Below, one piece after another: positions 1 to 64,000 of a DNA stretch of 64,000 nt. The stretch spans positions 2,480,001 through 2,544,000 of the forward strand of contig NZ_CP054706.1 in NCBI RefSeq assembly GCF_016495865.1, given 5' to 3'. The notes beneath the pieces were generated by a model, which did no database searches, was not told the origin of the DNA, and saw only the letters and a list, made by a program, of their open reading frames with translations. The position numbers and the translations under genes were made by a program. The stretch's first letter is position 1. The number at the start of each line of letters is the position of its first letter. This DNA is from Salicibibacter cibi. Its GTDB lineage: Bacteria > Bacillota > Bacilli > Bacillales > Marinococcaceae.

Positions 1-43
1 CAAACGCTGCTACGATGGCTGCTAATATCGATGGTTCACTCAA
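1..43 (-). CDS. mraY: MraY, phospho-MurNAc-pentapeptide transferase (5' end only)
   Basis: Only the first 14 codons are in the window. The frame opens with TTG at 43-41 and reads MSEPSILAAIVAAF, a hydrophobic start of the kind expected for the membrane enzyme that makes lipid I. A strong ribosome binding site (AAAGGAGTG) lies just upstream at about 50-58. The call rests mainly on position: mraY follows murE in the division/cell-wall cluster of Bacillus. The visible protein is too short to prove the family. Confidence 0.6.
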   Translation of the reverse strand, partial: MSEPSILAAIVAAF

Positions 44-328
44 GATGTTCACTCCTTTCGTTTCATTTCGGTAAGGTTTTGAGGTGCCCGGAGGTCCTGC
101 ACAGCACCTAAGATTGTGAATTTCGTGCTTTGGAGGTGATTGTGATTCACGTTTCAGGGGGTACATTAGACCTTCCATCGAACCCCGAATCGCTGATTCT
201 CGCACCTCAGGGGTACCTTGTTTCTCGATTTGGTGTCCCTGCAATACAGATGTTTTATGTTCTGTTTAGCCACTTTCAAGACTTAGCATCCTTTGAGCGC
301 TCGCTACTTTCTTTTTTCCACCGTATGT
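44..328. other. Long murE-mraY intergenic spacer
   Basis: This 285-bp stretch separates murE from mraY. That is long for genes of one operon. It holds the mraY ribosome binding site at its left edge and short inverted repeats such as AGGTGC/GCACCT near 85-112. I see no supported gene or clear terminator. The plus-strand reading frames here lack ribosome binding sites and resemble nothing known to me. Confidence 0.4.
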
Positions 329-1801
329 CTATTTTTCACCTTTCTGCCGGTCGTGTATCGCTATCTTTGCTTCAATGCGATCGTCGAACGTATGGTAGGT
401 TCCGTCGACCTCTTGATAGGGCTCATGCCCTTTGCCGGCAATCACGATGACATCTTTGCTTTTTGCTTTACGAACAGCGTAACGAATGGCTTCTTTTCGG
501 TCCACGATCGTCCGGAAGGATTGGCCTTCCACCCCTGCTTCCATATCCCGAAGAATGGTTCGCGGGTCTTCACTGCGTGGATTATCCGTCGTGAAAATCG
601 CTTCATCCGCGTATGCAGCAGCGATTCTTGCCATCTCGGGTCGTTTCGTACGGTCCCGATCCCCACCGCATCCGACAATCACGTAGACATCTTGTTCTGT
701 CAGCTCCCGGACCGTTTGCAATATGTTATCCAAGCTGTCGGGCGTATGGGCATAATCGACAATCACCGCGAAATTCTGCCCTTCTTCAACCGGCTCAAAG
801 CGCCCGGGGACCGGTTTCGCAGATTCCAGGCTCTGTTTAATGACCGACAAGGAAACCCCGGACGCATATGCTGCCGCCGCTGCAGCCAACGCATTATATA
901 CGCTGAAACGACCGATCATTTTCAAGTTTAATTCAATCGATGCTTCGCCTATTACAAGCGTAAAAAATGTTCCCGTCGGCCGCGCGTGCAAATCACGGGC
1001 ACGAACATCCACTCCGTCCCGCAGGCCGTACGTGAGGACCGGCGCTGCGGTTACATCCATCATGTAGCGGGCGTAAGGATCGTCGTTATTGACAATTGCC
1101 ACCTTCAAATCCTGATCATAAGCGTTGCCAAGTTGTGAAAACAAGAGTCCCTTGGCCTGTTTATAATCGTCCATCGTTTCATGATAATCCAGGTGTTCGA
1201 CACTTAAATTGGTAAACACAGCGATATTAAACGTCGTTCCGCGAACTCTGCCGAGGGATAGGGCGTGCGAAGAGACTTCCATCGTCACATCGGTTACGCC
1301 CGTTTCCTTCATTTCCGAAAAGGTTTGTTGCAACACTAATGATTCCGGGGTCGTATTTTTGGCTTCGAAGACTTCGTCATTATATTGCGTATAAAGGGTA
1401 CCAATCAAGCCTGTATTTCGATTGTCCTCTTGTAATATTTGATTCAATAGATGCGTAGTTGTCGTCTTCCCGTTCGTTCCGGTGACACCTATGATGTTTA
1501 GATCGTGGGTTGGGCTATGGTAAAAACGGTTGGCGATTTGCGCAAGGGCCCGTTTGCTGTCAGATACAATGATGGTTGGAACATCGACGTTCACATCTTC
1601 CTCGGCAACAATCGCGACTGCCCCCTTTTTAACAGCTTCTCGCGCATACCGGTGGCCATCGACCGTAAAGCCGCGAATGGCAACAAATAATGTGCCTGCT
1701 TGTGCAAGGCGAGAATCCATTTCCACGGAAGTGATGATTGGATTTTCAGTTTTCGTTTTGGTATATGCGAGCAAGCCCGCCAAGCATTCCTGCAAATACA
1801 T
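329..1801 (-). CDS. murE: UDP-MurNAc-tripeptide synthetase (meso-DAP adding)
   Basis: The 490-residue protein adds the third amino acid to the peptidoglycan stem peptide in the cytoplasm, using ATP. The Mur ligase P-loop TGTNGKTT is at residues 107-114, the carbamylated-lysine region YKQAKG at about 213-218, and VDYAHTPDS at 349-357. The specificity motif DNPR at 406-409 indicates meso-diaminopimelate rather than lysine as substrate, as in Bacillus. The ATG start has AAAGGAAG eight bases upstream. The gene follows spoVD, and a strong stem-loop lies between the two. Length and motifs are normal for the family. Confidence 0.97.
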   Translation of the reverse strand: MYLQECLAGLLAYTKTKTENPIITSVEMDSRLAQAGTLFVAIRGFTVDGHRYAREAVKKGAVAIVAEEDVNVDVPTIIVSDSKRALAQIANRFYHSPTHDLNIIGVTGTNGKTTTTHLLNQILQEDNRNTGLIGTLYTQYNDEVFEAKNTTPESLVLQQTFSEMKETGVTDVTMEVSSHALSLGRVRGTTFNIAVFTNLSVEHLDYHETMDDYKQAKGLLFSQLGNAYDQDLKVAIVNNDDPYARYMMDVTAAPVLTYGLRDGVDVRARDLHARPTGTFFTLVIGEASIELNLKMIGRFSVYNALAAAAAAYASGVSLSVIKQSLESAKPVPGRFEPVEEGQNFAVIVDYAHTPDSLDNILQTVRELTEQDVYVIVGCGGDRDRTKRPEMARIAAAYADEAIFTTDNPRSEDPRTILRDMEAGVEGQSFRTIVDRKEAIRYAVRKAKSKDVIVIAGKGHEPYQEVDGTYHTFDDRIEAKIAIHDRQKGEK

Positions 1802-1850
1802 ACATTTTTCTTCCTTTCAGTCCCTGACTTCCACTATCAACATGTGAGAA

Positions 1851-1872
1851 CAGCCAAGGCTTTCCTTGGCTG
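1851..1872 (-). promoter_or_regulatory. Stem-loop between spoVD and murE
   Basis: CAGCCAAGG and CCTTGGCTG form a perfect 9-bp stem with a 4-base loop. No uridine run follows on the minus strand, so it is not a typical intrinsic terminator. It could be an RNA processing or stability element that separates spoVD from the essential murE transcript. Confidence 0.45.
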
Positions 1873-1889
1873 AGCATATATTAACTATT

Positions 1890-3818
1890 TTAATCGCTTT
1901 CGTCCCTCATGTACAGACGAAGCGTGGAGCCTTCTTCTACTCTCTCGCCTGCAGCGGGGGATTGGCGGTAAATTTCTTCCCCTTCTCCTGAAATTTCCAG
2001 GTTCAGTGGATAATTGGCATCATGCAATTCTCTTAATGTCAATCCCGTGACATCAGGGACGTCCAAGTAAGGGACATCGGACCAAGTTAATTCCTTTTCG
2101 ATTTGATCCTCTCGCCGCGGCACACCCATCGCCTGCAAACTGTCCCCAATGACGTTGCCGACGATCGGCGCTGCTACGACTCCTCCGAATTGTACCGTTT
2201 CTTTCGGATTATCGATAGCGACATATACGACGATCTCAGGATCGTCGGCCGGCGCGAAACCAATGAACGAAACGATATGGTTGTTTTCCAAATAACGCCC
2301 ACCTTGCGCTTTCTGGGCGGTTCCTGTCTTTCCGCCGACACGATATCCGTCAACGAACGCTCCCCCGCCGGTACCTTGCGCAACGACATGTTCCAAAGCC
2401 CGTCGCACTTCAGCCGAAGCTTCTTCGGATATTACTTGCTGTTTTTCCATTGGAGTCTGGCTGTCCAGAACAACGCCATCATCGGGATCGAGCCAATCTT
2501 TAGCGATAAAAGGCTGATAAAGGGTCCCCCCGTTTACTGCTGCGGCAACGGCGGCCACTTGTTGGATCGGAGTCACGGACACGCCCTGCCCAAATGCTGT
2601 CGTGGAACGTTCCAACGGCCCCACATTCTCTACATCGAATAGGATGCCGGTCCCTTCCCCTTCCAAGTCAATGCCTGTTCGTTCCCCAAAGCCAAACTGA
2701 TCAATATAGTCAAACAACGTCTCTGTTCCCAACTTTTCTCCCAACGATACAAATCCGGGGTTACAAGAGTTTTGCACAACTTCCAAATACGTTTGTTCGC
2801 CATGCCCGCCTTTTTTCCAACAATTCAAACGTTGTCCGGCTACTGTAATGTATCCGGGGTCATTAAATGTATCTTCGTCGAGATCCACTTCGTTTTCTTC
2901 AAGGGCAGCCGCAAGGGTAATAATCTTGAACGTAGAGCCCGGTTCATACGTAGACCAAATTGGACGGTTTTGATCATAAATCTCCGGGGAAACCGCTTGG
3001 TAATCATCCGGATTATAGTGTGGCCGGCTGGCCATCCCAAGGATTTCTCCATTGTCAGGGTCCATGGCAATGGCAAGCGCCCCGTCCGGATTGTACGAGG
3101 CCTCAGCGTTGTCCAACTCCCGTTCGATAATCGTTTGCACTTGATCGTCAATGGTTAACCGCACATCCATGCCATTTTGCGGGGCTTGATATTGATCGGC
3201 CATATCCGGCAACCGTTGCCCTTGGGCATCAGAGAAAAAAGAAACGTGTCCACTTTCGCCTTGCAAGCGTTCATCGTATTGTTTTTCGATGCCTGTAAGT
3301 CCTTGATTATCAATGCCGGCAAATCCCAACACGTGGGAAAGGTATTCGCCGTTCGGATAGTGGCGTTTGTTATCTTCGACAATGTAAACGCCGGGCAAAC
3401 GTTGTTCCCGCACTTCCGATGCGCGTTCTTGATCAATCTTGCGTCCGAAAGGGGTCAATCGAACCATCGAGCTGTTCTCTGTGATTTGCTCATATACATC
3501 TTGCCGATCACTTTCCAAAACGTCAGCGAGTTGCTCAGATGTTTCCACCGGGTCCTCGATCTGTCTCGGAACAACGAGGACCGATGGCGCACTGACATTC
3601 GTTGCCAACGCTTCGCCATGTCGATCCAATATCTCTCCGCGCTCCGCTTCAAAAGGCAAATCCCTGCTCCATGATTCCTCAGCTTCTTCTGTCAACCAAC
3701 CGCCAAGTGAAAACTGTACGTAGCCGAGCCTTGCCATGAGCAACAGCGTTAACGCGATCCCAGCCAGCAAAGCCAAGAGTAACCTTCGGCGCACGAGCGT
3801 TCTCGTTATTTTAGACAT
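1890..3818 (-). CDS. spoVD: SpoVD, sporulation-specific class B penicillin-binding protein
   Basis: A 642-residue transpeptidase used for spore cortex peptidoglycan. It has one N-terminal membrane anchor (about residues 10-32), a dimerization domain, and a transpeptidase domain with STFK (295-298), SCN (351-353) and KTGT (497-500). A single PASTA domain forms the C-terminus (about 585-642). I chose the ATG at 3818 rather than the ATG at 3833. AGGTGG sits six bases before 3818, and the longer form would place its start inside that ribosome binding site. The gene lies between pbpB and murE, as in B. subtilis. Confidence 0.95.
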   Translation of the reverse strand: MSKITRTLVRRRLLLALLAGIALTLLLMARLGYVQFSLGGWLTEEAEESWSRDLPFEAERGEILDRHGEALATNVSAPSVLVVPRQIEDPVETSEQLADVLESDRQDVYEQITENSSMVRLTPFGRKIDQERASEVREQRLPGVYIVEDNKRHYPNGEYLSHVLGFAGIDNQGLTGIEKQYDERLQGESGHVSFFSDAQGQRLPDMADQYQAPQNGMDVRLTIDDQVQTIIERELDNAEASYNPDGALAIAMDPDNGEILGMASRPHYNPDDYQAVSPEIYDQNRPIWSTYEPGSTFKIITLAAALEENEVDLDEDTFNDPGYITVAGQRLNCWKKGGHGEQTYLEVVQNSCNPGFVSLGEKLGTETLFDYIDQFGFGERTGIDLEGEGTGILFDVENVGPLERSTTAFGQGVSVTPIQQVAAVAAAVNGGTLYQPFIAKDWLDPDDGVVLDSQTPMEKQQVISEEASAEVRRALEHVVAQGTGGGAFVDGYRVGGKTGTAQKAQGGRYLENNHIVSFIGFAPADDPEIVVYVAIDNPKETVQFGGVVAAPIVGNVIGDSLQAMGVPRREDQIEKELTWSDVPYLDVPDVTGLTLRELHDANYPLNLEISGEGEEIYRQSPAAGERVEEGSTLRLYMRDESD

Positions 3819-3901
3819 GAAAGGCCACCTCATCTGATAGATACTTCCCTTTCAAATCTATGCTTGTACGCCTGCTTTATGAACGCGGAGCATCCATTTG
3901 C

Positions 3902-6121
3902 TCACTCTTCGCCTGTTTCTTCTTCATCTTCTTCCTCTTCTTCCTCTTCTTCATCATTTTCGTCTTCTTCATCAGGATGGGCAAACTCCACGCTGACGGA
4001 GTCCGTGCTCTCGACTTCACTTCCCGGTTCCAGGCTTTGATCCCTCACATATCCGGTGCCGGAGTGCTCGATATTCATGCCTGTCGCTGTGCTGAATTTC
4101 ACGACATCCCTGGCCGACCAACCTGTCATGTCAGGCATATCCCATCTGTCGTCGCTAACGAGAAAGATTTTTTCTCCATCAATGACGTCCTCGCCGGCAA
4201 ATGGGTATTGACTTTCAATTCGATTGCCCTCTCCCAGTATAAAGGGCTCTAGATTTTGTTCGCTCACGGTCTCAGCCGCTGGTTCCGAACGATCCCCCGT
4301 CACGTCTTCCAATTCAATTCCGCCCGCTTCGGACGTTCCCTCTTCTTCAAGGTCTGCCGATTCATCTGGCTGCAGATTTAAATATTGCATACTTTGCTGC
4401 ATTACTGTGTTAAATATCGTAGAAACCGGCTGTGTACCGGGCTCATCTTCCGATAAATCCGGCCGGTCAACGGCCACGTATGCGACAATTTCAGGATCTT
4501 CGGCCGGGGCCATCCCCAAAAATGAAAATATGTTTTCGTCACGCCCGGATAGATAACCATTTTCCGAGGGGATTTGCGCCGTCCCCGTTTTTCCGGCGAT
4601 CGTCATATCATCTACTTGAAAGGCACCGCCGGTACCGTTTTCTCCGTAGACCACTTCCAACAATTGTTCCTTGACTTCTTCTGCCGTTTCTTCGGAAATC
4701 GGCTCCCCGGCAATCTCGGGTTCACTTTCATAGACCGTTTCATTGACATTTTCATTCTCAATACGATCCACAATATAAGGATGCATCATCTGCCCGTCAT
4801 TTGCAATCGCCGTAATCGCCTGGATTTGCTGCATTGGCGTAACCGCCGACGATTGGCCAAAAGCGGTATACATGGCATCAAGGTCCCCTTCACTTATCAC
4901 GCCTGGCGCTTCATTGGGGAGTTCAATACCGGTCTCTTCGCCAAAACCGAAACGGTCAAGGTATTCGTATAAAATGTCGGCACCCATGACTTCATTGACG
5001 AGTTTTGAAAAACCAACATTGGAAGAGCGCTCCATTGCCTCATCGAACGAAATGGTGCCCCAACCTTCTCCGTTATTATGATCGCTAATGGTATTGTCAT
5101 AACCGGGGTCGTAGGTTCCGGATTCGAACTCCTCATCGCCATCATACTCCCCACTATCGATGGCTGCGGACATGGTAAATATTTTCTGCGTTGATCCGGG
5201 TTCAAAATGGTCGGAAACGGCATAATTTGTGTGATTGGTAATATCTTCATAATCGTTTGGGTTAAAGGAAGGACGATTGCTCATAGCAAGAATTTCGCCC
5301 GTCTTGGCGTTTGCAACAACCGTGATCATTCGTTCCGGATCGTACTCATCATCGACCGAGGTCATCGCCTGTTCCAACGCCAGTTGGATATTGGAATCCA
5401 AAGTCAGGTGGACATCGTTTCCATCGTAGGCATCGCTTATTTCTTCCTCACTGCCGGGAAGCGGAACACCATTCCGCGCAACTTGGTAACTCATGGAACC
5501 GCCTTCGCCTTCAAGTTCTTGATCCAAGGCGGCTTCAAGTCCCATAACCGCATCTCCCGTTCCCCGATCGACGTAGCCAAGCACGTGGGAGGCAAATGCT
5601 TGATTCGGGTAATAGCGCATTGGTTCGGGGCGAAAATGAATCCCTTCTAAATTTAAGTCTTCGATTTCTTCTCTTTCTTCAAAACTAAGTTGGCGTGCAC
5701 CTGCGCCTAGTTCAACTTGGAATTGATCGCTTGTCAAAAGCTCGGCCAAGCGCTCTTCCTCCATATCAATATAAGGGGCAAGGGTTTCCGCCGTTTCTTC
5801 CGGATTGTCAATGGCGCCTTCGTACCCATCTTGAAGAACCGCAAAAGCACTATAGCTGGTTACTTCTTCCGCGATGGCGTCTCCGTTGCTTGCATAAATG
5901 TTGCCGCGTTCTCCTTGCAAGGGCTCATCGTTCGTCCACCGTTCATTTGCAAGCGTTTCTAAATCCACGTCGTCGATTTCTTGGGAAACTTGTACAAACA
6001 AAAACCTTCCGCTCAATACTGCGATAATGATGGCTGCCAGCCCAAAAAGAAGAAATGCTCTGGAAATGATCGTTGTTCGCTTCAACAGCCCCACCACCCG
6101 CGCATGAAATTTTTCCGGCAA
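3902..6121 (-). CDS. pbpB: PBP2B/FtsI, division-specific transpeptidase
   Basis: A 739-residue class B penicillin-binding protein that crosslinks septal peptidoglycan. It has a membrane anchor at about 20-45, STQK at 310-313, SSN at 366-368 and KTGT at 511-514, followed by PASTA-like repeats (about 605-700). The last 35 residues are almost entirely Glu/Asp, an unusual acidic tail. The first possible start is TTG at 6121, with no clear ribosome binding site. TTG at 6085 (MKRTTIIS) follows GGGTGG at good spacing and may be the real start. It follows ftsL in the division operon. Confidence 0.93.
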   Translation of the reverse strand: MPEKFHARVVGLLKRTTIISRAFLLFGLAAIIIAVLSGRFLFVQVSQEIDDVDLETLANERWTNDEPLQGERGNIYASNGDAIAEEVTSYSAFAVLQDGYEGAIDNPEETAETLAPYIDMEEERLAELLTSDQFQVELGAGARQLSFEEREEIEDLNLEGIHFRPEPMRYYPNQAFASHVLGYVDRGTGDAVMGLEAALDQELEGEGGSMSYQVARNGVPLPGSEEEISDAYDGNDVHLTLDSNIQLALEQAMTSVDDEYDPERMITVVANAKTGEILAMSNRPSFNPNDYEDITNHTNYAVSDHFEPGSTQKIFTMSAAIDSGEYDGDEEFESGTYDPGYDNTISDHNNGEGWGTISFDEAMERSSNVGFSKLVNEVMGADILYEYLDRFGFGEETGIELPNEAPGVISEGDLDAMYTAFGQSSAVTPMQQIQAITAIANDGQMMHPYIVDRIENENVNETVYESEPEIAGEPISEETAEEVKEQLLEVVYGENGTGGAFQVDDMTIAGKTGTAQIPSENGYLSGRDENIFSFLGMAPAEDPEIVAYVAVDRPDLSEDEPGTQPVSTIFNTVMQQSMQYLNLQPDESADLEEEGTSEAGGIELEDVTGDRSEPAAETVSEQNLEPFILGEGNRIESQYPFAGEDVIDGEKIFLVSDDRWDMPDMTGWSARDVVKFSTATGMNIEHSGTGYVRDQSLEPGSEVESTDSVSVEFAHPDEEDENDEEEEEEEEDEEETGEE

Positions 6122-6145
6122 AATCGAACTCGCTGACGAAAGGCT

Positions 6146-6493
6146 TTAAGGCTGAAGGACGGTGACATTATCTTCATTTAGCTCCATTCCATTTTCTTGG
6201 GCGATTTCCAAAATGCGCTCGGGATCACTAAGTTCCGAAACTTGGTGCTCAAGCCCTTCATTATGCTGTTGCTGTTGGTTAAGTTCACTTTGGAGTTGGG
6301 AGATATCCTGTTCTTGCCCATACATGCTTGCATAGTTTGAGACCATGAGCACTGCAGTAACGACAATCACTATTGCGATCAAGGCTATTAAGTATTTTTC
6401 GCCACGGGTAAATTTCTTTTCAATTTGACTCCGAACGGTTTGTACTTGTCTTTGCTCTTCTCTTGCCGGTTGTTTTTGTGTTGCCTGGCTCAT
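6146..6493 (-). CDS. ftsL: Cell division protein FtsL
   Basis: A 115-residue bitopic membrane protein of the divisome. It has a basic cytoplasmic N-terminus, one transmembrane helix at about 33-52, and an extracytoplasmic heptad-repeat coiled coil rich in Gln/Glu (about 55-100). The coiled coil pairs with DivIC/FtsB-type partners. The ATG comes directly after the rsmH stop, and the ribosome binding site GGAGGG is embedded in the end of rsmH. Identification rests on topology, length and position, because FtsL sequences are poorly conserved. Confidence 0.9.
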   Translation of the reverse strand: MSQATQKQPAREEQRQVQTVRSQIEKKFTRGEKYLIALIAIVIVVTAVLMVSNYASMYGQEQDISQLQSELNQQQQHNEGLEHQVSELSDPERILEIAQENGMELNEDNVTVLQP

Positions 6494-7444
6494 TTACGCC
6501 CTCCTCTCCCCAATTTTTTCAACAATACGCAACCGTGCCGATCTTGCCCGGCGATTTCTTGCAATCTCTTCACGTGAAGGTACAATTGGCTTTTTATTGA
6601 TCCACTTCATCGTCGGTTTCATATGTTCGGGAACGACCGGAAGTCCGGATGGAAGTTCGGGTGTTTTGCAATACGTATTCAGCGTTCGTTTTGCAATGGC
6701 GTCTTCTAAAGAATGGAAAGTAATGACGGCCATTCGCCCTTCTAATTCCAGTTTGGCAACGAATGCGGATAGCGCATCTTCAAATGCTTGCAGTTCATCG
6801 TTGACGGCAATTCGAAGCGCTTGGAACGTTCGTTTTGCCGGATGTCCGCCGCTTCTTCGCGCTGCTGCAGGGATTGCCTGCTTGACAAGCTCGGCTAATT
6901 GTTCCGTTGAAGTGATTTTGGTTTTTCCCCGTTCCGTTTCGATCGCACGGGCGATGGATTTTGCGAATTTTTCTTCTCCGTATCGAGAGAGGATATGCAC
7001 GATGGATTCAAACGGCCACGTATGGACAATTTCCTCGGCGGTGAGGGGCTGATGCCTGTCCATGCGCATATCGAGCGGTTCATCGCCACGGTAACTAAAG
7101 CCGCGTGTTTTATCATCCAGTTGCGGGGAAGAGACCCCAAGGTCAAACAGTACGCCATTCACACGTTCCACACCGAATGTATCCAGTTTGGCGGGAGCAT
7201 CACGGAAGTTTCCATGGGCAAACGTCACCCTTTCTTCTTCCCAAAAACGTTCACGACCGGCCTCAATCGCTTCTTGGTCCGAATCAAATGCATACAGGTG
7301 ACCGTACGCATTCAACTGTTTCAAGACTTCCGCCGAGTGGCCGCCACGACCATACGTACAATCCACATAGGTGCCGGTTTCGACGATGTTAAGCCCGGCA
7401 ATCGCCTCCTGTAACAATACGGTTTCATGGCTGTATTGGCTGAT
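6494..7444 (-). CDS. rsmH: 16S rRNA m4C1402 methyltransferase RsmH (MraW)
   Basis: A SAM-dependent methyltransferase acting on C1402 in the 16S rRNA decoding centre. The conserved N-terminus YSHETVLLQEAI, the SAM-binding DCTYGRGGHS and the FHSLED motif are visible. The start is problematic. A strong ribosome binding site (GAAGGGGGG) lies just after the mraZ stop, but no ATG, GTG or TTG follows in frame before the conserved region. The best-placed codon is ATC at 7444, giving 316 residues (B. subtilis 311). The nearest normal start codons are inside mraZ (TTG 7519, GTG 7495, TTG 7489). Confidence 0.93.
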   Translation of the reverse strand: MSQYSHETVLLQEAIAGLNIVETGTYVDCTYGRGGHSAEVLKQLNAYGHLYAFDSDQEAIEAGRERFWEEERVTFAHGNFRDAPAKLDTFGVERVNGVLFDLGVSSPQLDDKTRGFSYRGDEPLDMRMDRHQPLTAEEIVHTWPFESIVHILSRYGEEKFAKSIARAIETERGKTKITSTEQLAELVKQAIPAAARRSGGHPAKRTFQALRIAVNDELQAFEDALSAFVAKLELEGRMAVITFHSLEDAIAKRTLNTYCKTPELPSGLPVVPEHMKPTMKWINKKPIVPSREEIARNRRARSARLRIVEKIGERRA

Positions 7445-7457
7445 AAAAATCCCCCCT

Positions 7458-7889
7458 TCACAAGTCCAGGTCTTCCAACGATTCCGCAATATCACTAAAG
7501 GAGCTTTGAGATTCCGCAAAGTATTCTTCCCACATTGATTGATTCCAAATCTCTACACGTCGGGATACGCCAATCACGACGCAATCCTTTTCCAATTTTG
7601 CATGCTGGCAAAGCGTAGAAGGGATATTTACCCTGCCTTGTTTATCGAAACTGGCTTCAGCGGCACCGGAAAAGAAAAAGCGTGTAAATGCGCGCGCATC
7701 TTTTTTTGTGAAGGGCAGCGTTTTTAATTTCTGTTCCAATTGCTCCCATTCAGTTTTCGGGTATACAAAGACACACTGGTCCATCCCTCTTGTGATCACA
7801 AACTGATCGCCCAACTCTTCTCGAAATTTTGAAGGAATGATCAGTCTGCCTTTTTGATCGATGGTGTGTGTGTATTCTCCCATGAACAT
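7458..7889 (-). CDS. mraZ: MraZ, transcriptional regulator of the division cluster
   Basis: A 143-residue protein with two SpoVT/AbrB-like half domains, each carrying the DxxxR-type signature (DQKGRLIIP and DKQGRVNIP). MraZ forms a ring and represses its own operon by binding repeats upstream. I chose the ATG at 7889 ([11 protein letters not shown]), which matches the family N-terminus and length; the frame is open further upstream but is not conserved. The next gene, rsmH, starts immediately downstream. Three GTGG repeats at 10-bp spacing lie upstream. Confidence 0.96.
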
Positions 7890-7905
7890 GGCGCGCCGTT
7901 CCCTT

Positions 7906-7950
7906 CCACTTAGTACCCCTAATTTACCACAAACCCCCACTTTACACCAC
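7906..7950 (-). promoter_or_regulatory. Candidate MraZ operator (phased GTGG boxes)
   Basis: On the minus strand GTGG occurs at 7950-7947, 7940-7937 and 7930-7927, exactly 10 bp apart, with further G-rich boxes at 7919-7916 and 7909-7906. Described MraZ boxes are short TGGG-type direct repeats separated by 5 bases, which gives the same 10-bp period. The position upstream of mraZ fits autoregulation. Confidence 0.6.
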
Positions 7951-8062
7951 GTTATTTTTTGGATTTTTTTGCGCTTTAAATGGAGTGACTCGTGGAACAT
8001 GCGAAAAATGGCGATTTTTGCGGTGAAATTTTTTATATTTTATCTTCGTTTTTCATGTGGAT

Positions 8063-8104
8063 AAAAAAAGGATGGCCACGCAGTTTTTCGGGCTCATCCT
8101 TTCG
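8063..8104 (-). terminator. Rho-independent terminator downstream of bshC
   Basis: On the minus strand AAGGATGAGCC pairs with GGCCATCCTT and is followed by seven T residues. It lies about 500 bp past the bshC stop, beyond an inserted repeat copy, and before the mraZ promoter region. Confidence 0.7.
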
Positions 8105-8399
8105 TCGATTTATTTTTTAGTAATAAATGCCGGGAGATATAGGGTTATTTCCGCCTAGAAGGAGCCGGCGCCCTAAATGGCAGTTACTAGGGGGAGAAAT
8201 AGTAGAGGGCGCACCCTTTGGCAAGAAATCGCTTTGTCGAGGATATGCACAATGGTTCGGCTATATGGGTGGGGACACATGTCTAGGGACGCCGACAACT
8301 GCCAAACAAAGCAAAGAGAAAAACGAACCTCGACAGAAAAAGTTCCCCACGGACGAATGAGTGGTGGGGAACGGTGGGGGGGGATAGATAGAATCATGG
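8105..8399. other. Gene-free stretch between mraZ and repeat copy A1
   Basis: I find no supported gene here. The stretch contains G-rich segments near 8265-8295 and 8360-8390 with a GGGGAC/GGGACG flavour resembling the 14-kb tandem repeat. Several overlapping plus-strand frames exist but show no ribosome binding site or recognisable protein, and they run into the repeat. Confidence 0.35.
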
Positions 8400-8590
8400 T
8401 CACCGCTACGGAAAAACACTACGCTTTCCGTGGGCCCCAAGCTCAGCCTCCTCAAAAAAAGAAGTTCACATTTTTCTGCGGGGTCTTCCCACTGCGCTTT
8501 CCCACAGGAGTCTCCGTGTTTTTCCTCCGCTAGCTAGTGCTATTACCATAATTAATCACTTATATCTACCATAGATTTTAGTGAAGAGCC
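8400..8590 (-). repeat. Dispersed GC-rich repeat, type A copy 1
   Basis: This is about 190 bp and closely matches 47617-47815 in inverted orientation, with a shorter copy at 28797-28974. Shared blocks on the minus strand include GGCTCTTC, GGAGACTCCTGTGGGAAAGC, GAGGAGGCTGAGCTTGG and CCACGGAAAGCGTAG. It has no coding capacity of its own. It separates bshC from its terminator. Confidence 0.85.
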
Positions 8591-8615
8591 GTGGTGAGAA
8601 GTGGGGGATTTCTTT

Positions 8616-10238
8616 TTACAAATAGAAAAATTGGTGGCGGAACGTCTCCGATTTCACTTGATCAAACAAGGCCAGCACGCGTTCTTCCCCATATTCGTTA
8701 AGCATCTGCACGATATTCAACACGCGTTCCTGCGGTTGTTCATTTGGGTACAAGCGTTTTTCCAACTGTCGGACATTATCCGCTCTCGGCTTGACACTCT
8801 GCAATTGCTTTTGTTCAATGCGCTGTTGCAAATCCTTAAGCACTTGCTGCATCCTTTGGTAATTTTTATCTGCATACCTTTCTTCACTTGGCGCCAGTTC
8901 GTATAAAGCGTTGGCGAGCATTTGCTGGCCTTCGCCGGCAAGTGCGAGGCTTTTTTGGAACAATTTTTCCGTATCCAACTGCCGGTTTTTTTCTTCCAAG
9001 GCATCAGCATACGCGGACGCACCTTCATTTGCCACCTTGTTCGCCGATAGATTCTCCGCATCAATCGTCTTTCCGCTTTTGCGATCGACATACGTATGGT
9101 GGGCGCGAGGAGCAACAGGCGGAACATTCCTTCCGAAATGATGGAAAAGCGGGCCGACCATAGACCAATAAGCTGCTTCCCCCGGACCGGCAACGAACGT
9201 TAATACCGGCAATAACATTTCTTGGACGAGCGGGCGTGTATAAACATTTGCGCTAAACTTTTCCGGATGGTTTTTTGCTTCCAGCGCCCAATCCGCCCGC
9301 GGCATTTTATATTGACCATTATGAAGCGATAGTTCCCCATCCGGATGGGCGATTAGTTTTTCCCTCCGGCCACTCGCGCTATAGAATAAATGAGTGTGAT
9401 CTTGCGTCGCTTCGATGAATGCCGGGGATCCATTCACTTGTTCTACCTTTTCTTTTGCGGTGAAAAATGCTTCTCTTACATGATCATTTTCCTCAATCAA
9501 TCGTGTCCAAGTTTCCGTCATCAGCTTTCGAAACCGGGGTTGCTGCGGATCAATGAGCACAAGCCCGTGTTTGCGGAATAGCCAAAGCATCACTTCTGCA
9601 AAAAAATCGGAGACGGTGGAAGATTTTTTTGCGAAATGCGCCAGTTTATCATGCAACCTTCGCGAGTAAGGAGTTTCCCGGTAGTTGAGAAATACGGTAT
9701 GTAACCACCGATGGATAGCAGGAAGGTCAATGGGCTGTTCCGAAACCGGGGCGCCGGTATGCGTGTGCCCGTCATATTTAATTTTTGCTACATTCCCATC
9801 CTGGTTGTGAACGAAAATGTGATTGACTTCTTCCCAATCGTGGTCTTCTCCGGCAATCCAAAAAACCGGAAGAACGGGGATTCCCAATCTCTTTTCTTCT
9901 TCTTCCGCTTTTAATAGAACCGTCAACGCTTTGGAAATTGTATAAATCGGTCCCGTCAGCAAACCAGCCTGTTGCCCGCCGACCACAACAACGCTTCGTT
10001 CATCTTGCAGTTTATCGATTTGTTTCAAAGCTTTCTCGCGATGTTCATATTTTTGATGATAATCGTACAGCGCTTTTCGCAACTGTTCACGTTTAAAACC
10101 GTGGTCCCGCAACTCACGACAGCGCCTCTCTTCCTCACCAAAAGGAGGATAATCGTAAAACGCCCGAACGGTTGGGTCCCCTTGCGCATAAAGATGGGCC
10201 CACCCCTGAAGTTGCACGGGGAATGATTCTACCGTCAT
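8616..10238 (-). CDS. bshC: BshC, bacillithiol synthesis cysteine-adding enzyme
   Basis: A 540-residue protein that joins cysteine to glucosaminyl-malate in the last step of bacillithiol synthesis, the main low-molecular-weight thiol of Bacilli. The family sequence VVVGGQQAGLLTGP and the nucleotidyltransferase-like core (FWIAGEDHDWEEVNHI) are seen, followed by a C-terminal coiled coil (about 450-505). I chose ATG 10238 (MTVESFPVQ), preceded by AAAGGT at nine bases; the longer frame is not conserved. It is the upstream neighbour of mraZ, as in B. subtilis (yllA). Confidence 0.95.
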   Translation of the reverse strand: MTVESFPVQLQGWAHLYAQGDPTVRAFYDYPPFGEEERRCRELRDHGFKREQLRKALYDYHQKYEHREKALKQIDKLQDERSVVVVGGQQAGLLTGPIYTISKALTVLLKAEEEEKRLGIPVLPVFWIAGEDHDWEEVNHIFVHNQDGNVAKIKYDGHTHTGAPVSEQPIDLPAIHRWLHTVFLNYRETPYSRRLHDKLAHFAKKSSTVSDFFAEVMLWLFRKHGLVLIDPQQPRFRKLMTETWTRLIEENDHVREAFFTAKEKVEQVNGSPAFIEATQDHTHLFYSASGRREKLIAHPDGELSLHNGQYKMPRADWALEAKNHPEKFSANVYTRPLVQEMLLPVLTFVAGPGEAAYWSMVGPLFHHFGRNVPPVAPRAHHTYVDRKSGKTIDAENLSANKVANEGASAYADALEEKNRQLDTEKLFQKSLALAGEGQQMLANALYELAPSEERYADKNYQRMQQVLKDLQQRIEQKQLQSVKPRADNVRQLEKRLYPNEQPQERVLNIVQMLNEYGEERVLALFDQVKSETFRHQFFYL

Positions 10239-10423
10239 GTTTACCGACCTTTCTTCTATTCCAAGATATATATATAACGAAGTATGTATATTCCATCCTT
10301 TTGAAGGAGCCAAAACGAGCATAGCAAAAAATCGAAAACAGGGAAAGAGCTTAGGGCGATTGGTGGATTTAGTGTAGCATATGAACCGTACGTTTGCTCA
10401 CGATCTGCTTAGTACGGATGAAA

Positions 10424-10457
10424 ATCCCGTTTCACAACCAAGTGATACGGGATTTTT
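10424..10457. terminator. Bidirectional hairpin terminator
   Basis: AATCCCGTTTCAC and GTGATACGGGATT form an imperfect stem with T-rich sequence on the plus side and TTTTC on the minus side. It probably ends the transcript of the rsfA-like gene. Small repeat copy R1 begins in its T run. Confidence 0.6.
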
Positions 10458-10548
10458 TGGCAGATAAGAAACGATAAATCAACTTTCTTGTCTGCATAAG
10501 AGCAACGAAGGCTTTCGCCATAAAACATGACGAAAAGCCAAGTTTTCT
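10455..10548 (+). repeat. Two-hairpin small repeat, copy R1
   Basis: Starts with TTTTGGCAGATAAGAAA and ends with GAAAAGCCAAGTTTTCTAA. It matches copy R2 (18779-18880) almost throughout, and R3-R6 in part. The two ends of the consensus can each fold into a hairpin. Confidence 0.8.
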
Positions 10549-10607
10549 AACATACGGATGGCTTATAGCAAGAAATTCCTCCCAGCTTCGAAGTAGCCCG
10601 GGACCTA

Positions 10608-11132
10608 TCACTCTTTTTCTCCTTGCCATTCCCTTGCCTTATCAAGCATTGATAAAAACGATTTGTAATCGTTGCGCAAACGTTCCAGTTCTTGTTGCAC
10701 TTTTTCCTTTTCGGATGCTAGCGCCCGGCTTTTTTCTTGTTCTGTTGCAAGGGCTTCTTTTAACGACCCGATATTCTTTTCATCTTTATCCAGATTTTTC
10801 AAATAAACGATGATGTCTTCCAACCGCAAGCCTTCTTCCTCTTCCGTTTTCCTCGGCGCCGGCGAAGGCTCATCTTCCGAAACCGCTTCTTTCTTTTCCG
10901 GATTATTTTGTTTTTTCTTTTGCTGCTTTGCGATTTTCACCGCCTCATCATACTTTTTTCGGATCGTCGCGTTCCAGCGGAACCCGCATGCCGCCGAGGT
11001 CCGTTCCAACTTCTTTCCCACTTCTTCGAAAGCTTGTAATTGGGTCCTCCCTTCACGAATATTTTTGAGTACAATCTCCGCTAACATTAAGTCTTCCTCT
11101 TCATTCCATGCGTCCTGCCTCAGTGCAGTCAT
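10608..11132 (-). CDS. RsfA-family prespore transcription factor (YlbO-like)
   Basis: A 174-residue protein whose N-terminal half carries a Myb/SANT-like DNA-binding domain ([15 protein letters not shown] and [16 protein letters not shown]) typical of the RsfA/YlbO family. The C-terminal half is a charged coiled coil (about 105-165). In B. subtilis RsfA fine-tunes sigma-F genes in the forespore. I chose ATG 11132, because the upstream TTG at 11147 overlaps the ribosome binding site GGAGGG. It sits between rpmF and bshC, as ylbO does. Confidence 0.85.
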
Positions 11133-11470
11133 TCCAATTCCCTCCAATGCTTTTATTAAGTGAATAACGTTTCATAGAATTTGTTTGCGTTTTATCATTC
11201 ATTATGTACGTTTATGCGCGACTCTATCCTTCTATGATTGCAATTTCCGTTGTTTCGTTCAAAAAATAGAGCGCGCTTTCGTACTAGACCCAAAATTTTG
11301 GTCCAGCGAATGGAAATGGGAAATTTTGCAACAGCAAGGAATGCTCAGAGGATAATTTCAGGAGAAGATAAGCATAGATCGTCCTATTTAGAGGGATTCG
11401 CTTCATTATAGAAGCAGAAAATGGTAACTGTCTGAGCTAGAGTTGCCGCTTTTGCCACATGTGAGCCGTT

Positions 11471-11550
11471 GCAGCTATCAGTTGAAGCCGGGATGCCGCT
11501 TTCATGGCTTCGCTTTCCACGGGCAAACGGTCAAACCTCCTCGCGCAAAA
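11471..11550 (-). repeat. Fragment of type B element (copy B2)
   Basis: These 80 bp match one half of the element at 58056-58340 on the opposite strand. Shared blocks include GCAGCTATCAG, ATGGCTTCGCTTTCC and CCTCCTCGCGCAAAA. It has no TIR on its outer side, so it is a truncated remnant. The rest of the 11133-11616 gap holds no gene I can support. Confidence 0.75.
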
Positions 11551-11616
11551 GCGATCGCACAAAAAAATCTTGCCTTTACAGACAAGATCAATGTTCAATG
11601 GGTGTTCCTGAAACGA

Positions 11617-11650
11617 AAAACCCCTGTTTTGCGCAAACAAGGGCTTTCTT
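11617..11650 (-). terminator. Terminator of the yceD-rpmF operon
   Basis: On the minus strand CCCTTGTTT and AACAGGGG form a hairpin followed by TTTTT, a few bases after the rpmF stop. Confidence 0.8.
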
Positions 11651-11654
11651 CACT

Positions 11655-11834
11655 TTAATCTTTCGGTTTGGTCACTTCTTCACCTTTGTACGTTCCGCAT
11701 GATTTACATACACGGTGGGAACGTTTCAATTCCCCACATTCCGGGCATTTCACCATGCCCGGGACATCCAATTTAAAATGCGTTCTCCGCTGTCTTTTTA
11801 CCGTTTTTGACGTTCGTCTTTTTGGTACGGCCAT
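11655..11834 (-). CDS. rpmF: Ribosomal protein bL32
   Basis: A 59-residue basic protein of the large ribosomal subunit. It shows the L32 N-terminus [10 protein letters not shown] and a four-cysteine zinc ribbon (CPECGE and CKSCG), so this is the zinc-binding form. The start at 11834 has AAGGAGGTGG eight bases upstream; the in-frame GTG at 11843 overlaps that site. It follows yceD in the usual two-gene operon. Confidence 0.97.
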
Positions 11835-11856
11835 TTCTGCCACCTCCTTCTAACGA

Positions 11857-12384
11857 TCAATCCTCTTCTCTAAAGAATTTCGCCAAATCTGCCAAGCGAG
11901 GATCAACGTTGTCTTTTGCATCCAAGTCATCTTTTACTTCACTGCTTACAACGTTCCAATCGGTACCGGACTGCGGAGCCGGTCCCTCTTTTTTCTCTCT
12001 GTTTATCACTCGCATGGGAATGGCCAACAAAATATGTTCCTTGATGTATGGAAGCAGATCCACATACCCATTCTCCGGCGCATGCACCGTTTCATCGTCT
12101 TCCGGGGGCTCAAAGCCATCAAGTCGGAAACTTTCTTCCACTTGGATATCAAAAGGAACATTAGTTTCAGCCAATGTGTTGGAATCCGGCAAGATCATCG
12201 TTCCCCGAACAGTCATATGAAAATGCGCGTGTTCGTTTTCAACTTCAACATGACCGGTCACATGAGCATTTGGTATGGCTATTAATTCTTTATCCCGATC
12301 TACAAGTTCACTTACATCAACGTGACTGTCAATTTCAATGCCGGTTGCACTGTTAGCCAATAATTGTTGAATCGTCCAGCGCAA
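11857..12384 (-). CDS. ylbN: YceD/DUF177 family protein (YlbN)
   Basis: A 175-residue protein of the YceD family, almost always encoded just before rpmF. It is linked to 23S rRNA or ribosome assembly, with no firm biochemical role. The C-terminal stretch with DPRLADLAKFF is typical. GTG at 12393 overlaps AGGTG, so TTG at 12384 (MRWTIQQLL) is the better start. A sigma-A type promoter is visible upstream. Confidence 0.88.
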   Translation of the reverse strand: MRWTIQQLLANSATGIEIDSHVDVSELVDRDKELIAIPNAHVTGHVEVENEHAHFHMTVRGTMILPDSNTLAETNVPFDIQVEESFRLDGFEPPEDDETVHAPENGYVDLLPYIKEHILLAIPMRVINREKKEGPAPQSGTDWNVVSSEVKDDLDAKDNVDPRLADLAKFFREED

Positions 12385-12411
12385 TTGCTTCACCTCATGA
12401 CAACAAAAATA

Positions 12412-12441
12412 ATTATAGCGGTCCTATCCATGGTTTGTCAA
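12412..12441 (-). promoter_or_regulatory. Promoter of yceD-rpmF
   Basis: On the minus strand TTGACA (12441-12436) and TATAAT (12417-12412) are both perfect sigma-A boxes, separated by 18 bp. The promoter overlaps the divergent ylbM promoter. Confidence 0.8.
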
Positions 12442-12463
12442 CATAATTTCTTTACATTATACT
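12435..12463 (+). promoter_or_regulatory. Promoter of tmcAL (ylbM)
   Basis: TTGTCA (12435-12440), a 17-bp spacer and TATACT (12458-12463). Its -35 box overlaps the -35 box of the divergent yceD promoter. Transcription would start near 12470, giving a leader of about 135 bases before the ATG. Confidence 0.6.
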
Positions 12464-12546
12464 GGGCGTAATGCACGCCTAACAGACTAGACGTTAGTTT
12501 AACATATCGCCCCCTTTATCGCGAAAAAAATTCACCGCAAACGCTG

Positions 12547-12606
12547 AAAGGAGAGAAACAGACGGTTGCGTTTTTTCTTATCCGCAACAACGTTCTGTAC
12601 ATACTT
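12547..12606 (+). promoter_or_regulatory. Leader motif 1: SD, hairpin, distant AUG (tmcAL)
   Basis: AAAGGAGAGAAACAGAC (12547-12563) is an ideal Shine-Dalgarno sequence but lies about 50 bases from the start codon. Between them GTTGCG and CGCAAC (12583-12588) form a hairpin. No other ribosome binding site precedes the ATG at 12607. The same arrangement and nearly the same bases occur before ylaI (45276-45332). Confidence 0.6.
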
Positions 12607-13839
12607 ATGAAGTCCATTGGTCTTATTGTTGAATACAACCCTTTGCATAATGGGCATGCTTATCATCTGCAAGCTTCTAAAGAAGCTTCCGGAGCCGATG
12701 TCGCCATTTGTGTCATGAGCGGCTACTTTTTACAGCGCGGCGAACCCGCGAGCTTCTCACGCCGCGCCCGAACGGAGATGGCGCTGGCGGCGGGGGCTGA
12801 TCTTGTGGTTGAGCTCCCCTATGCCTACTCAACTCAACATGCCCATTGGTTCGCCAGAGGTGCCATCTCCATTCTCGACGATTTATTTGCCGACGAATTC
12901 TATTTCGGCAGTGAAGCAGGGTCTATTCAAGATTTCCATGAACTTGACAGCTTTATGCAAAATCACGACTCATCGCTGCAAAAAAATGCACGTGCCTATT
13001 TGGCAAGCGGTGTTTCTTTTCCGGCCGCGCAGGCAAATGCCTTTCATGACGCAGATCCGCCCGGACATCTGCCTGATTTATCGAAACCAAACAATATTCT
13101 CGGATATCATTACGTCAAAGCAGCCCGTCAGTTGGAAGCCAAGATCAACGCCAAGACAATTCCCCGCATCCGTGCGCAATACCATGACGAGCTTTTGCCT
13201 AAGGGACAATCGATCGCGAGCGCGACCGCGATTCGCAAAATCCTTGCCGGGCATGCAGATGTAACCATGCTTCATCCCTACGTGCCGCGGCAAGTCTATG
13301 AAAAGATTGAACATTTTTACGAAAATGGACAACCGATGCACACGTGGGAAGCCTACTATCCTTATTTACAATTGGTGCTCGGCACACGGTCTCCCGATGC
13401 TCTCGCCCAAATATATGAAGCAGAAGAAGGACTTGAGAATCGATTTATAAAGACAGCCGTAACACAACCAACCTTTCAGGATTTCATGGACGAGGCAAAG
13501 ACAAAACGATACACTTGGACACGTCTCCAACGTTTGGCTGTACACATGCTTACCGGTACGACCAAAGTCGATATCGACAAAGCTTTTGGAGATGAGGCAC
13601 GCCCCCGTTCCGTCCGCATCCTCGGTTTCAATGAAACCGGACGGAAATATTTAAACACTGTTAAAAAACGCACGCCACTATCGTTATATCACCGGCCGCA
13701 GAAGAGGAAAAACGCCCAACAAATGTTAGACGAACGAGCGGCACGGGCGTATTATGCAATTTTCAGCGGAACCAAGAGAGTGGAGAAATGGAAACACGAA
13801 TATGCCCAACCCCCGGTGTATTGGGAGGAGGGGGATTAG
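12607..13839 (+). CDS. tmcAL: TmcAL, tRNA(Met) cytidine acetate ligase
   Basis: A 410-residue nucleotidyltransferase-fold enzyme that acetylates C34 of elongator tRNA(Met) with acetate and ATP. The N-terminus GLIVEYNPLHNGHAYHL carries the HxGH motif, and ISxxTAIR-like IASATAIRK is at about residue 202. The gene (ylbM in B. subtilis) is divergent from yceD, as expected. It lacks a close ribosome binding site and has the unusual leader described separately. Confidence 0.95.
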   Translation: MKSIGLIVEYNPLHNGHAYHLQASKEASGADVAICVMSGYFLQRGEPASFSRRARTEMALAAGADLVVELPYAYSTQHAHWFARGAISILDDLFADEFYFGSEAGSIQDFHELDSFMQNHDSSLQKNARAYLASGVSFPAAQANAFHDADPPGHLPDLSKPNNILGYHYVKAARQLEAKINAKTIPRIRAQYHDELLPKGQSIASATAIRKILAGHADVTMLHPYVPRQVYEKIEHFYENGQPMHTWEAYYPYLQLVLGTRSPDALAQIYEAEEGLENRFIKTAVTQPTFQDFMDEAKTKRYTWTRLQRLAVHMLTGTTKVDIDKAFGDEARPRSVRILGFNETGRKYLNTVKKRTPLSLYHRPQKRKNAQQMLDERAARAYYAIFSGTKRVEKWKHEYAQPPVYWEEGD

Positions 13840-14105
13840 TAGTAGTGTGTTTTGGGTTTTCCGAAACACCTACTCACGTACTTTGTAAACATCGAAGTCA
13901 TACGTTCGAAATCGGTGAAAACGCTGGCGATGCGGTCCATAATTAACCTTCAACGCTACGCTAGTGCAGAGTGGTTGCATCAATCATTCACACCAGTGAT
14001 GCCATTCTAAACACGTCATAGCGTGGTTTAACTATTTTCCAGAAATCCCGCCTTCGTTGGAAGAATCCCTCCCAGCGTACCTTATATTGAGAATTATTCT
14101 TTTTA
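13840..14105. other. Gene-free stretch after tmcAL
   Basis: No supported gene. A weak hairpin GTGTTT/AAACAC lies at about 13848-13871, just past the tmcAL stop, but has no T run. The rest shows nothing I can name. It leads into the tandem array. Confidence 0.4.
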
Positions 14106-14390
14106 CAGGGACGTTGGGCTTTCACTGCGTCCCCCGAATTGAAGTTTTTTCTCTGTTCAGGGACGATAGGCCTTCACTGCGTCCCCCGAATTGAAGTTTT
14201 TTTCTCTGTTCAGGGACGTTGGACTTTCACTGCGTCCCCCAAATTGAAGTTTTTTCTCTGTTCAGGGACGTTGGACTTTCACTGCGTCCCCCGAATTGAG
14301 AGTTTTTCTCTGTTCAGGGACGATGGACTTTCACTGCGTCCCCCGAATTGAAGTTTTTTCTCTGTTCAGGGACGGTGAGCTTTCCTGCGC
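14106..14390. repeat. Tandem array, 52-bp period, five units plus a partial
   Basis: Units begin with CAGGGACG at 14106, 14158, 14211, 14263, 14315 and 14367 (partial). The period is 52 bp, with one unit of 53. Within each unit GGGACG and CGTCCC can form a hairpin, followed by an A/T-rich arm containing GAATTGAAGTTTTTT. Units differ by a few substitutions. The array sits between convergent tmcAL and ylbL. The 160 bp from 14391 to ylbL show no gene. Confidence 0.9.
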
Positions 14391-14551
14391 ACTTTATTGG
14401 GGGATCATTCCAATAGGGCGCGGTAGCCCTTTCTGTTCCTTTTATTTGTCCATCTAAAGCGTCCTTGGCGAGGGGGGTTCCTTCGTTCAGCCGTTCTGCA
14501 CTAGAGCGGGACGCTATCCGTCGTTCCCCACTTCGAGTTCCCTGATCTCTT

Positions 14552-15592
14552 TTAAACTTCGTTCTCCAAATAATCAACGGCGTCCTGAAGCTCCAGTACC
14601 GGAACAATCGTCATCGGCGTGTCAATATCTTTGGCAGCTTCCATTGCCATTTCATAGTCGGATGTGTCTCCTAATCCGGTATCTTCCGGGGCAAAAAATA
14701 CATCAATGTCTGCATTATCCGCTGCCACCACTTTCTGGCCGACGCCACCGATACGCCCGACATTTCCTTCCTCATCAATGGAACCGGTGCCGGCAATGTT
14801 CAGTCCATCTGTTAAATCCTCTTCGATCAGCTGATTATAGATTTCGAGGGAAAACATTAATCCGGCCGAAGGGCCGCCAATATCACCGGTTTCAACGTTC
14901 ACCTCGGGTTCAAACTCACGTTGGCTGACAGGAAACTCAATCCCGAGTCCAACCATCGGCTCGTCTGCATGATGCATCGCCTCCGGAAACTCAACCATCT
15001 CCACATCCAACTCCAAGGCAGTACCTTCCCGATTAACGCTCAACTGCGCAAAATCTTCCGCATCTTTTTCTGCAAGCGACGCATTTAATTCGGTAATGTT
15101 ACCGATGTTTTCCCCATCGACGGCGGTAATGATGTCCCCGGATTCCAACACCTCTTCAGCACCCATACCATCCACAAACTGTGTAACGAGAACACCATTT
15201 TCATGCACTTCAGCCCCGGCTGCTTCAAAAGCTGCTACTTTGGCCGCATCCTGGGATTGGTGCATCGCTTGCAATTGCCGGTTATGATAGTCGTCATCCG
15301 TTTCCCCTTCCATGCGAACCGCCTCTTCAGGGGTCAGCACTCGGTAAGGACTTAAAAATGACCAGGCGTAGAGAATAAGATTGGCTTGGCTTTGCCGAAT
15401 CGTCGTTAAGTAAAATTCCCCTTCTTCGCCAACCCCTTCTTCAACCGTAATGAATTCATTCAAACCGACGGCATCCCCGGGTTGGGAATAATAATAAGGC
15501 ATCGGAATTTGATAGACCAACAACAAAACGATGACAAGCCCTACAATTAACCATGTTCTCGAAAACCTTCGTTCTTTTCTTTCTTCACTCAC
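14552..15592 (-). CDS. ylbL: YlbL, membrane-anchored PDZ/Lon-type protease
   Basis: A 346-residue protein with one N-terminal membrane helix (about 12-32), a PDZ domain (about 120-210) and a Lon-type proteolytic domain. The catalytic serine is in GGPSAGL and the lysine in GGVGQKV. In B. subtilis YlbL acts in cell-cycle checkpoint recovery by degrading the division inhibitor YneA. The start GTG at 15592 overlaps the ylbK stop (GTGA) and follows GGAAGGGG. The longer ATG start at 15610 overlaps that ribosome binding site. Confidence 0.93.
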   Translation of the reverse strand: MSEERKERRFSRTWLIVGLVIVLLLVYQIPMPYYYSQPGDAVGLNEFITVEEGVGEEGEFYLTTIRQSQANLILYAWSFLSPYRVLTPEEAVRMEGETDDDYHNRQLQAMHQSQDAAKVAAFEAAGAEVHENGVLVTQFVDGMGAEEVLESGDIITAVDGENIGNITELNASLAEKDAEDFAQLSVNREGTALELDVEMVEFPEAMHHADEPMVGLGIEFPVSQREFEPEVNVETGDIGGPSAGLMFSLEIYNQLIEEDLTDGLNIAGTGSIDEEGNVGRIGGVGQKVVAADNADIDVFFAPEDTGLGDTSDYEMAMEAAKDIDTPMTIVPVLELQDAVDYLENEV

Positions 15593-16380
15593 GATCTTTT
15601 CCCCTTCCATGCCTCAATCTTTTCCCGGATTTGCGGCAAATGGCGCAATGCTTCTTCCCGTCCTTGTTGAATGAGCGATTCCGTATCGTCGAATACAATC
15701 GCATTATTTGCCTGCATGATTGGTTTCATAAGAATGTCCGCTTCAATTTTTTTTGCTTTGACGAGTTCCCGAGCCATAATTTCCATACTTTGGATAATGA
15801 CATCGTGAATGGATGACGTCGATGGGGTTTCGGGAAAATAAGAGACATCGACCGCGACGACGAGGTCTGCCCCCATGTCTGTCACAACATTTGCGGGAAC
15901 GCGATCGATGACTCCTCCGTCAACGAGCAGATGCTCGCCGTAACGGACCGGGACGAAAATGCCGGGGATGGAAATGGTCGCCCGCAAAGCTTTTGCGATA
16001 GACCCGTTCGTAAAAAGAACCCTTTCCCCGCTGTTCAGATCGGTCGTAACCACGGTGGCAGGGATGTCCAGATTTTCTAGCATTTCCCCTTTCGTTAGCA
16101 TAAAAAATAATTCTTCCAAGCGTTTGCCGCTCACGAGCCCCATCTTCGGGACGGTGAAATCAATATAATATTTTCTGCGAAACAGATTGGCCAGTTGTTT
16201 TAAATCATCAGCGGAACGCCCGAGAGCCGCTAACGTTCCAATAACCGCCCCCATACTGCTTCCCGCGATAAAATTAATGGGAATGCCCTCTTCCTCAAAT
16301 ACTTCCAGCACTCCGATATGCGCGAATCCGCGAGCGCCTCCCGAACCGAGCGCAAGGCCAACGGACGGTTGATCGTTCAA
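15589..16380 (-). CDS. ylbK: Patatin-like phospholipase family protein (YlbK)
   Basis: A 263-residue protein of the RssA/patatin family. It has the oxyanion glycine loop GSGGARG (about residues 13-19), the nucleophile motif GSSMG (about 40-44) and the catalytic aspartate in DGG (about 152-154), so it should be an active serine acyl hydrolase. Substrate is unknown. The TTG start has AAGGAGG at good spacing. Its stop overlaps the ylbL start, suggesting translational coupling. Confidence 0.92.
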   Translation of the reverse strand: MNDQPSVGLALGSGGARGFAHIGVLEVFEEEGIPINFIAGSSMGAVIGTLAALGRSADDLKQLANLFRRKYYIDFTVPKMGLVSGKRLEELFFMLTKGEMLENLDIPATVVTTDLNSGERVLFTNGSIAKALRATISIPGIFVPVRYGEHLLVDGGVIDRVPANVVTDMGADLVVAVDVSYFPETPSTSSIHDVIIQSMEIMARELVKAKKIEADILMKPIMQANNAIVFDDTESLIQQGREEALRHLPQIREKIEAWKGKRS

Positions 16381-16503
16381 AATGGTTTCCTCCTTGCACC
16401 GGAGTGTTTGCTTGTGGCTTCATACTTAATTGGTCTAAATTGAAACGTTCTCTCGTATTTTAGTAAAGAAGAACCTGTCCCATCACCCGGAAGGAGAAAA
16501 ACG

Positions 16504-18764
<2,261 letters not shown>

Positions 18765-18778
18765 TGCCTCGCCGCCTT

Positions 18779-18880
18779 TCCTTTTGGCAGATAAAAAAGT
18801 ATAAATCAACTTTCTTTACTGCATAAGTTGGGCTAAAGCTTTTCGCCATAAAAGCTTGGCGAAAAGCCAAGTTTTCTAAC
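18779..18880 (+). repeat. Two-hairpin small repeat, copy R2
   Basis: A complete copy just upstream of the rsmD ribosome binding site. It begins TTTTGGCAGATAAAAAAG and ends GAAAAGCCAAGTTTTCTAA. The end can fold as GGCTTTTCGCC- and CTTGGC/GCCAAG-type hairpins. It lies in the 5' untranslated region of rsmD. Confidence 0.85.
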
Positions 18881-18912
18881 GTTTCCATCCTATCATATCC
18901 GAAGGACAAGTG

Positions 18913-19125
18913 TCAGAAACCATATACATTTTCAAAAGGATGTCTCGCAAACTTCGTATCCACCGGAAGATAAGCTTCCCTTCTGATGCTTCGTCGAAAA
19001 ATCGGGATATTTTTTCTGTTTTCTTCGGCTGTCCGTGTATATTTCCCATCGGACCGGGCTAGACTATGGATAGCAACATGATCCCATGTTGCAGATAACC
19101 GCGGAGAACGCTTACATTTCCCCAT
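18913..19125 (-). CDS. Possible 70-residue protein of unknown function
   Basis: The frame from ATG 19125 has an excellent ribosome binding site (GGAGGAA, nine bases upstream). It encodes a very basic, Arg-rich 70-residue protein with no membrane segment or motif I recognise. It lies between ylbG and rsmD on the same strand. No comparable gene is known to me at this place in B. subtilis, so it could be spurious. Confidence 0.35.
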   Translation of the reverse strand: MGKCKRSPRLSATWDHVAIHSLARSDGKYTRTAEENRKNIPIFRRSIRREAYLPVDTKFARHPFENVYGF

Positions 19126-19179
19126 AAGCGCTTCCTCCGGTTTCTCCTCTCCCATTGCCTGTAGTGTTTACAACAGGCG

Positions 19180-19208
19180 CCGCGTACCGGATTGGTACGC
19201 GGTTTTTT
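19180..19208 (+). terminator. Strong plus-strand terminator with no obvious gene
   Basis: CCGCGTACC and GGTACGCGG form a perfect 9-bp stem with a 5-base loop, followed by six T residues. On the minus strand there is no T run. No plus-strand gene lies upstream, so it may end an unannotated transcript or stop antisense transcription. Confidence 0.65.
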
Positions 19209-19231
19209 AATTGAGACTTTCATTCCTGCCA

Positions 19232-19267
19232 CAAAAGCAAAGCCCGGCGTGAAATCATTCGCCGGGC
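19232..19267 (-). terminator. Terminator of ylbG
   Basis: On the minus strand GCCCGGCG and CGCCGGGC form a stem followed by TTTGCTTTT, directly after the ylbG stop. Confidence 0.8.
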
Positions 19268-19279
19268 CTTATGGAAACC

Positions 19280-19561
19280 TTATACATGGATGTTCTCGGC
19301 CTTTGTTTGAGAGGACTTCGATGCGCTTGAGCCTTTATTAAAGTCCATATTCAATTGCGGACGTTTCGACCACTCTACCCCGGTCACAAACGAAAGGTGT
19401 TCGATACGCTCACTTAGATGCTTTGCTTCCCTTTCATTGCAATAAAGAATCGCGTATTTCATTTTCTTAGAGACATATTGCACATGTCCATATGTTCGAA
19501 GTTGACGTACATTTTTTACGGAACGGAACCAAACGGCCAAACCTTGGCGTTTCTCGTACAT
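19280..19561 (-). CDS. ylbG: YlbG family protein (DUF2129)
   Basis: A 93-residue protein matching YlbG. The family N-terminal region RQGLAVWFRSVKNVRQLR, then YGHVQYVSKKMKYAILYC, is seen. The fold is small alpha/beta and function is unknown. The start ATG has AAGGAGAG upstream. In B. subtilis it precedes ylbH (rsmD), as here. The Ser/Lys-rich last 20 residues look disordered. Confidence 0.85.
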   Translation of the reverse strand: MYEKRQGLAVWFRSVKNVRQLRTYGHVQYVSKKMKYAILYCNEREAKHLSERIEHLSFVTGVEWSKRPQLNMDFNKGSSASKSSQTKAENIHV

Positions 19562-19736
19562 AGATCCTCTCTCCTTGGATCGAAAAATAAATCATGCAAT
19601 CATAGTGTATCACGAGGATATGAAATGGACAACGTGCACCGAATAGGATGACAGAGACGTTTCGAAGAGATTTGTTTCTGATGATCGTGCCGATTTTTAA
19701 TCCTTTATTCACCCGTTCCTGCACGAAAATATCCCC

Positions 19737-19765
19737 TTGCAATCCGCCAAGGAACATGATATATT
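19737..19765 (+). promoter_or_regulatory. Promoter of the proBAC T-box transcript
   Basis: TTGCAA (19737-19742), a 17-bp spacer and TATATT (19760-19765). It is placed just before the start of the T-box leader. Confidence 0.7.
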
Positions 19766-19789
19766 AACAACAATTTCATAGATACAAGT

Positions 19790-20062
19790 GCACCATTGCA
19801 CCGATATATACGATTAAGCGCTGAAAGGAAATAGTAAAGGACCGTCATGCACCAGAGAGCGAATGGTCTGCTGAAACATTCGCGCCACTGACGCCTTGAA
19901 CCCATCCCGGAGCTGTCAGGGAAGAGACCCCAACCTGACCGTTATGCTTTGCGATAGAAAGCGTTGAGTGGAAATCCCGTCCGGGATTTCAACGAAGGTG
20001 GTACCGCGGAACCTCTTTTCCGTCCTTTTCCGAAGGGCGAAAAGAGGTTCTTTTTATTTTTC
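19790..20062 (+). ncRNA. T-box riboswitch, proline type
   Basis: The leader of proBAC contains the T-box hallmarks in order: an AGTA-type stem I bulge (near 19832), AGAGAG (19854-19859), and GAA followed by the specifier codon CCC (19901-19903) and A. The conserved antiterminator sequence AAGGTGGTACCGCGGA is at 19995-20010. The terminator stem GAACCTCTTTTC/GAAAAGAGGTTC ends in a T run (20009-20062). CCC is a proline codon, which fits the genes downstream. Uncharged tRNA(Pro) would allow readthrough. Confidence 0.95.
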
Positions 20063-20078
20063 CGGGAGGGTGTAGACA

Positions 20079-21179
20079 TTGGAGCGAAAACGAATGGTCG
20101 TCAAGATCGGAAGCAGTTCTCTCGCCAATCGTGAAGGCGGCATCGCCATCGACCGACTCGAGCGTTTTTCCAAAGCGATTGCCCATCTTCACGATCAAGG
20201 CCATGAACTTATTTTGATCACATCAGGAGCGGTAGCTGCCGGTTTTCAACACGTCGGTTATGCCACAAGGCCGGTAACGACGGAAAAAAAACAAGCAGCG
20301 GCCGCTGTCGGACAAGGATTGCTCATGGAAGCCTATCAACATGCATTTATGAAAGAAGGCATGAAAGTCGGGCAACTCTTGCTGACCCGGGAGAGTTTTC
20401 AGGAAGAGCATCAATACAACAACGCGTATGCTACGTTGCAGGAGTTGCTCAAGCGCCGCATTTTGCCGATTATTAATGAGAATGACTCCATTGCAGTAGA
20501 GGAGTTGACATTCGGCGACAATGATTGGCTGGCAAGTTTAGTGGCCGGACTAATTAAAGCCGATGCACTCGCGTTGCTCACGGATGTGAACGGGGTGTAT
20601 GACCGGCACCCCCACCATCCGAATGCCCATAAAAAAGACAGCATTGACGTGATCACAGCAGACATGCTTGTACAAGCGGACAGTCACCGTTCCACGTTAG
20701 GGAGCGGAGGGATGCGATCCAAACTGGAAGCAGCGCGCAACGCGCAAACGTTTGGCATTCAAACGTTCATCGGAAAGGGCGACGCACCGCGAGGATTGCA
20801 GGCAATCATGGACGGAAACGGCGACGGCACCTATGTATACGCGAAGCCTAATCATCTATGGCCGAAAGAAAAACAGTGGGTCGGCATCTATTCGCCCGTG
20901 GAAGGCGAGCTTGTCATCGACGAAGGCGCCAAGGATGCCTTGCTGTATGGCGGAAAAAGTTTGCTTTCCGTTGGCGTCCGCGCTGTAAAAGGAACTTTTT
21001 CAAAAGGATCCGTAGTTGCTGTTTTTGATGAGAGGCATGGACCGGTCGGCAAAGGACGCGCCACGATAGCGGCTGACGACATGCGCACCCGCCTTGACGA
21101 ACAGCCAGCCATCACATTTATCCACCGGGACCATTGGGTAAGTACTTCAAAAGGGAGTGTTTGTAGTGACGGAATGTAA
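20079..21179 (+). CDS. proB: Glutamate 5-kinase
   Basis: A 366-residue enzyme for the first step of proline synthesis, phosphorylating glutamate. The kinase domain shows VVKIGSSSL at the N-terminus, LITSGAVAAG, IINENDSIAVEELTFGDND and GSGGMRSKLEAA. A C-terminal PUA domain (about 280-355) is present. The TTG start at 20079 has GGGAGGGTG nine bases upstream and matches the family N-terminus better than ATG 20094. It is controlled by the T-box and overlaps proA by 14 bp. Confidence 0.96.
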   Translation: MERKRMVVKIGSSSLANREGGIAIDRLERFSKAIAHLHDQGHELILITSGAVAAGFQHVGYATRPVTTEKKQAAAAVGQGLLMEAYQHAFMKEGMKVGQLLLTRESFQEEHQYNNAYATLQELLKRRILPIINENDSIAVEELTFGDNDWLASLVAGLIKADALALLTDVNGVYDRHPHHPNAHKKDSIDVITADMLVQADSHRSTLGSGGMRSKLEAARNAQTFGIQTFIGKGDAPRGLQAIMDGNGDGTYVYAKPNHLWPKEKQWVGIYSPVEGELVIDEGAKDALLYGGKSLLSVGVRAVKGTFSKGSVVAVFDERHGPVGKGRATIAADDMRTRLDEQPAITFIHRDHWVSTSKGSVCSDGM

Positions 21180-22425
21180 ACAACAGGCGCAAGACGCCAA
21201 AACCGCGAGCCAATCTCTAGGATTATGTACAACGACAGAAAAAAACGAAGCATTGCAAGCGATGGCGCGCGAAGTGATGAACAGAGAAAAGGACATCCTC
21301 GCCGCCAATGACAAAGACGTTGCGGCCGGAAAACAAAACGGGTTATCCGACTATTTGCTCGATCGTTTGCGCCTAAGCCCTGAACGTTTGCAGTCCATGA
21401 GCGATGGACTGCAAGCACTCATGGACCTGCCGGATCCGGTGGCGATCGAACCGGAAATATGGACACGAGAAGACGGACTCGTCATCGAAAACCGGTGTGT
21501 TCCCCTCGGTGTGATCGCCATGGTTTATGAAGCAAGGCCCAATGTCACCGTCGATGCTGCCGGGCTTTGTTTAAAGGCCGGAAATGCTGTGCTTTTACGC
21601 GGAAGCTCGTCAGCGGTTCATTCGAACACGGCACTTGTGGACGCGATGAAGACCGGATTAAAAACGTGTGGATTACCGGAAACGTTGGTGCAACTCATTA
21701 ATCCCGAAAATCGCGATACCGTCCGGGAATTGGGCCAAATGCGCGGCCTTGTCGACGTCATCATCCCGCGCGGAGGGGCCGGGCTTATTCAAACGGTGCT
21801 CGAGCAATCCAGTGTCCCGGTTATTGAAACAGGTGTCGGCAATTGCCATGTGTATATCGAAGCTTCCGCCAAAAAAGATATAGCCATCGCCATCGCCGTA
21901 GATGCAAAAACTGACCGGCCGTCGGTTTGCAACGCCGCGGAAACCATTCTCGTCGATGAACAATGGGCTAATGCCAATGGGAGAGCGCTCATTGAGGCTT
22001 TGCTCAACAAAGAGGTTACCATTCGAGGCGATGAAAATATCCGACGCTTGCATGATGACGTGAAACCGGCCAGCGAAGAGGATTGGGCGACCGAGTACCT
22101 CGCTCCCATCGTTACCCTCGGAACCGTTTCCGGCACCGATGCAGCAATTGCCCATATTCAACGATTCGGCACGACCCACTCCGAAGCAATTGTCACCGAA
22201 AACGTAGAAAAGGCTCGCGCGTTTCAGAATCAAATCGATGCGTCCGGTGTTTACCATAATGCCTCCACCCGCTTTACCGATGGCGCGGAATTTGGCTTCG
22301 GAGCAGAGATCGGTATCAGCACACAAAAACTGCACGCACGCGGCCCTTTGGGACTGGGCGCACTAACGACCAATAAATATGTCGTCTCGGGAGATGGACA
22401 TGTAAAAGGAGGAACGGTGCAATGA
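21166..22425 (+). CDS. proA: Glutamate-5-semialdehyde dehydrogenase
   Basis: A 419-residue NADPH-dependent enzyme that reduces glutamyl-5-phosphate. It has the aldehyde dehydrogenase fold with the catalytic cysteine in RPSVCNAAET (about residue 255), and VIPRGGAGLI upstream. GTG at 21166 lies eight bases after AAAGGGAG and is preferred over GTG 21157, which overlaps that site. Its stop overlaps the proC start (ATGA). Confidence 0.96.
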   Translation: MTECKQQAQDAKTASQSLGLCTTTEKNEALQAMAREVMNREKDILAANDKDVAAGKQNGLSDYLLDRLRLSPERLQSMSDGLQALMDLPDPVAIEPEIWTREDGLVIENRCVPLGVIAMVYEARPNVTVDAAGLCLKAGNAVLLRGSSSAVHSNTALVDAMKTGLKTCGLPETLVQLINPENRDTVRELGQMRGLVDVIIPRGGAGLIQTVLEQSSVPVIETGVGNCHVYIEASAKKDIAIAIAVDAKTDRPSVCNAAETILVDEQWANANGRALIEALLNKEVTIRGDENIRRLHDDVKPASEEDWATEYLAPIVTLGTVSGTDAAIAHIQRFGTTHSEAIVTENVEKARAFQNQIDASGVYHNASTRFTDGAEFGFGAEIGISTQKLHARGPLGLGALTTNKYVVSGDGHVKGGTVQ

Positions 22426-23255
22426 CCCTGGCCGATCAAGCAATCACCTTTGTCGGTGCCGGAGCAATGACTGAAGCAATCGTTTCGGGACTGCTCGCGA
22501 ACAACCGCATAAAGAGCGAACAAATCACCGTCACGAATAAAAACAACGGCGAGCGCCTCGCAGAATTGCAGAACAACTATCACATTCAAACGACGACGGA
22601 TAAACAACAAGCTACTGAACACAGTGATGTTCTGATCCTTGCGATGAAGCCAAAAGACGCGGATGATGCACTTGAACGTCTGCAACCGCTTATTCGTGAA
22701 GATCACGTTGTTTTCTCCGTATTGGCAGGAACAACAACGGGCTATATTTCTTCACTCATCGAGACCGAGTGCCCGGTGGTGCGGATCATGCCGAACACGT
22801 CGGCGAAAGTCGGCGCTTCCGCGAGCGCCATTAGCGGTGGCCGATTTGCCGGTGCCAAAGATGTTGATCTGGCTGCGTCCCTCTTTTCTTCCATCGGCTC
22901 GATTACGATCGTCCCTGAAGAAAAAATGGACAGTGTTACCGGTATCTCCGGTAGCGGTCCGGCTTATTTTTACTACCTGCTTGAAGGGTTGCAAACGGCC
23001 GCGATGGAATCCGGATTAACAGAAGAAGACGCGAAGGCGTTGCTGATCCAAACCATGCAGGGCGCTGCCAAGCGTTGGGCGCAAACGTCCGAATCGCTTC
23101 AATCGCTGTACGAAGAAGTGATGAGCCCCGGTGGGACGACCGAAGCTGCCTTCTCGGTCCTGTGGGAACATGAAGTGCAAGAACATGTGACAGAGGGCGC
23201 AAAGGCCGCCATCGCACAGTCCGCAAAGCTCGGAAAAGGAAAGAAACGCGTCTAA
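22422..23255 (+). CDS. proC: Pyrroline-5-carboxylate reductase
   Basis: A 277-residue NAD(P)H-dependent enzyme for the last step of proline synthesis. The dinucleotide-binding motif FVGAGAMTEAI is near the N-terminus and the family signature MDSVTGISGSGPAYF near 165-180, with the C-terminal MSPGGTTEAA. It is coupled to proA by a 4-bp overlap, giving a full proBAC operon under one T-box. A terminator follows. Confidence 0.96.
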   Translation: MTLADQAITFVGAGAMTEAIVSGLLANNRIKSEQITVTNKNNGERLAELQNNYHIQTTTDKQQATEHSDVLILAMKPKDADDALERLQPLIREDHVVFSVLAGTTTGYISSLIETECPVVRIMPNTSAKVGASASAISGGRFAGAKDVDLAASLFSSIGSITIVPEEKMDSVTGISGSGPAYFYYLLEGLQTAAMESGLTEEDAKALLIQTMQGAAKRWAQTSESLQSLYEEVMSPGGTTEAAFSVLWEHEVQEHVTEGAKAAIAQSAKLGKGKKRV

Positions 23256-23259
23256 CAGG

Positions 23260-23285
23260 GCTCCCTTCCGGGAGCTTTTTTTAGT
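23260..23285 (+). terminator. Terminator of proBAC
   Basis: GCTCCC and GGGAGC with a 4-base loop, followed by seven T residues, a few bases after the proC stop. Confidence 0.85.
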
Positions 23286-23478
23286 GGGTTGTTTTACAAA
23301 GACGGGAAAAAGCGGAGGATATGCTGCTTCGTTCCGTTTTCGGATTCTATGTGGCTGTTCATGGCGACCGAATTCCCTACGCCTCGTCGAGTTCGGGGTC
23401 CATGAGCTCCCGTTCGTGTGTTCTTCCCTTCTTTTTTTGCCTTTCGAACACTTTTTTGATGTTCATGACAAAAAAACT

Positions 23479-23487
23479 TGATATAAT
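23479..23487 (+). promoter_or_regulatory. Extended -10 promoter of the Na+ channel gene
   Basis: TGATATAAT is an extended -10 element (TG-N-TATAAT), 41 bp before the ATG. The best -35 match (TTGATG at 23456-23461) is 20 bp away, too far to be convincing. Confidence 0.5.
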
Positions 23488-23527
23488 GACGGATGTTGTA
23501 GCATCATGTTGGAGGTAGAACGGAAGA

Positions 23528-24286
23528 ATGACCGAGGAAAAAAAGCCGGAATGGCGCAGGCGTATCGCTTTTTTTACGGAACACCGCTATTTTACGATCG
23601 TTATCATGGCGTTGATTTTTATCAATGCTGTCGTGGTCGGGATGGAAACCTATCCTGAGCTTTATGCTCGATATCCCGAATGGTTTCGGTTTGCCGACCG
23701 CGTGTTGCTATGGCTTTTCACCATTGAAATTGCAATGCGTTTGATTGCGGCCAAACCTTTTTATCACTTTTTCCGGAGCGGCTGGAACTGGTTTGACTTT
23801 TTAATCATCGCCGCCGGTCACCTGTTTGCAGGTGCTCATTTCGTCACTGTATTGCGAGTGCTGCGGGTGTTACGGGTCTTGCGGGCGGTCACAGTCATTC
23901 CTTCATTGTTTAACATTCTTTTCTTGATGGGGCTCGTCTTTTATATATATGCAGTCATCGGCACGATGCTGTTCGCAACCATTTCCCCCGAGTACTTCGG
24001 AAATTTGCAACGTTCCGTTCTGGCTCTGTTTCAGATCGTAACCCTCGATAATTGGACGGAATCCGTCATGCGTCCGATCATGGATGTAGAACCGCTCAGT
24101 TGGATTTATTTTGTCTCGTTTGTGCTTGTCGGCACTTTTATCATTTTTAATCTATTCATCGGTGTCATTGTCAATAACGTGGAACGTGCCAATGAGGAAG
24201 AAGCGCCTCCGGCCAAAAAACGAGATGTGGAAGCGTTGCAATCGGAAATCAGAGAGCTTAAAGCGATGCTGGAAAAACGAGAATAA
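23528..24286 (+). CDS. Voltage-gated sodium channel, NaChBac family
   Basis: A 252-residue, six-helix single-domain channel subunit expected to form tetramers. S4 carries four arginines at three-residue spacing (R110, R113, R116, R119). The pore helix and filter read TLDNWT at 172-177, S6 spans about 192-218, and the C-terminus (232-252) is a short coiled coil. In alkaliphilic Bacillus such channels return Na+ for pH homeostasis, motility and chemotaxis. The filter differs from the usual TLESW by Asp for Glu. It is flanked by its own promoter and a terminator. Confidence 0.92.
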   Translation: MTEEKKPEWRRRIAFFTEHRYFTIVIMALIFINAVVVGMETYPELYARYPEWFRFADRVLLWLFTIEIAMRLIAAKPFYHFFRSGWNWFDFLIIAAGHLFAGAHFVTVLRVLRVLRVLRAVTVIPSLFNILFLMGLVFYIYAVIGTMLFATISPEYFGNLQRSVLALFQIVTLDNWTESVMRPIMDVEPLSWIYFVSFVLVGTFIIFNLFIGVIVNNVERANEEEAPPAKKRDVEALQSEIRELKAMLEKRE

Positions 24287-24335
24287 AAAAAGCGGCGAGC
24301 CTGTTCTGGCACGAACAAGCCCGCCGCTTTTTTTC
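24284..24335. terminator. Bidirectional terminator between channel gene and lysC
   Basis: AAAGCGGCGAGC and GCCCGCCGCTTT form a long stem with A and T runs on both sides, between two converging genes. Confidence 0.85.
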
Positions 24336-25704
24336 ACTCACTCAGCAGTTTTGCATAAAACTCATCGTAAACCGCTTTGATCGCTTCATCTCCGACGCGA
24401 TCTTTCACGGCAAATGCGAGGGATACCTCGGAAGGACCCTGGTTGATCATTTCGATGTTAATGCCGGCTTCCGCAAGCGCCTTTGATCCCCTGGCCGCGA
24501 TTCCGACTGTTTCTTTCATTCCTTCACCGACGAGCATAAGCATGGTAAAGCCGTGTTCAATATACGCATCATCCACATCCATTTCTGTCTGGATGCGTGT
24601 GAGCAGCCGATTCTCACTGTCCAAGGAGAACTCAGATGTACGCAAGACGACAGATGTGTCGTCGATGCCTGAAGGCAAGTGTTCATAGGAAATGCCTTCA
24701 TCTTCCACCATTTCCAGCAATCGGCGTCCGAAACCTACTTCCCGATTCATCAAATACTTGCGAACGTAAATAATGCTAAATCCTTTATCCGCGGCAATGC
24801 CGGTGATCGGATACTTGTCGTGGGTCTCTGATTTTTCTGCTGTAATTAACGTCCCTTTCCCTTCCGGGTTATTTGTATTCTTGACATTGACAGGGATGTT
24901 GTGCCTAAAGGCAGGAACCAAGGCCACATCATGAAACACCGCAAATCCAGAATAGGAAAGTTCCCGCATCTCCCGGTATGTCATATGATGAATTTCTGCC
25001 GGGCGATCAATCACTTTTGGATTTGCGACGCAAACCGAATCAACGTCCGTAAAGTTTTCGTACAGTTCTGCGTTCACGCCGGCTGCCACAATCGCACCGG
25101 TGATGTCCGACCCGCCACGAGGGAATGTGACCAGCTGCCCGTTTTCTTTATAGCCAAAAAAACCCGGGAAGACAAGGATTTCGTCCCTATCTTTTAATCT
25201 CGCAAGCGACTCGTAAGCGTCGTCCAATACTTGGGCATTTCCTGCTTCCCCGCTAACGAGCAGACCTGCCTCACGAGGGTTCATGTAACTGGCTGCCATT
25301 CCGATATGATTAAAATACGCGGCGATAAGTTTCGCATTGTTATCTTCGCCAGCCGCTTTTATCTGGTCCATAAAAATACCTTCGTCTTCCGTGCTAAAAG
25401 CAGCGCGTGCCTGCACATCAGCTTGAATTTTTTCCATGACCGCTTTTTCAATCTCAAGCTCTTGCGCAATCACGCGATAACGATCGACGACTTGTTCCAG
25501 GACGTCTTCGACCGGCTCGCCTTTCAGTCGTTTCTCTCCCAATTCGATCAACATATCCGTTACTTTTACATCTCTGTCGCTTCGTTTTCCCGGTGCGGAA
25601 ACGATCACAATTCTACGGGAAGGATCAGTTGCGATAATGTTTTTCAATTTTTCAATTTGATTTCCGCTTGCTACTGACGTACCACCAAACTTGGAGACTT
25701 TCAT
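24334..25704 (-). CDS. Aspartate kinase (aspartokinase III type)
   Basis: A 456-residue monofunctional aspartokinase. The N-terminal KFGGTSVASG, FPRGGSDITG and NFTDVDSV mark the kinase domain. Two ACT regulatory domains follow (about 305-456), with YLMNREVGFGRR and INIEMINQGPSEVSL. It resembles B. subtilis YclM (lysine/threonine sensitive) more than LysC. No lysine riboswitch is visible upstream; only about 60 bp separate it from the next gene. AGGGAG lies about 15 bases before the ATG. Confidence 0.93.
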   Translation of the reverse strand: MKVSKFGGTSVASGNQIEKLKNIIATDPSRRIVIVSAPGKRSDRDVKVTDMLIELGEKRLKGEPVEDVLEQVVDRYRVIAQELEIEKAVMEKIQADVQARAAFSTEDEGIFMDQIKAAGEDNNAKLIAAYFNHIGMAASYMNPREAGLLVSGEAGNAQVLDDAYESLARLKDRDEILVFPGFFGYKENGQLVTFPRGGSDITGAIVAAGVNAELYENFTDVDSVCVANPKVIDRPAEIHHMTYREMRELSYSGFAVFHDVALVPAFRHNIPVNVKNTNNPEGKGTLITAEKSETHDKYPITGIAADKGFSIIYVRKYLMNREVGFGRRLLEMVEDEGISYEHLPSGIDDTSVVLRTSEFSLDSENRLLTRIQTEMDVDDAYIEHGFTMLMLVGEGMKETVGIAARGSKALAEAGINIEMINQGPSEVSLAFAVKDRVGDEAIKAVYDEFYAKLLSE

Positions 25705-25763
25705 AAACTGTTAAAACGCTCCCTTATTTTGATACTAAAAAATAATTGCTAATAAATGTCGGT

Positions 25764-26117
25764 TCACGCATTTTCCAACATATCCTCTTCCGACCACTTC
25801 TTATCGACGATTCCAATCGTTTGTAGCATCGCCATAAATAATGGGACGTCGGTTTCCTGATAATAGTCAACCGAACAACCCGACTCCGGCTCATAATCGA
25901 GGGAAAGTGCGTGCCCATAATTGGTTTCTTGCAAATAATTTGTTACTTCTGCCTCATCGATACAAAACGGAGAGACATACTCTTGCGTGGAATGGTCAAG
26001 AATTGTTCTTGTATCCGACGGTGCCCCGACGTCAACAGGAATCAGAAATCCGCCGACGAGCAATGCGACGAATGTAAGTAGCAGTCCGGTGATGAGCTTC
26101 CGGTCTTTCTTATTCAT
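25764..26117 (-). CDS. Small membrane-anchored protein of unknown function
   Basis: A 117-residue protein with one N-terminal hydrophobic segment (about 9-27) and an acidic outer part containing two cysteines. I recognise no family. ATG 26117 follows AAAGGAA at good spacing, so I prefer it to ATG 26132. It lies upstream of the aspartokinase on the same strand and divergent from darB. Confidence 0.6.
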   Translation of the reverse strand: MNKKDRKLITGLLLTFVALLVGGFLIPVDVGAPSDTRTILDHSTQEYVSPFCIDEAEVTNYLQETNYGHALSLDYEPESGCSVDYYQETDVPLFMAMLQTIGIVDKKWSEEDMLENA

Positions 26118-26264
26118 ACTATTTCCTTTCAAATGTGTAATCGTCTTTCCGTTTGAAACTGTACCGTTTCCTTTCTAATCCGATCACCTCAATTGGTGGG
26201 GCTATACGTTATTATTATACGTGGATTTACGTGCGCGGTCCAGGGGGTAATTAAAGTCGTTCGC

Positions 26265-26293
26265 TTGACAAAAACACCATTCAATTCTATGAT
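26265..26293 (+). promoter_or_regulatory. Promoter of darB/cbpB
   Basis: TTGACA (26265-26270), a 17-bp spacer and TATGAT (26288-26293). It implies a leader of about 130 bases before the best start codon of the gene. Confidence 0.8.
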
Positions 26294-26432
26294 AATAATG
26301 AAAAAGTATGGGAATTTCAATTCAAAAAAGAGCGAGACAGCCTATGATGGCGATCTGCTCGTATGTGGTCATCAGCGCTGTGATCAATCTTCCCATTTCG
26401 AGGAAGGTTCATTTTATGGGGGCTGGGAGAAA

Positions 26433-26873
26433 ATGACGATCGATAGTTTAAAACAGAGCCAATTAATGAGCAAAGAAATCAGTGATTTGATTATTTCCCA
26501 CGAAAAAGTAGCCCATGTGCAGCTTCAAAACCCGCTTGATCATGCTCTCTTAATTTTAATTAAATCCGGTTACACGGCCATTCCGGTCCTCGACAACGAC
26601 TTCCGGGTGCGAGGGCAAATCAGCAAAAACGAAATTCTCGACTCTATCCTCGGCCTTGAACGATTGGAAATCGAACGGCTTCACGATATTACCGTCGAAA
26701 CGGTCATGAAGAACAAAATCCCGCGCTTAAAAACGGACGCTACCTTTGCAAAAGCGTTGACAACTTCCATTAACCACCCTTTTATCTGTATCGAAGACGA
26801 AAAGACATCTTTTGTCGGAATTTTAACAAGAAGTTCGATTCTCGCATTGGTCAACCGTTATTTTCAACAATGA
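26433..26873 (+). CDS. darB: c-di-AMP-binding CBS protein DarB/CbpB
   Basis: A 146-residue protein made of two CBS domains. It closely resembles B. subtilis DarB (YkuL) and Listeria CbpB, with KVAHVQ, HALLILIKSGYTAIPVLD, GLERLEIERLHDITVE and VMKNKIPRL. DarB binds c-di-AMP, and in its free form activates Rel and pyruvate carboxylase. I chose ATG 26433 after GGGAG because length and N-terminus match the family. The frame stays open to 26193, but the promoter lies inside that stretch. pycA is 11 kb away in the same window. Confidence 0.88.
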   Translation: MTIDSLKQSQLMSKEISDLIISHEKVAHVQLQNPLDHALLILIKSGYTAIPVLDNDFRVRGQISKNEILDSILGLERLEIERLHDITVETVMKNKIPRLKTDATFAKALTTSINHPFICIEDEKTSFVGILTRSSILALVNRYFQQ

Positions 26874-26876
26874 ACG

Positions 26877-26912
26877 AAAAAACCCGCCTACACGATCGTA
26901 AGCGGGTTTTTC
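26877..26912. terminator. Bidirectional terminator between darB and ylbF
   Basis: AACCCGCCTAC and GTAAGCGGGTT form a stem with A and T runs on either side, between converging genes. Confidence 0.85.
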
Positions 26913-26923
26913 ATGGTTGAAGG

Positions 26924-27364
26924 TTAGCAACTGCAACCTCCCCCACTTCCACAGCCACCGCTGCAAGAAGAGTTGTCAAAATATGGATTTCCAGAAGGGA
27001 CTTTGATATTCGGGGAAACGGATGTAGCCAATACCTCGCTGATTTCCGTCAGTAACTTCTCCAAGTCACGTTCTGCTTTTTTATATGCACTCACGCTCTC
27101 ATGGAGGTCCATTTCCCGCTTTGCGATGCGCAAGGCCTTTGTTACCTCGCTATAATCCGGATGATATTTGCCAAAGCGCTGTACTTCGTCAAATTTAACT
27201 TTCTGATGATTGAAGTCTTCGATCAACTTTTTCGCTTCTTCATCTTCCAGCATGCCTCGGCGCGCTTCAAAATAAGTTTGGTATATATCAGAAGAACGGA
27301 TCATCCCTGATAAATCATCGGATGCATCCAAAAGCTCAATTGGGGTTGACACTACAGTTTGCAA
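26924..27364 (-). CDS. ylbF: YlbF/RicF, subunit of the Y-complex (RNase Y specificity)
   Basis: A 146-residue, mainly helical protein of the YlbF/YmcA family. In B. subtilis YlbF (RicF), YmcA and YaaT form an Fe-S-containing complex that directs RNase Y mRNA processing and affects competence, sporulation and biofilms. The C-terminus SSCSGGCGSGGGCSC holds the cysteine cluster expected for iron-sulfur binding. TTG 27364 has GGAGG eight bases upstream; GTG 27373 overlaps that site. Confidence 0.9.
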   Translation of the reverse strand: MQTVVSTPIELLDASDDLSGMIRSSDIYQTYFEARRGMLEDEEAKKLIEDFNHQKVKFDEVQRFGKYHPDYSEVTKALRIAKREMDLHESVSAYKKAERDLEKLLTEISEVLATSVSPNIKVPSGNPYFDNSSCSGGCGSGGGCSC

Positions 27365-27412
27365 CGTTAACACCTCCGCATTGCCATTGTAACATGATTG
27401 TACTGGATTTGT

Positions 27413-27823
27413 TTAACTTGGAATCGTGATTGAGAACGTTTCTTTTAATCCGAGCGCACGGTCACTTTCATCGTATGCCTCCAATTCAATGGCATGGTCG
27501 CCGGGATCAAGCCCTTTAATGATAAACGCAGCCTGATGGATGTCCTTTTCATAATCGTCGTTTATCCTTAGTTTTAAATATCCCTGTGTATCTTTATATT
27601 GGTGTTGATTCGCATAAAAGCTAAAGTCCGGAATGTAACTCTCCACATACACGTTTCCGTCGTTTACGACATGCTTCACATCAAAGGTGTTTTCAGTGTC
27701 TTGTTGTTCTACTTGCATCGCCGGCACCGGTTCAATTTCCAATTCATGTCCGGCAAGAGCCGGCTGCACCATTCCATTTGCCACCATCAAAATCATCGCG
27801 ATTCCTATTATTGCCTTACCCAA
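27413..27823 (-). CDS. Secreted protein of unknown function
   Basis: A 136-residue protein with a clear signal peptide (about 1-24, cleavage likely after ALA). The beta-rich domain ending in LDPGDHAIELEAYDE suggests an Ig-like or carbohydrate-binding type fold. I do not recognise the family. The TTG start follows AAAGGAGG at nine bases, but that sequence is also the 3' arm of a hairpin (27833-27862). Confidence 0.65.
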   Translation of the reverse strand: MGKAIIGIAMILMVANGMVQPALAGHELEIEPVPAMQVEQQDTENTFDVKHVVNDGNVYVESYIPDFSFYANQHQYKDTQGYLKLRINDDYEKDIHQAAFIIKGLDPGDHAIELEAYDESDRALGLKETFSITIPS

Positions 27824-27832
27824 CGCAAAAAA

Positions 27833-27862
27833 CCTCCTTTCGCTTAGTATGCAAAAAGGAGG
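27833..27862 (-). promoter_or_regulatory. Hairpin combining a terminator with a ribosome binding site
   Basis: On the minus strand CCTCCTTT (27862-27855) pairs with AAAGGAGG (27840-27833), followed by TTTTTT. The 3' arm is the Shine-Dalgarno sequence of the secreted-protein gene. The same structure could end the ylbE transcript or hide the ribosome binding site. Confidence 0.6.
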
Positions 27863-27876
27863 CGCTGATTATCCGA

Positions 27877-28101
27877 TTATCGTTTTAACAGGTTGAGTAA
27901 CTGAATCGTCATCCCTAAGCCCTGGTTCATTCGAGACACACGCTGCGGCCAAGTACGGCCGTTAAAAAAACGTGCTTCTTTTTCCATTTCTTCCAAACGT
28001 TCAGGGCGTCTGGCCAATACCCGATACCAATAAGGCTCTGCACGTAAATACCTCTTCAGATCCGGTTTTTCTGAAAAATACTGCATTAAATCAGCGCGCA
28101 T
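27877..28101 (-). CDS. ylbE: YlbE-like protein
   Basis: A 74-residue protein of the YlbE family, with family features EKPDLKRYLRAEPYWYR and RVSRMNQ. Function is unknown. ATG 28101 follows GGAAGGG with somewhat long spacing; ATG 28122 has no ribosome binding site because repeat R3 ends just upstream. Its place between ylbF and ylbD is as in B. subtilis. Confidence 0.8.
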   Translation of the reverse strand: MRADLMQYFSEKPDLKRYLRAEPYWYRVLARRPERLEEMEKEARFFNGRTWPQRVSRMNQGLGMTIQLLNLLKR

Positions 28102-28130
28102 AATGGCATCAATCCCTTCCATGTATTAGA

Positions 28131-28222
28131 AGATTTGGCTTTTCGCCAAGTTTTAATGTCAAAAGCCTTCGCCCAACGTATGTAGGTAAGAAAGTTGATT
28201 TATACTTTCTTACCTACCAAAA
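28131..28222 (-). repeat. Two-hairpin small repeat, copy R3
   Basis: Contains TTTGGCTTTTCGCCAAG at one end and AGGTAAGAAAGT...ACTTTCTTACCT at the other, each an inverted repeat. Orientation is opposite to R1 and R2. It fills the ylbD-ylbE gap, and its end lies about 30 bp before the ylbE start. Confidence 0.85.
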
Positions 28223-28225
28223 ACA

Positions 28226-28256
28226 ATCCAATGGGCGAGACGATGATTCATCGCCC
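28226..28256 (-). terminator. Terminator-like hairpin after ylbD
   Basis: On the minus strand GGGCGATGA and TCATCG/TCTCGCCC fold into a hairpin, followed by a weak T-rich stretch, directly after the ylbD stop. Confidence 0.5.
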
Positions 28257-28266
28257 ACCTACTTAT

Positions 28267-28698
28267 TTAAAAACCTCTAAATGAAAACGGATTCTCTTGA
28301 CGATCATTGCGCGATTGATTGGGATTAGACTGAAATTGACTCAATAGCTCTTGAACGTTACCCATCACTCCGTTAAATTGGGATAAATGTTTTTGCAAAT
28401 CATTCACATTCATTTGTCCCAACGTCTTCAAGAGAGTGCCCACGGTTTGATTTGATTGAAACAAGCCTTGAATGGATGGCATCATTTCAGTTGAATTCGT
28501 ATCCGAAGAATCAGCTTCACTCGGATTTCCCGCGTATGTGCTCCAATGTTGTTCATCATCCCCTAAAATGACCCAATCCTGATATAATCCATTCCAAGTT
28601 GCTTTCCCGGAACGAACCTCTTGGACGAGTTTCGGATGTTGTTTCACAAAAGCCTTGAAATCACGCAATGAAGGATCCAGCTGCCCATCGTTTTCCAC
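28267..28698 (-). CDS. ylbD: YlbD, putative spore coat protein
   Basis: A 143-residue protein of the YlbD coat family. The conserved N-terminal region LRDFKAFVKQHPKLVQEVR is followed by WNGLYQDWVILGDD, then a Gln/Asn/Ser-rich low-complexity C-terminus. It is thought to be a spore coat component. AAGGAGG lies only two bases from ATG 28704 but eight from GTG 28698, so I favour the GTG. Repeat R4 lies directly upstream. Confidence 0.82.
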   Translation of the reverse strand: MENDGQLDPSLRDFKAFVKQHPKLVQEVRSGKATWNGLYQDWVILGDDEQHWSTYAGNPSEADSSDTNSTEMMPSIQGLFQSNQTVGTLLKTLGQMNVNDLQKHLSQFNGVMGNVQELLSQFQSNPNQSRNDRQENPFSFRGF

Positions 28699-28718
28699 CG
28701 GCATCTCCTCCTTAACGT

Positions 28719-28795
28719 TCCCACTTGGCTCATCGCCAAGCTTTTATGGCGAAAGCCTTCGTTGCATTTATACAGGTAGAAAAGTTGATGGGTCA
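28719..28795 (-). repeat. Two-hairpin small repeat, copy R4 (first part)
   Basis: Matches the hairpin half of the small repeat (CTTGGCTCATCGCCAAG, then TTTTATGGCGAAAGCCTTC). It breaks off after GTTGATG, where a type A repeat begins. The missing end reappears at 28975-29010, so the type A element seems to have inserted into R4. Confidence 0.75.
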
Positions 28796-28796
28796 A

Positions 28797-28974
28797 CACT
28801 AAAATCAATGGTTGATATGATTAAATATGGTAACACCACTAGCGAGCGAAGGAAAAACACGTAGACTCCTGTGGGAAAGCGCAGGGCTCACGGAAAGCAT
28901 AGTGTTTTTCCGTAGCGGTCACTACCAATCATAATTGCCCCTAGTTTGTCAGCCATAGATTTTGGTGAAGAGCC
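28797..28974 (+). repeat. Dispersed GC-rich repeat, type A copy 2 (internally deleted)
   Basis: Same orientation as the copy at 47617 but lacks about 65 bp of the core, between GGGAAAGCGCAG and the CACGGAAAGC block. The right end, CCATAGATTTTGGTGAAGAGCC, is the inverted counterpart of the left end of the other copies. The element therefore has inverted terminal sequences. Confidence 0.8.
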
Positions 28975-29010
28975 AAGTTGATCTATACTTTCTTACCTGC
29001 CAAATAGGGA
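28975..29010 (-). repeat. Small repeat R4, displaced second part
   Basis: TTGATCTATACTTTCTTACCTGCCAAA is the expected far end of R4, now separated from the rest by the type A element. Between here and 29110 I see no gene. Confidence 0.65.
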
Positions 29011-29133
29011 TGGACCTTTACTCATCACTATACGCATGGTTATCGGTGTACGTTCGCCCAAACTTGCGCATTGCATATTTGTTGATTTCATAATAAGATG
29101 AGTAGGAGATAAAGTTACTGAGGAGGCAAAACG

Positions 29134-29490
29134 TTGAAGCTAACTGATTATCATTTTCCGGATAAAGAAATAGGATTCGGACGGTTATTAGGGATCATGC
29201 AAAATCATGGGTTTGTTATTGGGGAACATTGGGATTACGAACGTGTGACTTTTGATTTACAAATGCCGGATGAAAGCGATCCGGGAACCTTTTATCTGCG
29301 TGTGCCTGCTTATGCCATTGACGGGGATATTCCCCATGATGAAACAACTGTGAAAATCATGACGCCCCTGTTGGGACGCCATTACTACCCGCACGGGGTT
29401 GAATATGGAGAAGATGAAAATTTTCCCGGCAAAATCGTCAATAAAAGCAAACAAAAACTAGCAACTGTTGATGAAGAATTAAATGATTAA
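29134..29490 (+). CDS. ylbA: YugN-like family protein (YlbA)
   Basis: A 118-residue cytosolic protein of the YugN-like family, with features such as FGRLLGIMQNHGFV and the C-terminal GVEYGEDENFP. Function is unknown. The TTG start has GAGGAGG eight bases upstream. Its position next to the cta cluster fits B. subtilis ylbA. It is followed by a clear terminator. Confidence 0.8.
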   Translation: MKLTDYHFPDKEIGFGRLLGIMQNHGFVIGEHWDYERVTFDLQMPDESDPGTFYLRVPAYAIDGDIPHDETTVKIMTPLLGRHYYPHGVEYGEDENFPGKIVNKSKQKLATVDEELND

Positions 29491-29517
29491 TGATGGCCCA
29501 AGAGGCCATCATTTTTT
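29491..29517 (+). terminator. Terminator of ylbA
   Basis: GATGGCC and GGCCATC with a 5-base loop, followed by ATTTTTT. Confidence 0.85.
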
Positions 29518-30066
29518 CTATGCATAGTAAGGAGAGATCAATATATAAATGAGAACGCCGGTGATGCTAACATACAGCCACAACGGCATCGTCCAACGGA
29601 CAATTTTGCGATGCTTTCTCAACTGATTCGTATATCCCCAAAGCACCGAAAGCAAAGCGAGGGGAACGATGACAGCAGCCAACGGAATGTGCGTGAAAAG
29701 AATAAAGTAATAAATGCCTGCCATGATCCCTTCACCGCCATAACTTGTCGACTCTGCCAACGCATGGTGGGTGAGATACGTGACAAGGAAAAGGGTCGTC
29801 GTCGTTAGCGCCGCATAGATAAAGCGACGGTGTGCCTTCACATTTTTTTTCAAGATCGCGTAAAGGGCAGCCAATAAAAAAACCGTCGTAAAACTATTGT
29901 AAATGGCGTTTAACATCGGCAGCAACGTCACATCAAAAGGCGCGGATGAAGTAGCCCCATCCATTAAAAAGACAACGGCAATTAACCCGTTGATGACAAT
30001 CGTCAACGTGACAACGAGAGGAATATAGTTTTTTCCTTTTTCTTGCGATTGTGTTGATTGATCCAT
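29518..30066 (-). CDS. ctaM: CtaM-like protein (DUF420)
   Basis: A 182-residue membrane protein with five predicted helices and conserved histidines (AHRRF, THHALAE, THIPLA, RKHRKIVRW). It belongs to the DUF420 family. In Staphylococcus CtaM is needed to mature heme-copper oxidases. It follows ctaF and takes the place of ctaG found in B. subtilis. A transcript terminator lies between ctaF and this gene, so it may be expressed separately. Confidence 0.85.
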   Translation of the reverse strand: MDQSTQSQEKGKNYIPLVVTLTIVINGLIAVVFLMDGATSSAPFDVTLLPMLNAIYNSFTTVFLLAALYAILKKNVKAHRRFIYAALTTTTLFLVTYLTHHALAESTSYGGEGIMAGIYYFILFTHIPLAAVIVPLALLSVLWGYTNQLRKHRKIVRWTMPLWLYVSITGVLIYILISPYYA

Positions 30067-30174
30067 CGGTCAGCCTCCTTGCCCATTCATTATACTAAAG
30101 ATGGATGCAAGCACCAAACTTGCCTGTTGACGATCTTCTGACATTCGTTCGTTTTTTTTTTCCGGGCAATTCAA

Positions 30175-30211
30175 ACAAAATCGGGCTAACCGTCGTATGG
30201 TTAGCCCGATT
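30175..30211 (-). terminator. Terminator after ctaF
   Basis: TCGGGCTAACC and GGTTAGCCCGA form a perfect 11-bp stem, followed on the minus strand by TTTTGTTT. Confidence 0.85.
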
Positions 30212-30227
30212 CGTCTGTCTGTGCTGT

Positions 30228-30572
30228 TTAGTACTTCACGACGCCAAGAAGCATGATTAAGGCAACGATCATCGGCGCTGCCAGGACAAGGCCGGAAATC
30301 ATAAAAGAATTCGGCCAGCCGTGGTCCTTATCTTTCAGATGCATGAAGTAGTATAACTGTAAAAGCAATTGAACAAACGCAAGCAAAAGGATAAACGGCG
30401 TTGTAAATGTACCAGGCACACCTTCAGCACCGACGGCCAAGAAAGCCAGGATGGTGATTCCGATCATAAAGGCAAACGCGATGACCTGCGTACGTTGTTC
30501 ACGGTTGATTTTCCGTTTTTCCTCATTATTCATTGCACTCTCTTTAAAGGGTTGATCCAAGTTTTCAGCCAT
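30228..30572 (-). CDS. ctaF: Cytochrome c oxidase subunit IV (CtaF)
   Basis: A 114-residue membrane protein with three helices and the family sequence LQLYYFMHLKDK. It is the small subunit of the caa3-type oxidase. The start ATG follows GGAGGG and lies seven bases after the ctaE stop. It is the last gene of ctaCDEF before the terminator. Confidence 0.92.
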   Translation of the reverse strand: MAENLDQPFKESAMNNEEKRKINREQRTQVIAFAFMIGITILAFLAVGAEGVPGTFTTPFILLLAFVQLLLQLYYFMHLKDKDHGWPNSFMISGLVLAAPMIVALIMLLGVVKY

Positions 30573-30578
30573 TTATTA

Positions 30579-31196
30579 TTACCCTCCAATCCCCATGAGG
30601 TATACAACAGTGAAAATAAACACCCAAACAAGGTCAATGAAGTGCCAATAGAGACTGAACGCGTAAAATTTCGGCGCGTTGGTTAACGTGATACCTGCTT
30701 TTCGGTTGCGAAGGAGCAAAAGCAGGATCCAAGCAAGCCCGAACAATACGTGTGCCCCGTGTAAACCTACGAGTGTATAAAATGAGGAAGCAAACGCACT
30801 CGTCGTATAACCTAGTCCATGCTCATAATATTCCACGAACTCGTAGATCTCTAAACCGAGAAATGTTGCCCCGAGCAAAAATGTTATCCACATCCACAAT
30901 TTCAGCTTGGCAAACTGGTTCTTTTTCATCGCAAACGTTGCTAAAACACTGGTCAATGAGCTTGTCAAAAGAAGCATCGTCATAATAAACACAAGGGGAA
31001 GCTGGAAGAGGTCCGCGGCTTCCGGACCACTTCCGGTACCGCTTCTCAGCCCAAGGTACGTACCAAAAAACGTTGCAAACATTGTCGTTTCACCGGCAAG
31101 AAACACAAACATGCCAAGAAACTTGTTTTTGCCGTCGAGTGTCGCTTTTTCCGGATTGGCGGGAAGCCCTTTATTTACATCAACTGAATCTGCCAT
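30579..31196 (-). CDS. ctaE: Cytochrome c oxidase subunit III
   Basis: A 205-residue protein with five transmembrane helices. FLAGETTMFATFFGTYLGLR, LHGAHVLFGLAW and SLYWHFIDLVWVFIF mark subunit III of heme-copper oxidases. It starts three bases after the ctaD stop, and its ribosome binding site lies in the end of ctaD. Confidence 0.95.
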   Translation of the reverse strand: MADSVDVNKGLPANPEKATLDGKNKFLGMFVFLAGETTMFATFFGTYLGLRSGTGSGPEAADLFQLPLVFIMTMLLLTSSLTSVLATFAMKKNQFAKLKLWMWITFLLGATFLGLEIYEFVEYYEHGLGYTTSAFASSFYTLVGLHGAHVLFGLAWILLLLLRNRKAGITLTNAPKFYAFSLYWHFIDLVWVFIFTVVYLMGIGG

Positions 31197-31199
31197 GGG

Positions 31200-33071
31200 C
31201 TAGCTCAACTCCTTTTCCATTGATTCCACGGTTTCTTTGTCAATGTGATAACCGTGATCATTTTGTAAGGAACGTGCCGCCATTGCACCGAAGAAAGTGA
31301 TCCCGCCAATCGCGATTATAACATATGGGGAAATGAACAGATCCATATGGAAGCTGATAAATCCGAAACCTGCGATGAACATGCCTACACCCATGATGAA
31401 CGGGAGGATCGACCCATTCGGCATATGAATTTCATCCAATGGTTCTGCCGGCTTCATTTCTCCGTTTCCATGTATCTTTTCATAAAACACCGGATCGAGC
31501 GAGCGTACTTGCGGCGTTTGGGCAAAGTTGTACTCCGCTACGGGTGTAGAGGTGGCCCATTCCAACGTACGCGCATCCCATGGATCTTTTTCTGTGATGC
31601 GTTCTGCTTTAAGCGCCGAGTAGATGATATTGATCACCAGGATAATGATCGCAACACTCATTAAAAATGCACCGACACTTGAGATGAAGTTCATCGTGTC
31701 CATCCCTTGGCCTTCCAGATACGTATAAACCCGTCGCGGCATGCCAATAAGCCCGAGAATATGTTGAACGAAGAACGTAAGATGGAATCCAATGTAAAAG
31801 ATCCAAAAAAAGATGATCCCTAACGTTTCATTCAGCTTATGCCCAAACATTTTCGGATACCAGTAGAAAAGTCCGGCAAGCAAGCCCAGTACGATACCAC
31901 CGACAATAATATAATGAAAGTGGGCAACGACGAAATACGTATCGTGATATAAATGATCCACCGGTGCCATCGCAAGCATGACGCCAGTCACACCGCCGAG
32001 AACGAAGGTCGGGACAAACGAGGCTCCAAAATGCATGGCCGTCGTAAACTTGATTTTTCCTCCCCACATCGTAAACAGCCAGTTAAAGATTTTAATCCCC
32101 GTCGGTACGGCGATCGTCATCGTTGCAATCGCAAACACCGAGTTTGCAATCGGCCCGACACCTACCGTGAACATATGGTGCAACCAAACCATAAAGGATA
32201 GAAAGCCGATGATCAAAACGGCAAACACCATCGATGTGTATCCAAACAGACGTTTTTTGGAAAACGCAGGGACGACTTCAGATATTATTCCAAAGGCAGG
32301 CATGACAAGGATATACACTTCCGGATGTCCGAAAATCCAAAAGATATGTTGCCAAAGAACAACGTTCCCGCCTTCACCCGGAATAAAAAACTGGGCATCA
32401 AAGATACGGTCCAACATCAATAGCGCGAGTCCGGCAGCAAGCGGCGTAAACGCAAAAACAATCAACATGGACGTAACGAGCATCGTCCAGCAAAATAGCG
32501 GAAGCCGCATCATCGTCATTCCCGGGGCACGCATGTTAATGATCGTGACGATAAAGTTAATCCCGGAAATAAGTGTTCCGAAGCCAGATATCTGCAAACC
32601 GAGCACATAAAAGTCTATGCCTAAGCCCCCAAATTCACGACTGGCAAGCGGCACGTAAGATGTCCACCCGGCATCCGGGGCTCCGCCGAAAAACCAACTG
32701 ATGCTGAGCAGGATTCCCCCGGATAAAAACAACCAGAAACCGAGCGCGTTCACAAACGGAAATGCCACATCACGAGCACCGATTTGCAACGGTATGGCAA
32801 AGTTGGCAAATGCAAAGATCAATGGCGTTGCAGCCAGAAACAACATGATGGTTCCGTGCATGGTCACCAATTCATTAAAGGTTTGACCACTGATAAATTC
32901 CATTTCCGGTGCTATGAGCTGTATTCGGAATAACACGGCCATCAAACCGGCTTTAACGAAAAAGAGTGTGCCGGCAATCAAGTACAAGATGGCAATTTTT
33001 TTATGGTCAACCGTCGTTAACCAATCCCAAAGCACGCTTTTTTTGCGCGTGTTTGTAGCCTCACTTACCAC
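31200..33071 (-). CDS. ctaD: Cytochrome c oxidase subunit I (caa3 type)
   Basis: A 623-residue catalytic subunit carrying heme a, heme a3 and CuB. The CuB/Y motif WIFGHPEVYILVMPAFG, the double histidine WLHHMFTVG and the C-terminal heme ligands FVVAHFHYI are all present. Like B. subtilis CtaD it carries extra C-terminal helices. The GTG start follows AAAGGAGGG. It reduces O2 to water while pumping protons. Confidence 0.97.
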   Translation of the reverse strand: MVSEATNTRKKSVLWDWLTTVDHKKIAILYLIAGTLFFVKAGLMAVLFRIQLIAPEMEFISGQTFNELVTMHGTIMLFLAATPLIFAFANFAIPLQIGARDVAFPFVNALGFWLFLSGGILLSISWFFGGAPDAGWTSYVPLASREFGGLGIDFYVLGLQISGFGTLISGINFIVTIINMRAPGMTMMRLPLFCWTMLVTSMLIVFAFTPLAAGLALLMLDRIFDAQFFIPGEGGNVVLWQHIFWIFGHPEVYILVMPAFGIISEVVPAFSKKRLFGYTSMVFAVLIIGFLSFMVWLHHMFTVGVGPIANSVFAIATMTIAVPTGIKIFNWLFTMWGGKIKFTTAMHFGASFVPTFVLGGVTGVMLAMAPVDHLYHDTYFVVAHFHYIIVGGIVLGLLAGLFYWYPKMFGHKLNETLGIIFFWIFYIGFHLTFFVQHILGLIGMPRRVYTYLEGQGMDTMNFISSVGAFLMSVAIIILVINIIYSALKAERITEKDPWDARTLEWATSTPVAEYNFAQTPQVRSLDPVFYEKIHGNGEMKPAEPLDEIHMPNGSILPFIMGVGMFIAGFGFISFHMDLFISPYVIIAIGGITFFGAMAARSLQNDHGYHIDKETVESMEKELS

Positions 33072-33103
33072 GTTTTGTTCCCTCCTTTATATCGATCGAT
33101 GCT

Positions 33104-34213
33104 TTAAAGGTCAATGTCTTCTTTTGTTTCATCATCTAGTCGCTCTAACGAATCGAGGTAAGCGATGATCGCATCGAGTTCATCATCTTCCATTCCCGGT
33201 GATGCCGGCATATTTACTCCTTGTTTCAAGGCGCCGGGGTCCCGGATCCAGTCTCGCAGGTTTTCCTCGTTGTTTTCGAGGAAACCGGCAATCGTCGTGC
33301 GGTCACCGAAGTTCGTTAACGTCGGTCCTTGTGCGGAACCTTCGCCATCAACAGCATGGCAGGCAATGCACCCTTGGTCTTCAAATTGCTCACGGCCTTC
33401 TTGGGCCAACGTTTCCTCCGGTTCTTCTTCTTCTTGCTGCATTTCTTCATTCCAGGAAGCATAATCGTCCTCTTCAAGCGCAATCAATTTAAAGTCCATG
33501 AGTGCGTGGGAAGGACCGCACAACTCGGCACATTTTCCCATGTAAACACCGGGGTCATCTGCCTCTAACCACACATGGTTCGTCACCCCCGGGATATTGT
33601 CTACCTTGCCTCCCAGGGCCGGCACCCAGAATGAGTGCATAACATCTTCTGCTTCCAGTTGAAAGACAACTTCTTCTTCTGCCGGAATGTAAACATCGTT
33701 ACCGGTCGTAAATCCTTCAGGATAATCAAATTCCCACCAAAATTGATGGCCGGTAACTTCGATGACATACGCGTCATCTTGAAGATCTTCTTCATCGACT
33801 TCTTCATCAACGTCACCAGCCCCTTCGGTCTCCTCTTCTTCTTCGGCAATGTCTTCGGCGTCAACGCTTAAGTAAAATTGTCCCGTAATTGTCGGAACCG
33901 CGAGAATTGCCAACAAGAAAATGGGAATGACGGTCCAGGCCACTTCTAGCTTTGTGTTGCCGTGGGTTTGTTCCGGATAATCATTATCTCCATCTTTTTG
34001 CCGAAACTTCATAACGACGATAAAGAAAATAACAAAGACAACAACGGTGACGAGCGCCATAACATACAGACTCAAAAGCATATTGTCAAAAATCCATTGC
34101 GATTGGGGGCCCATCGGATCCAACGCTGTCAATCCTTGTTCGCCGCACCCTGCGAGCAATAGCATAAAGGCCATAAGCGGCACAACCCGCAGAAACCTCT
34201 TCTTTGCATTCAT
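33104..34213 (-). CDS. ctaC: Cytochrome c oxidase subunit II with fused cytochrome c
   Basis: A 369-residue lipoprotein subunit. The lipobox LAGC has its cysteine at 23, and two membrane helices follow (about 42-70 and 90-112). A CuA domain has H193, C228, C232, H236 and M239. A C-terminal cytochrome c domain carries CIACH at 282-286, typical of caa3 oxidases. Residues 118-147 are an extra Glu/Asp-rich insertion before the CuA domain. This segment faces the outside and fits alkaliphile or halophile adaptation. Confidence 0.96.
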   Translation of the reverse strand: MNAKKRFLRVVPLMAFMLLLAGCGEQGLTALDPMGPQSQWIFDNMLLSLYVMALVTVVVFVIFFIVVMKFRQKDGDNDYPEQTHGNTKLEVAWTVIPIFLLAILAVPTITGQFYLSVDAEDIAEEEEETEGAGDVDEEVDEEDLQDDAYVIEVTGHQFWWEFDYPEGFTTGNDVYIPAEEEVVFQLEAEDVMHSFWVPALGGKVDNIPGVTNHVWLEADDPGVYMGKCAELCGPSHALMDFKLIALEEDDYASWNEEMQQEEEEPEETLAQEGREQFEDQGCIACHAVDGEGSAQGPTLTNFGDRTTIAGFLENNEENLRDWIRDPGALKQGVNMPASPGMEDDELDAIIAYLDSLERLDDETKEDIDL

Positions 34214-34336
34214 GTGCTTTCCAACCCCTCTTTCTATGATGTTCTTCGATTTTCACGCATTACGTTTTCAGCACGTTTTCTATGTAACTCCCGTAAAGGA
34301 GCCCACCCTGAACGTCCGGGTGTCTGTCTGTTGTGT

Positions 34337-35272
34337 TCACAAGTGAACGACAACCATTACGACAAATATCACGGTCAAATAGATAAGAGAGTACATAAAC
34401 ATAGAACGTGCCCACGCCGTGTCATCCTTTGTGCGAATTCCCTTCAAGCTCAATATTAACCAGCCGATGCCAAGGGCTGCCGCCACAATTGTATAAATCA
34501 TTCCAAATGGATAGAGCAATAACGAAATAGGAAGCAAGGCAGCGATATAGACAAGAATTTGTCTTTTGGTCATTGTAAAGCCCGCAACGACCGGTAGCAT
34601 CGGCACACCGGCTTTGCGATACTCTTCTACCCTCATCATTGCCAATGCCAAAAAATGAGGTGGTTGCCAAATAAACATCACCGCAAACATTAACCAGGCA
34701 TACATATGTAAGCCGGGATCAACGGCTGCCCAACCGATTAACGGGGGCGTGGCTCCCGCAATACTGCCGACGATCGTATTTAATGAATGGGTTCGTTTTA
34801 GCCACAGGGAATAAACAACCACATAAACGAACAGCCCAATTGCCGCAATAACAGCCGCAACTGGTTCAATCGTCAACAAAACGCCAATGCCTATCGAGGA
34901 CTGGATTAAACCGGCGTATAGAACTTTTCTCGGTTCGATCGTTCCCGTCACAGACGGACGCTCTTTTTTACTGTCCATCATCGGATCAATATCTTTGTCA
35001 ATATAATTATTTAGCGTCGTTCCTCCGGCAAGCACGAGGGCTATCCCGAACATCGTAAACAAAAGAATGTGTATGTTGCTTCCCAAGGAATACCCTGCGG
35101 TATACTGTGCTGCAACGAAAAATCCGACGAAAGCCGTCAGTAAATTCGACATAACAATGCCGGGTTTTGCCAGCTCAATATACTCCCTCCACGGTTTGTC
35201 TACCGTCTTCTCAGGGGCGCTTTCTTTTTTTTCAACCGCTTCGGCTGCTTTCATAACCGTGTTTGATTTCAT
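34337..35272 (-). CDS. ctaB: Protoheme IX farnesyltransferase (heme O synthase)
   Basis: A 311-residue UbiA-family membrane prenyltransferase. The prenyl-diphosphate motif [16 protein letters not shown] is seen, and the second aspartate loop region near [10 protein letters not shown]. It makes heme O for CtaA. ATG 35272 lies six bases after AAAGGGGGTG; the in-frame GTG at 35281 overlaps that site. The 27-residue charged N-terminus is cytoplasmic. Confidence 0.95.
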
Positions 35273-35397
35273 CCTCTTCACCCCCTTTTTCGCATTCCGC
35301 CTGCCACGTTTTATCCGTGACGAGATTCACTTGGCATCCCTTCTCCCATCATACTATACTTTTCGCCAACTTCGGAAGGGTTTTGTCCACTATTGTC

Positions 35398-35426
35398 ATT
35401 ATAGCTGAAAATAGGTCTTGTTTCAT
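35398..35426 (-). promoter_or_regulatory. Candidate promoter of the ctaBCDEF operon
   Basis: On the minus strand ATGAAA (35426-35421), a 17-bp spacer and a perfect TATAAT (35403-35398). It gives a leader of about 120 bases. The intervening region shows no other structure I can name. Confidence 0.5.
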
Positions 35427-35490
35427 TAAACTACACATTTTTTTCACATCTTCCAAACGAAATCGACATGAAATCTTCACCGCTAAAAAA

Positions 35491-35519
35491 TTGACTTCTG
35501 CTCCACTACTTCTTACTAT
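35491..35519 (+). promoter_or_regulatory. Promoter of ctaA
   Basis: TTGACT (35491-35496), a 17-bp spacer and TACTAT (35514-35519), about 140 bp upstream of the ctaA start. Confidence 0.55.
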
Positions 35520-35655
35520 TTTCAATAAGGGTTGCTTTTATGTTATGAATTGGAGATAGATGAGTGGAATACACCGAATATAGCTTATACAGAGAACATT
35601 TTTTTGTCAATCACTCCGGGTTTAAAAACCAGGTCATTTTAGAGAAGGTGATGTT

Positions 35656-36546
35656 TTGAATAAAGGGTTAAAGATTTTCGGCATTTTAACGTCGATCGGA
35701 ATGCTGATTGTCTTATTGCAAGGGTCCATCGTGACGAAAACAGAATCCGGGGATGGTTGCGGGGAAACGTGGCCGCTTTGTTTCGGAGAATTTGTTCCTT
35801 CTTCCCCCGCGCTCGCCACACTCATTGAATATGGCCACCGCCTCGTTTCAGGACTTGTCGGCCTAATGGTCGTCATCTTGGCAATTTGGGCGGTAAAAAA
35901 GCTCCCGCATATACGAGAAACAAAATTTTGGGCGTTGATGGCTGTTCTGTTCATTATATTTCAAGGACTCATGGGTGCGGCGGCCGTTGTTTTCGGTCAT
36001 TCAAATATTGTGCTCGCGCTGCATTTCGGCATATCGGCGATTTCATTCGCTACGGTGATTCTGCTCACAACACTCGCGTTCGAAGATGGCAAACGAAGAC
36101 CCGCTCCACGTGTCAAAAAAGGCTTTCGCAGATACCTGTTTTTTGTATTAGCCTATAGTTATGCGGTCATCTATAGCGGAGCGTACGTCAAACATACCGG
36201 TTCCACATACGCATGCGAGCAATTCCCCCATTGCGGGGATGTGGCAACGTTTGGCTTTCAAGCAGGTGCGCAAATGACGCACCGGATCGCAGCAATCGTC
36301 CTCGTTGTGTTGCTTTTCATCTTGTTTATACAAGCGTTTCGCTATCGCTATGAAAGCAAAATACTCGCGGGCAGCGGCTTGATTGCTTTTGCGCTCATTC
36401 TTGTACAAGCAGCCGCCGGCATAGCAATCGTGTACTTCCCCGACGCGTATTTAGCTACCGCCCTCACCCACACGCTCGTGATTACATTCGTGTTCACCTT
36501 GCTCTGTTATATGGCGATGATCGTAACAAGAAATCGGGCGTTTTAA
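35656..36546 (+). CDS. ctaA: Heme A synthase
   Basis: A 296-residue, eight-helix membrane protein that oxidises heme O to heme A. Conserved histidines lie in EYGHR, VFGH, MTHR and LTHT. The cysteine pairs in GDGCGETWPLC and CEQFPHCG are both present, as in Bacillus-type enzymes. The TTG start follows GAGAAGGTG. It is divergent from ctaB, the usual arrangement. Confidence 0.96.
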   Translation: MNKGLKIFGILTSIGMLIVLLQGSIVTKTESGDGCGETWPLCFGEFVPSSPALATLIEYGHRLVSGLVGLMVVILAIWAVKKLPHIRETKFWALMAVLFIIFQGLMGAAAVVFGHSNIVLALHFGISAISFATVILLTTLAFEDGKRRPAPRVKKGFRRYLFFVLAYSYAVIYSGAYVKHTGSTYACEQFPHCGDVATFGFQAGAQMTHRIAAIVLVVLLFILFIQAFRYRYESKILAGSGLIAFALILVQAAAGIAIVYFPDAYLATALTHTLVITFVFTLLCYMAMIVTRNRAF

Positions 36547-36552
36547 GCGTAA

Positions 36553-36587
36553 AAGTTGGCCGGACAATGTCCGGCCAACTTTTTTTC
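36553..36587. terminator. Terminator between ctaA and the GNAT gene
   Basis: AGTTGGCCGGACA and TGTCCGGCCAACT form a near-perfect stem with a 3-base loop, followed by seven T residues on the plus strand. The genes converge here, but the minus-strand T signal is weak. Confidence 0.85.
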
Positions 36588-37762
36588 TAGAAAGCATCAT
36601 AGAGGAACGGCTTTCCGTGCGGAATCGCCTTCTCCCAAAGCGTAACCGCGGCTTTGGAGCCTTTGATTATTCCCCGTTCATGCAATGTTTCTCCGTCAAC
36701 ATAACGAAACAAAAACGGAATGATACCTTTAATATCGGTTTCCAATACGAGCCCGGTTGAAGCGGGATTTTTATGAACAACGTTTTGCCCGTTCTTTTTT
36801 TCAACTTGATACAAACCGTCATTCCACTCCGCGAAGGCGTCGGTTACGGAAATCGACAATTGTTCCCCTTCTTCAAGTTGAAAAGGAAATTGGGTAAGAA
36901 AGCCTTCCATTTCGACGATGCGTCCCATAAAATGGATCGATCTTTCTTCTTTAGCATCCGGGTTGTCCATGAAGAAGCGCCAATGCAAGTCGTTCGGCAT
37001 GGTGATCCGCATCTCTTCCACCATAGAGTCATGATTGGCAATCAATCGCCACAACGCTGATTCTGCTTCTTGATCGACAGCAACGAACTCGGAAACGTTC
37101 ATAATATCATTTTTTACCGTATAAAAAAGGTAGCCCCGATCCGTTCCTTCATCATCTTGATAGACGATTCGCCGCTTGTTTTTAAAACGGGCACTCAGCA
37201 ATATATTTTTCCACCAGCTCTCATCCCGGTCGATCATACCCGTATATCGGCTGGCATATTGGTCATAGATATCTTTGAAAATATGCCAATGCTCATCTTT
37301 CACGCGGCGATACCGGCCGCTTCCGCTTTTTTTCGGTGTCGGAAATGCATCTTTTTTTAATATGGCGGTCGTTCGATCGCAGTATAATTCCCACCCGAAT
37401 TTGCGGTAATAACTGACCGCGAATGGGTCAAGGAGCGACAATACATGCCCTCTTGCTCTCATATCCCGCAAGCTCTCCTTGAGAAGTTGGCGAACATTGC
37501 CGCTGCGGCGTCCTTCCGGCCAGGTGGCAACGCCGGAAATGCCGCCGGCCGGAAGGGATGTGCCGTATACCCACAATCGCGTAGGGAGGATAATAACTTT
37601 TGAGAGCATTTGACCGTCTTCCACGGCAACCCAGATGTTGTCCGGAACCATCCGTTTCATGATTTCCTTCGTCTCTTCCTCCGTAGGTTCATGTTGAAAC
37701 GCGAAGGAACTGAGCTTTATCGCTTCTCGTTTTTCCCCCTCTTCAAGTTTACGGATGTCCAT
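36587..37762 (-). CDS. Eis-like GNAT acetyltransferase with SCP2-type C-terminus
   Basis: A 391-residue protein. The first 150 residues are a GNAT domain (ISGVATWPEGRRSGNVRQLL is the acetyl-CoA loop). The middle resembles a second GNAT domain, and the last 100 a sterol-carrier-like domain, as in Eis/acetyltransf_9 proteins. The substrate is unknown; relatives acetylate amines or aminoglycosides. ATG 37762 follows GGAGG. The extension to 37840 is repeat R5 sequence. Confidence 0.85.
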   Translation of the reverse strand: MDIRKLEEGEKREAIKLSSFAFQHEPTEEETKEIMKRMVPDNIWVAVEDGQMLSKVIILPTRLWVYGTSLPAGGISGVATWPEGRRSGNVRQLLKESLRDMRARGHVLSLLDPFAVSYYRKFGWELYCDRTTAILKKDAFPTPKKSGSGRYRRVKDEHWHIFKDIYDQYASRYTGMIDRDESWWKNILLSARFKNKRRIVYQDDEGTDRGYLFYTVKNDIMNVSEFVAVDQEAESALWRLIANHDSMVEEMRITMPNDLHWRFFMDNPDAKEERSIHFMGRIVEMEGFLTQFPFQLEEGEQLSISVTDAFAEWNDGLYQVEKKNGQNVVHKNPASTGLVLETDIKGIIPFLFRYVDGETLHERGIIKGSKAAVTLWEKAIPHGKPFLYDAF

Positions 37763-37785
37763 TGGTTTGCCTCCTTCCTTGGCAA

Positions 37786-37838
37786 CTAAGGCTTTTCGCC
37801 ATAAATGCTCCGGCGAAAAGCCAAGTTTGCTAAAAAGC
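37786..37838 (-). repeat. Two-hairpin small repeat, half copy R5
   Basis: GGCTTTTCGCCATAAATGC and CGGCGAAAAGCCAAGTTTGCTA match the hairpin half of R1-R4. It lies between pycA and the GNAT gene, about 20 bp before the GNAT ribosome binding site. Confidence 0.75.
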
Positions 37839-37870
37839 ACGTCTCCTTAGAATCCCCATTGTGAAAGCCT

Positions 37871-40800
37871 TTAATCCCCGATTTCGATCAACAAGTCTCC
37901 GCTATCGATCGCTTCTCCATTTCCCACGTGAATCGCTTCAATTTTGCCGTCTCTAGGGGCTTGTACAGTCGTTTCCATTTTCATCGCTTCGGTAATGATC
38001 AGATGATCGCCCTTTTTAACCTCTTCTCCTTCTTTGACGAGCACTTTCAACACGGTTCCCGGCATCGTTCCGGCAATATGATTCGGATTTTTCTTGTCTG
38101 CTTTTACTTTTTCGGCCACGGTGCTTTGGATGCTTCGGTCTTTAATGATTACTTCCCGAGGCTGGCCGTTGAGTTCAAAATAGACGATGCGATCGCCGGC
38201 ATCCGATGGTTTGGAAATGGAAATCAGCTTCACAATCAACGTTTTTCCCGGCTCGATTTCCACTTCGATTTCCTCTCCAAGTCGAAGTCCATAGAAAAAT
38301 GTCGGCGTATCGAGAACGGAAACATCCCCGAAATAATTTCGAAACTGTTCATACTCCTCGTAAACTTTCGGGTACATCGTGTGATTCATTAGGTCGTGAG
38401 ATGTCACTTGCCGATCGAGCTCCGTGAATAGCTTTGTTTTCAGGTCTTCAAAATCGACAGGCTCCATGTGTTTACCAGGTCGGTCGGTATACGCTTCTCG
38501 ATTTTTTAAAATGATGCGCTGGAGTTCCGGCGGGAAACCTCCGGGCGGCTGTCCGATCTCGCCCTGAAACATTTCCACGACCGATTCGGGAAAATCAAGG
38601 GAATTTCCTTGTTCAAAAATATCCGCTTCCGTCAAATCATTTTTCACCATGTATAGTGCCATGTCACCGACGACTTTTGAAGAAGGAGTGACTTTCACGA
38701 TGTCACCGAAGAGCGTGTTTACCCTCGCGTACATGTCCTTCACATCATCCCATTGCCCTTTTAAGCCGACGGCTTTTGCCTGTTGCTGCAAGTTGCTGTA
38801 TTGTCCGCCGGGCATTTCGTGTTCATAGATTTCCGGGTGTGGTGCGATCAAGCCACTTTCAAACCCTTGATAGTAGGCGCGCACATCTTCCCAATAACCG
38901 CTTAACTTACTTGCGGCTTCCACGTTCAAAGCCGGTTCCTTGCCTGTGCCTTTCAAGGCGTAGTACAGGCTTTCCATGCTCGGCTGCGAAGTGGAGCCGG
39001 CCATCGCGCTAATCGCGGTGTCGACGACATCGACGCCGGCATCAATTGCTCTTGCATAAGTGAATACGCCATTTCCGCTCGTATCGTGCATATGCAGATG
39101 CACGGGCAAATCGATGGTTTCTTTTAACTCGTTCACCAATTGATAGGCAGCCTCGGGTTTCAATAATCCGGCCATATCTTTGATGCCGAGAATATGGGCG
39201 CCTTCCGCTTCTAGCGTTTTGGCAAGCTCTTTATAATAATTCAAATTGTATTTCTCGCGGTTGGGGTCGAGAATATCACCGGTATAACAGATCGCCGCTT
39301 CCGCGAGTTTTCCGGAGTTTCGAACCGCTTCGATCGCTTTCGTCATTCCCGGTAGCCAATTGAGGGAATCAAAGACACGGAAGACGTCGATGCCTGCACT
39401 GGCGGACGTTTTGACAAACTCCTCGATGACATTGTCGGGGTAATTTTTATAGCCGACCGCATTCGCCCCGCGAAGAAGCATCTGGAACAATACATTCGGC
39501 ATCTTCTCTCTGAGATTGAGCAGACGTTCCCACGGGTCTTCGTGCAAAAAGCGCATGGCCACATCGTATGTCGCTCCGCCCCACATCTCCGTTGAAAATA
39601 AATCAGGCAACATGCGCGCCGTCGGTTCGGCAATATTGAGCAAATCATGGCTGCGCACACGGGTCGCGAGCAGCGATTGATGGGCATCTCGGAACGTCGT
39701 GTCCGTCAAAAGCGTGCGTTCCTGGTCTTTTAACCATTTCACAAGCCCGTCGGTACCCCGCTCATCGAGCACTTGCTTGCTCCCGGACGGCATTGGTGCA
39801 TCTTCATCTACCTCGGGCTTACGAAGCGCGGAAAATATCGGTTTTTTCTGTTGCTCCAACCCCGGATAACCGTTCACAATCGTTTCGCCGATAAACGTCA
39901 GCATTTTCGTTCCCCGGTCTTTTCGGCGCGGGAACACGAATAATTCAGGCGTATCATCGATAAATGATGTATTGTACTCCCCGTTTAAAAAGTGCTCATG
40001 CTGCACGACATTTTCCAAAAAGGCAATATTCGTTTTAATGCCGCGGATGCGGAACTCCCGTAAGTTTCGAAGCATTTTTGCTGCGGCTACATTAAAAGAG
40101 AGCGCCCATGTCGAAACCTTCACAAGCAAAGAATCATAATGGGGGCTGATGACTGCGCCCTGAAAGCCATTCCCTGCATCCAGGCGTACACCGAAACCGC
40201 CGCTGGAGCGGTATGCCATGATTTTGCCCGTGTCCGGCATGAAGTCATTTTCCGGATCCTCGGTTGTCACCCGCGACTGGATCGCGTAGCCATGCGTACG
40301 GATTTCCGATTGAGCGGGCAATCCGATGACGGATCCGTGTATGGAAAAGCCGTCGGCGATGTATAACTGGGCATGTACAATGTCAACACCGGTAACCATT
40401 TCCGTAATCGTGTGTTCCACTTGAATACGGGGGTTGACTTCAATAAAGTAAAACGATCCGTCAGCACCGACGAGAAACTCAACGGTTCCTGCATTCAAAT
40501 AATTGATGTTATCGGCAAGGTCAATGGCTGCCTGGCAAATATCATCCCGGAGCTGTTCGCTGAGCGCGATGCTGGGTGCGATTTCCACCACTTTTTGATG
40601 GCGTCTTTGCACCGAGCAATCCCTTTCATATAAATGCAAAGTGTTCCCTTCATGGTCACCAAGAACTTGCACCTCAATATGCTTCGGATTCTCAATCAGC
40701 TTCTCTACATAAACCTCATCACTGCCAAAAGCGGATCGCGCTTCCGAGCGTGCCCGATCAAATGAATCCCTAACCTCTTCGGCTTTACGGACAATCCTCA

Positions 40801-41320
40801 TTCCGCGTCCGCCCCCGCCGAGGCTCGCCTTAATAATAAAAGGATATCCGTGTTCCGCGGCAAAATGCTCCACTTCCTCGACACCGGAAACGGCGCCGTT
40901 GCTTCCCGGTATGACCGGAAGCCCTGCTTCAATCGCGGTTTTGCGCGCTTGTATTTTATCGCCGAACATATGTAAATGCTCACTTTTCGGACCGATAAAA
41001 ATAATCCCTTCTTCTTCACAGCGCTCCGCAAAATGCGTGTTTTCCGCCAGAAATCCGTATCCCGGATGGATGGCGTCTACGTCTGTCCGTTTCGCAATCG
41101 AAATAATATTTTCAATGTCCAGATAAGCTTCAATCGGTTTTTTTCCTTCTCCGACCAAATAAGCTTCATCCGCCTTATAACGGTGGAATGCCCCCGTGTC
41201 TTCTTTGGAATAAACGGCCACTGTACGAATATGAAGTTCCGTACAAGCTCTGAAAATTCGAATGGCAATCTCGCCACGATTTGCAACGAGCACTTTCTGA
41301 ATGTTTTTCAGTTCGCTCAC
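37871..41320 (-). CDS. pycA: Pyruvate carboxylase
   Basis: A 1149-residue biotin enzyme that makes oxaloacetate from pyruvate. In order it has biotin carboxylase (about 8-460, with KASLGGGGRGMRIV for ATP), carboxyltransferase (about 530-830, with DTTFRDAHQSLLATR), PC tetramerization, and biotinyl carrier domain with the biotin lysine in EAMKMETT near the C-terminus. GTG 41320 follows GGAGG and matches the family length (1148 in B. subtilis); 41341 is the longer frame. Repeat R6 lies upstream. Confidence 0.97.
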   Translation of the reverse strand: MSELKNIQKVLVANRGEIAIRIFRACTELHIRTVAVYSKEDTGAFHRYKADEAYLVGEGKKPIEAYLDIENIISIAKRTDVDAIHPGYGFLAENTHFAERCEEEGIIFIGPKSEHLHMFGDKIQARKTAIEAGLPVIPGSNGAVSGVEEVEHFAAEHGYPFIIKASLGGGGRGMRIVRKAEEVRDSFDRARSEARSAFGSDEVYVEKLIENPKHIEVQVLGDHEGNTLHLYERDCSVQRRHQKVVEIAPSIALSEQLRDDICQAAIDLADNINYLNAGTVEFLVGADGSFYFIEVNPRIQVEHTITEMVTGVDIVHAQLYIADGFSIHGSVIGLPAQSEIRTHGYAIQSRVTTEDPENDFMPDTGKIMAYRSSGGFGVRLDAGNGFQGAVISPHYDSLLVKVSTWALSFNVAAAKMLRNLREFRIRGIKTNIAFLENVVQHEHFLNGEYNTSFIDDTPELFVFPRRKDRGTKMLTFIGETIVNGYPGLEQQKKPIFSALRKPEVDEDAPMPSGSKQVLDERGTDGLVKWLKDQERTLLTDTTFRDAHQSLLATRVRSHDLLNIAEPTARMLPDLFSTEMWGGATYDVAMRFLHEDPWERLLNLREKMPNVLFQMLLRGANAVGYKNYPDNVIEEFVKTSASAGIDVFRVFDSLNWLPGMTKAIEAVRNSGKLAEAAICYTGDILDPNREKYNLNYYKELAKTLEAEGAHILGIKDMAGLLKPEAAYQLVNELKETIDLPVHLHMHDTSGNGVFTYARAIDAGVDVVDTAISAMAGSTSQPSMESLYYALKGTGKEPALNVEAASKLSGYWEDVRAYYQGFESGLIAPHPEIYEHEMPGGQYSNLQQQAKAVGLKGQWDDVKDMYARVNTLFGDIVKVTPSSKVVGDMALYMVKNDLTEADIFEQGNSLDFPESVVEMFQGEIGQPPGGFPPELQRIILKNREAYTDRPGKHMEPVDFEDLKTKLFTELDRQVTSHDLMNHTMYPKVYEEYEQFRNYFGDVSVLDTPTFFYGLRLGEEIEVEIEPGKTLIVKLISISKPSDAGDRIVYFELNGQPREVIIKDRSIQSTVAEKVKADKKNPNHIAGTMPGTVLKVLVKEGEEVKKGDHLIITEAMKMETTVQAPRDGKIEAIHVGNGEAIDSGDLLIEIGD

Positions 41321-41348
41321 GTCGCTTCCTCCATTCCCCACTTTTCTT

Positions 41349-41410
41349 TTTAGAAAACTTGGTTTTCGCCAAGCTTATGGCGAAAGCCTTACCTGCATAA
41401 AAAGGTTTTT
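41349..41410 (-). repeat. Two-hairpin small repeat, copy R6
   Basis: TTAGAAAACTTGGTTTTCGCC, AAGCTTATGGCGAAAGCCTT and ACCTGCATAAAAAGG match the first two thirds of the repeat. It lies directly upstream of pycA. The rest of the gap to ylaN, where ftsW sits in B. subtilis, has no gene. Confidence 0.75.
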
Positions 41411-41532
41411 CACTATAATAGCATTTCTTACAACTTGAATCTACAAAAAATTATAGCGAAACGTCTCAGGATCGATAAACACCAATCGGAAAAAGCCTTT
41501 TCTTCCAGCGCTTAGCTAGCCCCTAGAGTAAT

Positions 41533-41563
41533 AAAAAAAACCAATTCCACCTTGCAGAATTGG
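41533..41563 (-). terminator. Terminator of ylaN
   Basis: CCAATTC and GAATTGG with a 9-base loop, followed by TTTTTTTT on the minus strand, directly after the ylaN stop. Confidence 0.88.
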
Positions 41564-41564
41564 C

Positions 41565-41846
41565 TTATTGGTTTACCGTTCGCTCATGTAATGCGGATAA
41601 CTTTCTTTCGAGCTCATCCATGATATGTTTGCCGGCCCGTTCATCGATCAAATTTAGGCGAATGGCGAAATCTATTTCACGGGAAAGTCCAAACATTTGG
41701 GTGTCCAACACCTCTTCATAGAGCGGACATTGCGGCATCGTTAAATTGTCCATTTGAACTTCAATCAGTTGCCTGATTTTTTCAGCATCTGCCTTCAGGA
41801 CAGCGTAAGCCTGTTCTCTGCTATCGGTCACGGTCTCCATATGCAC
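41565..41846 (-). CDS. ylaN: YlaN (UPF0358), iron-dependent Fur modulator
   Basis: A 93-residue protein nearly identical in its core to B. subtilis YlaN ([30 protein letters not shown] in part). YlaN binds iron and influences Fur activity; it is needed under iron limitation. GGAGGG directly abuts ATG 41852, whereas GTG 41846 lies six bases away, so I favour the GTG. It has its own terminator. Confidence 0.93.
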
Positions 41847-41875
41847 ATGCATCCCTCCAGATAAAGTGAAACTTC

Positions 41876-41908
41876 CATCAGAGGGGATTTTTTGATTTCT
41901 CTGATGGT
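41876..41908. other. Inverted repeat upstream of ylaN; gene-free stretch to glsA
   Basis: CCATCAGAG and CTCTGATGG form a 9-bp stem with a 15-base loop in the ylaN leader. The following 41909-42245 contains no supported gene. A 79-codon plus-strand frame there lacks a ribosome binding site and runs into the glsA 3' end. Confidence 0.4.
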
Positions 41909-42245
41909 TAAGGTGAACGAATCGGGTTGTTAGCCACCCATTTTTTTCCGGAAGTCGAAAATCGAAAGTCGAAAGATCATTCTTCGCTTTCTAAAAGGCT
42001 TTTACCATCCTCTAGCCTCTGAAATCTGACCTCTAGAATAACGGACGCTTATCACCGGGGTAAAACTCCTACGGCTATCTTATCGGTTATGCCGCTAAAT
42101 TGCAAGAACAGCTTTTCAAACACTCATTTGAATTTATATTTGTTATTGGCACCGATTATGCTTTGGACCGGAGTCTGGTTGCTGACGTCGTCCCTTGTGA
42201 TCTTCAGTTAAGGCCTCATTCTTCTCTTTTGAAGTTAAGTCCCTA

Positions 42246-43190
42246 TCAAAAAATACTCAAACTGAAATGCCGGGATAATCGCTTCAAGAGCTCAACCCCT
42301 GCCCGACTATTGCCTTTTTCGTTCAAAGCGGGACTGTAAACCCCGATCCCCATCCCGTTCGGAACGCTTCCAAGTATCGCACCGGATACACCGCTTTTCG
42401 CCGGTATTCCTGCTTTTATGGCAAGTTCCCCGGATTCGTTATACATCCCACATGTAACCATGAATGTTTTCACCATTCTTGCTACAGGCACCGGAACAAT
42501 TTGTTCTCCCGTCTCGGGCGAGCGTCCTTCATGTCCAAAAATAAAACCGATCCGCGCAAGATCGCAACACCTCATGCTGAGGGCGCATTGTTTCGTGTAC
42601 ACGTCTAACAAAGACTCGATGTCACTGTCGATGACGCCTTCTCCTTTCAATAAATAGGCAAGCGCCCGGTTATGATCGGCTGTTTTCAATTCAGATGCGG
42701 CGACTGCGCGGTCATAAGTCGTTGTGTCGTCTCCGGTTAATTCACGAATAAACCGCAGCAAACGCTCTACTTTTTCCGTTTCTGTCCGTCCGCCGATCAT
42801 GGACGTTACGGTAAGCGCGCCCGCGTTAATCATCGGATTTAGCGGTTTTGACCGGCTCGTTAATTCCAATCGCGTAATGGAATAAAACGGGCCGCCCGTC
42901 GGTTCCATCCCGACTTTGTCAAACACTTGCTCTTCACCGCTATCCATCACCGCAAGCGCGAGCGCCACCACTTTTGAGACGCTTTGCAACGTAAACTTCC
43001 GGTCTTTATCCCCGAAACTGACACATGTTCCATTTTTAGTATATAACGCGCAGGCTAATGCGTCAGGGTCTGCATGCCGTAATTCCGGGATATACGTTGC
43101 AATCTTCCCTTCTTCGGTAAAAACGCGCATCTCCTCAACAATTTGTCCTACCTCAATTTCAAACTGCCTGAATTCCTCGTGCAATGCCAT
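42246..43190 (-). CDS. glsA: Glutaminase
   Basis: A 314-residue serine-dependent glutaminase (beta-lactamase-like fold) that turns glutamine into glutamate and ammonia. The active-site S-x-x-K is in FTLQSVSKV. NPMINAGALT and the late GIPAKSGVSG are family motifs. ATG 43190 follows AGGAGG with short spacing and gives a length close to B. subtilis YlaM. It is divergent from the ylaL-like gene. Confidence 0.94.
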   Translation of the reverse strand: MALHEEFRQFEIEVGQIVEEMRVFTEEGKIATYIPELRHADPDALACALYTKNGTCVSFGDKDRKFTLQSVSKVVALALAVMDSGEEQVFDKVGMEPTGGPFYSITRLELTSRSKPLNPMINAGALTVTSMIGGRTETEKVERLLRFIRELTGDDTTTYDRAVAASELKTADHNRALAYLLKGEGVIDSDIESLLDVYTKQCALSMRCCDLARIGFIFGHEGRSPETGEQIVPVPVARMVKTFMVTCGMYNESGELAIKAGIPAKSGVSGAILGSVPNGMGIGVYSPALNEKGNSRAGVELLKRLSRHFSLSIF

Positions 43191-43266
43191 ACGCCTCCTG
43201 GTTACACGTTTATTATTCTTTTTCAGATATGTTACGATATAAAAAAACAAATGAGGAGTTACTGAA

Positions 43267-43734
43267 ATGGATCCTTTTATTGTCCCCATATCTGGAAACG
43301 TCAAGCATCGCATTACGATCGATCCTACTGTATGGATCTTTGACAATCGAAAAATAGACCTGGGAAATTTTTTTCAGAAAACGCAATCCGGAGAAGAAGC
43401 GGTAGAAGAAGAGAGAGCAGAAATCGGTCCGAGGCGATGGCAAACCAACCAGATTCGCACGAAAAAAGAAGCCTTGATTGAAGGCTCCTACGGCATGAAA
43501 CTAGAACCATTTATTAACAATGCTGAACCTATATCATCCGCCACAACCATTGTTGCCGTCACATCCTCAGGCGAAGAAATCACCGCCTCGTTGGAAGACG
43601 GGAAAACGTGGATTGCCGGATTCTCTTCGGAAGGCATGGCGCTGAAAGAAGATGGGCCGATTCACATCTATTTCGCCGATGGCACGAACCGGCAGTCACC
43701 GGTAACCCATGTGGTTGAACTTCGGGTGGAATAG
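43267..43734 (+). CDS. Conserved Bacillaceae protein at the ylaL position
   Basis: A 155-residue protein. Its N-terminus (SGNVKHRITIDPTVWIFD and RKIDLGNFF) and its C-terminus (EDGPIHIYFADGTN) match a small Bacillaceae family found between ylaK and glsA. Some databases label members peptidyl-prolyl isomerase, but I see no known isomerase motif. No signal peptide is present. The ATG has GAGGAG ten bases upstream. Confidence 0.7.
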   Translation: MDPFIVPISGNVKHRITIDPTVWIFDNRKIDLGNFFQKTQSGEEAVEEERAEIGPRRWQTNQIRTKKEALIEGSYGMKLEPFINNAEPISSATTIVAVTSSGEEITASLEDGKTWIAGFSSEGMALKEDGPIHIYFADGTNRQSPVTHVVELRVE

Positions 43735-43759
43735 CGCAACGCCTCAAATTTCCGTTTCT

Positions 43760-43797
43760 CGGGCCGAACCCGTCCTCTGTTCGGCCCTTTCTTTTCT
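43760..43797. terminator. Bidirectional terminator
   Basis: GGGCCGAAC and GTTCGGCCC with a 9-base loop, followed by TTTCTTTT on the plus strand; on the minus side it lies just past the phoH stop. Confidence 0.8.
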
Positions 43798-45124
43798 ACA
43801 ATAAATCGGCCGCTAGTTGTGCAAGCGAGGACCTCTCCCCTTTCGCGAGCGACACATGGCCACTTGCCGATTGGTTTTTAAAACGCTCCACGACATAAGT
43901 GAGCCCATTATTATAGGCATCCAAATACGGATGATCAATTTGTTCCGGATCTCCCATCAGCACAATTTTCGTATTCTCTCCGACTCTTGTTAAAATGGTT
44001 TTCACTTCATGTTTCGTTAAGTTTTGCGCCTCATCCACAATGATCAGTTGCCCGGGCAAGCTGCGCCCGCGAATATAAGTGAGCGCCTCAACTTGAATGG
44101 ATCCTAACCCTGCTAAAATATTGTCCACTTCTTCAGGCTTGTTGGCGTTAAACAAAAACTCCAAGTTATCATAAATCGGCTGCATCCACGGACGTAATTT
44201 TTCATCTTTTTCCCCGGGCAAATACCCGAGATCTTTTCCCATCGGCACGACCGGGCGGGCAATCAACAACTTTTTATAGATTTTTAAGTCTTCCGTTTGC
44301 AGTAAGCCCGCCGCCATGGAAAGCAATGTTTTTCCGGTACCGGCTCTCCCTGTCATTGTCACCAAGGACACGGTTTGATCCAGCAGGATATCAAAAGACA
44401 TCTTTTGTTGCACGTTCCTCGGTTTAATTCCCCAGACGCTTTCACGGTCATGGATAAGCGGGCGCAACACCTCTCCATTGTGATCAACACGGCCCAACCC
44501 GGACATAGAAGGCTGTAATTCATTTTTTAAAATGACGAAGGAACCGGGATAGATGGGCGAACAAGGAAGGGACGTTACCGGAATTTGGCGGTCTTGATAA
44601 AATTCAGCCAATAGAGCAGGGTCTACATGAACACGTTCATACCCTTTATATAAATCATCATCGACAATCACCCTATCACTGAGAAAATCTTCTGCCTTTA
44701 ATCCAAACGCTTCCGCTTTAATGCGAACGAGTGCATCCTTGCTTACTAAAACAACCTGTTCATCACGCGCTTCCTTCCCCTTTTCGTCTTCCACATTTAA
44801 CGCCAACGCAATAATTCGATTATCGTTTGTCGCATCAGGAAGGATGTCTTTCAACTTTTCATAAGAACGATGATTTAACTCCACACGCAATAGCCCGCCA
44901 TTTTCAAGCGGCACGCCTTCATGCAACGGCTTGCGGGACCTTAACTGATCAAGGAGCCGCGCCACCTCCCGGGCATTTCGCCCGATTTCGTTCATGTGCT
45001 TTTTTTTCGCATCCAATTCTTGTAATACAATCGCAGGGACGAGGACATCGTTTTCCTTAAAAGAAAATAGGGCACGAGGATCTTGCAAAAGGACATTCGT
45101 ATCAAGAACATAAATTTTTTTCAA
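43796..45124 (-). CDS. ylaK: PIN-PhoH ATPase/RNase (YlaK)
   Basis: A 442-residue protein. The N-terminal PIN nuclease domain (about 1-140) has the acidic residues in VLDTNVLLQD and NDNRIIALAL. The C-terminal PhoH ATPase has Walker A GRAGTGKT (about 258-265) and Walker B LIIVDEAQN. PhoH2-type proteins act as RNA helicase-RNases. TTG 45124 follows GGGAGG. It is divergent from ylaI. Confidence 0.93.
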   Translation of the reverse strand: MKKIYVLDTNVLLQDPRALFSFKENDVLVPAIVLQELDAKKKHMNEIGRNAREVARLLDQLRSRKPLHEGVPLENGGLLRVELNHRSYEKLKDILPDATNDNRIIALALNVEDEKGKEARDEQVVLVSKDALVRIKAEAFGLKAEDFLSDRVIVDDDLYKGYERVHVDPALLAEFYQDRQIPVTSLPCSPIYPGSFVILKNELQPSMSGLGRVDHNGEVLRPLIHDRESVWGIKPRNVQQKMSFDILLDQTVSLVTMTGRAGTGKTLLSMAAGLLQTEDLKIYKKLLIARPVVPMGKDLGYLPGEKDEKLRPWMQPIYDNLEFLFNANKPEEVDNILAGLGSIQVEALTYIRGRSLPGQLIIVDEAQNLTKHEVKTILTRVGENTKIVLMGDPEQIDHPYLDAYNNGLTYVVERFKNQSASGHVSLAKGERSSLAQLAADLL

Positions 45125-45275
45125 TTCGTTACCTCCCGGTTTAAACGAATAACGGTAACGGAAGCATGAAGCATTGCCTCTTACTTTTGTTTATGCAACC
45201 GAGAAGGTAAAATTGACAAGTCTTTTAAGCAATGCCGTCAGTCGTGTTAAAATAGACGTATGGATGCGTAATGGG

Positions 45276-45332
45276 AAAGGAGAGAAGCAGACCGTTGCTT
45301 TTCGGACATGCAACCGGGATTCTGCGCAAAAA
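45276..45332 (+). promoter_or_regulatory. Leader motif 2: SD, hairpin, distant AUG (ylaI)
   Basis: AAAGGAGAGAAGCAGAC (45276-45292) differs from the tmcAL leader at one base in 17. It is followed by the stem GTTGC (45294-45298) and GCAAC (45310-45314). The ATG of ylaI is 41 bases after this 17-base block and has no closer ribosome binding site. Confidence 0.6.
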
Positions 45333-45503
45333 ATGCGAGCAAAATGTTTATTATGCAATCAAATTGACCAAATTTCCGACGATGACCCCCTAGCAAAGCG
45401 GTTGCGCAACCGACCGATTCACACGTATACGTGCCCCGAATGTTACGACCGGATTTCCCGCAAAGCCAAAACGCGGCGAGGGGTAACACAATCAACCGAA
45501 TAG
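45333..45503 (+). CDS. ylaI: YlaI, small zinc-ribbon protein (DUF2197)
   Basis: A 56-residue protein with two Cys-x2-Cys pairs (CLLC and CPEC) forming a zinc ribbon, and the family core DDPLAKRLRNRPIHTYTCPECYDRI in part. Function is unknown. The start at 45333 matches B. subtilis YlaI (MRVKC). The frame is open further upstream, but that part is not conserved and carries the shared leader motif. Confidence 0.85.
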   Translation: MRAKCLLCNQIDQISDDDPLAKRLRNRPIHTYTCPECYDRISRKAKTRRGVTQSTE

Positions 45504-45512
45504 CAGGAAGCG

Positions 45513-45546
45513 AAAAATCGCTTGGACGTTGTCCAAGCGATTTTTT
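45513..45546. terminator. Bidirectional terminator after ylaI
   Basis: AAAATCGCTTGGAC and GTCCAAGCGATTTT form a perfect stem with a 3-base loop and T runs on both strands. Confidence 0.88.
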
Positions 45547-45551
45547 GACAC

Positions 45552-45805
45552 TTAATCGGCATCCTCTACGTAGGCAGCTACATTTTCAGCGTCTTCGCCT
45601 TCGAGCATATTTGCTCCATCGGTCCCGGCCCTTCTTCAATGCCCACCAACACACCGTCACCATGGCAAGATAAGCAATTCTCTTCGAACAGTTCTTCACC
45701 TTCCGTAAGGTCTACCGTCGCTTTCGTTTCTTCCGCTGCTTCTTCCCCGCCGCAAGCAGCGAGTAACATAGCCGAAGCCCCCATCACCATCATTAATTTC
45801 TTCAT
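45552..45805 (-). pseudogene. Broken lipoprotein cytochrome c (c-551/CccB-like)
   Basis: The start looks normal: ribosome binding site GGAG, lipobox LLAAC and heme site CLSCH. The frame then reads GPMEQICSK and stops at residue 75. One frame over, the sequence continues as MLEGEDAENVAAYVEDAD to a stop at 45552, the normal CccB-type end. Restoring one base near 45613 gives GPMEANMLEGED. In addition the roughly 20 residues expected between the heme site and the methionine ligand are missing. Two lesions suggest a dead gene. Confidence 0.75.
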
Positions 45806-46107
45806 ACAGAAACATCTCCTCTCTCAATCAGTCAAGAAACGCATCCGTGCGGACATATATGTCTTTGGGCGTGGTTCTTATATCCTGTTATAAGCATTTT
45901 TTACCTGAATTATTCATACCTCGACGCGAGAGCATAATTTGATATCAAATCCAAGGATTTTTGTTTCGATCACAAAAATACGGTGATCATTTAAGCATAG
46001 TGACAGGATTTAAGCCACCATCACCGAAAAATCATGATTTTTGGACATACGTCTCCCTTGGTCTTAAATGGGCTTTTAAAAAATATGGCATATTCGATCT
46101 TTGTTTC
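45806..46107. other. Gene-free stretch left of the insertion sequence
   Basis: No gene is supported. It includes the upstream region of the broken cytochrome gene and probably the left end of the IS1380 element. I could not find a terminal inverted repeat by eye. Confidence 0.35.
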
Positions 46108-47424
46108 TCACTCTAGTTTTAAGGCTTGGACACGTCGGAGCACATTCCAGAAAAATGCTTGATAGACAAAACTGGACGATAATTTAAAGTAAAAGGAACG
46201 TCCTGATTTGACCAATTTGCTTGCGACCTTTATCACTCGGGTTCGTATCGTCTGTATCTGCATGCTTTTCTGTTCCTCCGGAAAACAGAGGGTGCGCAAC
46301 CAGTTCGTGAAGTTATAAGCAAGTAGACTAAGGGTCATCCTTGCTTCGTTGGCCTCGAAAGAATGACTACTCATTCTGTCCAGGTCAAAGCCGTTTTTCG
46401 CTTCCTTGATGTAATTTTCCATGGTTCCCCTCTTTTGGTAAGAGCGGACGATATCCTTGGGCGTAAAGGCGCTTGTAAGGCTTGTAACGAAGAACGAATG
46501 CGTGAAAAACAATTCGCCTGCCGGACGAACGGATTGGACAATCACTTTTCTTGGTTTCGCCCATGATTTCGCTTGATACTCCGTTTCTTCAAAGTAACAT
46601 TCGGTCTTTGTCATATCGGATGGAAACGTGGACGGATGGAGCTCATCAGCCAATCGCTGCAGGTTGGGGTTGGATTTTAATCGAATCACGTAATAGACGG
46701 ATTCGGCTTCACAGAGTTCGTACAGGTCCGGAACCGCAAAACCACTGTCGCCACGCAGGAACGGCGTCGTCCCCGGAAACTTCTGATTGTAGTGCGTGAT
46801 AAGGGGTTTCACAAAATCCACCACACCATTCGACGTGTAGACATTGCCCGGACGAAGCTTGGCCTTCAGAAAATCACGGGTGACACCATCAAAAGCAACC
46901 AATGGGTGAAAGCCAACAGTGCCGTAATGGGCATTAAATGCCGATGATGCCTGATCACCGTATGTATCTGCATGGGTTGAATCCAAATCAAGGATCAATG
47001 CATCGGACGCTCGATGTCGGTGTACTTTATCCAAGAGCTCCTGGTTCGCTCGTTGAAGCTGTTCCATCGACTCGGCATCAAACCGTTCAAAAAAGCGTGA
47101 CAAACTAGGCTGAGAAGCTAAAGCATCTTTGCCAAGGATTTGGGTGAAGACAGGGTCATTGGTCAATTGATCGGCTGCATCGTCTTCGGCATAGCCGGCA
47201 ATCATTTGATAAACCTTTTGGCGAAGCAATGCTTCATTGGCGTGAACATGATACAACCTTTCATCTTTGAGGTTTAGATGCTTGTCCAACGTAGAGAAAA
47301 AGCCGATTTTTTCATCGAATTCTCTGAATAATAGTTCTCCTGTATCGGAGGAGAGTGCGCCTCCGTCATTGGATAATTTGATCTGACGATTGAAATCAAG
47401 GGTTGATTGCGATAAAGTAGCCAT
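46108..47424 (-). mobile_element. IS1380-family transposase
   Basis: A 438-residue DDE transposase. The three acidic residues are probably in LDLDSTHAD, RGDSGFAVPD and YQKRGTMENYIKEAK, the IS1380/IS4-like YxxRxxxE signature. It appears intact. ATG 47424 follows AAAGGATT; the frame extends to 47490 through a hairpin. The element lies between the broken cytochrome gene and a type A repeat. Exact ends and target duplication could not be defined. Confidence 0.88.
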
Positions 47425-47427
47425 TAG

Positions 47428-47483
47428 AAGAATCCTTTCTGTGGTTATTTTTGGTAATTTAACTCTAACAGAAAAGGATTCTT
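47428..47483 (-). promoter_or_regulatory. Leader hairpin of the transposase gene
   Basis: AAGAATCCTTTTCTGT and ACAGAAAGGATTCTT (minus strand) form a 15-bp stem. The 3' arm contains the transposase ribosome binding site AAAGGATT. Transcription entering from outside would make this hairpin and hide the site, a known way to silence transposases. Confidence 0.65.
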
Positions 47484-47616
47484 TTTTCATTTATTAGATG
47501 AACGTTCAAAATTGCTAGACTCCTTGGCGCACAATGGTTAGACACTAATCTATGGATTTCTGTGAATTATTCAGGTTTTAGTTAATAAACAAGAAATTTT
47601 AAGACAAGAAAATTTT

Positions 47617-47815
47617 GGCTCTTCGCCAAAATCTATGATTGATATAAGTGACTAATTATGGCAATAACACTAGCTAGCGGAGGAAAAACACGGAGACTCC
47701 TGTGGGAAAGCGCAGCGGGAAGACTCCGCAGAAAAAAGCGAACGTCTTTTTTCGAGGAGGCTGAGCTTGGGGCCCACGGAAAGCGTAGTTTTTTTCCGTA
47801 GCGAGTATCATCAAT
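47617..47815 (+). repeat. Dispersed GC-rich repeat, type A copy 3 (most complete)
   Basis: About 195 bp, with GGCTCTTCGCCAAAATCTATG at the left and TTTTTCCGTAGCG at the right. The core matches copy A1 at roughly nine of ten bases by eye. It lies between the transposase and ylaH. I see no coding potential. Confidence 0.85.
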
Positions 47816-47906
47816 TACATCTATTTGTTAACCATATATTTACAAAAAATTCACTAAATTCATTTGTTTGTGGATCTTTTTCCATCGTTTTATCAAATTT
47901 ATGGAA

Positions 47907-47940
47907 AGAGCCACTGCAAAAAGAATTTGCAATGGCTCTA
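47907..47940 (-). terminator. Terminator of typA-ylaH
   Basis: AGAGCCATTGCAAA and TTTTGCAGTGGCTCT form a long stem with a T-rich loop and a short T run, just after the ylaH stop. Confidence 0.65.
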
Positions 47941-47944
47941 ACGT

Positions 47945-48271
47945 TTAAGCTTCTTGTTGTTTCTTCCTATGGATTCGCAAGCGAATCCGGTAGACGCCAA
48001 GCACAGCCGCGATTACGATCAGCGCTTCGGCGACGGGCATGAAAATGGCGAAAAATGTCAAGACAAAGCAGCCGATGATGAGGCCGGCATACACAACGAC
48101 ATTTTTGAGCAGCGGTAATTTCCTCGCGAAACCTAGATTAAATACGATCACACATAGGGCGACCACCGCAATATACAATAGCCAAAAGCCAAGGGCCATG
48201 TTGTCATATATCCCAAACATTTGTGCAAACCAGGAAAAATCACCTTGAGAGAGTTGCCCTCCTTCTTGCAC
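47945..48271 (-). CDS. ylaH: YlaH-like membrane protein
   Basis: A 108-residue protein with three hydrophobic segments and a basic C-terminus, of the YlaH family. Function is unknown. The GTG start follows GGAGGAGG. It lies 17 bp downstream of typA, so the two are probably co-transcribed. Confidence 0.82.
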   Translation of the reverse strand: MQEGGQLSQGDFSWFAQMFGIYDNMALGFWLLYIAVVALCVIVFNLGFARKLPLLKNVVVYAGLIIGCFVLTFFAIFMPVAEALIVIAAVLGVYRIRLRIHRKKQQEA

Positions 48272-48288
48272 TTCGCTCCTCCTCCTAA

Positions 48289-50127
48289 TTACGTTGAAAT
48301 TTTCTTCTTGCGTTTTTGTTCGCGTTCGCGCATGGACGTGCTCAACGTTTTCTTGCGAATGCGTATGGCCTGCGGAGTGAGCTCACAATATTCATCTTCG
48401 TTCAAGTATTGCATGGCTTCTTCAAGCGTTAAGATACGCGGACGTTTTAAGGTCGTCGTCTGTTCTTTTGTGGCGGAACGAATGTTGTTCTGTGCTTTTT
48501 CTTTTATAATGTTCACCGCCAAGTCGTTCTCCCGATTGTGTTCACCGACAATCATGCCCTCGTAAACCGGCGTACCGGCCTCAACAAACAGCATGCCTCG
48601 GTCTTCCAATTGGAACATGCTATACGTCGTTGCTTTTCCTTTTTCTTTGGCCACGAGTACGCCTTCCCTACGTCCGGCAATTTGCCCTTCAATGAGCGGC
48701 TGATAGGAATCAAAAGAGTGGTTAATGATGCCGTACCCCTTCGTTTGCGATAAAAACTCAGTTGAATAACCGACCAATCCCCGCGCAGGAATGGAAAATT
48801 CCAAACGGGTCTGTCCTTCGCCTTCTTGTTTCATGTTGAGCATTTCGCCTTTTCGTTCGCCGAGTGATTCCATGACCGGACCGGTGTAGTCTTCGGGGAT
48901 ATCGATTTGCACGCGTTCAAACGGTTCATGTTTTACACCATCGATTTCTTTTACAATCACTTCCGGTTTGGAGACTTGCAACTCGTATCCTTCCCGGCGC
49001 ATATTTTCGATAAGAATGGACAGGTGCAATTCCCCACGCCCGGAGACCGTCCACGCATCCGGCGATTCGGTTTCCTCCACTTTTAGGCTCACATCCGTTT
49101 CCAATTGACGCAGCAAGCGTTCTTCAATTTTCCGGCTTGTAACGTGATCGCCTTCCAACCCGGAAAAAGGACTGTTATTGGCCAAAAACGTCATTTTGAG
49201 CGTTGGCTCATCAATACGGAGGGCAGGCAACGCTTCCACATGGTCCTCGAGGCAAATCGTTTCCCCGACATTAATGTCATCAACGCCGGCAATCGCGATG
49301 ATGTCACCGGCTTCGGCCTCTTTGATCTCCTGTTTTTCCAAACCGTGAAAACCGAACAACTTGCTGACGCGGAATTTTCGTTCTACGCCATCTCTCGTAA
49401 TTAAGACCGCCCGGTCTCCGTGAGCAACTTTTCCGTTGAAAATTCGTCCAACCCCGATTCGGCCCAGAAAATCATTGTATTCCAACATGGTAATCTGAAA
49501 CTGCAACGGTTCAGTGCTCGTATCCTCGGGAGCAGGCACGTTGTCGACAATCGCGTCAAATAGAACGTCCATGCCTTGATCGGCCTCATCTTCCGGCCGT
49601 TTTGCCGTGCCGTTGATTGCCGATGCGTGGAGTACCGGAAAATCAATTTGCTCTTCCGTTGCACCCAATTCGATAAAAAGATCCAACACTTCATCGACGA
49701 CTTCTTCCGGTCGTGCATTTTCACGGTCGATTTTATTCAACACGACGACAGGCGTTAATTCTTGTTCGAGCGCCTTTTTTAAAACAAACCGGGTTTGTGG
49801 CATGCACCCTTCATAAGCGTCAACGACGAGGAGCACCCCGTCCACCATCCTCAAAATCCGTTCCACCTCGCCGCCAAAATCGGCATGCCCTGGCGTATCT
49901 AGGATATTAATTTGTTTTTCTTTATACTGAACAGCGGTATTTTTCGCTAAAATTGTAATGCCGCGCTCTTTTTCCAAGTCATCTGTATCCATGGCACGTT
50001 CGTTCACACGCTCGTGTGCTTTAAATGTCCCCGATTGCTTTAACATTTCATCGACGAGCGTCGTTTTGCCGTGATCCACATGCGCAATTATCGCGATATT
50101 GCGCAAGTCGTTGCGAATATTATTCAC
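48289..50127 (-). CDS. typA: Ribosome-associated GTPase TypA/BipA
   Basis: A 612-residue translational GTPase related to EF-G, acting in ribosome assembly and stress growth. The G-domain motifs [12 protein letters not shown] (G1), DTPGHADF (G3) and NKID (G4) are visible, followed by domains II, III, V and the BipA-specific C-terminus. The GTG start has AAGGAG about 12 bases upstream. It is ylaG in B. subtilis. Confidence 0.96.
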
Positions 50128-50276
50128 TATGCAGTTCTCTCCTTAGTCTAAGCAGATATCTTTAACTTTTCGATTTTACCATATTGAGTGGGGTATCGGC
50201 AAAATTAGGGATTGGGGGGTGGTGGTAAGTAAGGGGCAGGGCGGTTCACGACGGGTTTGGTCGCCATAAACCTATC

Positions 50277-50497
50277 ATGGCGACCGAAAACAAGTTTACG
50301 ATGCGGGGTCGAGCTTCATGAACCCGTCATGGTGACCGAAAACAGGTTTACGATGCGGGGTCGGGCTTCATGGACCCGTCATGGTGACCGAAAACAGGTT
50401 TACGATGCGGGGTCGGGCTTCATGGACCCGTCATGGCGATCGAAAACAGGTTTACGATGCGGGGGCGGGCTTCATGGACCCGTCATGGCGACCGAAA
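50277..50497. repeat. Tandem array, 52-bp period, four units plus a partial
   Basis: Units start with ATGG(C/T)GA(C/T)CG at 50277, 50329, 50381, 50433 and 50485 (partial). Each contains GGTTTACGATGCGGGG and GACCCGTCATGG. Differences between units are few. A diverged piece (GACCCGTCATGGTGACTG) recurs at about 51589, on the other side of the NERD gene. It lies between typA and the NERD gene and is non-coding. Confidence 0.9.
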
Positions 50498-50620
50498 TGA
50501 ACTTTTGACAGGTCATTCAGGCTCCATGAAGTAACTCCGCGACAAAAAAGAAGAATCTCTAAAATATCACTTGTAAATATTGAATATTTAGTATAATATA
50601 ATCATGAAAGGGAGTGTGTT

Positions 50621-51535
50621 ATGAGAACTATAAAATATCGTGCCGTGTCAAAAGAACTAAAATTTTTAAGACAGTTAAATGCGCGAATGACATTACCACC
50701 ACATGAGAAAAGGTACTATTCAAATCTTGAGAAAGGATTTAAAGGTGAGCAAATATTCGATTCTTATGTCGAGAAACTTTCCAATGACTTTCTTGTGGTT
50801 AACGATTTATTGCTAAAACACAACTACACAACTTTTCAAATTGATTCGCTGCTTATTTTTCAAGACATGCTCTATAATTTGAACGTAAAATATTATGAAG
50901 GCGATCATTACCTGGAAGGTAAAAATTGGCACAAAATTTCTGGTACTGAAATCAAGAACCCCTTGCTTCAGTTAGAACGAAGCGAATCTCTTCTGCGACA
51001 GTTGCTTCAATATCACAAATTCAACCACTACCCGATCGAATCCCTCCTCATTTTTGTCCATCCTGAATTTAACCTATACAATGCTTATCCTGAGCTTCCC
51101 GCAGTTTTCCCTCCGCAACTTCAACGATTTTTGATCCATTTGAATGAAAAGCCATCGCAAACTAATCATAAGCATGAAAAACTTGCCAACCAATTAGTTT
51201 CTCTCCATCAATCTGACCCTCCTTTTTCTCAACTCCCTGAATATGAATACGAAGAAATCAAGAAAAGTTTACTGTGCAATCGATGTTTCGCAAATATGTC
51301 CCATAAAGAGAGGAAATGGGTTATATGCCAAAAATGCGGCTCTGTCGAAGACGACCAAAAGGCGATTATGCGGGCAATTGAAGAATTTAAACTGCTATTC
51401 CCGGAGCGAAAAATAACAACCAACGGTATTGAAGAATGGTGTGGAGGGGACATACCGAGTAAAAAAATCAGAAGAATCTTGTCCCAACAATATCAGCGTG
51501 TTGGGCATGGGAAATATTCATTTTACGTTGGGTGA
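50621..51535 (+). CDS. NERD-domain protein with C-terminal zinc ribbon
   Basis: A 304-residue protein. Residues about 38-150 match the nuclease-related domain (GFKGEQIFDSYVEKL, then a QIDSLLIF region and EIKNPLLQ). Two Cys-x2-Cys pairs (CNRC and CQKC, about 243-268) form a zinc ribbon. NERD proteins are suspected nucleases without firm roles. The A/T-rich codon use and the flanking repeats differ from neighbours and suggest an acquired gene. A good ribosome binding site (GGGAG) precedes the ATG. Confidence 0.75.
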   Translation: MRTIKYRAVSKELKFLRQLNARMTLPPHEKRYYSNLEKGFKGEQIFDSYVEKLSNDFLVVNDLLLKHNYTTFQIDSLLIFQDMLYNLNVKYYEGDHYLEGKNWHKISGTEIKNPLLQLERSESLLRQLLQYHKFNHYPIESLLIFVHPEFNLYNAYPELPAVFPPQLQRFLIHLNEKPSQTNHKHEKLANQLVSLHQSDPPFSQLPEYEYEEIKKSLLCNRCFANMSHKERKWVICQKCGSVEDDQKAIMRAIEEFKLLFPERKITTNGIEEWCGGDIPSKKIRRILSQQYQRVGHGKYSFYVG

Positions 51536-51707
51536 TTTAGTCATGGAGACTGAGGCGCGTTTCGCGACAGCTTCGTGCTCTATTATGACCCGTCATGGTG
51601 ACTGAAATGGAATTCGCGATTTGATTCCGGGCACCATAAAGAATCCCTTGATCCCTTTGTCCGTTTTCTTTACACTGGACGAAGGAAATCAAAAAGCAGG
51701 TGAACCG

Positions 51708-51884
51708 ATGCGAAAAATAAACTGGACCCTCTTATTCTTAGCCTTTCTTGCCACAGCATCCATCGTTGCATATGGCGTTGCAGTGGCGGAACGAAGCTTC
51801 ATGATTGCGATCATCGCAACCATCGTTTTGTATTCTTCGTTCAAAGGCGCCTCAAATTATCGGAAAAGAAAGCCCGTGGCCTAA
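51708..51884 (+). CDS. ylaF: YlaF-like small membrane protein (DUF5325)
   Basis: A 58-residue protein with two hydrophobic helices separated by AVAERS, and a basic tail. It matches the DUF5325/YlaF type. ATG 51708 follows AGCAGGTG. The order (typA, ylaF, suhB) is as in B. subtilis apart from the inserted NERD region. Confidence 0.7.
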   Translation: MRKINWTLLFLAFLATASIVAYGVAVAERSFMIAIIATIVLYSSFKGASNYRKRKPVA

Positions 51885-51886
51885 AA

Positions 51887-51926
51887 CGAACAGCCCTCGC
51901 ACCATGAAAGGGCTGTTCGTTTTTTA
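51887..51926. terminator. Bidirectional terminator between ylaF and suhB
   Basis: AACGAACAGCCCT and AGGGCTGTTCGTT form a 13-bp stem with T runs on both strands, between converging genes. Confidence 0.88.
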
Positions 51927-52718
51927 TCGATCTTCATTACATCTTTGGTAAATTTCTTTGAAGACATTTTTTTCACCTGCAAGCACGGAACATGAATCTT
52001 TAAATAAGGTATCATGATCAAACAGAGGCGAACAACCGGCATCCGTTTCCGAAAGTAGAACCATCGCGCCCGCGTAATCCCACGGTGACAACCGCATATT
52101 TACATAGGCATCCAGACGCCCGGCAGCGATATAAGCCAATTCCAAGGAAGCAGCGCCGTAAGACCGGGTCGCGCGCACGTCTCTCACAATATTTGCGAAC
52201 ACTTCTTTCGTTTTCGTGTCTGCTCTACCTACGAGCCAACGCGCGTTAAAGCCGATAATTGCGCGCGATAGGTCCACCGGCTTTCGCGGATGTAATTTTT
52301 TCCCATTCAAGTATGCCCCTTCCCCTTGAACGGCACTAAACAATTCATCGGAAATCAAATCATAGATCACACCGACTTTGCCTTGCCCCTCATAATGAAT
52401 CCCGATCGAAATCGCGAAATTCATATACTGATGGACGTAATTCGTCGTCCCATCGATCGGGTCGATATACCAAGTCACGGCATTTTCGGGAGTTGATTTG
52501 TCATGATTTCCTTCCTCGCCTACCACAAAATGCGTGGGGTATGTTTCTTTAATTTTTTTCGTCAAAAGACGTTGCACTGCAAAGTCATTCTCGGTCACAA
52601 GATCATCCGCGTCTTCCTTCGTGTCAATATCCAGCTTACGAAGAGCGGGATCATAAAGACGGTGGGCGGCCTCAGTTATAAATGCTATTGCTTGATCTTT
52701 CATCGCTGTCCAATCCAC
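51924..52718 (-). CDS. suhB: Inositol monophosphatase family protein (SuhB/YktC)
   Basis: A 264-residue Mg2+-dependent sugar/inositol phosphatase. Metal-binding motifs are GEEGN, WYIDPIDGTTNYVH (about residues 80-95) and SPWDYAGAMVL near the C-terminus. GTG 52718 (MDWTAMKD) lies eight bases after GGAGAGG; the frame extends to 52769 without conservation. Confidence 0.92.
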   Translation of the reverse strand: MDWTAMKDQAIAFITEAAHRLYDPALRKLDIDTKEDADDLVTENDFAVQRLLTKKIKETYPTHFVVGEEGNHDKSTPENAVTWYIDPIDGTTNYVHQYMNFAISIGIHYEGQGKVGVIYDLISDELFSAVQGEGAYLNGKKLHPRKPVDLSRAIIGFNARWLVGRADTKTKEVFANIVRDVRATRSYGAASLELAYIAAGRLDAYVNMRLSPWDYAGAMVLLSETDAGCSPLFDHDTLFKDSCSVLAGEKNVFKEIYQRCNEDR

Positions 52719-52944
52719 GGGATGACCCTCTCCTTCGATGTTCGCAAATAGATATGGATAGTATCTCATATATGCTGTTGATTTTGAAAGGGCTCGACGT
52801 CATCTCCCTTAAAGGGATTCCGGGCACCGCCCCCTTTCATCCCACGATTGAAACTGTGGGTTTTCGGTCGGCGATGCTGTAAAAATCACGTGGCCCGTAT
52901 CCATACATGTATATTATCTTCCCCTTCTCTAGCTTCCATAAACA

Positions 52945-52970
52945 AGAAAAAACGGGCAAATGCCCGCTTT
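52945..52970 (-). terminator. Terminator of the small gene at 53000
   Basis: On the minus strand CGGGCA and TGCCCG with a 2-base centre, followed by TTTTTT. Confidence 0.8.
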
Positions 52971-52999
52971 CCGTTACAAACCTATAAATGCGTCTATGG

Positions 53000-53188
53000 T
53001 TAAGCTTCTAAACGTATGAGCTCTTGTCTAAGTTGTTTCAAGCGTTGTTTTGTTTGAACCTTGCCCTCTTCATCATGGCCTTCCATTGCGTCGTGGAGCG
53101 TGACGAGTTCATAATCGATTTCCAGAAGTAGCACCGGTATTCGTTCCTCAGCGTCAGTCCTCTTAAGCGCTTGGATGACTTGTTCCAT
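53000..53188 (-). CDS. Small helical protein at the ykzI position
   Basis: A 62-residue, highly charged, probably helical protein (MEQVIQALKRT...). It lies between suhB and yktB, where B. subtilis has ykzI; sequence similarity is not certain. ATG 53188 follows AGAGGGGTG. A terminator follows directly. Confidence 0.6.
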   Translation of the reverse strand: MEQVIQALKRTDAEERIPVLLLEIDYELVTLHDAMEGHDEEGKVQTKQRLKQLRQELIRLEA

Positions 53189-53398
53189 CACACACACCCC
53201 TCTTTTTATTAAAGCCTCTGACAACCACAAGCAATGACATAATGACATGATTAATTATTCTGATTTTGATTATTATATCATATGCACTCCATATTTCAAG
53301 CGTCCTGTTCAATTGAATAAAAAAAATTCAGTCACTGCTTTCGGTTTGAATCCTTGTCCGACAAGCGCTATCATAATGAGAAAAAGGAGTTTTGCCAA

Positions 53399-54019
53399 AT
53401 GAATCTTCCAACATTTACACAAGATGAATTCAATATTTTTCATATCGAAGGACTAGAACCGCGAATGGAAGCGATACGGGAAAAAATTCAACCGAAATTC
53501 AGAGCGCTTGGTGAACCACTGGCTGAAGAACTCAGTAACTTAACCGGCAACGACATGTTTTTGCACATCGCTAAACACGCCCGCCGCAAAACAAACCCGC
53601 CAACAGATACATGGCTCGCAGTGGCGCATGACAACCGCGGCTATAAAAAACATCCCCATTTCCAAGTCGGATTGTTTGATGACCATCTGTTCATTTGGCT
53701 CGCCTTTATTTATGAGCTTCCGAATAAAAAAGAAATTGCACAGCAATTGTTGGACCGCCAAAATCAACTTGAAAAGCTTCCCAACCATTATGCTGTTTCG
53801 CTCGATCATACAAAGAAAAATGCACGCACGTTGGAAGCGATGGGTTCCGAGGAATTGCACAAAAGCCTCGTACGTTTTCGTGACGTGAAAAAAGGAGAGT
53901 TTTTAATCGGGCAACAAATTGCTCACGATAATCCTGTCCTAGAAAACGGAGACAAGCTATTTTCAACAATCATGGATACTTTTAAACGTGTACGACCTTT
54001 TTATGATCAAACCACCTAA
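53399..54019 (+). CDS. yktB: YktB family protein (DUF1054)
   Basis: A 206-residue cytosolic protein of the UPF0637/DUF1054 family, with THTPD-like KHARRKTNPPTDTWLA and HPHFQVGLF. Function is unknown. ATG 53399 follows AAAGGAG at nine bases. It converges with yktA across a shared terminator. Confidence 0.9.
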   Translation: MNLPTFTQDEFNIFHIEGLEPRMEAIREKIQPKFRALGEPLAEELSNLTGNDMFLHIAKHARRKTNPPTDTWLAVAHDNRGYKKHPHFQVGLFDDHLFIWLAFIYELPNKKEIAQQLLDRQNQLEKLPNHYAVSLDHTKKNARTLEAMGSEELHKSLVRFRDVKKGEFLIGQQIAHDNPVLENGDKLFSTIMDTFKRVRPFYDQTT

Positions 54020-54028
54020 TTATCGTAA

Positions 54029-54058
54029 AAAACAAGGCTTCTTCGCCTTGTTTTTTTA
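54029..54058. terminator. Terminator between yktB and yktA
   Basis: AAACAAGGC and GCCTTGTTT with a 6-base loop and T runs on both sides. Confidence 0.85.
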
Positions 54059-54334
54059 CGTTTGCCGAACGACGTCTTCCGGTTCTTTTACCTTGGCCAA
54101 GCGGATTGTTTGCCAACACGATTGCCCTGCTTGTTGATCATAATCCCGAAAATACGTCTTTTCTTCATTTTTTGCCGGTACCACTTCTTTAAATTTTTTA
54201 TAAGCCTTTAGAAGTTCACCTGCTTTAACGCCTTCGTTATAGGCGTTATCGACCTGTGTAAAAAAGTCAGCAACCGTTACAATTTCATCTTCCGTCCAAT
54301 CGCTGGAAAAGGGAATGGCTACTTCATCTTTCAT
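54056..54334 (-). CDS. yktA: YktA (UPF0223 family)
   Basis: A 92-residue helical protein of the UPF0223 family, with WTEDEIVTVADFF and KKFKEVVPAKNEEK. Function is unknown. ATG 54334 lies after AAGGTAGGTG. The longer frame to 54523 overlaps the SR1 RNA in another register and is not conserved. Confidence 0.9.
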   Translation of the reverse strand: MKDEVAIPFSSDWTEDEIVTVADFFTQVDNAYNEGVKAGELLKAYKKFKEVVPAKNEEKTYFRDYDQQAGQSCWQTIRLAKVKEPEDVVRQT

Positions 54335-54363
54335 TGTGACACCTACCTTGAGGCTATTATAGC

Positions 54364-54585
54364 AAAAAAAATGGCGCATTGCCGCACGAACGGCGATGCA
54401 CCAACTGTTTCGATTTCCGGAACGCGTATAGTCATCTTGACGCGCGTTTTTTCTTGCAGGCTTCGCAATTTCCGTATAACGTTGCCATCTTATCCGCTTT
54501 GAAATGTTCAATGGTGCAGTCACATTCCGAACAAACGATCATTGCCATACCATCGCACTCCCTATGAAAGCGTTTTTAATGTGTA
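54364..54585 (-). ncRNA. sr1: SR1 dual-function small RNA
   Basis: A promoter (54591-54619), a 38-codon reading frame for SR1P and a strong terminator (GGTGCATCGCCG/CGGCAATGCGCC, then eight T) define a transcript of about 220 bases. In B. subtilis SR1 (205 nt) lies between pdhD and speA. It base-pairs with ahrC mRNA to block translation and also encodes SR1P. The place and layout match. Ends are estimated from the promoter and terminator. Confidence 0.85.
54432..54548 (-). CDS. sr1P: SR1P, GapA-binding peptide
   Basis: A 38-residue peptide with MIVCSECDCTIEHF, then KMATLYGNCEAC, which fits SR1P of other Bacilli. In B. subtilis SR1P binds glyceraldehyde-3-phosphate dehydrogenase GapA, stabilises the gapA operon mRNA and promotes RNase J1 activity. 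Four cysteines may bind zinc. The ribosome binding site AGGGAG is nine bases before the ATG at 54548. A second ATG at 54542 is possible. Confidence 0.88.
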   Translation of the reverse strand: MAMIVCSECDCTIEHFKADKMATLYGNCEACKKKRASR

Positions 54586-54590
54586 TCATT

Positions 54591-54619
54591 ATAATATGAT
54601 GTCATAATTGATTTGTCAA
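54591..54619 (-). promoter_or_regulatory. SR1 promoter with possible CcpN site
   Basis: On the minus strand TTGACA, a 17-bp spacer and TATTAT. Inside the spacer TATGACATCAT resembles the CcpN operator that represses SR1 on glucose in B. subtilis, with two mismatches to the consensus as I remember it. Confidence 0.7.
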
Positions 54620-54793
54620 CCATGAATTGTATGGCACATTCCAGAGTTCGGAGGTTTCACGATACATAACTTACACGAAAATCGCCCAACCGGGTTATCG
54701 GCAGCGGTTCATGGTATCCACACTCGCGAAGGGGTCATTTCGCTTGCCAATTTCAAAAAACCACGCACCACAGCCCTGCCTTTTGTTGATTGA

Positions 54794-57226
54794 TTATAAA
54801 TAATTTAATGTTTTGGTGTTCGCCTTAATAAATTGTGAAATATCACCGGAATAAATGATTTCACCACCACTATCGCCACCACTAGGACCTAATTCAACGA
54901 TATAATCAGCTTGTTTTATCACATCTAAGTTATGTTCAATGAAGAAAAATGTATTTTCATTCTCCGTAAGTTTTTGAATAAGTTCCATAAAATGGAATAC
55001 ATCAATTTTGTGCATACCAGTTGTCGGCTCGTCTAAAATAAAAAGGTGTTTATTTCCTTTCTGCTTAGAAATTGTACTGGTAAGACGTAATCGTTGCATT
55101 TCACCACCAGATAAAGTACCTGTCCCTTGTCCAAGTAAGATATAATCAAGGTTTGTTTGGGTTAAAAGAAATAATGGTCTACTGTTTAAACCGTTTCTTT
55201 CAAAAAATTCTATCGCCTCCTTGATTGAAAACGCTAATACATCCGAGATAGAGTAATCCTCGATTTTCACATTTGAAATTTCGTCTTTGTATCTACTTCC
55301 ATGACAAGTTGAACAAGGAAGTTCCATGTTTTCAAAAAATAGTTGATTACTTTCAACTACTCCTAACCCCTGACAATTAGGACATCTTCCTTGCCCAGAA
55401 TTAAATGAGAAATCTGATACAGAATATGGTAAGTTTGAGTCTTTGGATTTTATTGCAAAAAGATATCGAATATCATCAAAAACATCTAAATAAGTTGCAA
55501 TGATAGATCTTTTGTTTCGAGTAGGTCTTTTTTGGGTAATGACAACAATGTCTTTATAGTTGTTTTTCCATTGAATAATCTCATTGTCTTTTAATTGGCT
55601 ATCGGCAATTTCTCCAAAAAGCAAACTTGATTTACCTGAACCAGAAACGCCAGTTATAACAGATAAACAGTCTGCAGGAAGTGTTAGTGATATATTTTTG
55701 AGGTTGTGCACATTTGCATGTTGTACTTCTAGTGCAAGTTGTTTTGTTTTGCGCTTATAACTAGCTTGCTGGTAGGTAGAATGATTTGATTTAAAAAGTA
55801 GTGATTGAGAATTGGTTAAAAGCTCGTCATAAGTTCCAGTTGTCACAACATTACCACCAAACTCTCCAGATCCCGGTCCGATTTCCACAATATAATCTGC
55901 TTGTTTACTAAATGCCTCATCATGTTCGATTGCTATAATAGTATTATTTCGTCCTTTTATTTCATTGATCATGGATATTAAACCTTCCGTATCGGAAGTG
56001 TGTAATCCAACTGTAGGTTCATCAAGAATAATGATTAACTCCGTCATTTGAGAGTCTAGAACAGCAGCTAATTTAATTCGTTGAGCTTCACCTCCAGAAA
56101 GAGTTGAATACTGGCGATCTAGCGATAAGTAATCAAGACCAAGCTTAGAAATCCGATTAATTTTAATTTCTATATCGAGAAGGTAATCTTTGACCAAAGA
56201 TGTAATCTGTTGATCACTTTGTTTTTTTAATTGTTGTACCCACTGTAATGCATGTTTTAAATCTCCTTTTACAATTTCAGGTAACCTGTGATTATAAACT
56301 TTTGCGGATCGACTTAAGGCATTCAGTTTTTCCCCATGACATTCAAAACATCTATCCTCTTGAACGAATTCCTTAAGATTTTTTGGTATATCTTTTTCTT
56401 CAGCTATCTTTTGCCATATTTTTGGTTCAACTCCTTCATATTTTCCTTCTGCCACTTTGGTTGGTAATGTTTCATTTTGATCTTCAGGAATTTCTGACGA
56501 ATATATGCCTTTTTTTAATAAATCAAATTGCTCTTGAGTAAACTCTCCTAGGGGGATATCTTTGGGAATAGGAACGCTAAGGTGTTTTAAGAGAGCATTG
56601 AAAGACTTAAGTTGATAATCAGCATAATTTTTGTGCCAAGTAGCTATGCCACCGTTAAGGATTGTTTTATTTTTTTGATAGAGGCTATCTTTAATAACCA
56701 GTGATTTACCCATTCCTTTACAAGTGGGGCAAGCTCCTGCTCTAGTATTAAAAGAAAAATGTGATCTCGTTAATTTATCCATTTGATAATTACAATTCGG
56801 ACAGTGCATATAAACGTTGAACTCACCATCAATCTTTTCAGTTTCTTCCATAGAATCGCTTGCGGAAATGACCTTATGGCAATTTGGACAATTTCGCTGA
56901 TGTAATTTTTCAAAAATCATTCTTAGATCTGTATAGATATCGGTTTGTGTTCCAAGCGTTGAGCGGGGATTATCATTTCTGTCTTCTTGATCAATCATAA
57001 TTGCAGGAGATAAATTTTTGATTTCATCTACTTTCGGTTTTGGGATTCCCTGATAACTCATCGTCTCTAAATATTGTCTTTGCGATTCAATATAGATTGT
57101 ATCTTTGAGTAATGTTGTTTTTCCTGACCCTGATAATCCAGTAATAACGGTTAACTTGTTTCTTTGGATTTCCAAATCAATGTTTTTTAAATTTTTCTCA
57201 TATGCATTTTTTATTTTTATATTCAT
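54794..57226 (-). CDS. UvrA-like ABC ATPase lacking the UvrB-binding domain
   Basis: An 810-residue soluble protein with two ABC modules. Module 1 has Walker A GLSGSGKT (30-37), signature LSGGE (376-380) and Walker B ILDEP. Module 2 has GVSGSGKS (526-533), LSGGE (705-709) and ILDEP. Zinc cysteine pairs lie at 113/116, 142/145, 166/169, 293/296, 615/618 and 638/641. The region of the UvrB-binding domain is only about 45 residues, so it resembles class II UvrA (drug-resistance or damage related). It is far more AT-rich than its neighbours and faces a MerR regulator, which suggests acquisition. Confidence 0.88.
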   Translation of the reverse strand: MNIKIKNAYEKNLKNIDLEIQRNKLTVITGLSGSGKTTLLKDTIYIESQRQYLETMSYQGIPKPKVDEIKNLSPAIMIDQEDRNDNPRSTLGTQTDIYTDLRMIFEKLHQRNCPNCHKVISASDSMEETEKIDGEFNVYMHCPNCNYQMDKLTRSHFSFNTRAGACPTCKGMGKSLVIKDSLYQKNKTILNGGIATWHKNYADYQLKSFNALLKHLSVPIPKDIPLGEFTQEQFDLLKKGIYSSEIPEDQNETLPTKVAEGKYEGVEPKIWQKIAEEKDIPKNLKEFVQEDRCFECHGEKLNALSRSAKVYNHRLPEIVKGDLKHALQWVQQLKKQSDQQITSLVKDYLLDIEIKINRISKLGLDYLSLDRQYSTLSGGEAQRIKLAAVLDSQMTELIIILDEPTVGLHTSDTEGLISMINEIKGRNNTIIAIEHDEAFSKQADYIVEIGPGSGEFGGNVVTTGTYDELLTNSQSLLFKSNHSTYQQASYKRKTKQLALEVQHANVHNLKNISLTLPADCLSVITGVSGSGKSSLLFGEIADSQLKDNEIIQWKNNYKDIVVITQKRPTRNKRSIIATYLDVFDDIRYLFAIKSKDSNLPYSVSDFSFNSGQGRCPNCQGLGVVESNQLFFENMELPCSTCHGSRYKDEISNVKIEDYSISDVLAFSIKEAIEFFERNGLNSRPLFLLTQTNLDYILLGQGTGTLSGGEMQRLRLTSTISKQKGNKHLFILDEPTTGMHKIDVFHFMELIQKLTENENTFFFIEHNLDVIKQADYIVELGPSGGDSGGEIIYSGDISQFIKANTKTLNYL

Positions 57227-57300
57227 TTCATCACCTCATCATCGATGATATCAGATTGAAGCAACATTCTATTTTCAAATAAAAAAATATTGATATATCC

Positions 57301-57322
57301 CGTTTTATGATAGAATAAAACG
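57301..57322. promoter_or_regulatory. Palindromic operator between uvrA-like and merR-like genes
   Basis: CGTTTTAT-GATAGA-ATAAAACG is a perfect 8-bp inverted repeat with a 6-bp centre. It overlaps a TAGAAT -10-like box for the merR gene. It is a likely binding site for the double-HTH regulator, acting on both divergent genes. Confidence 0.65.
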
Positions 57323-57362
57323 AACTAAGGACTTTAAGGTTTTATTTAAAGGTTGTTAAAGA

Positions 57363-58052
57363 ATGGGATATACGATGAAACAAATGATTGCGTATATTGG
57401 TGTAAGTAATACGACTTTGAAAAGGTATGAGAGTAATGGATTAATACCTTCTGTTTTCTATACAAAAGGAAATCATAGAAGATACGAAGAAATTCATTTA
57501 ATTGCCTTTAGAACAATCCGAAACCTTTTAAAAGGTTTCGACATACCAGTAGCGTATCAATTGATGAAATTAGCAAAGGAAAAGAAGTTCACAGAAGCCA
57601 ACTGGATCATTGCCCAATCTCAAAAAGAATTGGTAAAGAAAAAAGAAACACTAAAAATGCATAAAGAATTTATTTTGTCTCTCCCTCAAAAACCACTGAA
57701 AAAAACTACCATGCGCATAGGTGAATTAGCAAAATTCGCTAATATTGAGACATCAACGATTCGCTATTGGGAAGAAAGAGGACTTATAAAAGGGATTAGA
57801 GATGAAAGCAGTGGTTATCGTTTTTATGAAAAAAATGAGGTGCGAAAAACCATCATTATTTCTCTTTTGCGAAAAAGTGTCCGTTATCTTGACGAAATAA
57901 AAATAATTGTTGATGAGATAAATGACGAAAGCCTCTCCAGCATCAGGAAACATTATACCGTTGCTAATAGAGAACTGGATATTCATCTTGAGAAGCAATT
58001 AGAGTCCATTTCTGTTTATATGGTTTATTGTGAGAAGTTAAGACAGCATTAA
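57363..58052 (+). CDS. MerR-family regulator with two HTH domains
   Basis: A 229-residue protein with two MerR-type winged helices. The first is at about 3-70 (MKQMIAYIGVSNTTLKRYESNGLIP), the second at about 117-182 (MRIGELAKFANIETSTIRYWEERGLI). The helix between them is Lys/Glu-rich. There is no separate drug-binding domain, so the signal it senses is unclear. It is divergent from the UvrA-like gene, with a palindrome between them. It is AT-rich like its partner. AAAGG lies ten bases before the ATG. Confidence 0.85.
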   Translation: MGYTMKQMIAYIGVSNTTLKRYESNGLIPSVFYTKGNHRRYEEIHLIAFRTIRNLLKGFDIPVAYQLMKLAKEKKFTEANWIIAQSQKELVKKKETLKMHKEFILSLPQKPLKKTTMRIGELAKFANIETSTIRYWEERGLIKGIRDESSGYRFYEKNEVRKTIIISLLRKSVRYLDEIKIIVDEINDESLSSIRKHYTVANRELDIHLEKQLESISVYMVYCEKLRQH

Positions 58053-58055
58053 ATA

Positions 58056-58340
58056 GGGACTGCTGAATAACGGAAAAAGACTGGCACATAAGCATTTTTC
58101 GTTGGTGTTGTCGAAGCTGGATGCAAGGAATTCCATCCTATAAACAAAAAACCCTTGCACTTCTGGCAACGTACGGAGGGATGGTGCTGCAATAGCGAGA
58201 CTCCAGCGGAAAAACGGACGCGTCAAGCCCCCGCAGCGCCGGTTTTGCGCGAGGAGGCTTGACCGTTCGTCCGCGGAAAGCGAAGCCATGGAAGCGCCAT
58301 CCCGACTTCAGCTGATAGCTGCATGTTGTTCAGCATTCCC
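58056..58340. mobile_element. 285-bp MITE-like element (type B copy 1)
   Basis: The ends GGGACTGCTGAATAAC and GTTGTTCAGCATTCCC are inverted repeats with two mismatches in 16. Both ends are bordered by TA, the target duplication typical of IS630/Tc1-mariner transposition. It has no transposase. The core contains GAGACTCC, GAGGAGGCTTGA and CCGCGGAAAGCGAAG, similar in design to the type A repeats. It lies four bases after the merR stop. A fragment is found at 11471-11550. Confidence 0.8.
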
Positions 58341-58365
58341 TAAATATGTAGATATAAATATGTAG

Positions 58366-58404
58366 ATAAGAAGGTTGATGTATACTTGCTTCCCTGCCAA
58401 AAAA
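58366..58404 (-). repeat. Small repeat remnant R7
   Basis: AAGGTTGATGTATACTTGCTTCCCTGCCAAAA matches the second-hairpin end of the small repeat family. Only this part is left. Confidence 0.6.
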
Positions 58405-58428
58405 AGAGATACTGCCTTTTGCAATATC
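58399..58428 (-). terminator. Terminator downstream of the deacetylase gene
   Basis: On the minus strand GATATTGC and GCAGTATC with a 5-base loop, then TCTTTTTTT. The T run is supplied by the small-repeat remnant. Confidence 0.6.
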
Positions 58429-58498
58429 CCTTCATCTTGAGCACTGCTTGAAAACGTTTTTATAAGGCTTCTTCACGTTTTCTTCTGCTGGCTTTACC

Positions 58499-59338
58499 TC
58501 ACTCATTTTCCTGTTCAATTTCTGTGGGGTCGATAAAGTCGTAACCCTCGTCTTCGAGACCTAAAATAATGTCTTCAAGCGCTTCGTTCGTCCACTCCCG
58601 GTCATGCATCAGAAGATTGGCGCCGTTTTGCAAGTGTTCCGTCTCCACCATAATCTCCGCCAATGCATCAGGATCGGTATATTCTTCTTCCCAATCAAAT
58701 CCGTAGGTCCAATTCATGCCGAGCATCTCTTCTTCTTCCACGACTTCCCAGCTATGATCAGTATTCGCTCCGTGAGGTGCCCGGAAAAAGTTTGGTCTTT
58801 CCCCGGTGATCCGTTCGATTTCATCGTTCAAATCAACGATTTCATCTTCCACCTCTTCCTCGGAGATCTCCTGTAAATTTGCATGGGTCATGGTATGGTT
58901 TCCGATTTCATGTCCATGCTCCATGATCTCAAGGAGCTGTTCTTCTCCCTCTTCATCATCAATAAAATGGTGATTGATGAAAAAGATCGCGGTCACATCT
59001 AGCTCTTCAAGTGTTTCCGCCATCTCAACGCCGTGTTCATCCGGCGCATCATCGATGGTAATCAAGACCGCTTCTTCTTCGGCATCGTCAATGGGCTCTA
59101 ACCCCCAGTTATTTTCATTAAGCGTATACGCCGGTTCAGGCTCTTCTTCCGTATGTTCCTCTTCGGAAGGCTCTGTTGAACCATTTTCATCCTCTTCTTC
59201 CGATTCGTTTTCTTCTTCAATAACCGTGTTCTCTCCCTCCTCGTTCTCCTCCACGCTTACGTCTTCTTCCGCTTGTTGACATGCAGCGAGCACGAGCATT
59301 GCCGTGAACCAACAAAGCATTGCTTTAGACAAATGCAA
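58499..59338 (-). CDS. Polysaccharide deacetylase lipoprotein (NodB domain)
   Basis: A 279-residue exported lipoprotein (lipobox LAAC, cysteine about residue 20). A linker of some 60 residues is almost entirely Glu, Asp and Ser. The NodB domain has TIDDAP (usually TFDDGP), the zinc site HTMTH in HEIGNHTMTH, RAPHG (the RxPxG motif) and LLMHD. It probably deacetylates peptidoglycan or chitin-like chains. The TTG start has GGGGGA eight bases upstream. The whole protein is very acidic. Confidence 0.88.
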   Translation of the reverse strand: MHLSKAMLCWFTAMLVLAACQQAEEDVSVEENEEGENTVIEEENESEEEDENGSTEPSEEEHTEEEPEPAYTLNENNWGLEPIDDAEEEAVLITIDDAPDEHGVEMAETLEELDVTAIFFINHHFIDDEEGEEQLLEIMEHGHEIGNHTMTHANLQEISEEEVEDEIVDLNDEIERITGERPNFFRAPHGANTDHSWEVVEEEEMLGMNWTYGFDWEEEYTDPDALAEIMVETEHLQNGANLLMHDREWTNEALEDIILGLEDEGYDFIDPTEIEQENE

Positions 59339-59565
59339 TTCAAAATTCCCCCAACTTATGTATTCATATTCCCATTCAATATTACATTTTTCTACAAAAG
59401 TTGCAATATATTTTCAATGATTGATTGCATTTTTTTCTGTGACTTTAATTCTTTGTCTTTGTGTTTTCTTTTCCATTACAGTTTCTTTACCGTTCCCTCT
59501 TCATTTCTTTTCCATGATATCATCGATGGAAAGATGATTACGCCTGATAAAGGTCGTGAGAGAAT

Positions 59566-59949
59566 ATGACAGCTAGTAAAACGGTTTTTATAGCCACTAT
59601 CTTTGCAATTATTACAATTGCTTCTTCCTGCAATAATTCAGACGAAACACATACACCTGATGCGATCGCTACCACCGATGAACCTCAAGCATTATTATTC
59701 ATTGATGAAAATCAACCTGACATTGAACGCCCTTATTATAATGCATTAATTAATTTTCAGAATGAAAGGGATGAAAAAACGGACGTTACCATTATTCGAG
59801 AACAAGAAGTTGCCGCCGACCAATGTGAAGTAGAGGAATTCCCCACACTCATGTTGATCCATGATGATGAACCCATCGCAGTTGTCAGTGGCCAACAATC
59901 GATGGAGCAACTCGTCACACTCTTACAAGACAATTTTAACGAACGGTAA
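59566..59949 (+). CDS. Small lipoprotein at the slp position, thioredoxin-like
   Basis: A 127-residue lipoprotein with a signal peptide and lipobox ending at SSC. The C-terminal part (EVEEFPTLMLIHDDEPIAVVSG) has the FPT cis-proline pattern of a thioredoxin fold but lacks a CxxC site. In B. subtilis a small lipoprotein gene, slp, lies next to pdhD; this gene is the positional counterpart, but sequence identity is unproven. It converges on pdhD. Confidence 0.65.
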   Translation: MTASKTVFIATIFAIITIASSCNNSDETHTPDAIATTDEPQALLFIDENQPDIERPYYNALINFQNERDEKTDVTIIREQEVAADQCEVEEFPTLMLIHDDEPIAVVSGQQSMEQLVTLLQDNFNER

Positions 59950-59984
59950 AACACCGGTGCTGATCGCAGCACCGGTGTTTTTTG
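59950..59984. terminator. Bidirectional terminator before pdhD end
   Basis: AACACCGGTGCTG and CAGCACCGGTGTT form a 13-bp perfect stem with a 4-base loop and T runs on both strands. Confidence 0.9.
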
Positions 59985-59997
59985 TCTTTGTTTTATT

Positions 59998-61407
59998 TTA
60001 CATCGAATGGATGGGCGTTCCTAACGCTACCTCCGCTGCTTCCATCGTAATCTCTCCGAGGGTCGGGTGGGCATGAATGGTCATCGCCACATCTTCTGCG
60101 GTCATGCCGGCTTCAATGGCAAGTCCGACTTCGGCGATCATGTCAGAGGCACTGGGGCCGGCGATTTGGGCGCCGATAACCAATCCGTCATCCTTTCGTG
60201 TAACAAGTTTCATAAACCCGTCGGAATCATTGAGGGATAGGGCCCGTCCGTTGGCTTGGAACGGAAACTTCGATGCTTTTGCTTCAAAGCCTGCTTCTTT
60301 TGCTTCCTCTTCCGTGTAACCGACGGATGCCAACTCCGGATCCGAGAAGGCGACGAGAGGGATGCCGAGATAATCAATGGCAGAAGCCTCGCCGGAAATG
60401 ACTTCAGCTGCAATTTTGCCTTCATAAGATGCTTTGTGCGCAAGCGGCGGACCATCAGTAATATCACCGATCGCGAATAGGTTCGGCACGCTCGTGCGTG
60501 CTTCCTTATCGGTTTGAATGAGGCCTTTATCATCCATTTCAACACCGATTTGCTCGAGGCCAAGCTCCTCCGTATTCGGTTTACGTCCAACGCTTACGAG
60601 TACGTAATCAGCATCGATTTTTTGTTCTTCGCCTTTAACATCGGCCGTCACCGTCACGCCGTCGTCTTTTTCTTCCACACCGCTTGCCATCGCTTCTGTG
60701 TAGAACGTGACGCCTTTATTTTTCAATCGGCGTTGTACGAGTTGGGACATTTGCTTCTCAAATCCGCCGAGGATGCGTTTTTCTCCCTCGAGGACGGTGA
60801 CTTCAGTTCCGAAACTGGCATAAGCGCCTGCCAATTCTATGCCGATATAGCCGCCGCCGATGACGACGAGCTTTTCCGGGATAGCGTCCAAGGCCAACGC
60901 ACCCGAGGAATCGATCACTCGATTGCTATATTTAAAATTGGATAGCTCAATTGGCTGAGAGCCAGTGGCAATGATACAGTTTTTAAACTTGTATGATTGC
61001 CCGCTGTTATTCTCACTTGAGACACGCACAGTGTCCTTGTCGGAGAGATAAGCTTCCCCCTGCACAACGTTCACTTTGTTTCCTTTTAACAGACTTTGGA
61101 CACCGCCCGTTAATTTTTGGACAACCCCGCTTTTCCATTCTTGAACTTTGGAAAAGTCAACGGAGACGTTCTCTGACTTAATGCCAAGCTCATCATTTCC
61201 TTGCGCTTTTTCGTAACTGTGCCCGGCTTCAATCAAAGCTTTCGACGGGATGCAGCCGACGTTTAGGCAAACGCCTCCCACGTCACCTTTTTCTACAAGG
61301 GTGACGGACTGTCCGAGTTGGGCGGCACGAATCGCCGCCACGTATCCCCCGGGACCGGACCCGATGATAATCGTATCCACTTCTTCTGCCAGATCTCCTA
61401 CAACCAT
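59998..61407 (-). CDS. pdhD: Dihydrolipoyl dehydrogenase (E3)
   Basis: A 469-residue FAD enzyme that reoxidises dihydrolipoamide with NAD+. FAD site [15 protein letters not shown], redox disulfide [13 protein letters not shown] (about 40-52), NAD site [11 protein letters not shown] and the active-site HAHPTLGE are present. ATG 61407 follows GGAGGGG. It is the last gene of pdhABCD. Confidence 0.97.
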
Positions 61408-61409
61408 TG

Positions 61410-62693
61410 TTACCCCTCCATCATTATTAATTCCGGATCGTTAAGCAAACGTTTCACATGATTTAGCGCTTGCTGTGCAGTCACCCCATCAACCAGGCGG
61501 TGATCATAACTTAACGATAACGCAAGCATCGGGCGAACGACAACTTCCCCGTCTCGGACGACTGCTTTTTCCTCGATGCGGCCAATTCCGAGAATGGCGA
61601 CTTCCGGGTGATTGATGACCGGCGTGAAAAAAGCTCCATTGGCCGAGCCGACATTGGAAATCGTGCTCGTTCCGCCTTGCATATCCGCGCTCGCTAATTT
61701 TCCGTCTTTTGCTTTTTGGGCAAGTTCATTAATCTCATCTGCAAGCATAAAAATTGATTTGCGGTCCGCTTGCCCAACAACCGGGACCATAAGTCCGCGA
61801 TCCGTATCTGCGGCAATGCCGACATTGAAATTCTTTTTGTAAACAATTTCTTCGTTTTCGTCGTCAATGGAAGCGTTTAACACCGGATATTCCCTCAGCG
61901 CGGATGTGTAAGCTTTAACGACATACGGCAAGTACGTAAGCTTAATTTCTTTTTCTGCCGCCACTGGCTTAAACCGTTTCCGGTTTGCGACGAGAGCGCT
62001 CACTTCCACTTCATCCATGTGCGTGACGTGAGGCGCAGTACGTTTGCTGTGAACCATGGCATTCGCAATTGTTTTCCGTATGCCTTTAAGTGGCACGCGT
62101 TCCTCAGAAACATCGGCAGTTGCTGTCGAAGCGGCGTCCTTCTCTTCTTCCGGTTTCTCTTCCGTTTCAGATGCTCCGCTAACGAAGGCATCGACGTCAT
62201 CTTTTAAAATTCGCCCGTTTTTACCTGTACCTTTTACATCATTGATGTTTACATTTTGTTCACGAGCGTATTTACGGACCGAGGGCATGGCAATGACCCG
62301 CTTGTTGTCATCTTCATCGTCTTGGGCTTGACCATCTTCTTTTTTGCTTTCTTTTTCTGCGGTTTTTTGCTCTTCTTCGCCTTTCTTCGCAGCGTCTGAT
62401 TCGTCTTCATCGGAGGACGATTCACCCTCGTCGTCATCTTCCTCTTCAGGCCCGCTTCCGTCATCGATCGTGATAATGACGTCTCCTACCGTTACGGTGG
62501 TGTTTTCTTCCACTTTCACATCTAAAATCGTTCCGTCTACCGGAGAGGGAATTTCGACCACGGCTTTGTCATTTTGCACTTCACAAAGAACATCGTCTTC
62601 TTCGACTTTGTCCCCTTTTTTCACAAACCAGGTGACAATCTCACCTTCATGGATCCCCTCCCCAATATCCGGGAGCTCAAATTTATAAGCCAC
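61410..62693 (-). CDS. pdhC: Dihydrolipoamide acetyltransferase (E2)
   Basis: A 427-residue core subunit of pyruvate dehydrogenase. It has one lipoyl domain (1-80, lipoyl lysine in NDKAVVEIP), an unusually acidic linker (about 85-135), a subunit-binding domain ([15 protein letters not shown]), a second linker and the catalytic domain with DHRLVDG at the C-terminus. GTG 62693 lies eight bases after AAAGGAGG, so I prefer it to the longer frame at 62720. Confidence 0.96.
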
Positions 62694-62751
62694 GCACAAG
62701 ACCTCCTTTTCAATGATCACTCGACGTTTCGAACATTGGCCGGGCTAAATT

Positions 62752-63728
62752 TTAAAAATCGATCGTCGCTTTCGCTTTTTCGATAATATCGTTGTGATCC
62801 GGCAGCCAAATATCTTCATCGGATGCAAACGGATAAACGGTGTCCGGAGCCGTCACCCGAGCCACCGGCGCTTCCAAGTGTAAAATGGCACGTTCACTGA
62901 TTTCTGCGGAAATGCCGGCTGCAACCCCTGCTTGGCGTTGCGCTTCCTGGATGACAACCGCACGGTTCGTCTTTTTCACCGACTCGATGATCGTATCAAG
63001 ATCAACGGGGCTTACGGTTCGCAAGTCAATGACTTCCGCTTCAATGTTTTCTTCGCTCAGCTGTTCCGCCGCTTTTAAGGCAGAATGAACCATAGCACCG
63101 TAAGCGATGAACGTAATGTCCTTGCCTTCCCGCTTGATATCGGCTTTGTCAAGATCGATCGTGTACGCTTCTTCGGAAACCTCCCCTTTCAAGGAACGAT
63201 AGAGCTTCATATGTTCCAGATAAAAGACAGGATCATCGGAGCGGATACTGGAAATAAGCAATCCCTTGGCATCATATGGCGTTGACGGGATAACTACTCG
63301 CATGCCCGGCATTTGCGCCATCAACCCTTCCAGGCTGTCCGGATGCAACTCAGGTGTTTTCACGCCTCCGCCGAACGGTGCCCGTACCGTAATGGGGCTG
63401 TCGTAATACCCGCCGGTGCGATAATGCATCCGTGACATCTGGCCGGCGAGCCCGTCCATCACTTCGAAAATAAAACCGATAAACTGTATTTCCATAATCG
63501 GCCGGAAGCCGGTAACGCCCAAACCTATAGCGAGGCCGCCAATGCCCGATTCTGCGAGTGGTGTATCAAATACACGGGCCTCGCCGAATTCTTTTTGCAA
63601 ACCTTCCGTTGCCCGAAAAACACCGCCGTAGTGGCCTACATCTTCACCGAAAAGAAGAACGTCTTCGTCATTTTTCAATTCCGTGCGCATGGCATCTGTT
63701 ATTGCCTGTATCATTGTCATTTCTGCCA

Positions 63729-63729
<1 letters not shown>
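62752..63729 (-). CDS. pdhB: Pyruvate dehydrogenase E1 beta subunit
   Basis: A 325-residue subunit of the thiamine-diphosphate E1 component. [12 protein letters not shown] and [16 protein letters not shown] are typical, with the C-terminal transketolase domain. The ATG overlaps the pdhA stop by one base (TAATG), and AAGGAG lies about 11 bases upstream. Confidence 0.96.

Positions 63730-64000
<271 letters not shown>

Follow-up and report, generated by a model that had tools for sequence, protein, structure and literature searches.

A UvrA-like ATPase paired with a tandem MerR regulator in Salicibibacter cibi: a probable acquired, self-regulated resistance unit

In Salicibibacter cibi, an AT-rich pair of divergent genes codes for a UvrA-like ATPase and a regulator of the MerR type. 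Which kind of UvrA is this, is its position next to the regulator meaningful, and what could the two proteins do together? We analyzed the locus within a window of 64,000 nucleotides (contig NZ_CP054706.1, positions 2,480,001 to 2,544,000), for which a sequence-only reading had proposed an acquired resistance or damage-response unit. The reading that we favor, with a probability of roughly 0.6, is that of an acquired and self-regulated resistance unit, in which a TioE-like single-chain MerR protein would switch on a UvrB-independent UvrA that clears non-covalently bound compounds. The inducer, the substrate and the switching itself are parts of this reading that we infer. The features of the locus are listed in Table 1.

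Table 1 Features of the UvrA/MerR locus, in window coordinates.
Feature	Position	Strand	Remarks
Acquired insert, MITE included	54653..58498	.	blastn match absent at the corresponding place of 3/3 congeners
UvrA-like ATPase, 810 aa	54794..57226	-	intact ORF; ABC ATPase and UvrA_DNA-bind matches
Putative uvrA -10, TATCAT on - strand	57245..57250	-	conserved TAnnAT position, overlaps block 1 end
Block 1 (27 bp) in the uvrA promoter, conserved; likely tandem-MerR operator	57249..57275	-	cross-locus conservation
Putative merR promoter	57290..57316	+	TTGATA 57290-57295, TAGAAT 57311-57316; 15-bp spacer non-standard, weak
Perfect 8-6-8 palindrome	57301..57322	.	overlaps putative merR -10; lacks conservation among relatives
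Block 2, conserved site between putative merR promoter and start, likely autoregulatory	57332..57354	+	cross-locus conservation
TioE-like tandem MerR regulator, 229 aa	57363..58052	+	intact ORF; two MerR halves, ~1-111 and 113-229
MITE, 285 bp, at least 40 copies in genome	58056..58340	.	duplication TAAATA at 58050-58055 and 58341-58346
Polysaccharide-deacetylase gene	58499-59338		between unit and pdh genes

The ATPase is a member of the UvrA superfamily. Walker A, LSGGE, ILDEP and EHD/EHN motifs are present in each half, constituting two ATPase sites, and the DNA-binding insertion domain UvrA_DNA-bind (PF17755) matches residues 184-278 with an E value of 4.5e-9. Alignment with the canonical UvrA of the same genome showed that the UvrB-binding domain is absent, as the sequence-only reading had stated. 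C142-x2-C145 and C166-x2-C169 coincide with canonical cysteines, which we take to be those of zinc module 1, and a further CxxC precedes both pairs. Below their cut-offs, numerous families of the ABC type also match the ATPase domains, which would fit a cytosolic ABC ATPase acting on a target other than DNA-bound drugs, e.g., stalled ribosomes or toxin sequestration. The presence of the insertion domain and a signal that is UvrA over most of the length argue against such a function, and we regard it as highly improbable.

Canonical UvrA (100/99), class II UvrA (100/100, 6 rows) and the group of the window protein (100/100) are separated from one another in an unrooted tree with 37 rows. A quick tree of 50 rows, likewise unrooted and with 13 rows added, again placed the window group (34 rows) apart from class II (8 rows) and revealed a clade of Deinococcus radiodurans, Streptomyces and Pantoea proteins as a further group. 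UvrAs shorter than 780 aa (L029, L076 and L098) were excluded from these trees, which are also without Ecm16, Streptomyces peucetius DrrC and TioU. The class II gene of the S. cibi genome itself, scoring 728 bits to 7sh1, served as a stand-in for Ecm16 and falls in another clade than the window UvrA. Both cysteine pairs of the zinc-module-1 type are kept in all 34 rows of the window group (27/27 plus 7/7 added), and so is the further CxxC (34/34). The first pair is found in 0/12 class II-like rows (six in each of two sets) and is incomplete in two of four canonical rows (Fusobacterium and Mesomycoplasma). According to PMC10192343, zinc-binding module 1 is absent from Ecm16 and UvrA2. With a clade of its own and the cysteines of the zinc-module-1 type kept, the window UvrA is placed outside known class II by trees that do not include Ecm16 itself, and the class II label given by the sequence-only reading is not supported. 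The window lineage sits on a long branch in the UvrA tree as well as in the regulator tree, and its function may therefore have shifted.

The kept cysteines also bear on a different explanation, an accessory DNA-repair UvrA for covalent lesions, which would work with another repair system and whose MerR protein would sense DNA damage or another stress. The window UvrA scores higher to canonical UvrA (517 bits, 3pih) than to Ecm16 (353 bits, 7sh1), in agreement with a repair function. In addition, on a plasmid of Staphylococcus and another of Cytobacillus, class II genes lie amid formaldehyde-detoxification genes, so that UvrB-less UvrAs may serve adduct tolerance. However, the protein has no UvrB-binding domain, the facing genes of related regulators that were scanned (several without family match) included no recognisable repair gene, and one member of the window clade (L160) is located in a biosynthetic cluster among NRPS module, glycosyltransferase, aminotransferase and carbamoyltransferase genes. 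We consider a role in repair unlikely.

The regulator contains an HTH_17 domain at residues 3-49 and a MerR domain at 117-184 and nothing else. It thus consists of a pair of MerR HTH modules and lacks an effector domain, as had been read from the sequence and as is characteristic of the TioE type. In the structural model, each half matches a MerR DNA-binding domain together with its long helix. The NCBIfam matches include no TioE model for the window regulator, and likewise none for a RefSeq-named TioE protein itself.

Tandem MerR loci were searched in genomes of relatives (61), of the order (397) and of the phylum (398), together with one named contig and the two best plasmid records. From the relatives' genomes the set took in the best places only, the remainder being mostly partial matches to one MerR domain. 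Regulator matches occurred in 341 plasmid records, of which the two best were counted, and five Streptomyces/Kitasatospora records and one from Enterococcus were viewed only. The resulting 42 loci, window included, comprise 19 with a divergent UvrA of the window type, 22 without such a UvrA in the flank fetched and one with a damaged merR (L090), which was excluded from the site and tree counts. Among the linked loci the UvrA is interrupted in L029 and matches in part in L076 and L098. In a reverse search for the window-type UvrA (E value at most 1e-140, with two candidates scored in each genome), 17 of the 397 genomes of the order carried it at one place each, and 16 of these 17 UvrAs lie beside a divergent tandem merR, 15 of them within ~400 bp. 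For the 17th genome (G193), merR is on another contig and uvrA is interrupted. The phylum sample yielded seven further places of window-clade UvrAs in six genomes, six of the seven without an adjacent tandem merR. In L159, from the same sample, a tandem merR follows directly downstream of uvrA on the same strand, and G751 and G431 have a tandem merR elsewhere in the genome and none beside uvrA. Five regulator and five UvrA protein matches, the latter from the best 120 of 7996, agree in the length of the longest contig (34817, 17239, 395857, 597129 and 5864), which suggests further linked pairs. Linked pairs are thus found in many genomes, contrary to the possibility, raised along with the sequence-only reading, that they never co-occur. 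Among the open-licence PMC papers listed in a survey, none dealt with a UvrA/tandem-MerR pair.

These pairs do not form a single clade in the trees. The UvrA-linked regulators as one clade were rejected (19 vs 20 rows, AU p 0.0003, with L094 and L099 left out and L159 not added), as were the linked UvrAs as one clade among their relatives (16 vs 21 rows, AU p 1.5e-7, including 11 database proteins of unknown gene context), pointing to repeated pairing or exchange of partners. The window regulator itself is nested among regulators whose facing gene is not a UvrA. The genes facing unlinked tandem MerRs that were scanned encode Glyoxalase/Bleomycin-resistance proteins (L062, L083), DUF6022 proteins (L082, L088, L089), an Imm-5-like protein (L097), a protein weakly like alpha/beta hydrolases (L065) and ABC ATPases (L094, L099). 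Many are without known function, and searches of one or two libraries per gene gave no family match for L067, L072, L081, L092 and L096. Some of the facing-gene labels in the regulator tree were assigned by eye (VOC-like for L067, L072 and L081; hydrolase for L064 and L096; DUF6022 for L085 and L091-L093). An erythromycin esterase is the facing gene in three of the five Streptomyces/Kitasatospora loci viewed. Since partners that vary, and are often of a detoxification type, share the same kind of site, the regulator itself is probably the sensor.

The perfect palindrome reported between the two genes is exact, and no other site with three or fewer mismatches to it occurs in the window. It is, however, neither conserved nor rare. 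The closest pairs, L029 and L063, lack it, and the comparison of relatives proposed as a check found two other stretches, blocks 1 and 2, conserved instead. When the intergenic region was resampled 2000 times (first-order), 149 of the resulting sequences had one or more perfect inverted repeats of 8 bp with a loop of up to 10, and the window contains 60 such repeats, nested ones counted. The palindrome was rejected as operator.

Block 1 reads mostly AACcTTAgcAyTTGCATTAATGTTRTA on the effector strand and across loci combines a weak dyad and a conserved -10 (TAnnAT) with no clear -35; a promoter activated by a MerR protein would have its dyad between -35 and -10 elements spaced by 19-20 bp. Most relatives have the half-sites AACnTTA and TAAnGTT; the window's clade keeps the TTGC and the -10 and departs in the left half-site. 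Scored with matrices that omit the scored locus and retain its near-copies, block 1 upstream of merR outscores every other site of its locus in 37 of 41 loci, i.e., in 19/19 linked and 18/22 unlinked ones, the exceptions being L030, L031, L066 and L099. In comparison with 100 resampled upstream regions, its score was never reached in 19/22 unlinked loci, and that of the window was reached in 1/100. Kinship raises similarity by descent, and the unlinked loci, whose regulators are ~25-40% identical to that of the window, are therefore the stronger evidence for the sites. In linked loci, block 2 (CTTTAAkGTTTTAnnnnAAkGTT) is located 30-81 bases ahead of the merR start. No shuffle attained its score in 13 of the 17 linked loci scored (L080 and L098 were left unscored) and in 10/22 unlinked loci on the same strand.

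Window-clade UvrAs without an adjacent divergent merR lack block 1 in 7/8 cases (best score 1.5), L159 among them. The uvrA of G193 carries block 1 at 33.7 bits, which suggests control in trans. Contrary to this pattern, the G751 and G431 uvrAs are without block 1 despite their distant tandem merR. Sites of 15.5 and 12.9 bits are present elsewhere in the stretches of L159 and L163, respectively. A strict pattern search of the S. cibi genome returned two sites, vs two in the reversed control, with a pattern that misses the window's own site.

The GC content amounts to 33.4% for uvrA, 33.0% for merR and 26.5% for the 136-bp intergenic region vs 46.1% for the window, and third-position GC to 24% (uvrA) and 30% (merR) vs 37-54% in eight flanking genes, confirming the lower GC noted before. 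In all three congeners the flanking genes lie close together, separated by other intergenic sequence of ~40-400 bases. Judged by these comparisons, the UvrA/MerR unit is acquired. Of the unit as first proposed, acquisition (3/3 congeners lack it) and the module, as seen in the linked pairs, held up, and resistance as its function is what we infer by analogy. The nearest relatives of the pair are those of Tetragenococcus halophilus (regulator 74%, UvrA 78% and interrupted), followed by those in a genome from a different family of this order (regulator 65%, UvrA 68%; L063); regulator matches by name also occur in Lentibacillus, Corticicoccus and Staphylococcus nepalensis. Direct repeats of at least 14 bases across the two ends of the module were not found; the repeats present are internal to the module, apart from a tandem pair of 14 bp at 58341-58368. 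Phage records gave no match to the regulator, viral contigs no relative of the UvrA, and no plasmid record holds the module DNA, two matching ~100 bp of uvrA only. As to the proposed position between sr1 and pdh, a polysaccharide-deacetylase gene intervenes before pdh. SR1 has no Rfam match at gathering score. A short ORF at the presumed SR1 place resembles, by eye, what we take to be SR1P.

The MITE reported behind merR is a real element, although it begins three bases after the stop codon and not four. Its copies, at least 40 with that of the window, share at least 94% identity (40 of 176 candidates scored). At 30 loci viewed, the element is flanked by duplications of 6-7 bases, in most cases TAnnTA; L107, L108 and L115 show differences of one base. 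The left TAAATA duplication holds the merR stop codon, and the insertion thus left the reading frame intact. A role of the MITE as mobiliser or as part of the module is unsupported; the element is present in many copies, and this one landed at the merR stop.

If the two genes were chance neighbours without shared function that arrived together on an AT-rich island, they would likewise have a low GC and be missing from congeners, and 22 of the 42 tandem MerRs are indeed found elsewhere than by a UvrA. Such a coincidence is hardly credible given the 16/17 linkage in the order, the same geometry in many genera, the shared blocks and pairs that are not one clade.

In the resistance unit that we favor, the tandem MerR would act as a pseudo-dimer made of one chain and, by binding block 1, would activate uvrA as MerR proteins do. 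It may also bind block 2, downstream of its own promoter, and thereby limit its own synthesis; the inducer would probably be sensed by the regulator itself. The UvrA-like ATPase would scan DNA, recognise bulky non-covalent ligands such as intercalators or groove binders and release them with ATP and without UvrB, as proposed for Ecm16. The literature searched yielded no experiment on binding, induction or resistance with a member of the window UvrA clade. More tentatively, and with somewhat less than an even chance, the locus may represent a modular Bacillota resistance kit, with one pseudo-dimer MerR family and a common operator code that has repeatedly captured detoxification genes, among them a zinc-module-keeping, UvrB-independent UvrA lineage clearing DNA-bound compounds. 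If so, the operator, recognisable beside regulators as distant as those of the unlinked loci, would reveal a hidden resistome from sequence alone. UvrB-independent UvrAs are known self-resistance genes in makers of DNA-binding drugs, and a separate lineage with a dedicated Bacillota regulator would offer a second, genetically simple system for testing the UvrB-independent mechanism. Thanks to the conserved sites, the regulator can be tested directly, and its inducer would give a clue to what the ATPase acts on.

Among known systems, the echinomycin-resistance protein Ecm16 (PDB 7sh1), DrrC and class II UvrAs share with the window UvrA two nucleotide-binding domains and a DNA-binding insertion without a UvrB-binding domain. 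The window UvrA differs from them as a separate clade (in trees without Ecm16), in its four cysteines and CxxC and in adjoining a tandem MerR in Bacillota. Ecm16 and DrrC are described in PMC10192343 and PMC10413001 as providing resistance to DNA intercalators without UvrB. Also without a UvrB-binding domain are UvrA2 of Deinococcus radiodurans (L172, assigned from its host and length) and UvrA-like Streptomyces proteins of 821-822 aa. This group is of similar length (821-845 aa) but forms its own clade and is missing the first zinc cysteine pair. MtrX (828 aa) and CmrX (826 aa), with lengths from PMC10192343, might belong to it.

The TioE-family tandem MerRs, so named in RefSeq and found in Streptomyces and Kitasatospora, share this build of paired MerR HTH modules lacking an effector domain, and two RefSeq-named TioE proteins are divergent from a resistance-type gene. 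TioE itself is, we assume, a member of the thiocoraline cluster. Identity to the window regulator is ~25-29%, and the partner of the latter is, unlike theirs, a UvrA. In the model, each half of the window regulator matches the DNA-binding domain and long helix of CueR, BmrR and BrlR; unlike these, it would hold both protomers in a single chain, with no ligand-binding domain following.

A UvrA gene of the same clade as the window's, whose product lacks the UvrB-binding domain, lies (L160/L165/L166) among genes for an NRPS module, a glycosyltransferase and a carbamoyltransferase, a gene set that could possibly give rise to a DNA-binding product. Class II UvrA genes on plasmids of Cytobacillus and Staphylococcus (L151 and L152) are surrounded by genes for formaldehyde detoxification, i.e., formaldehyde dehydrogenase, hexulose-6-phosphate synthase and S-formylglutathione hydrolase, and these neighbors hint at a role of the plasmid-borne proteins in aldehyde damage.

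At L082, L088 and L089, DUF6022 genes are found opposite tandem MerRs, with a block 1 site, the conserved putative operator, in between. The pairing of tandem MerR and block 1 at these loci provides a lead on DUF6022 function.

Judged by eye, a short ORF in the window resembles SR1P, and SR1 gave no Rfam match in the window at the gathering score. The MITE is present in at least 40 near-identical copies in the S. cibi genome, flanked by target duplications of 6-7 bases, TAnnTA in most.

Further features of the window
Feature	Position	Strand	Details
Short ORF	about 54430-54560	-	by-eye reading
MITE	58056-58340		285 bp
Tandem repeat array	50275-50497		52-bp repeats, 4.3 copies
Tandem repeat array	14106-14389		52-bp repeats, 5.5 copies
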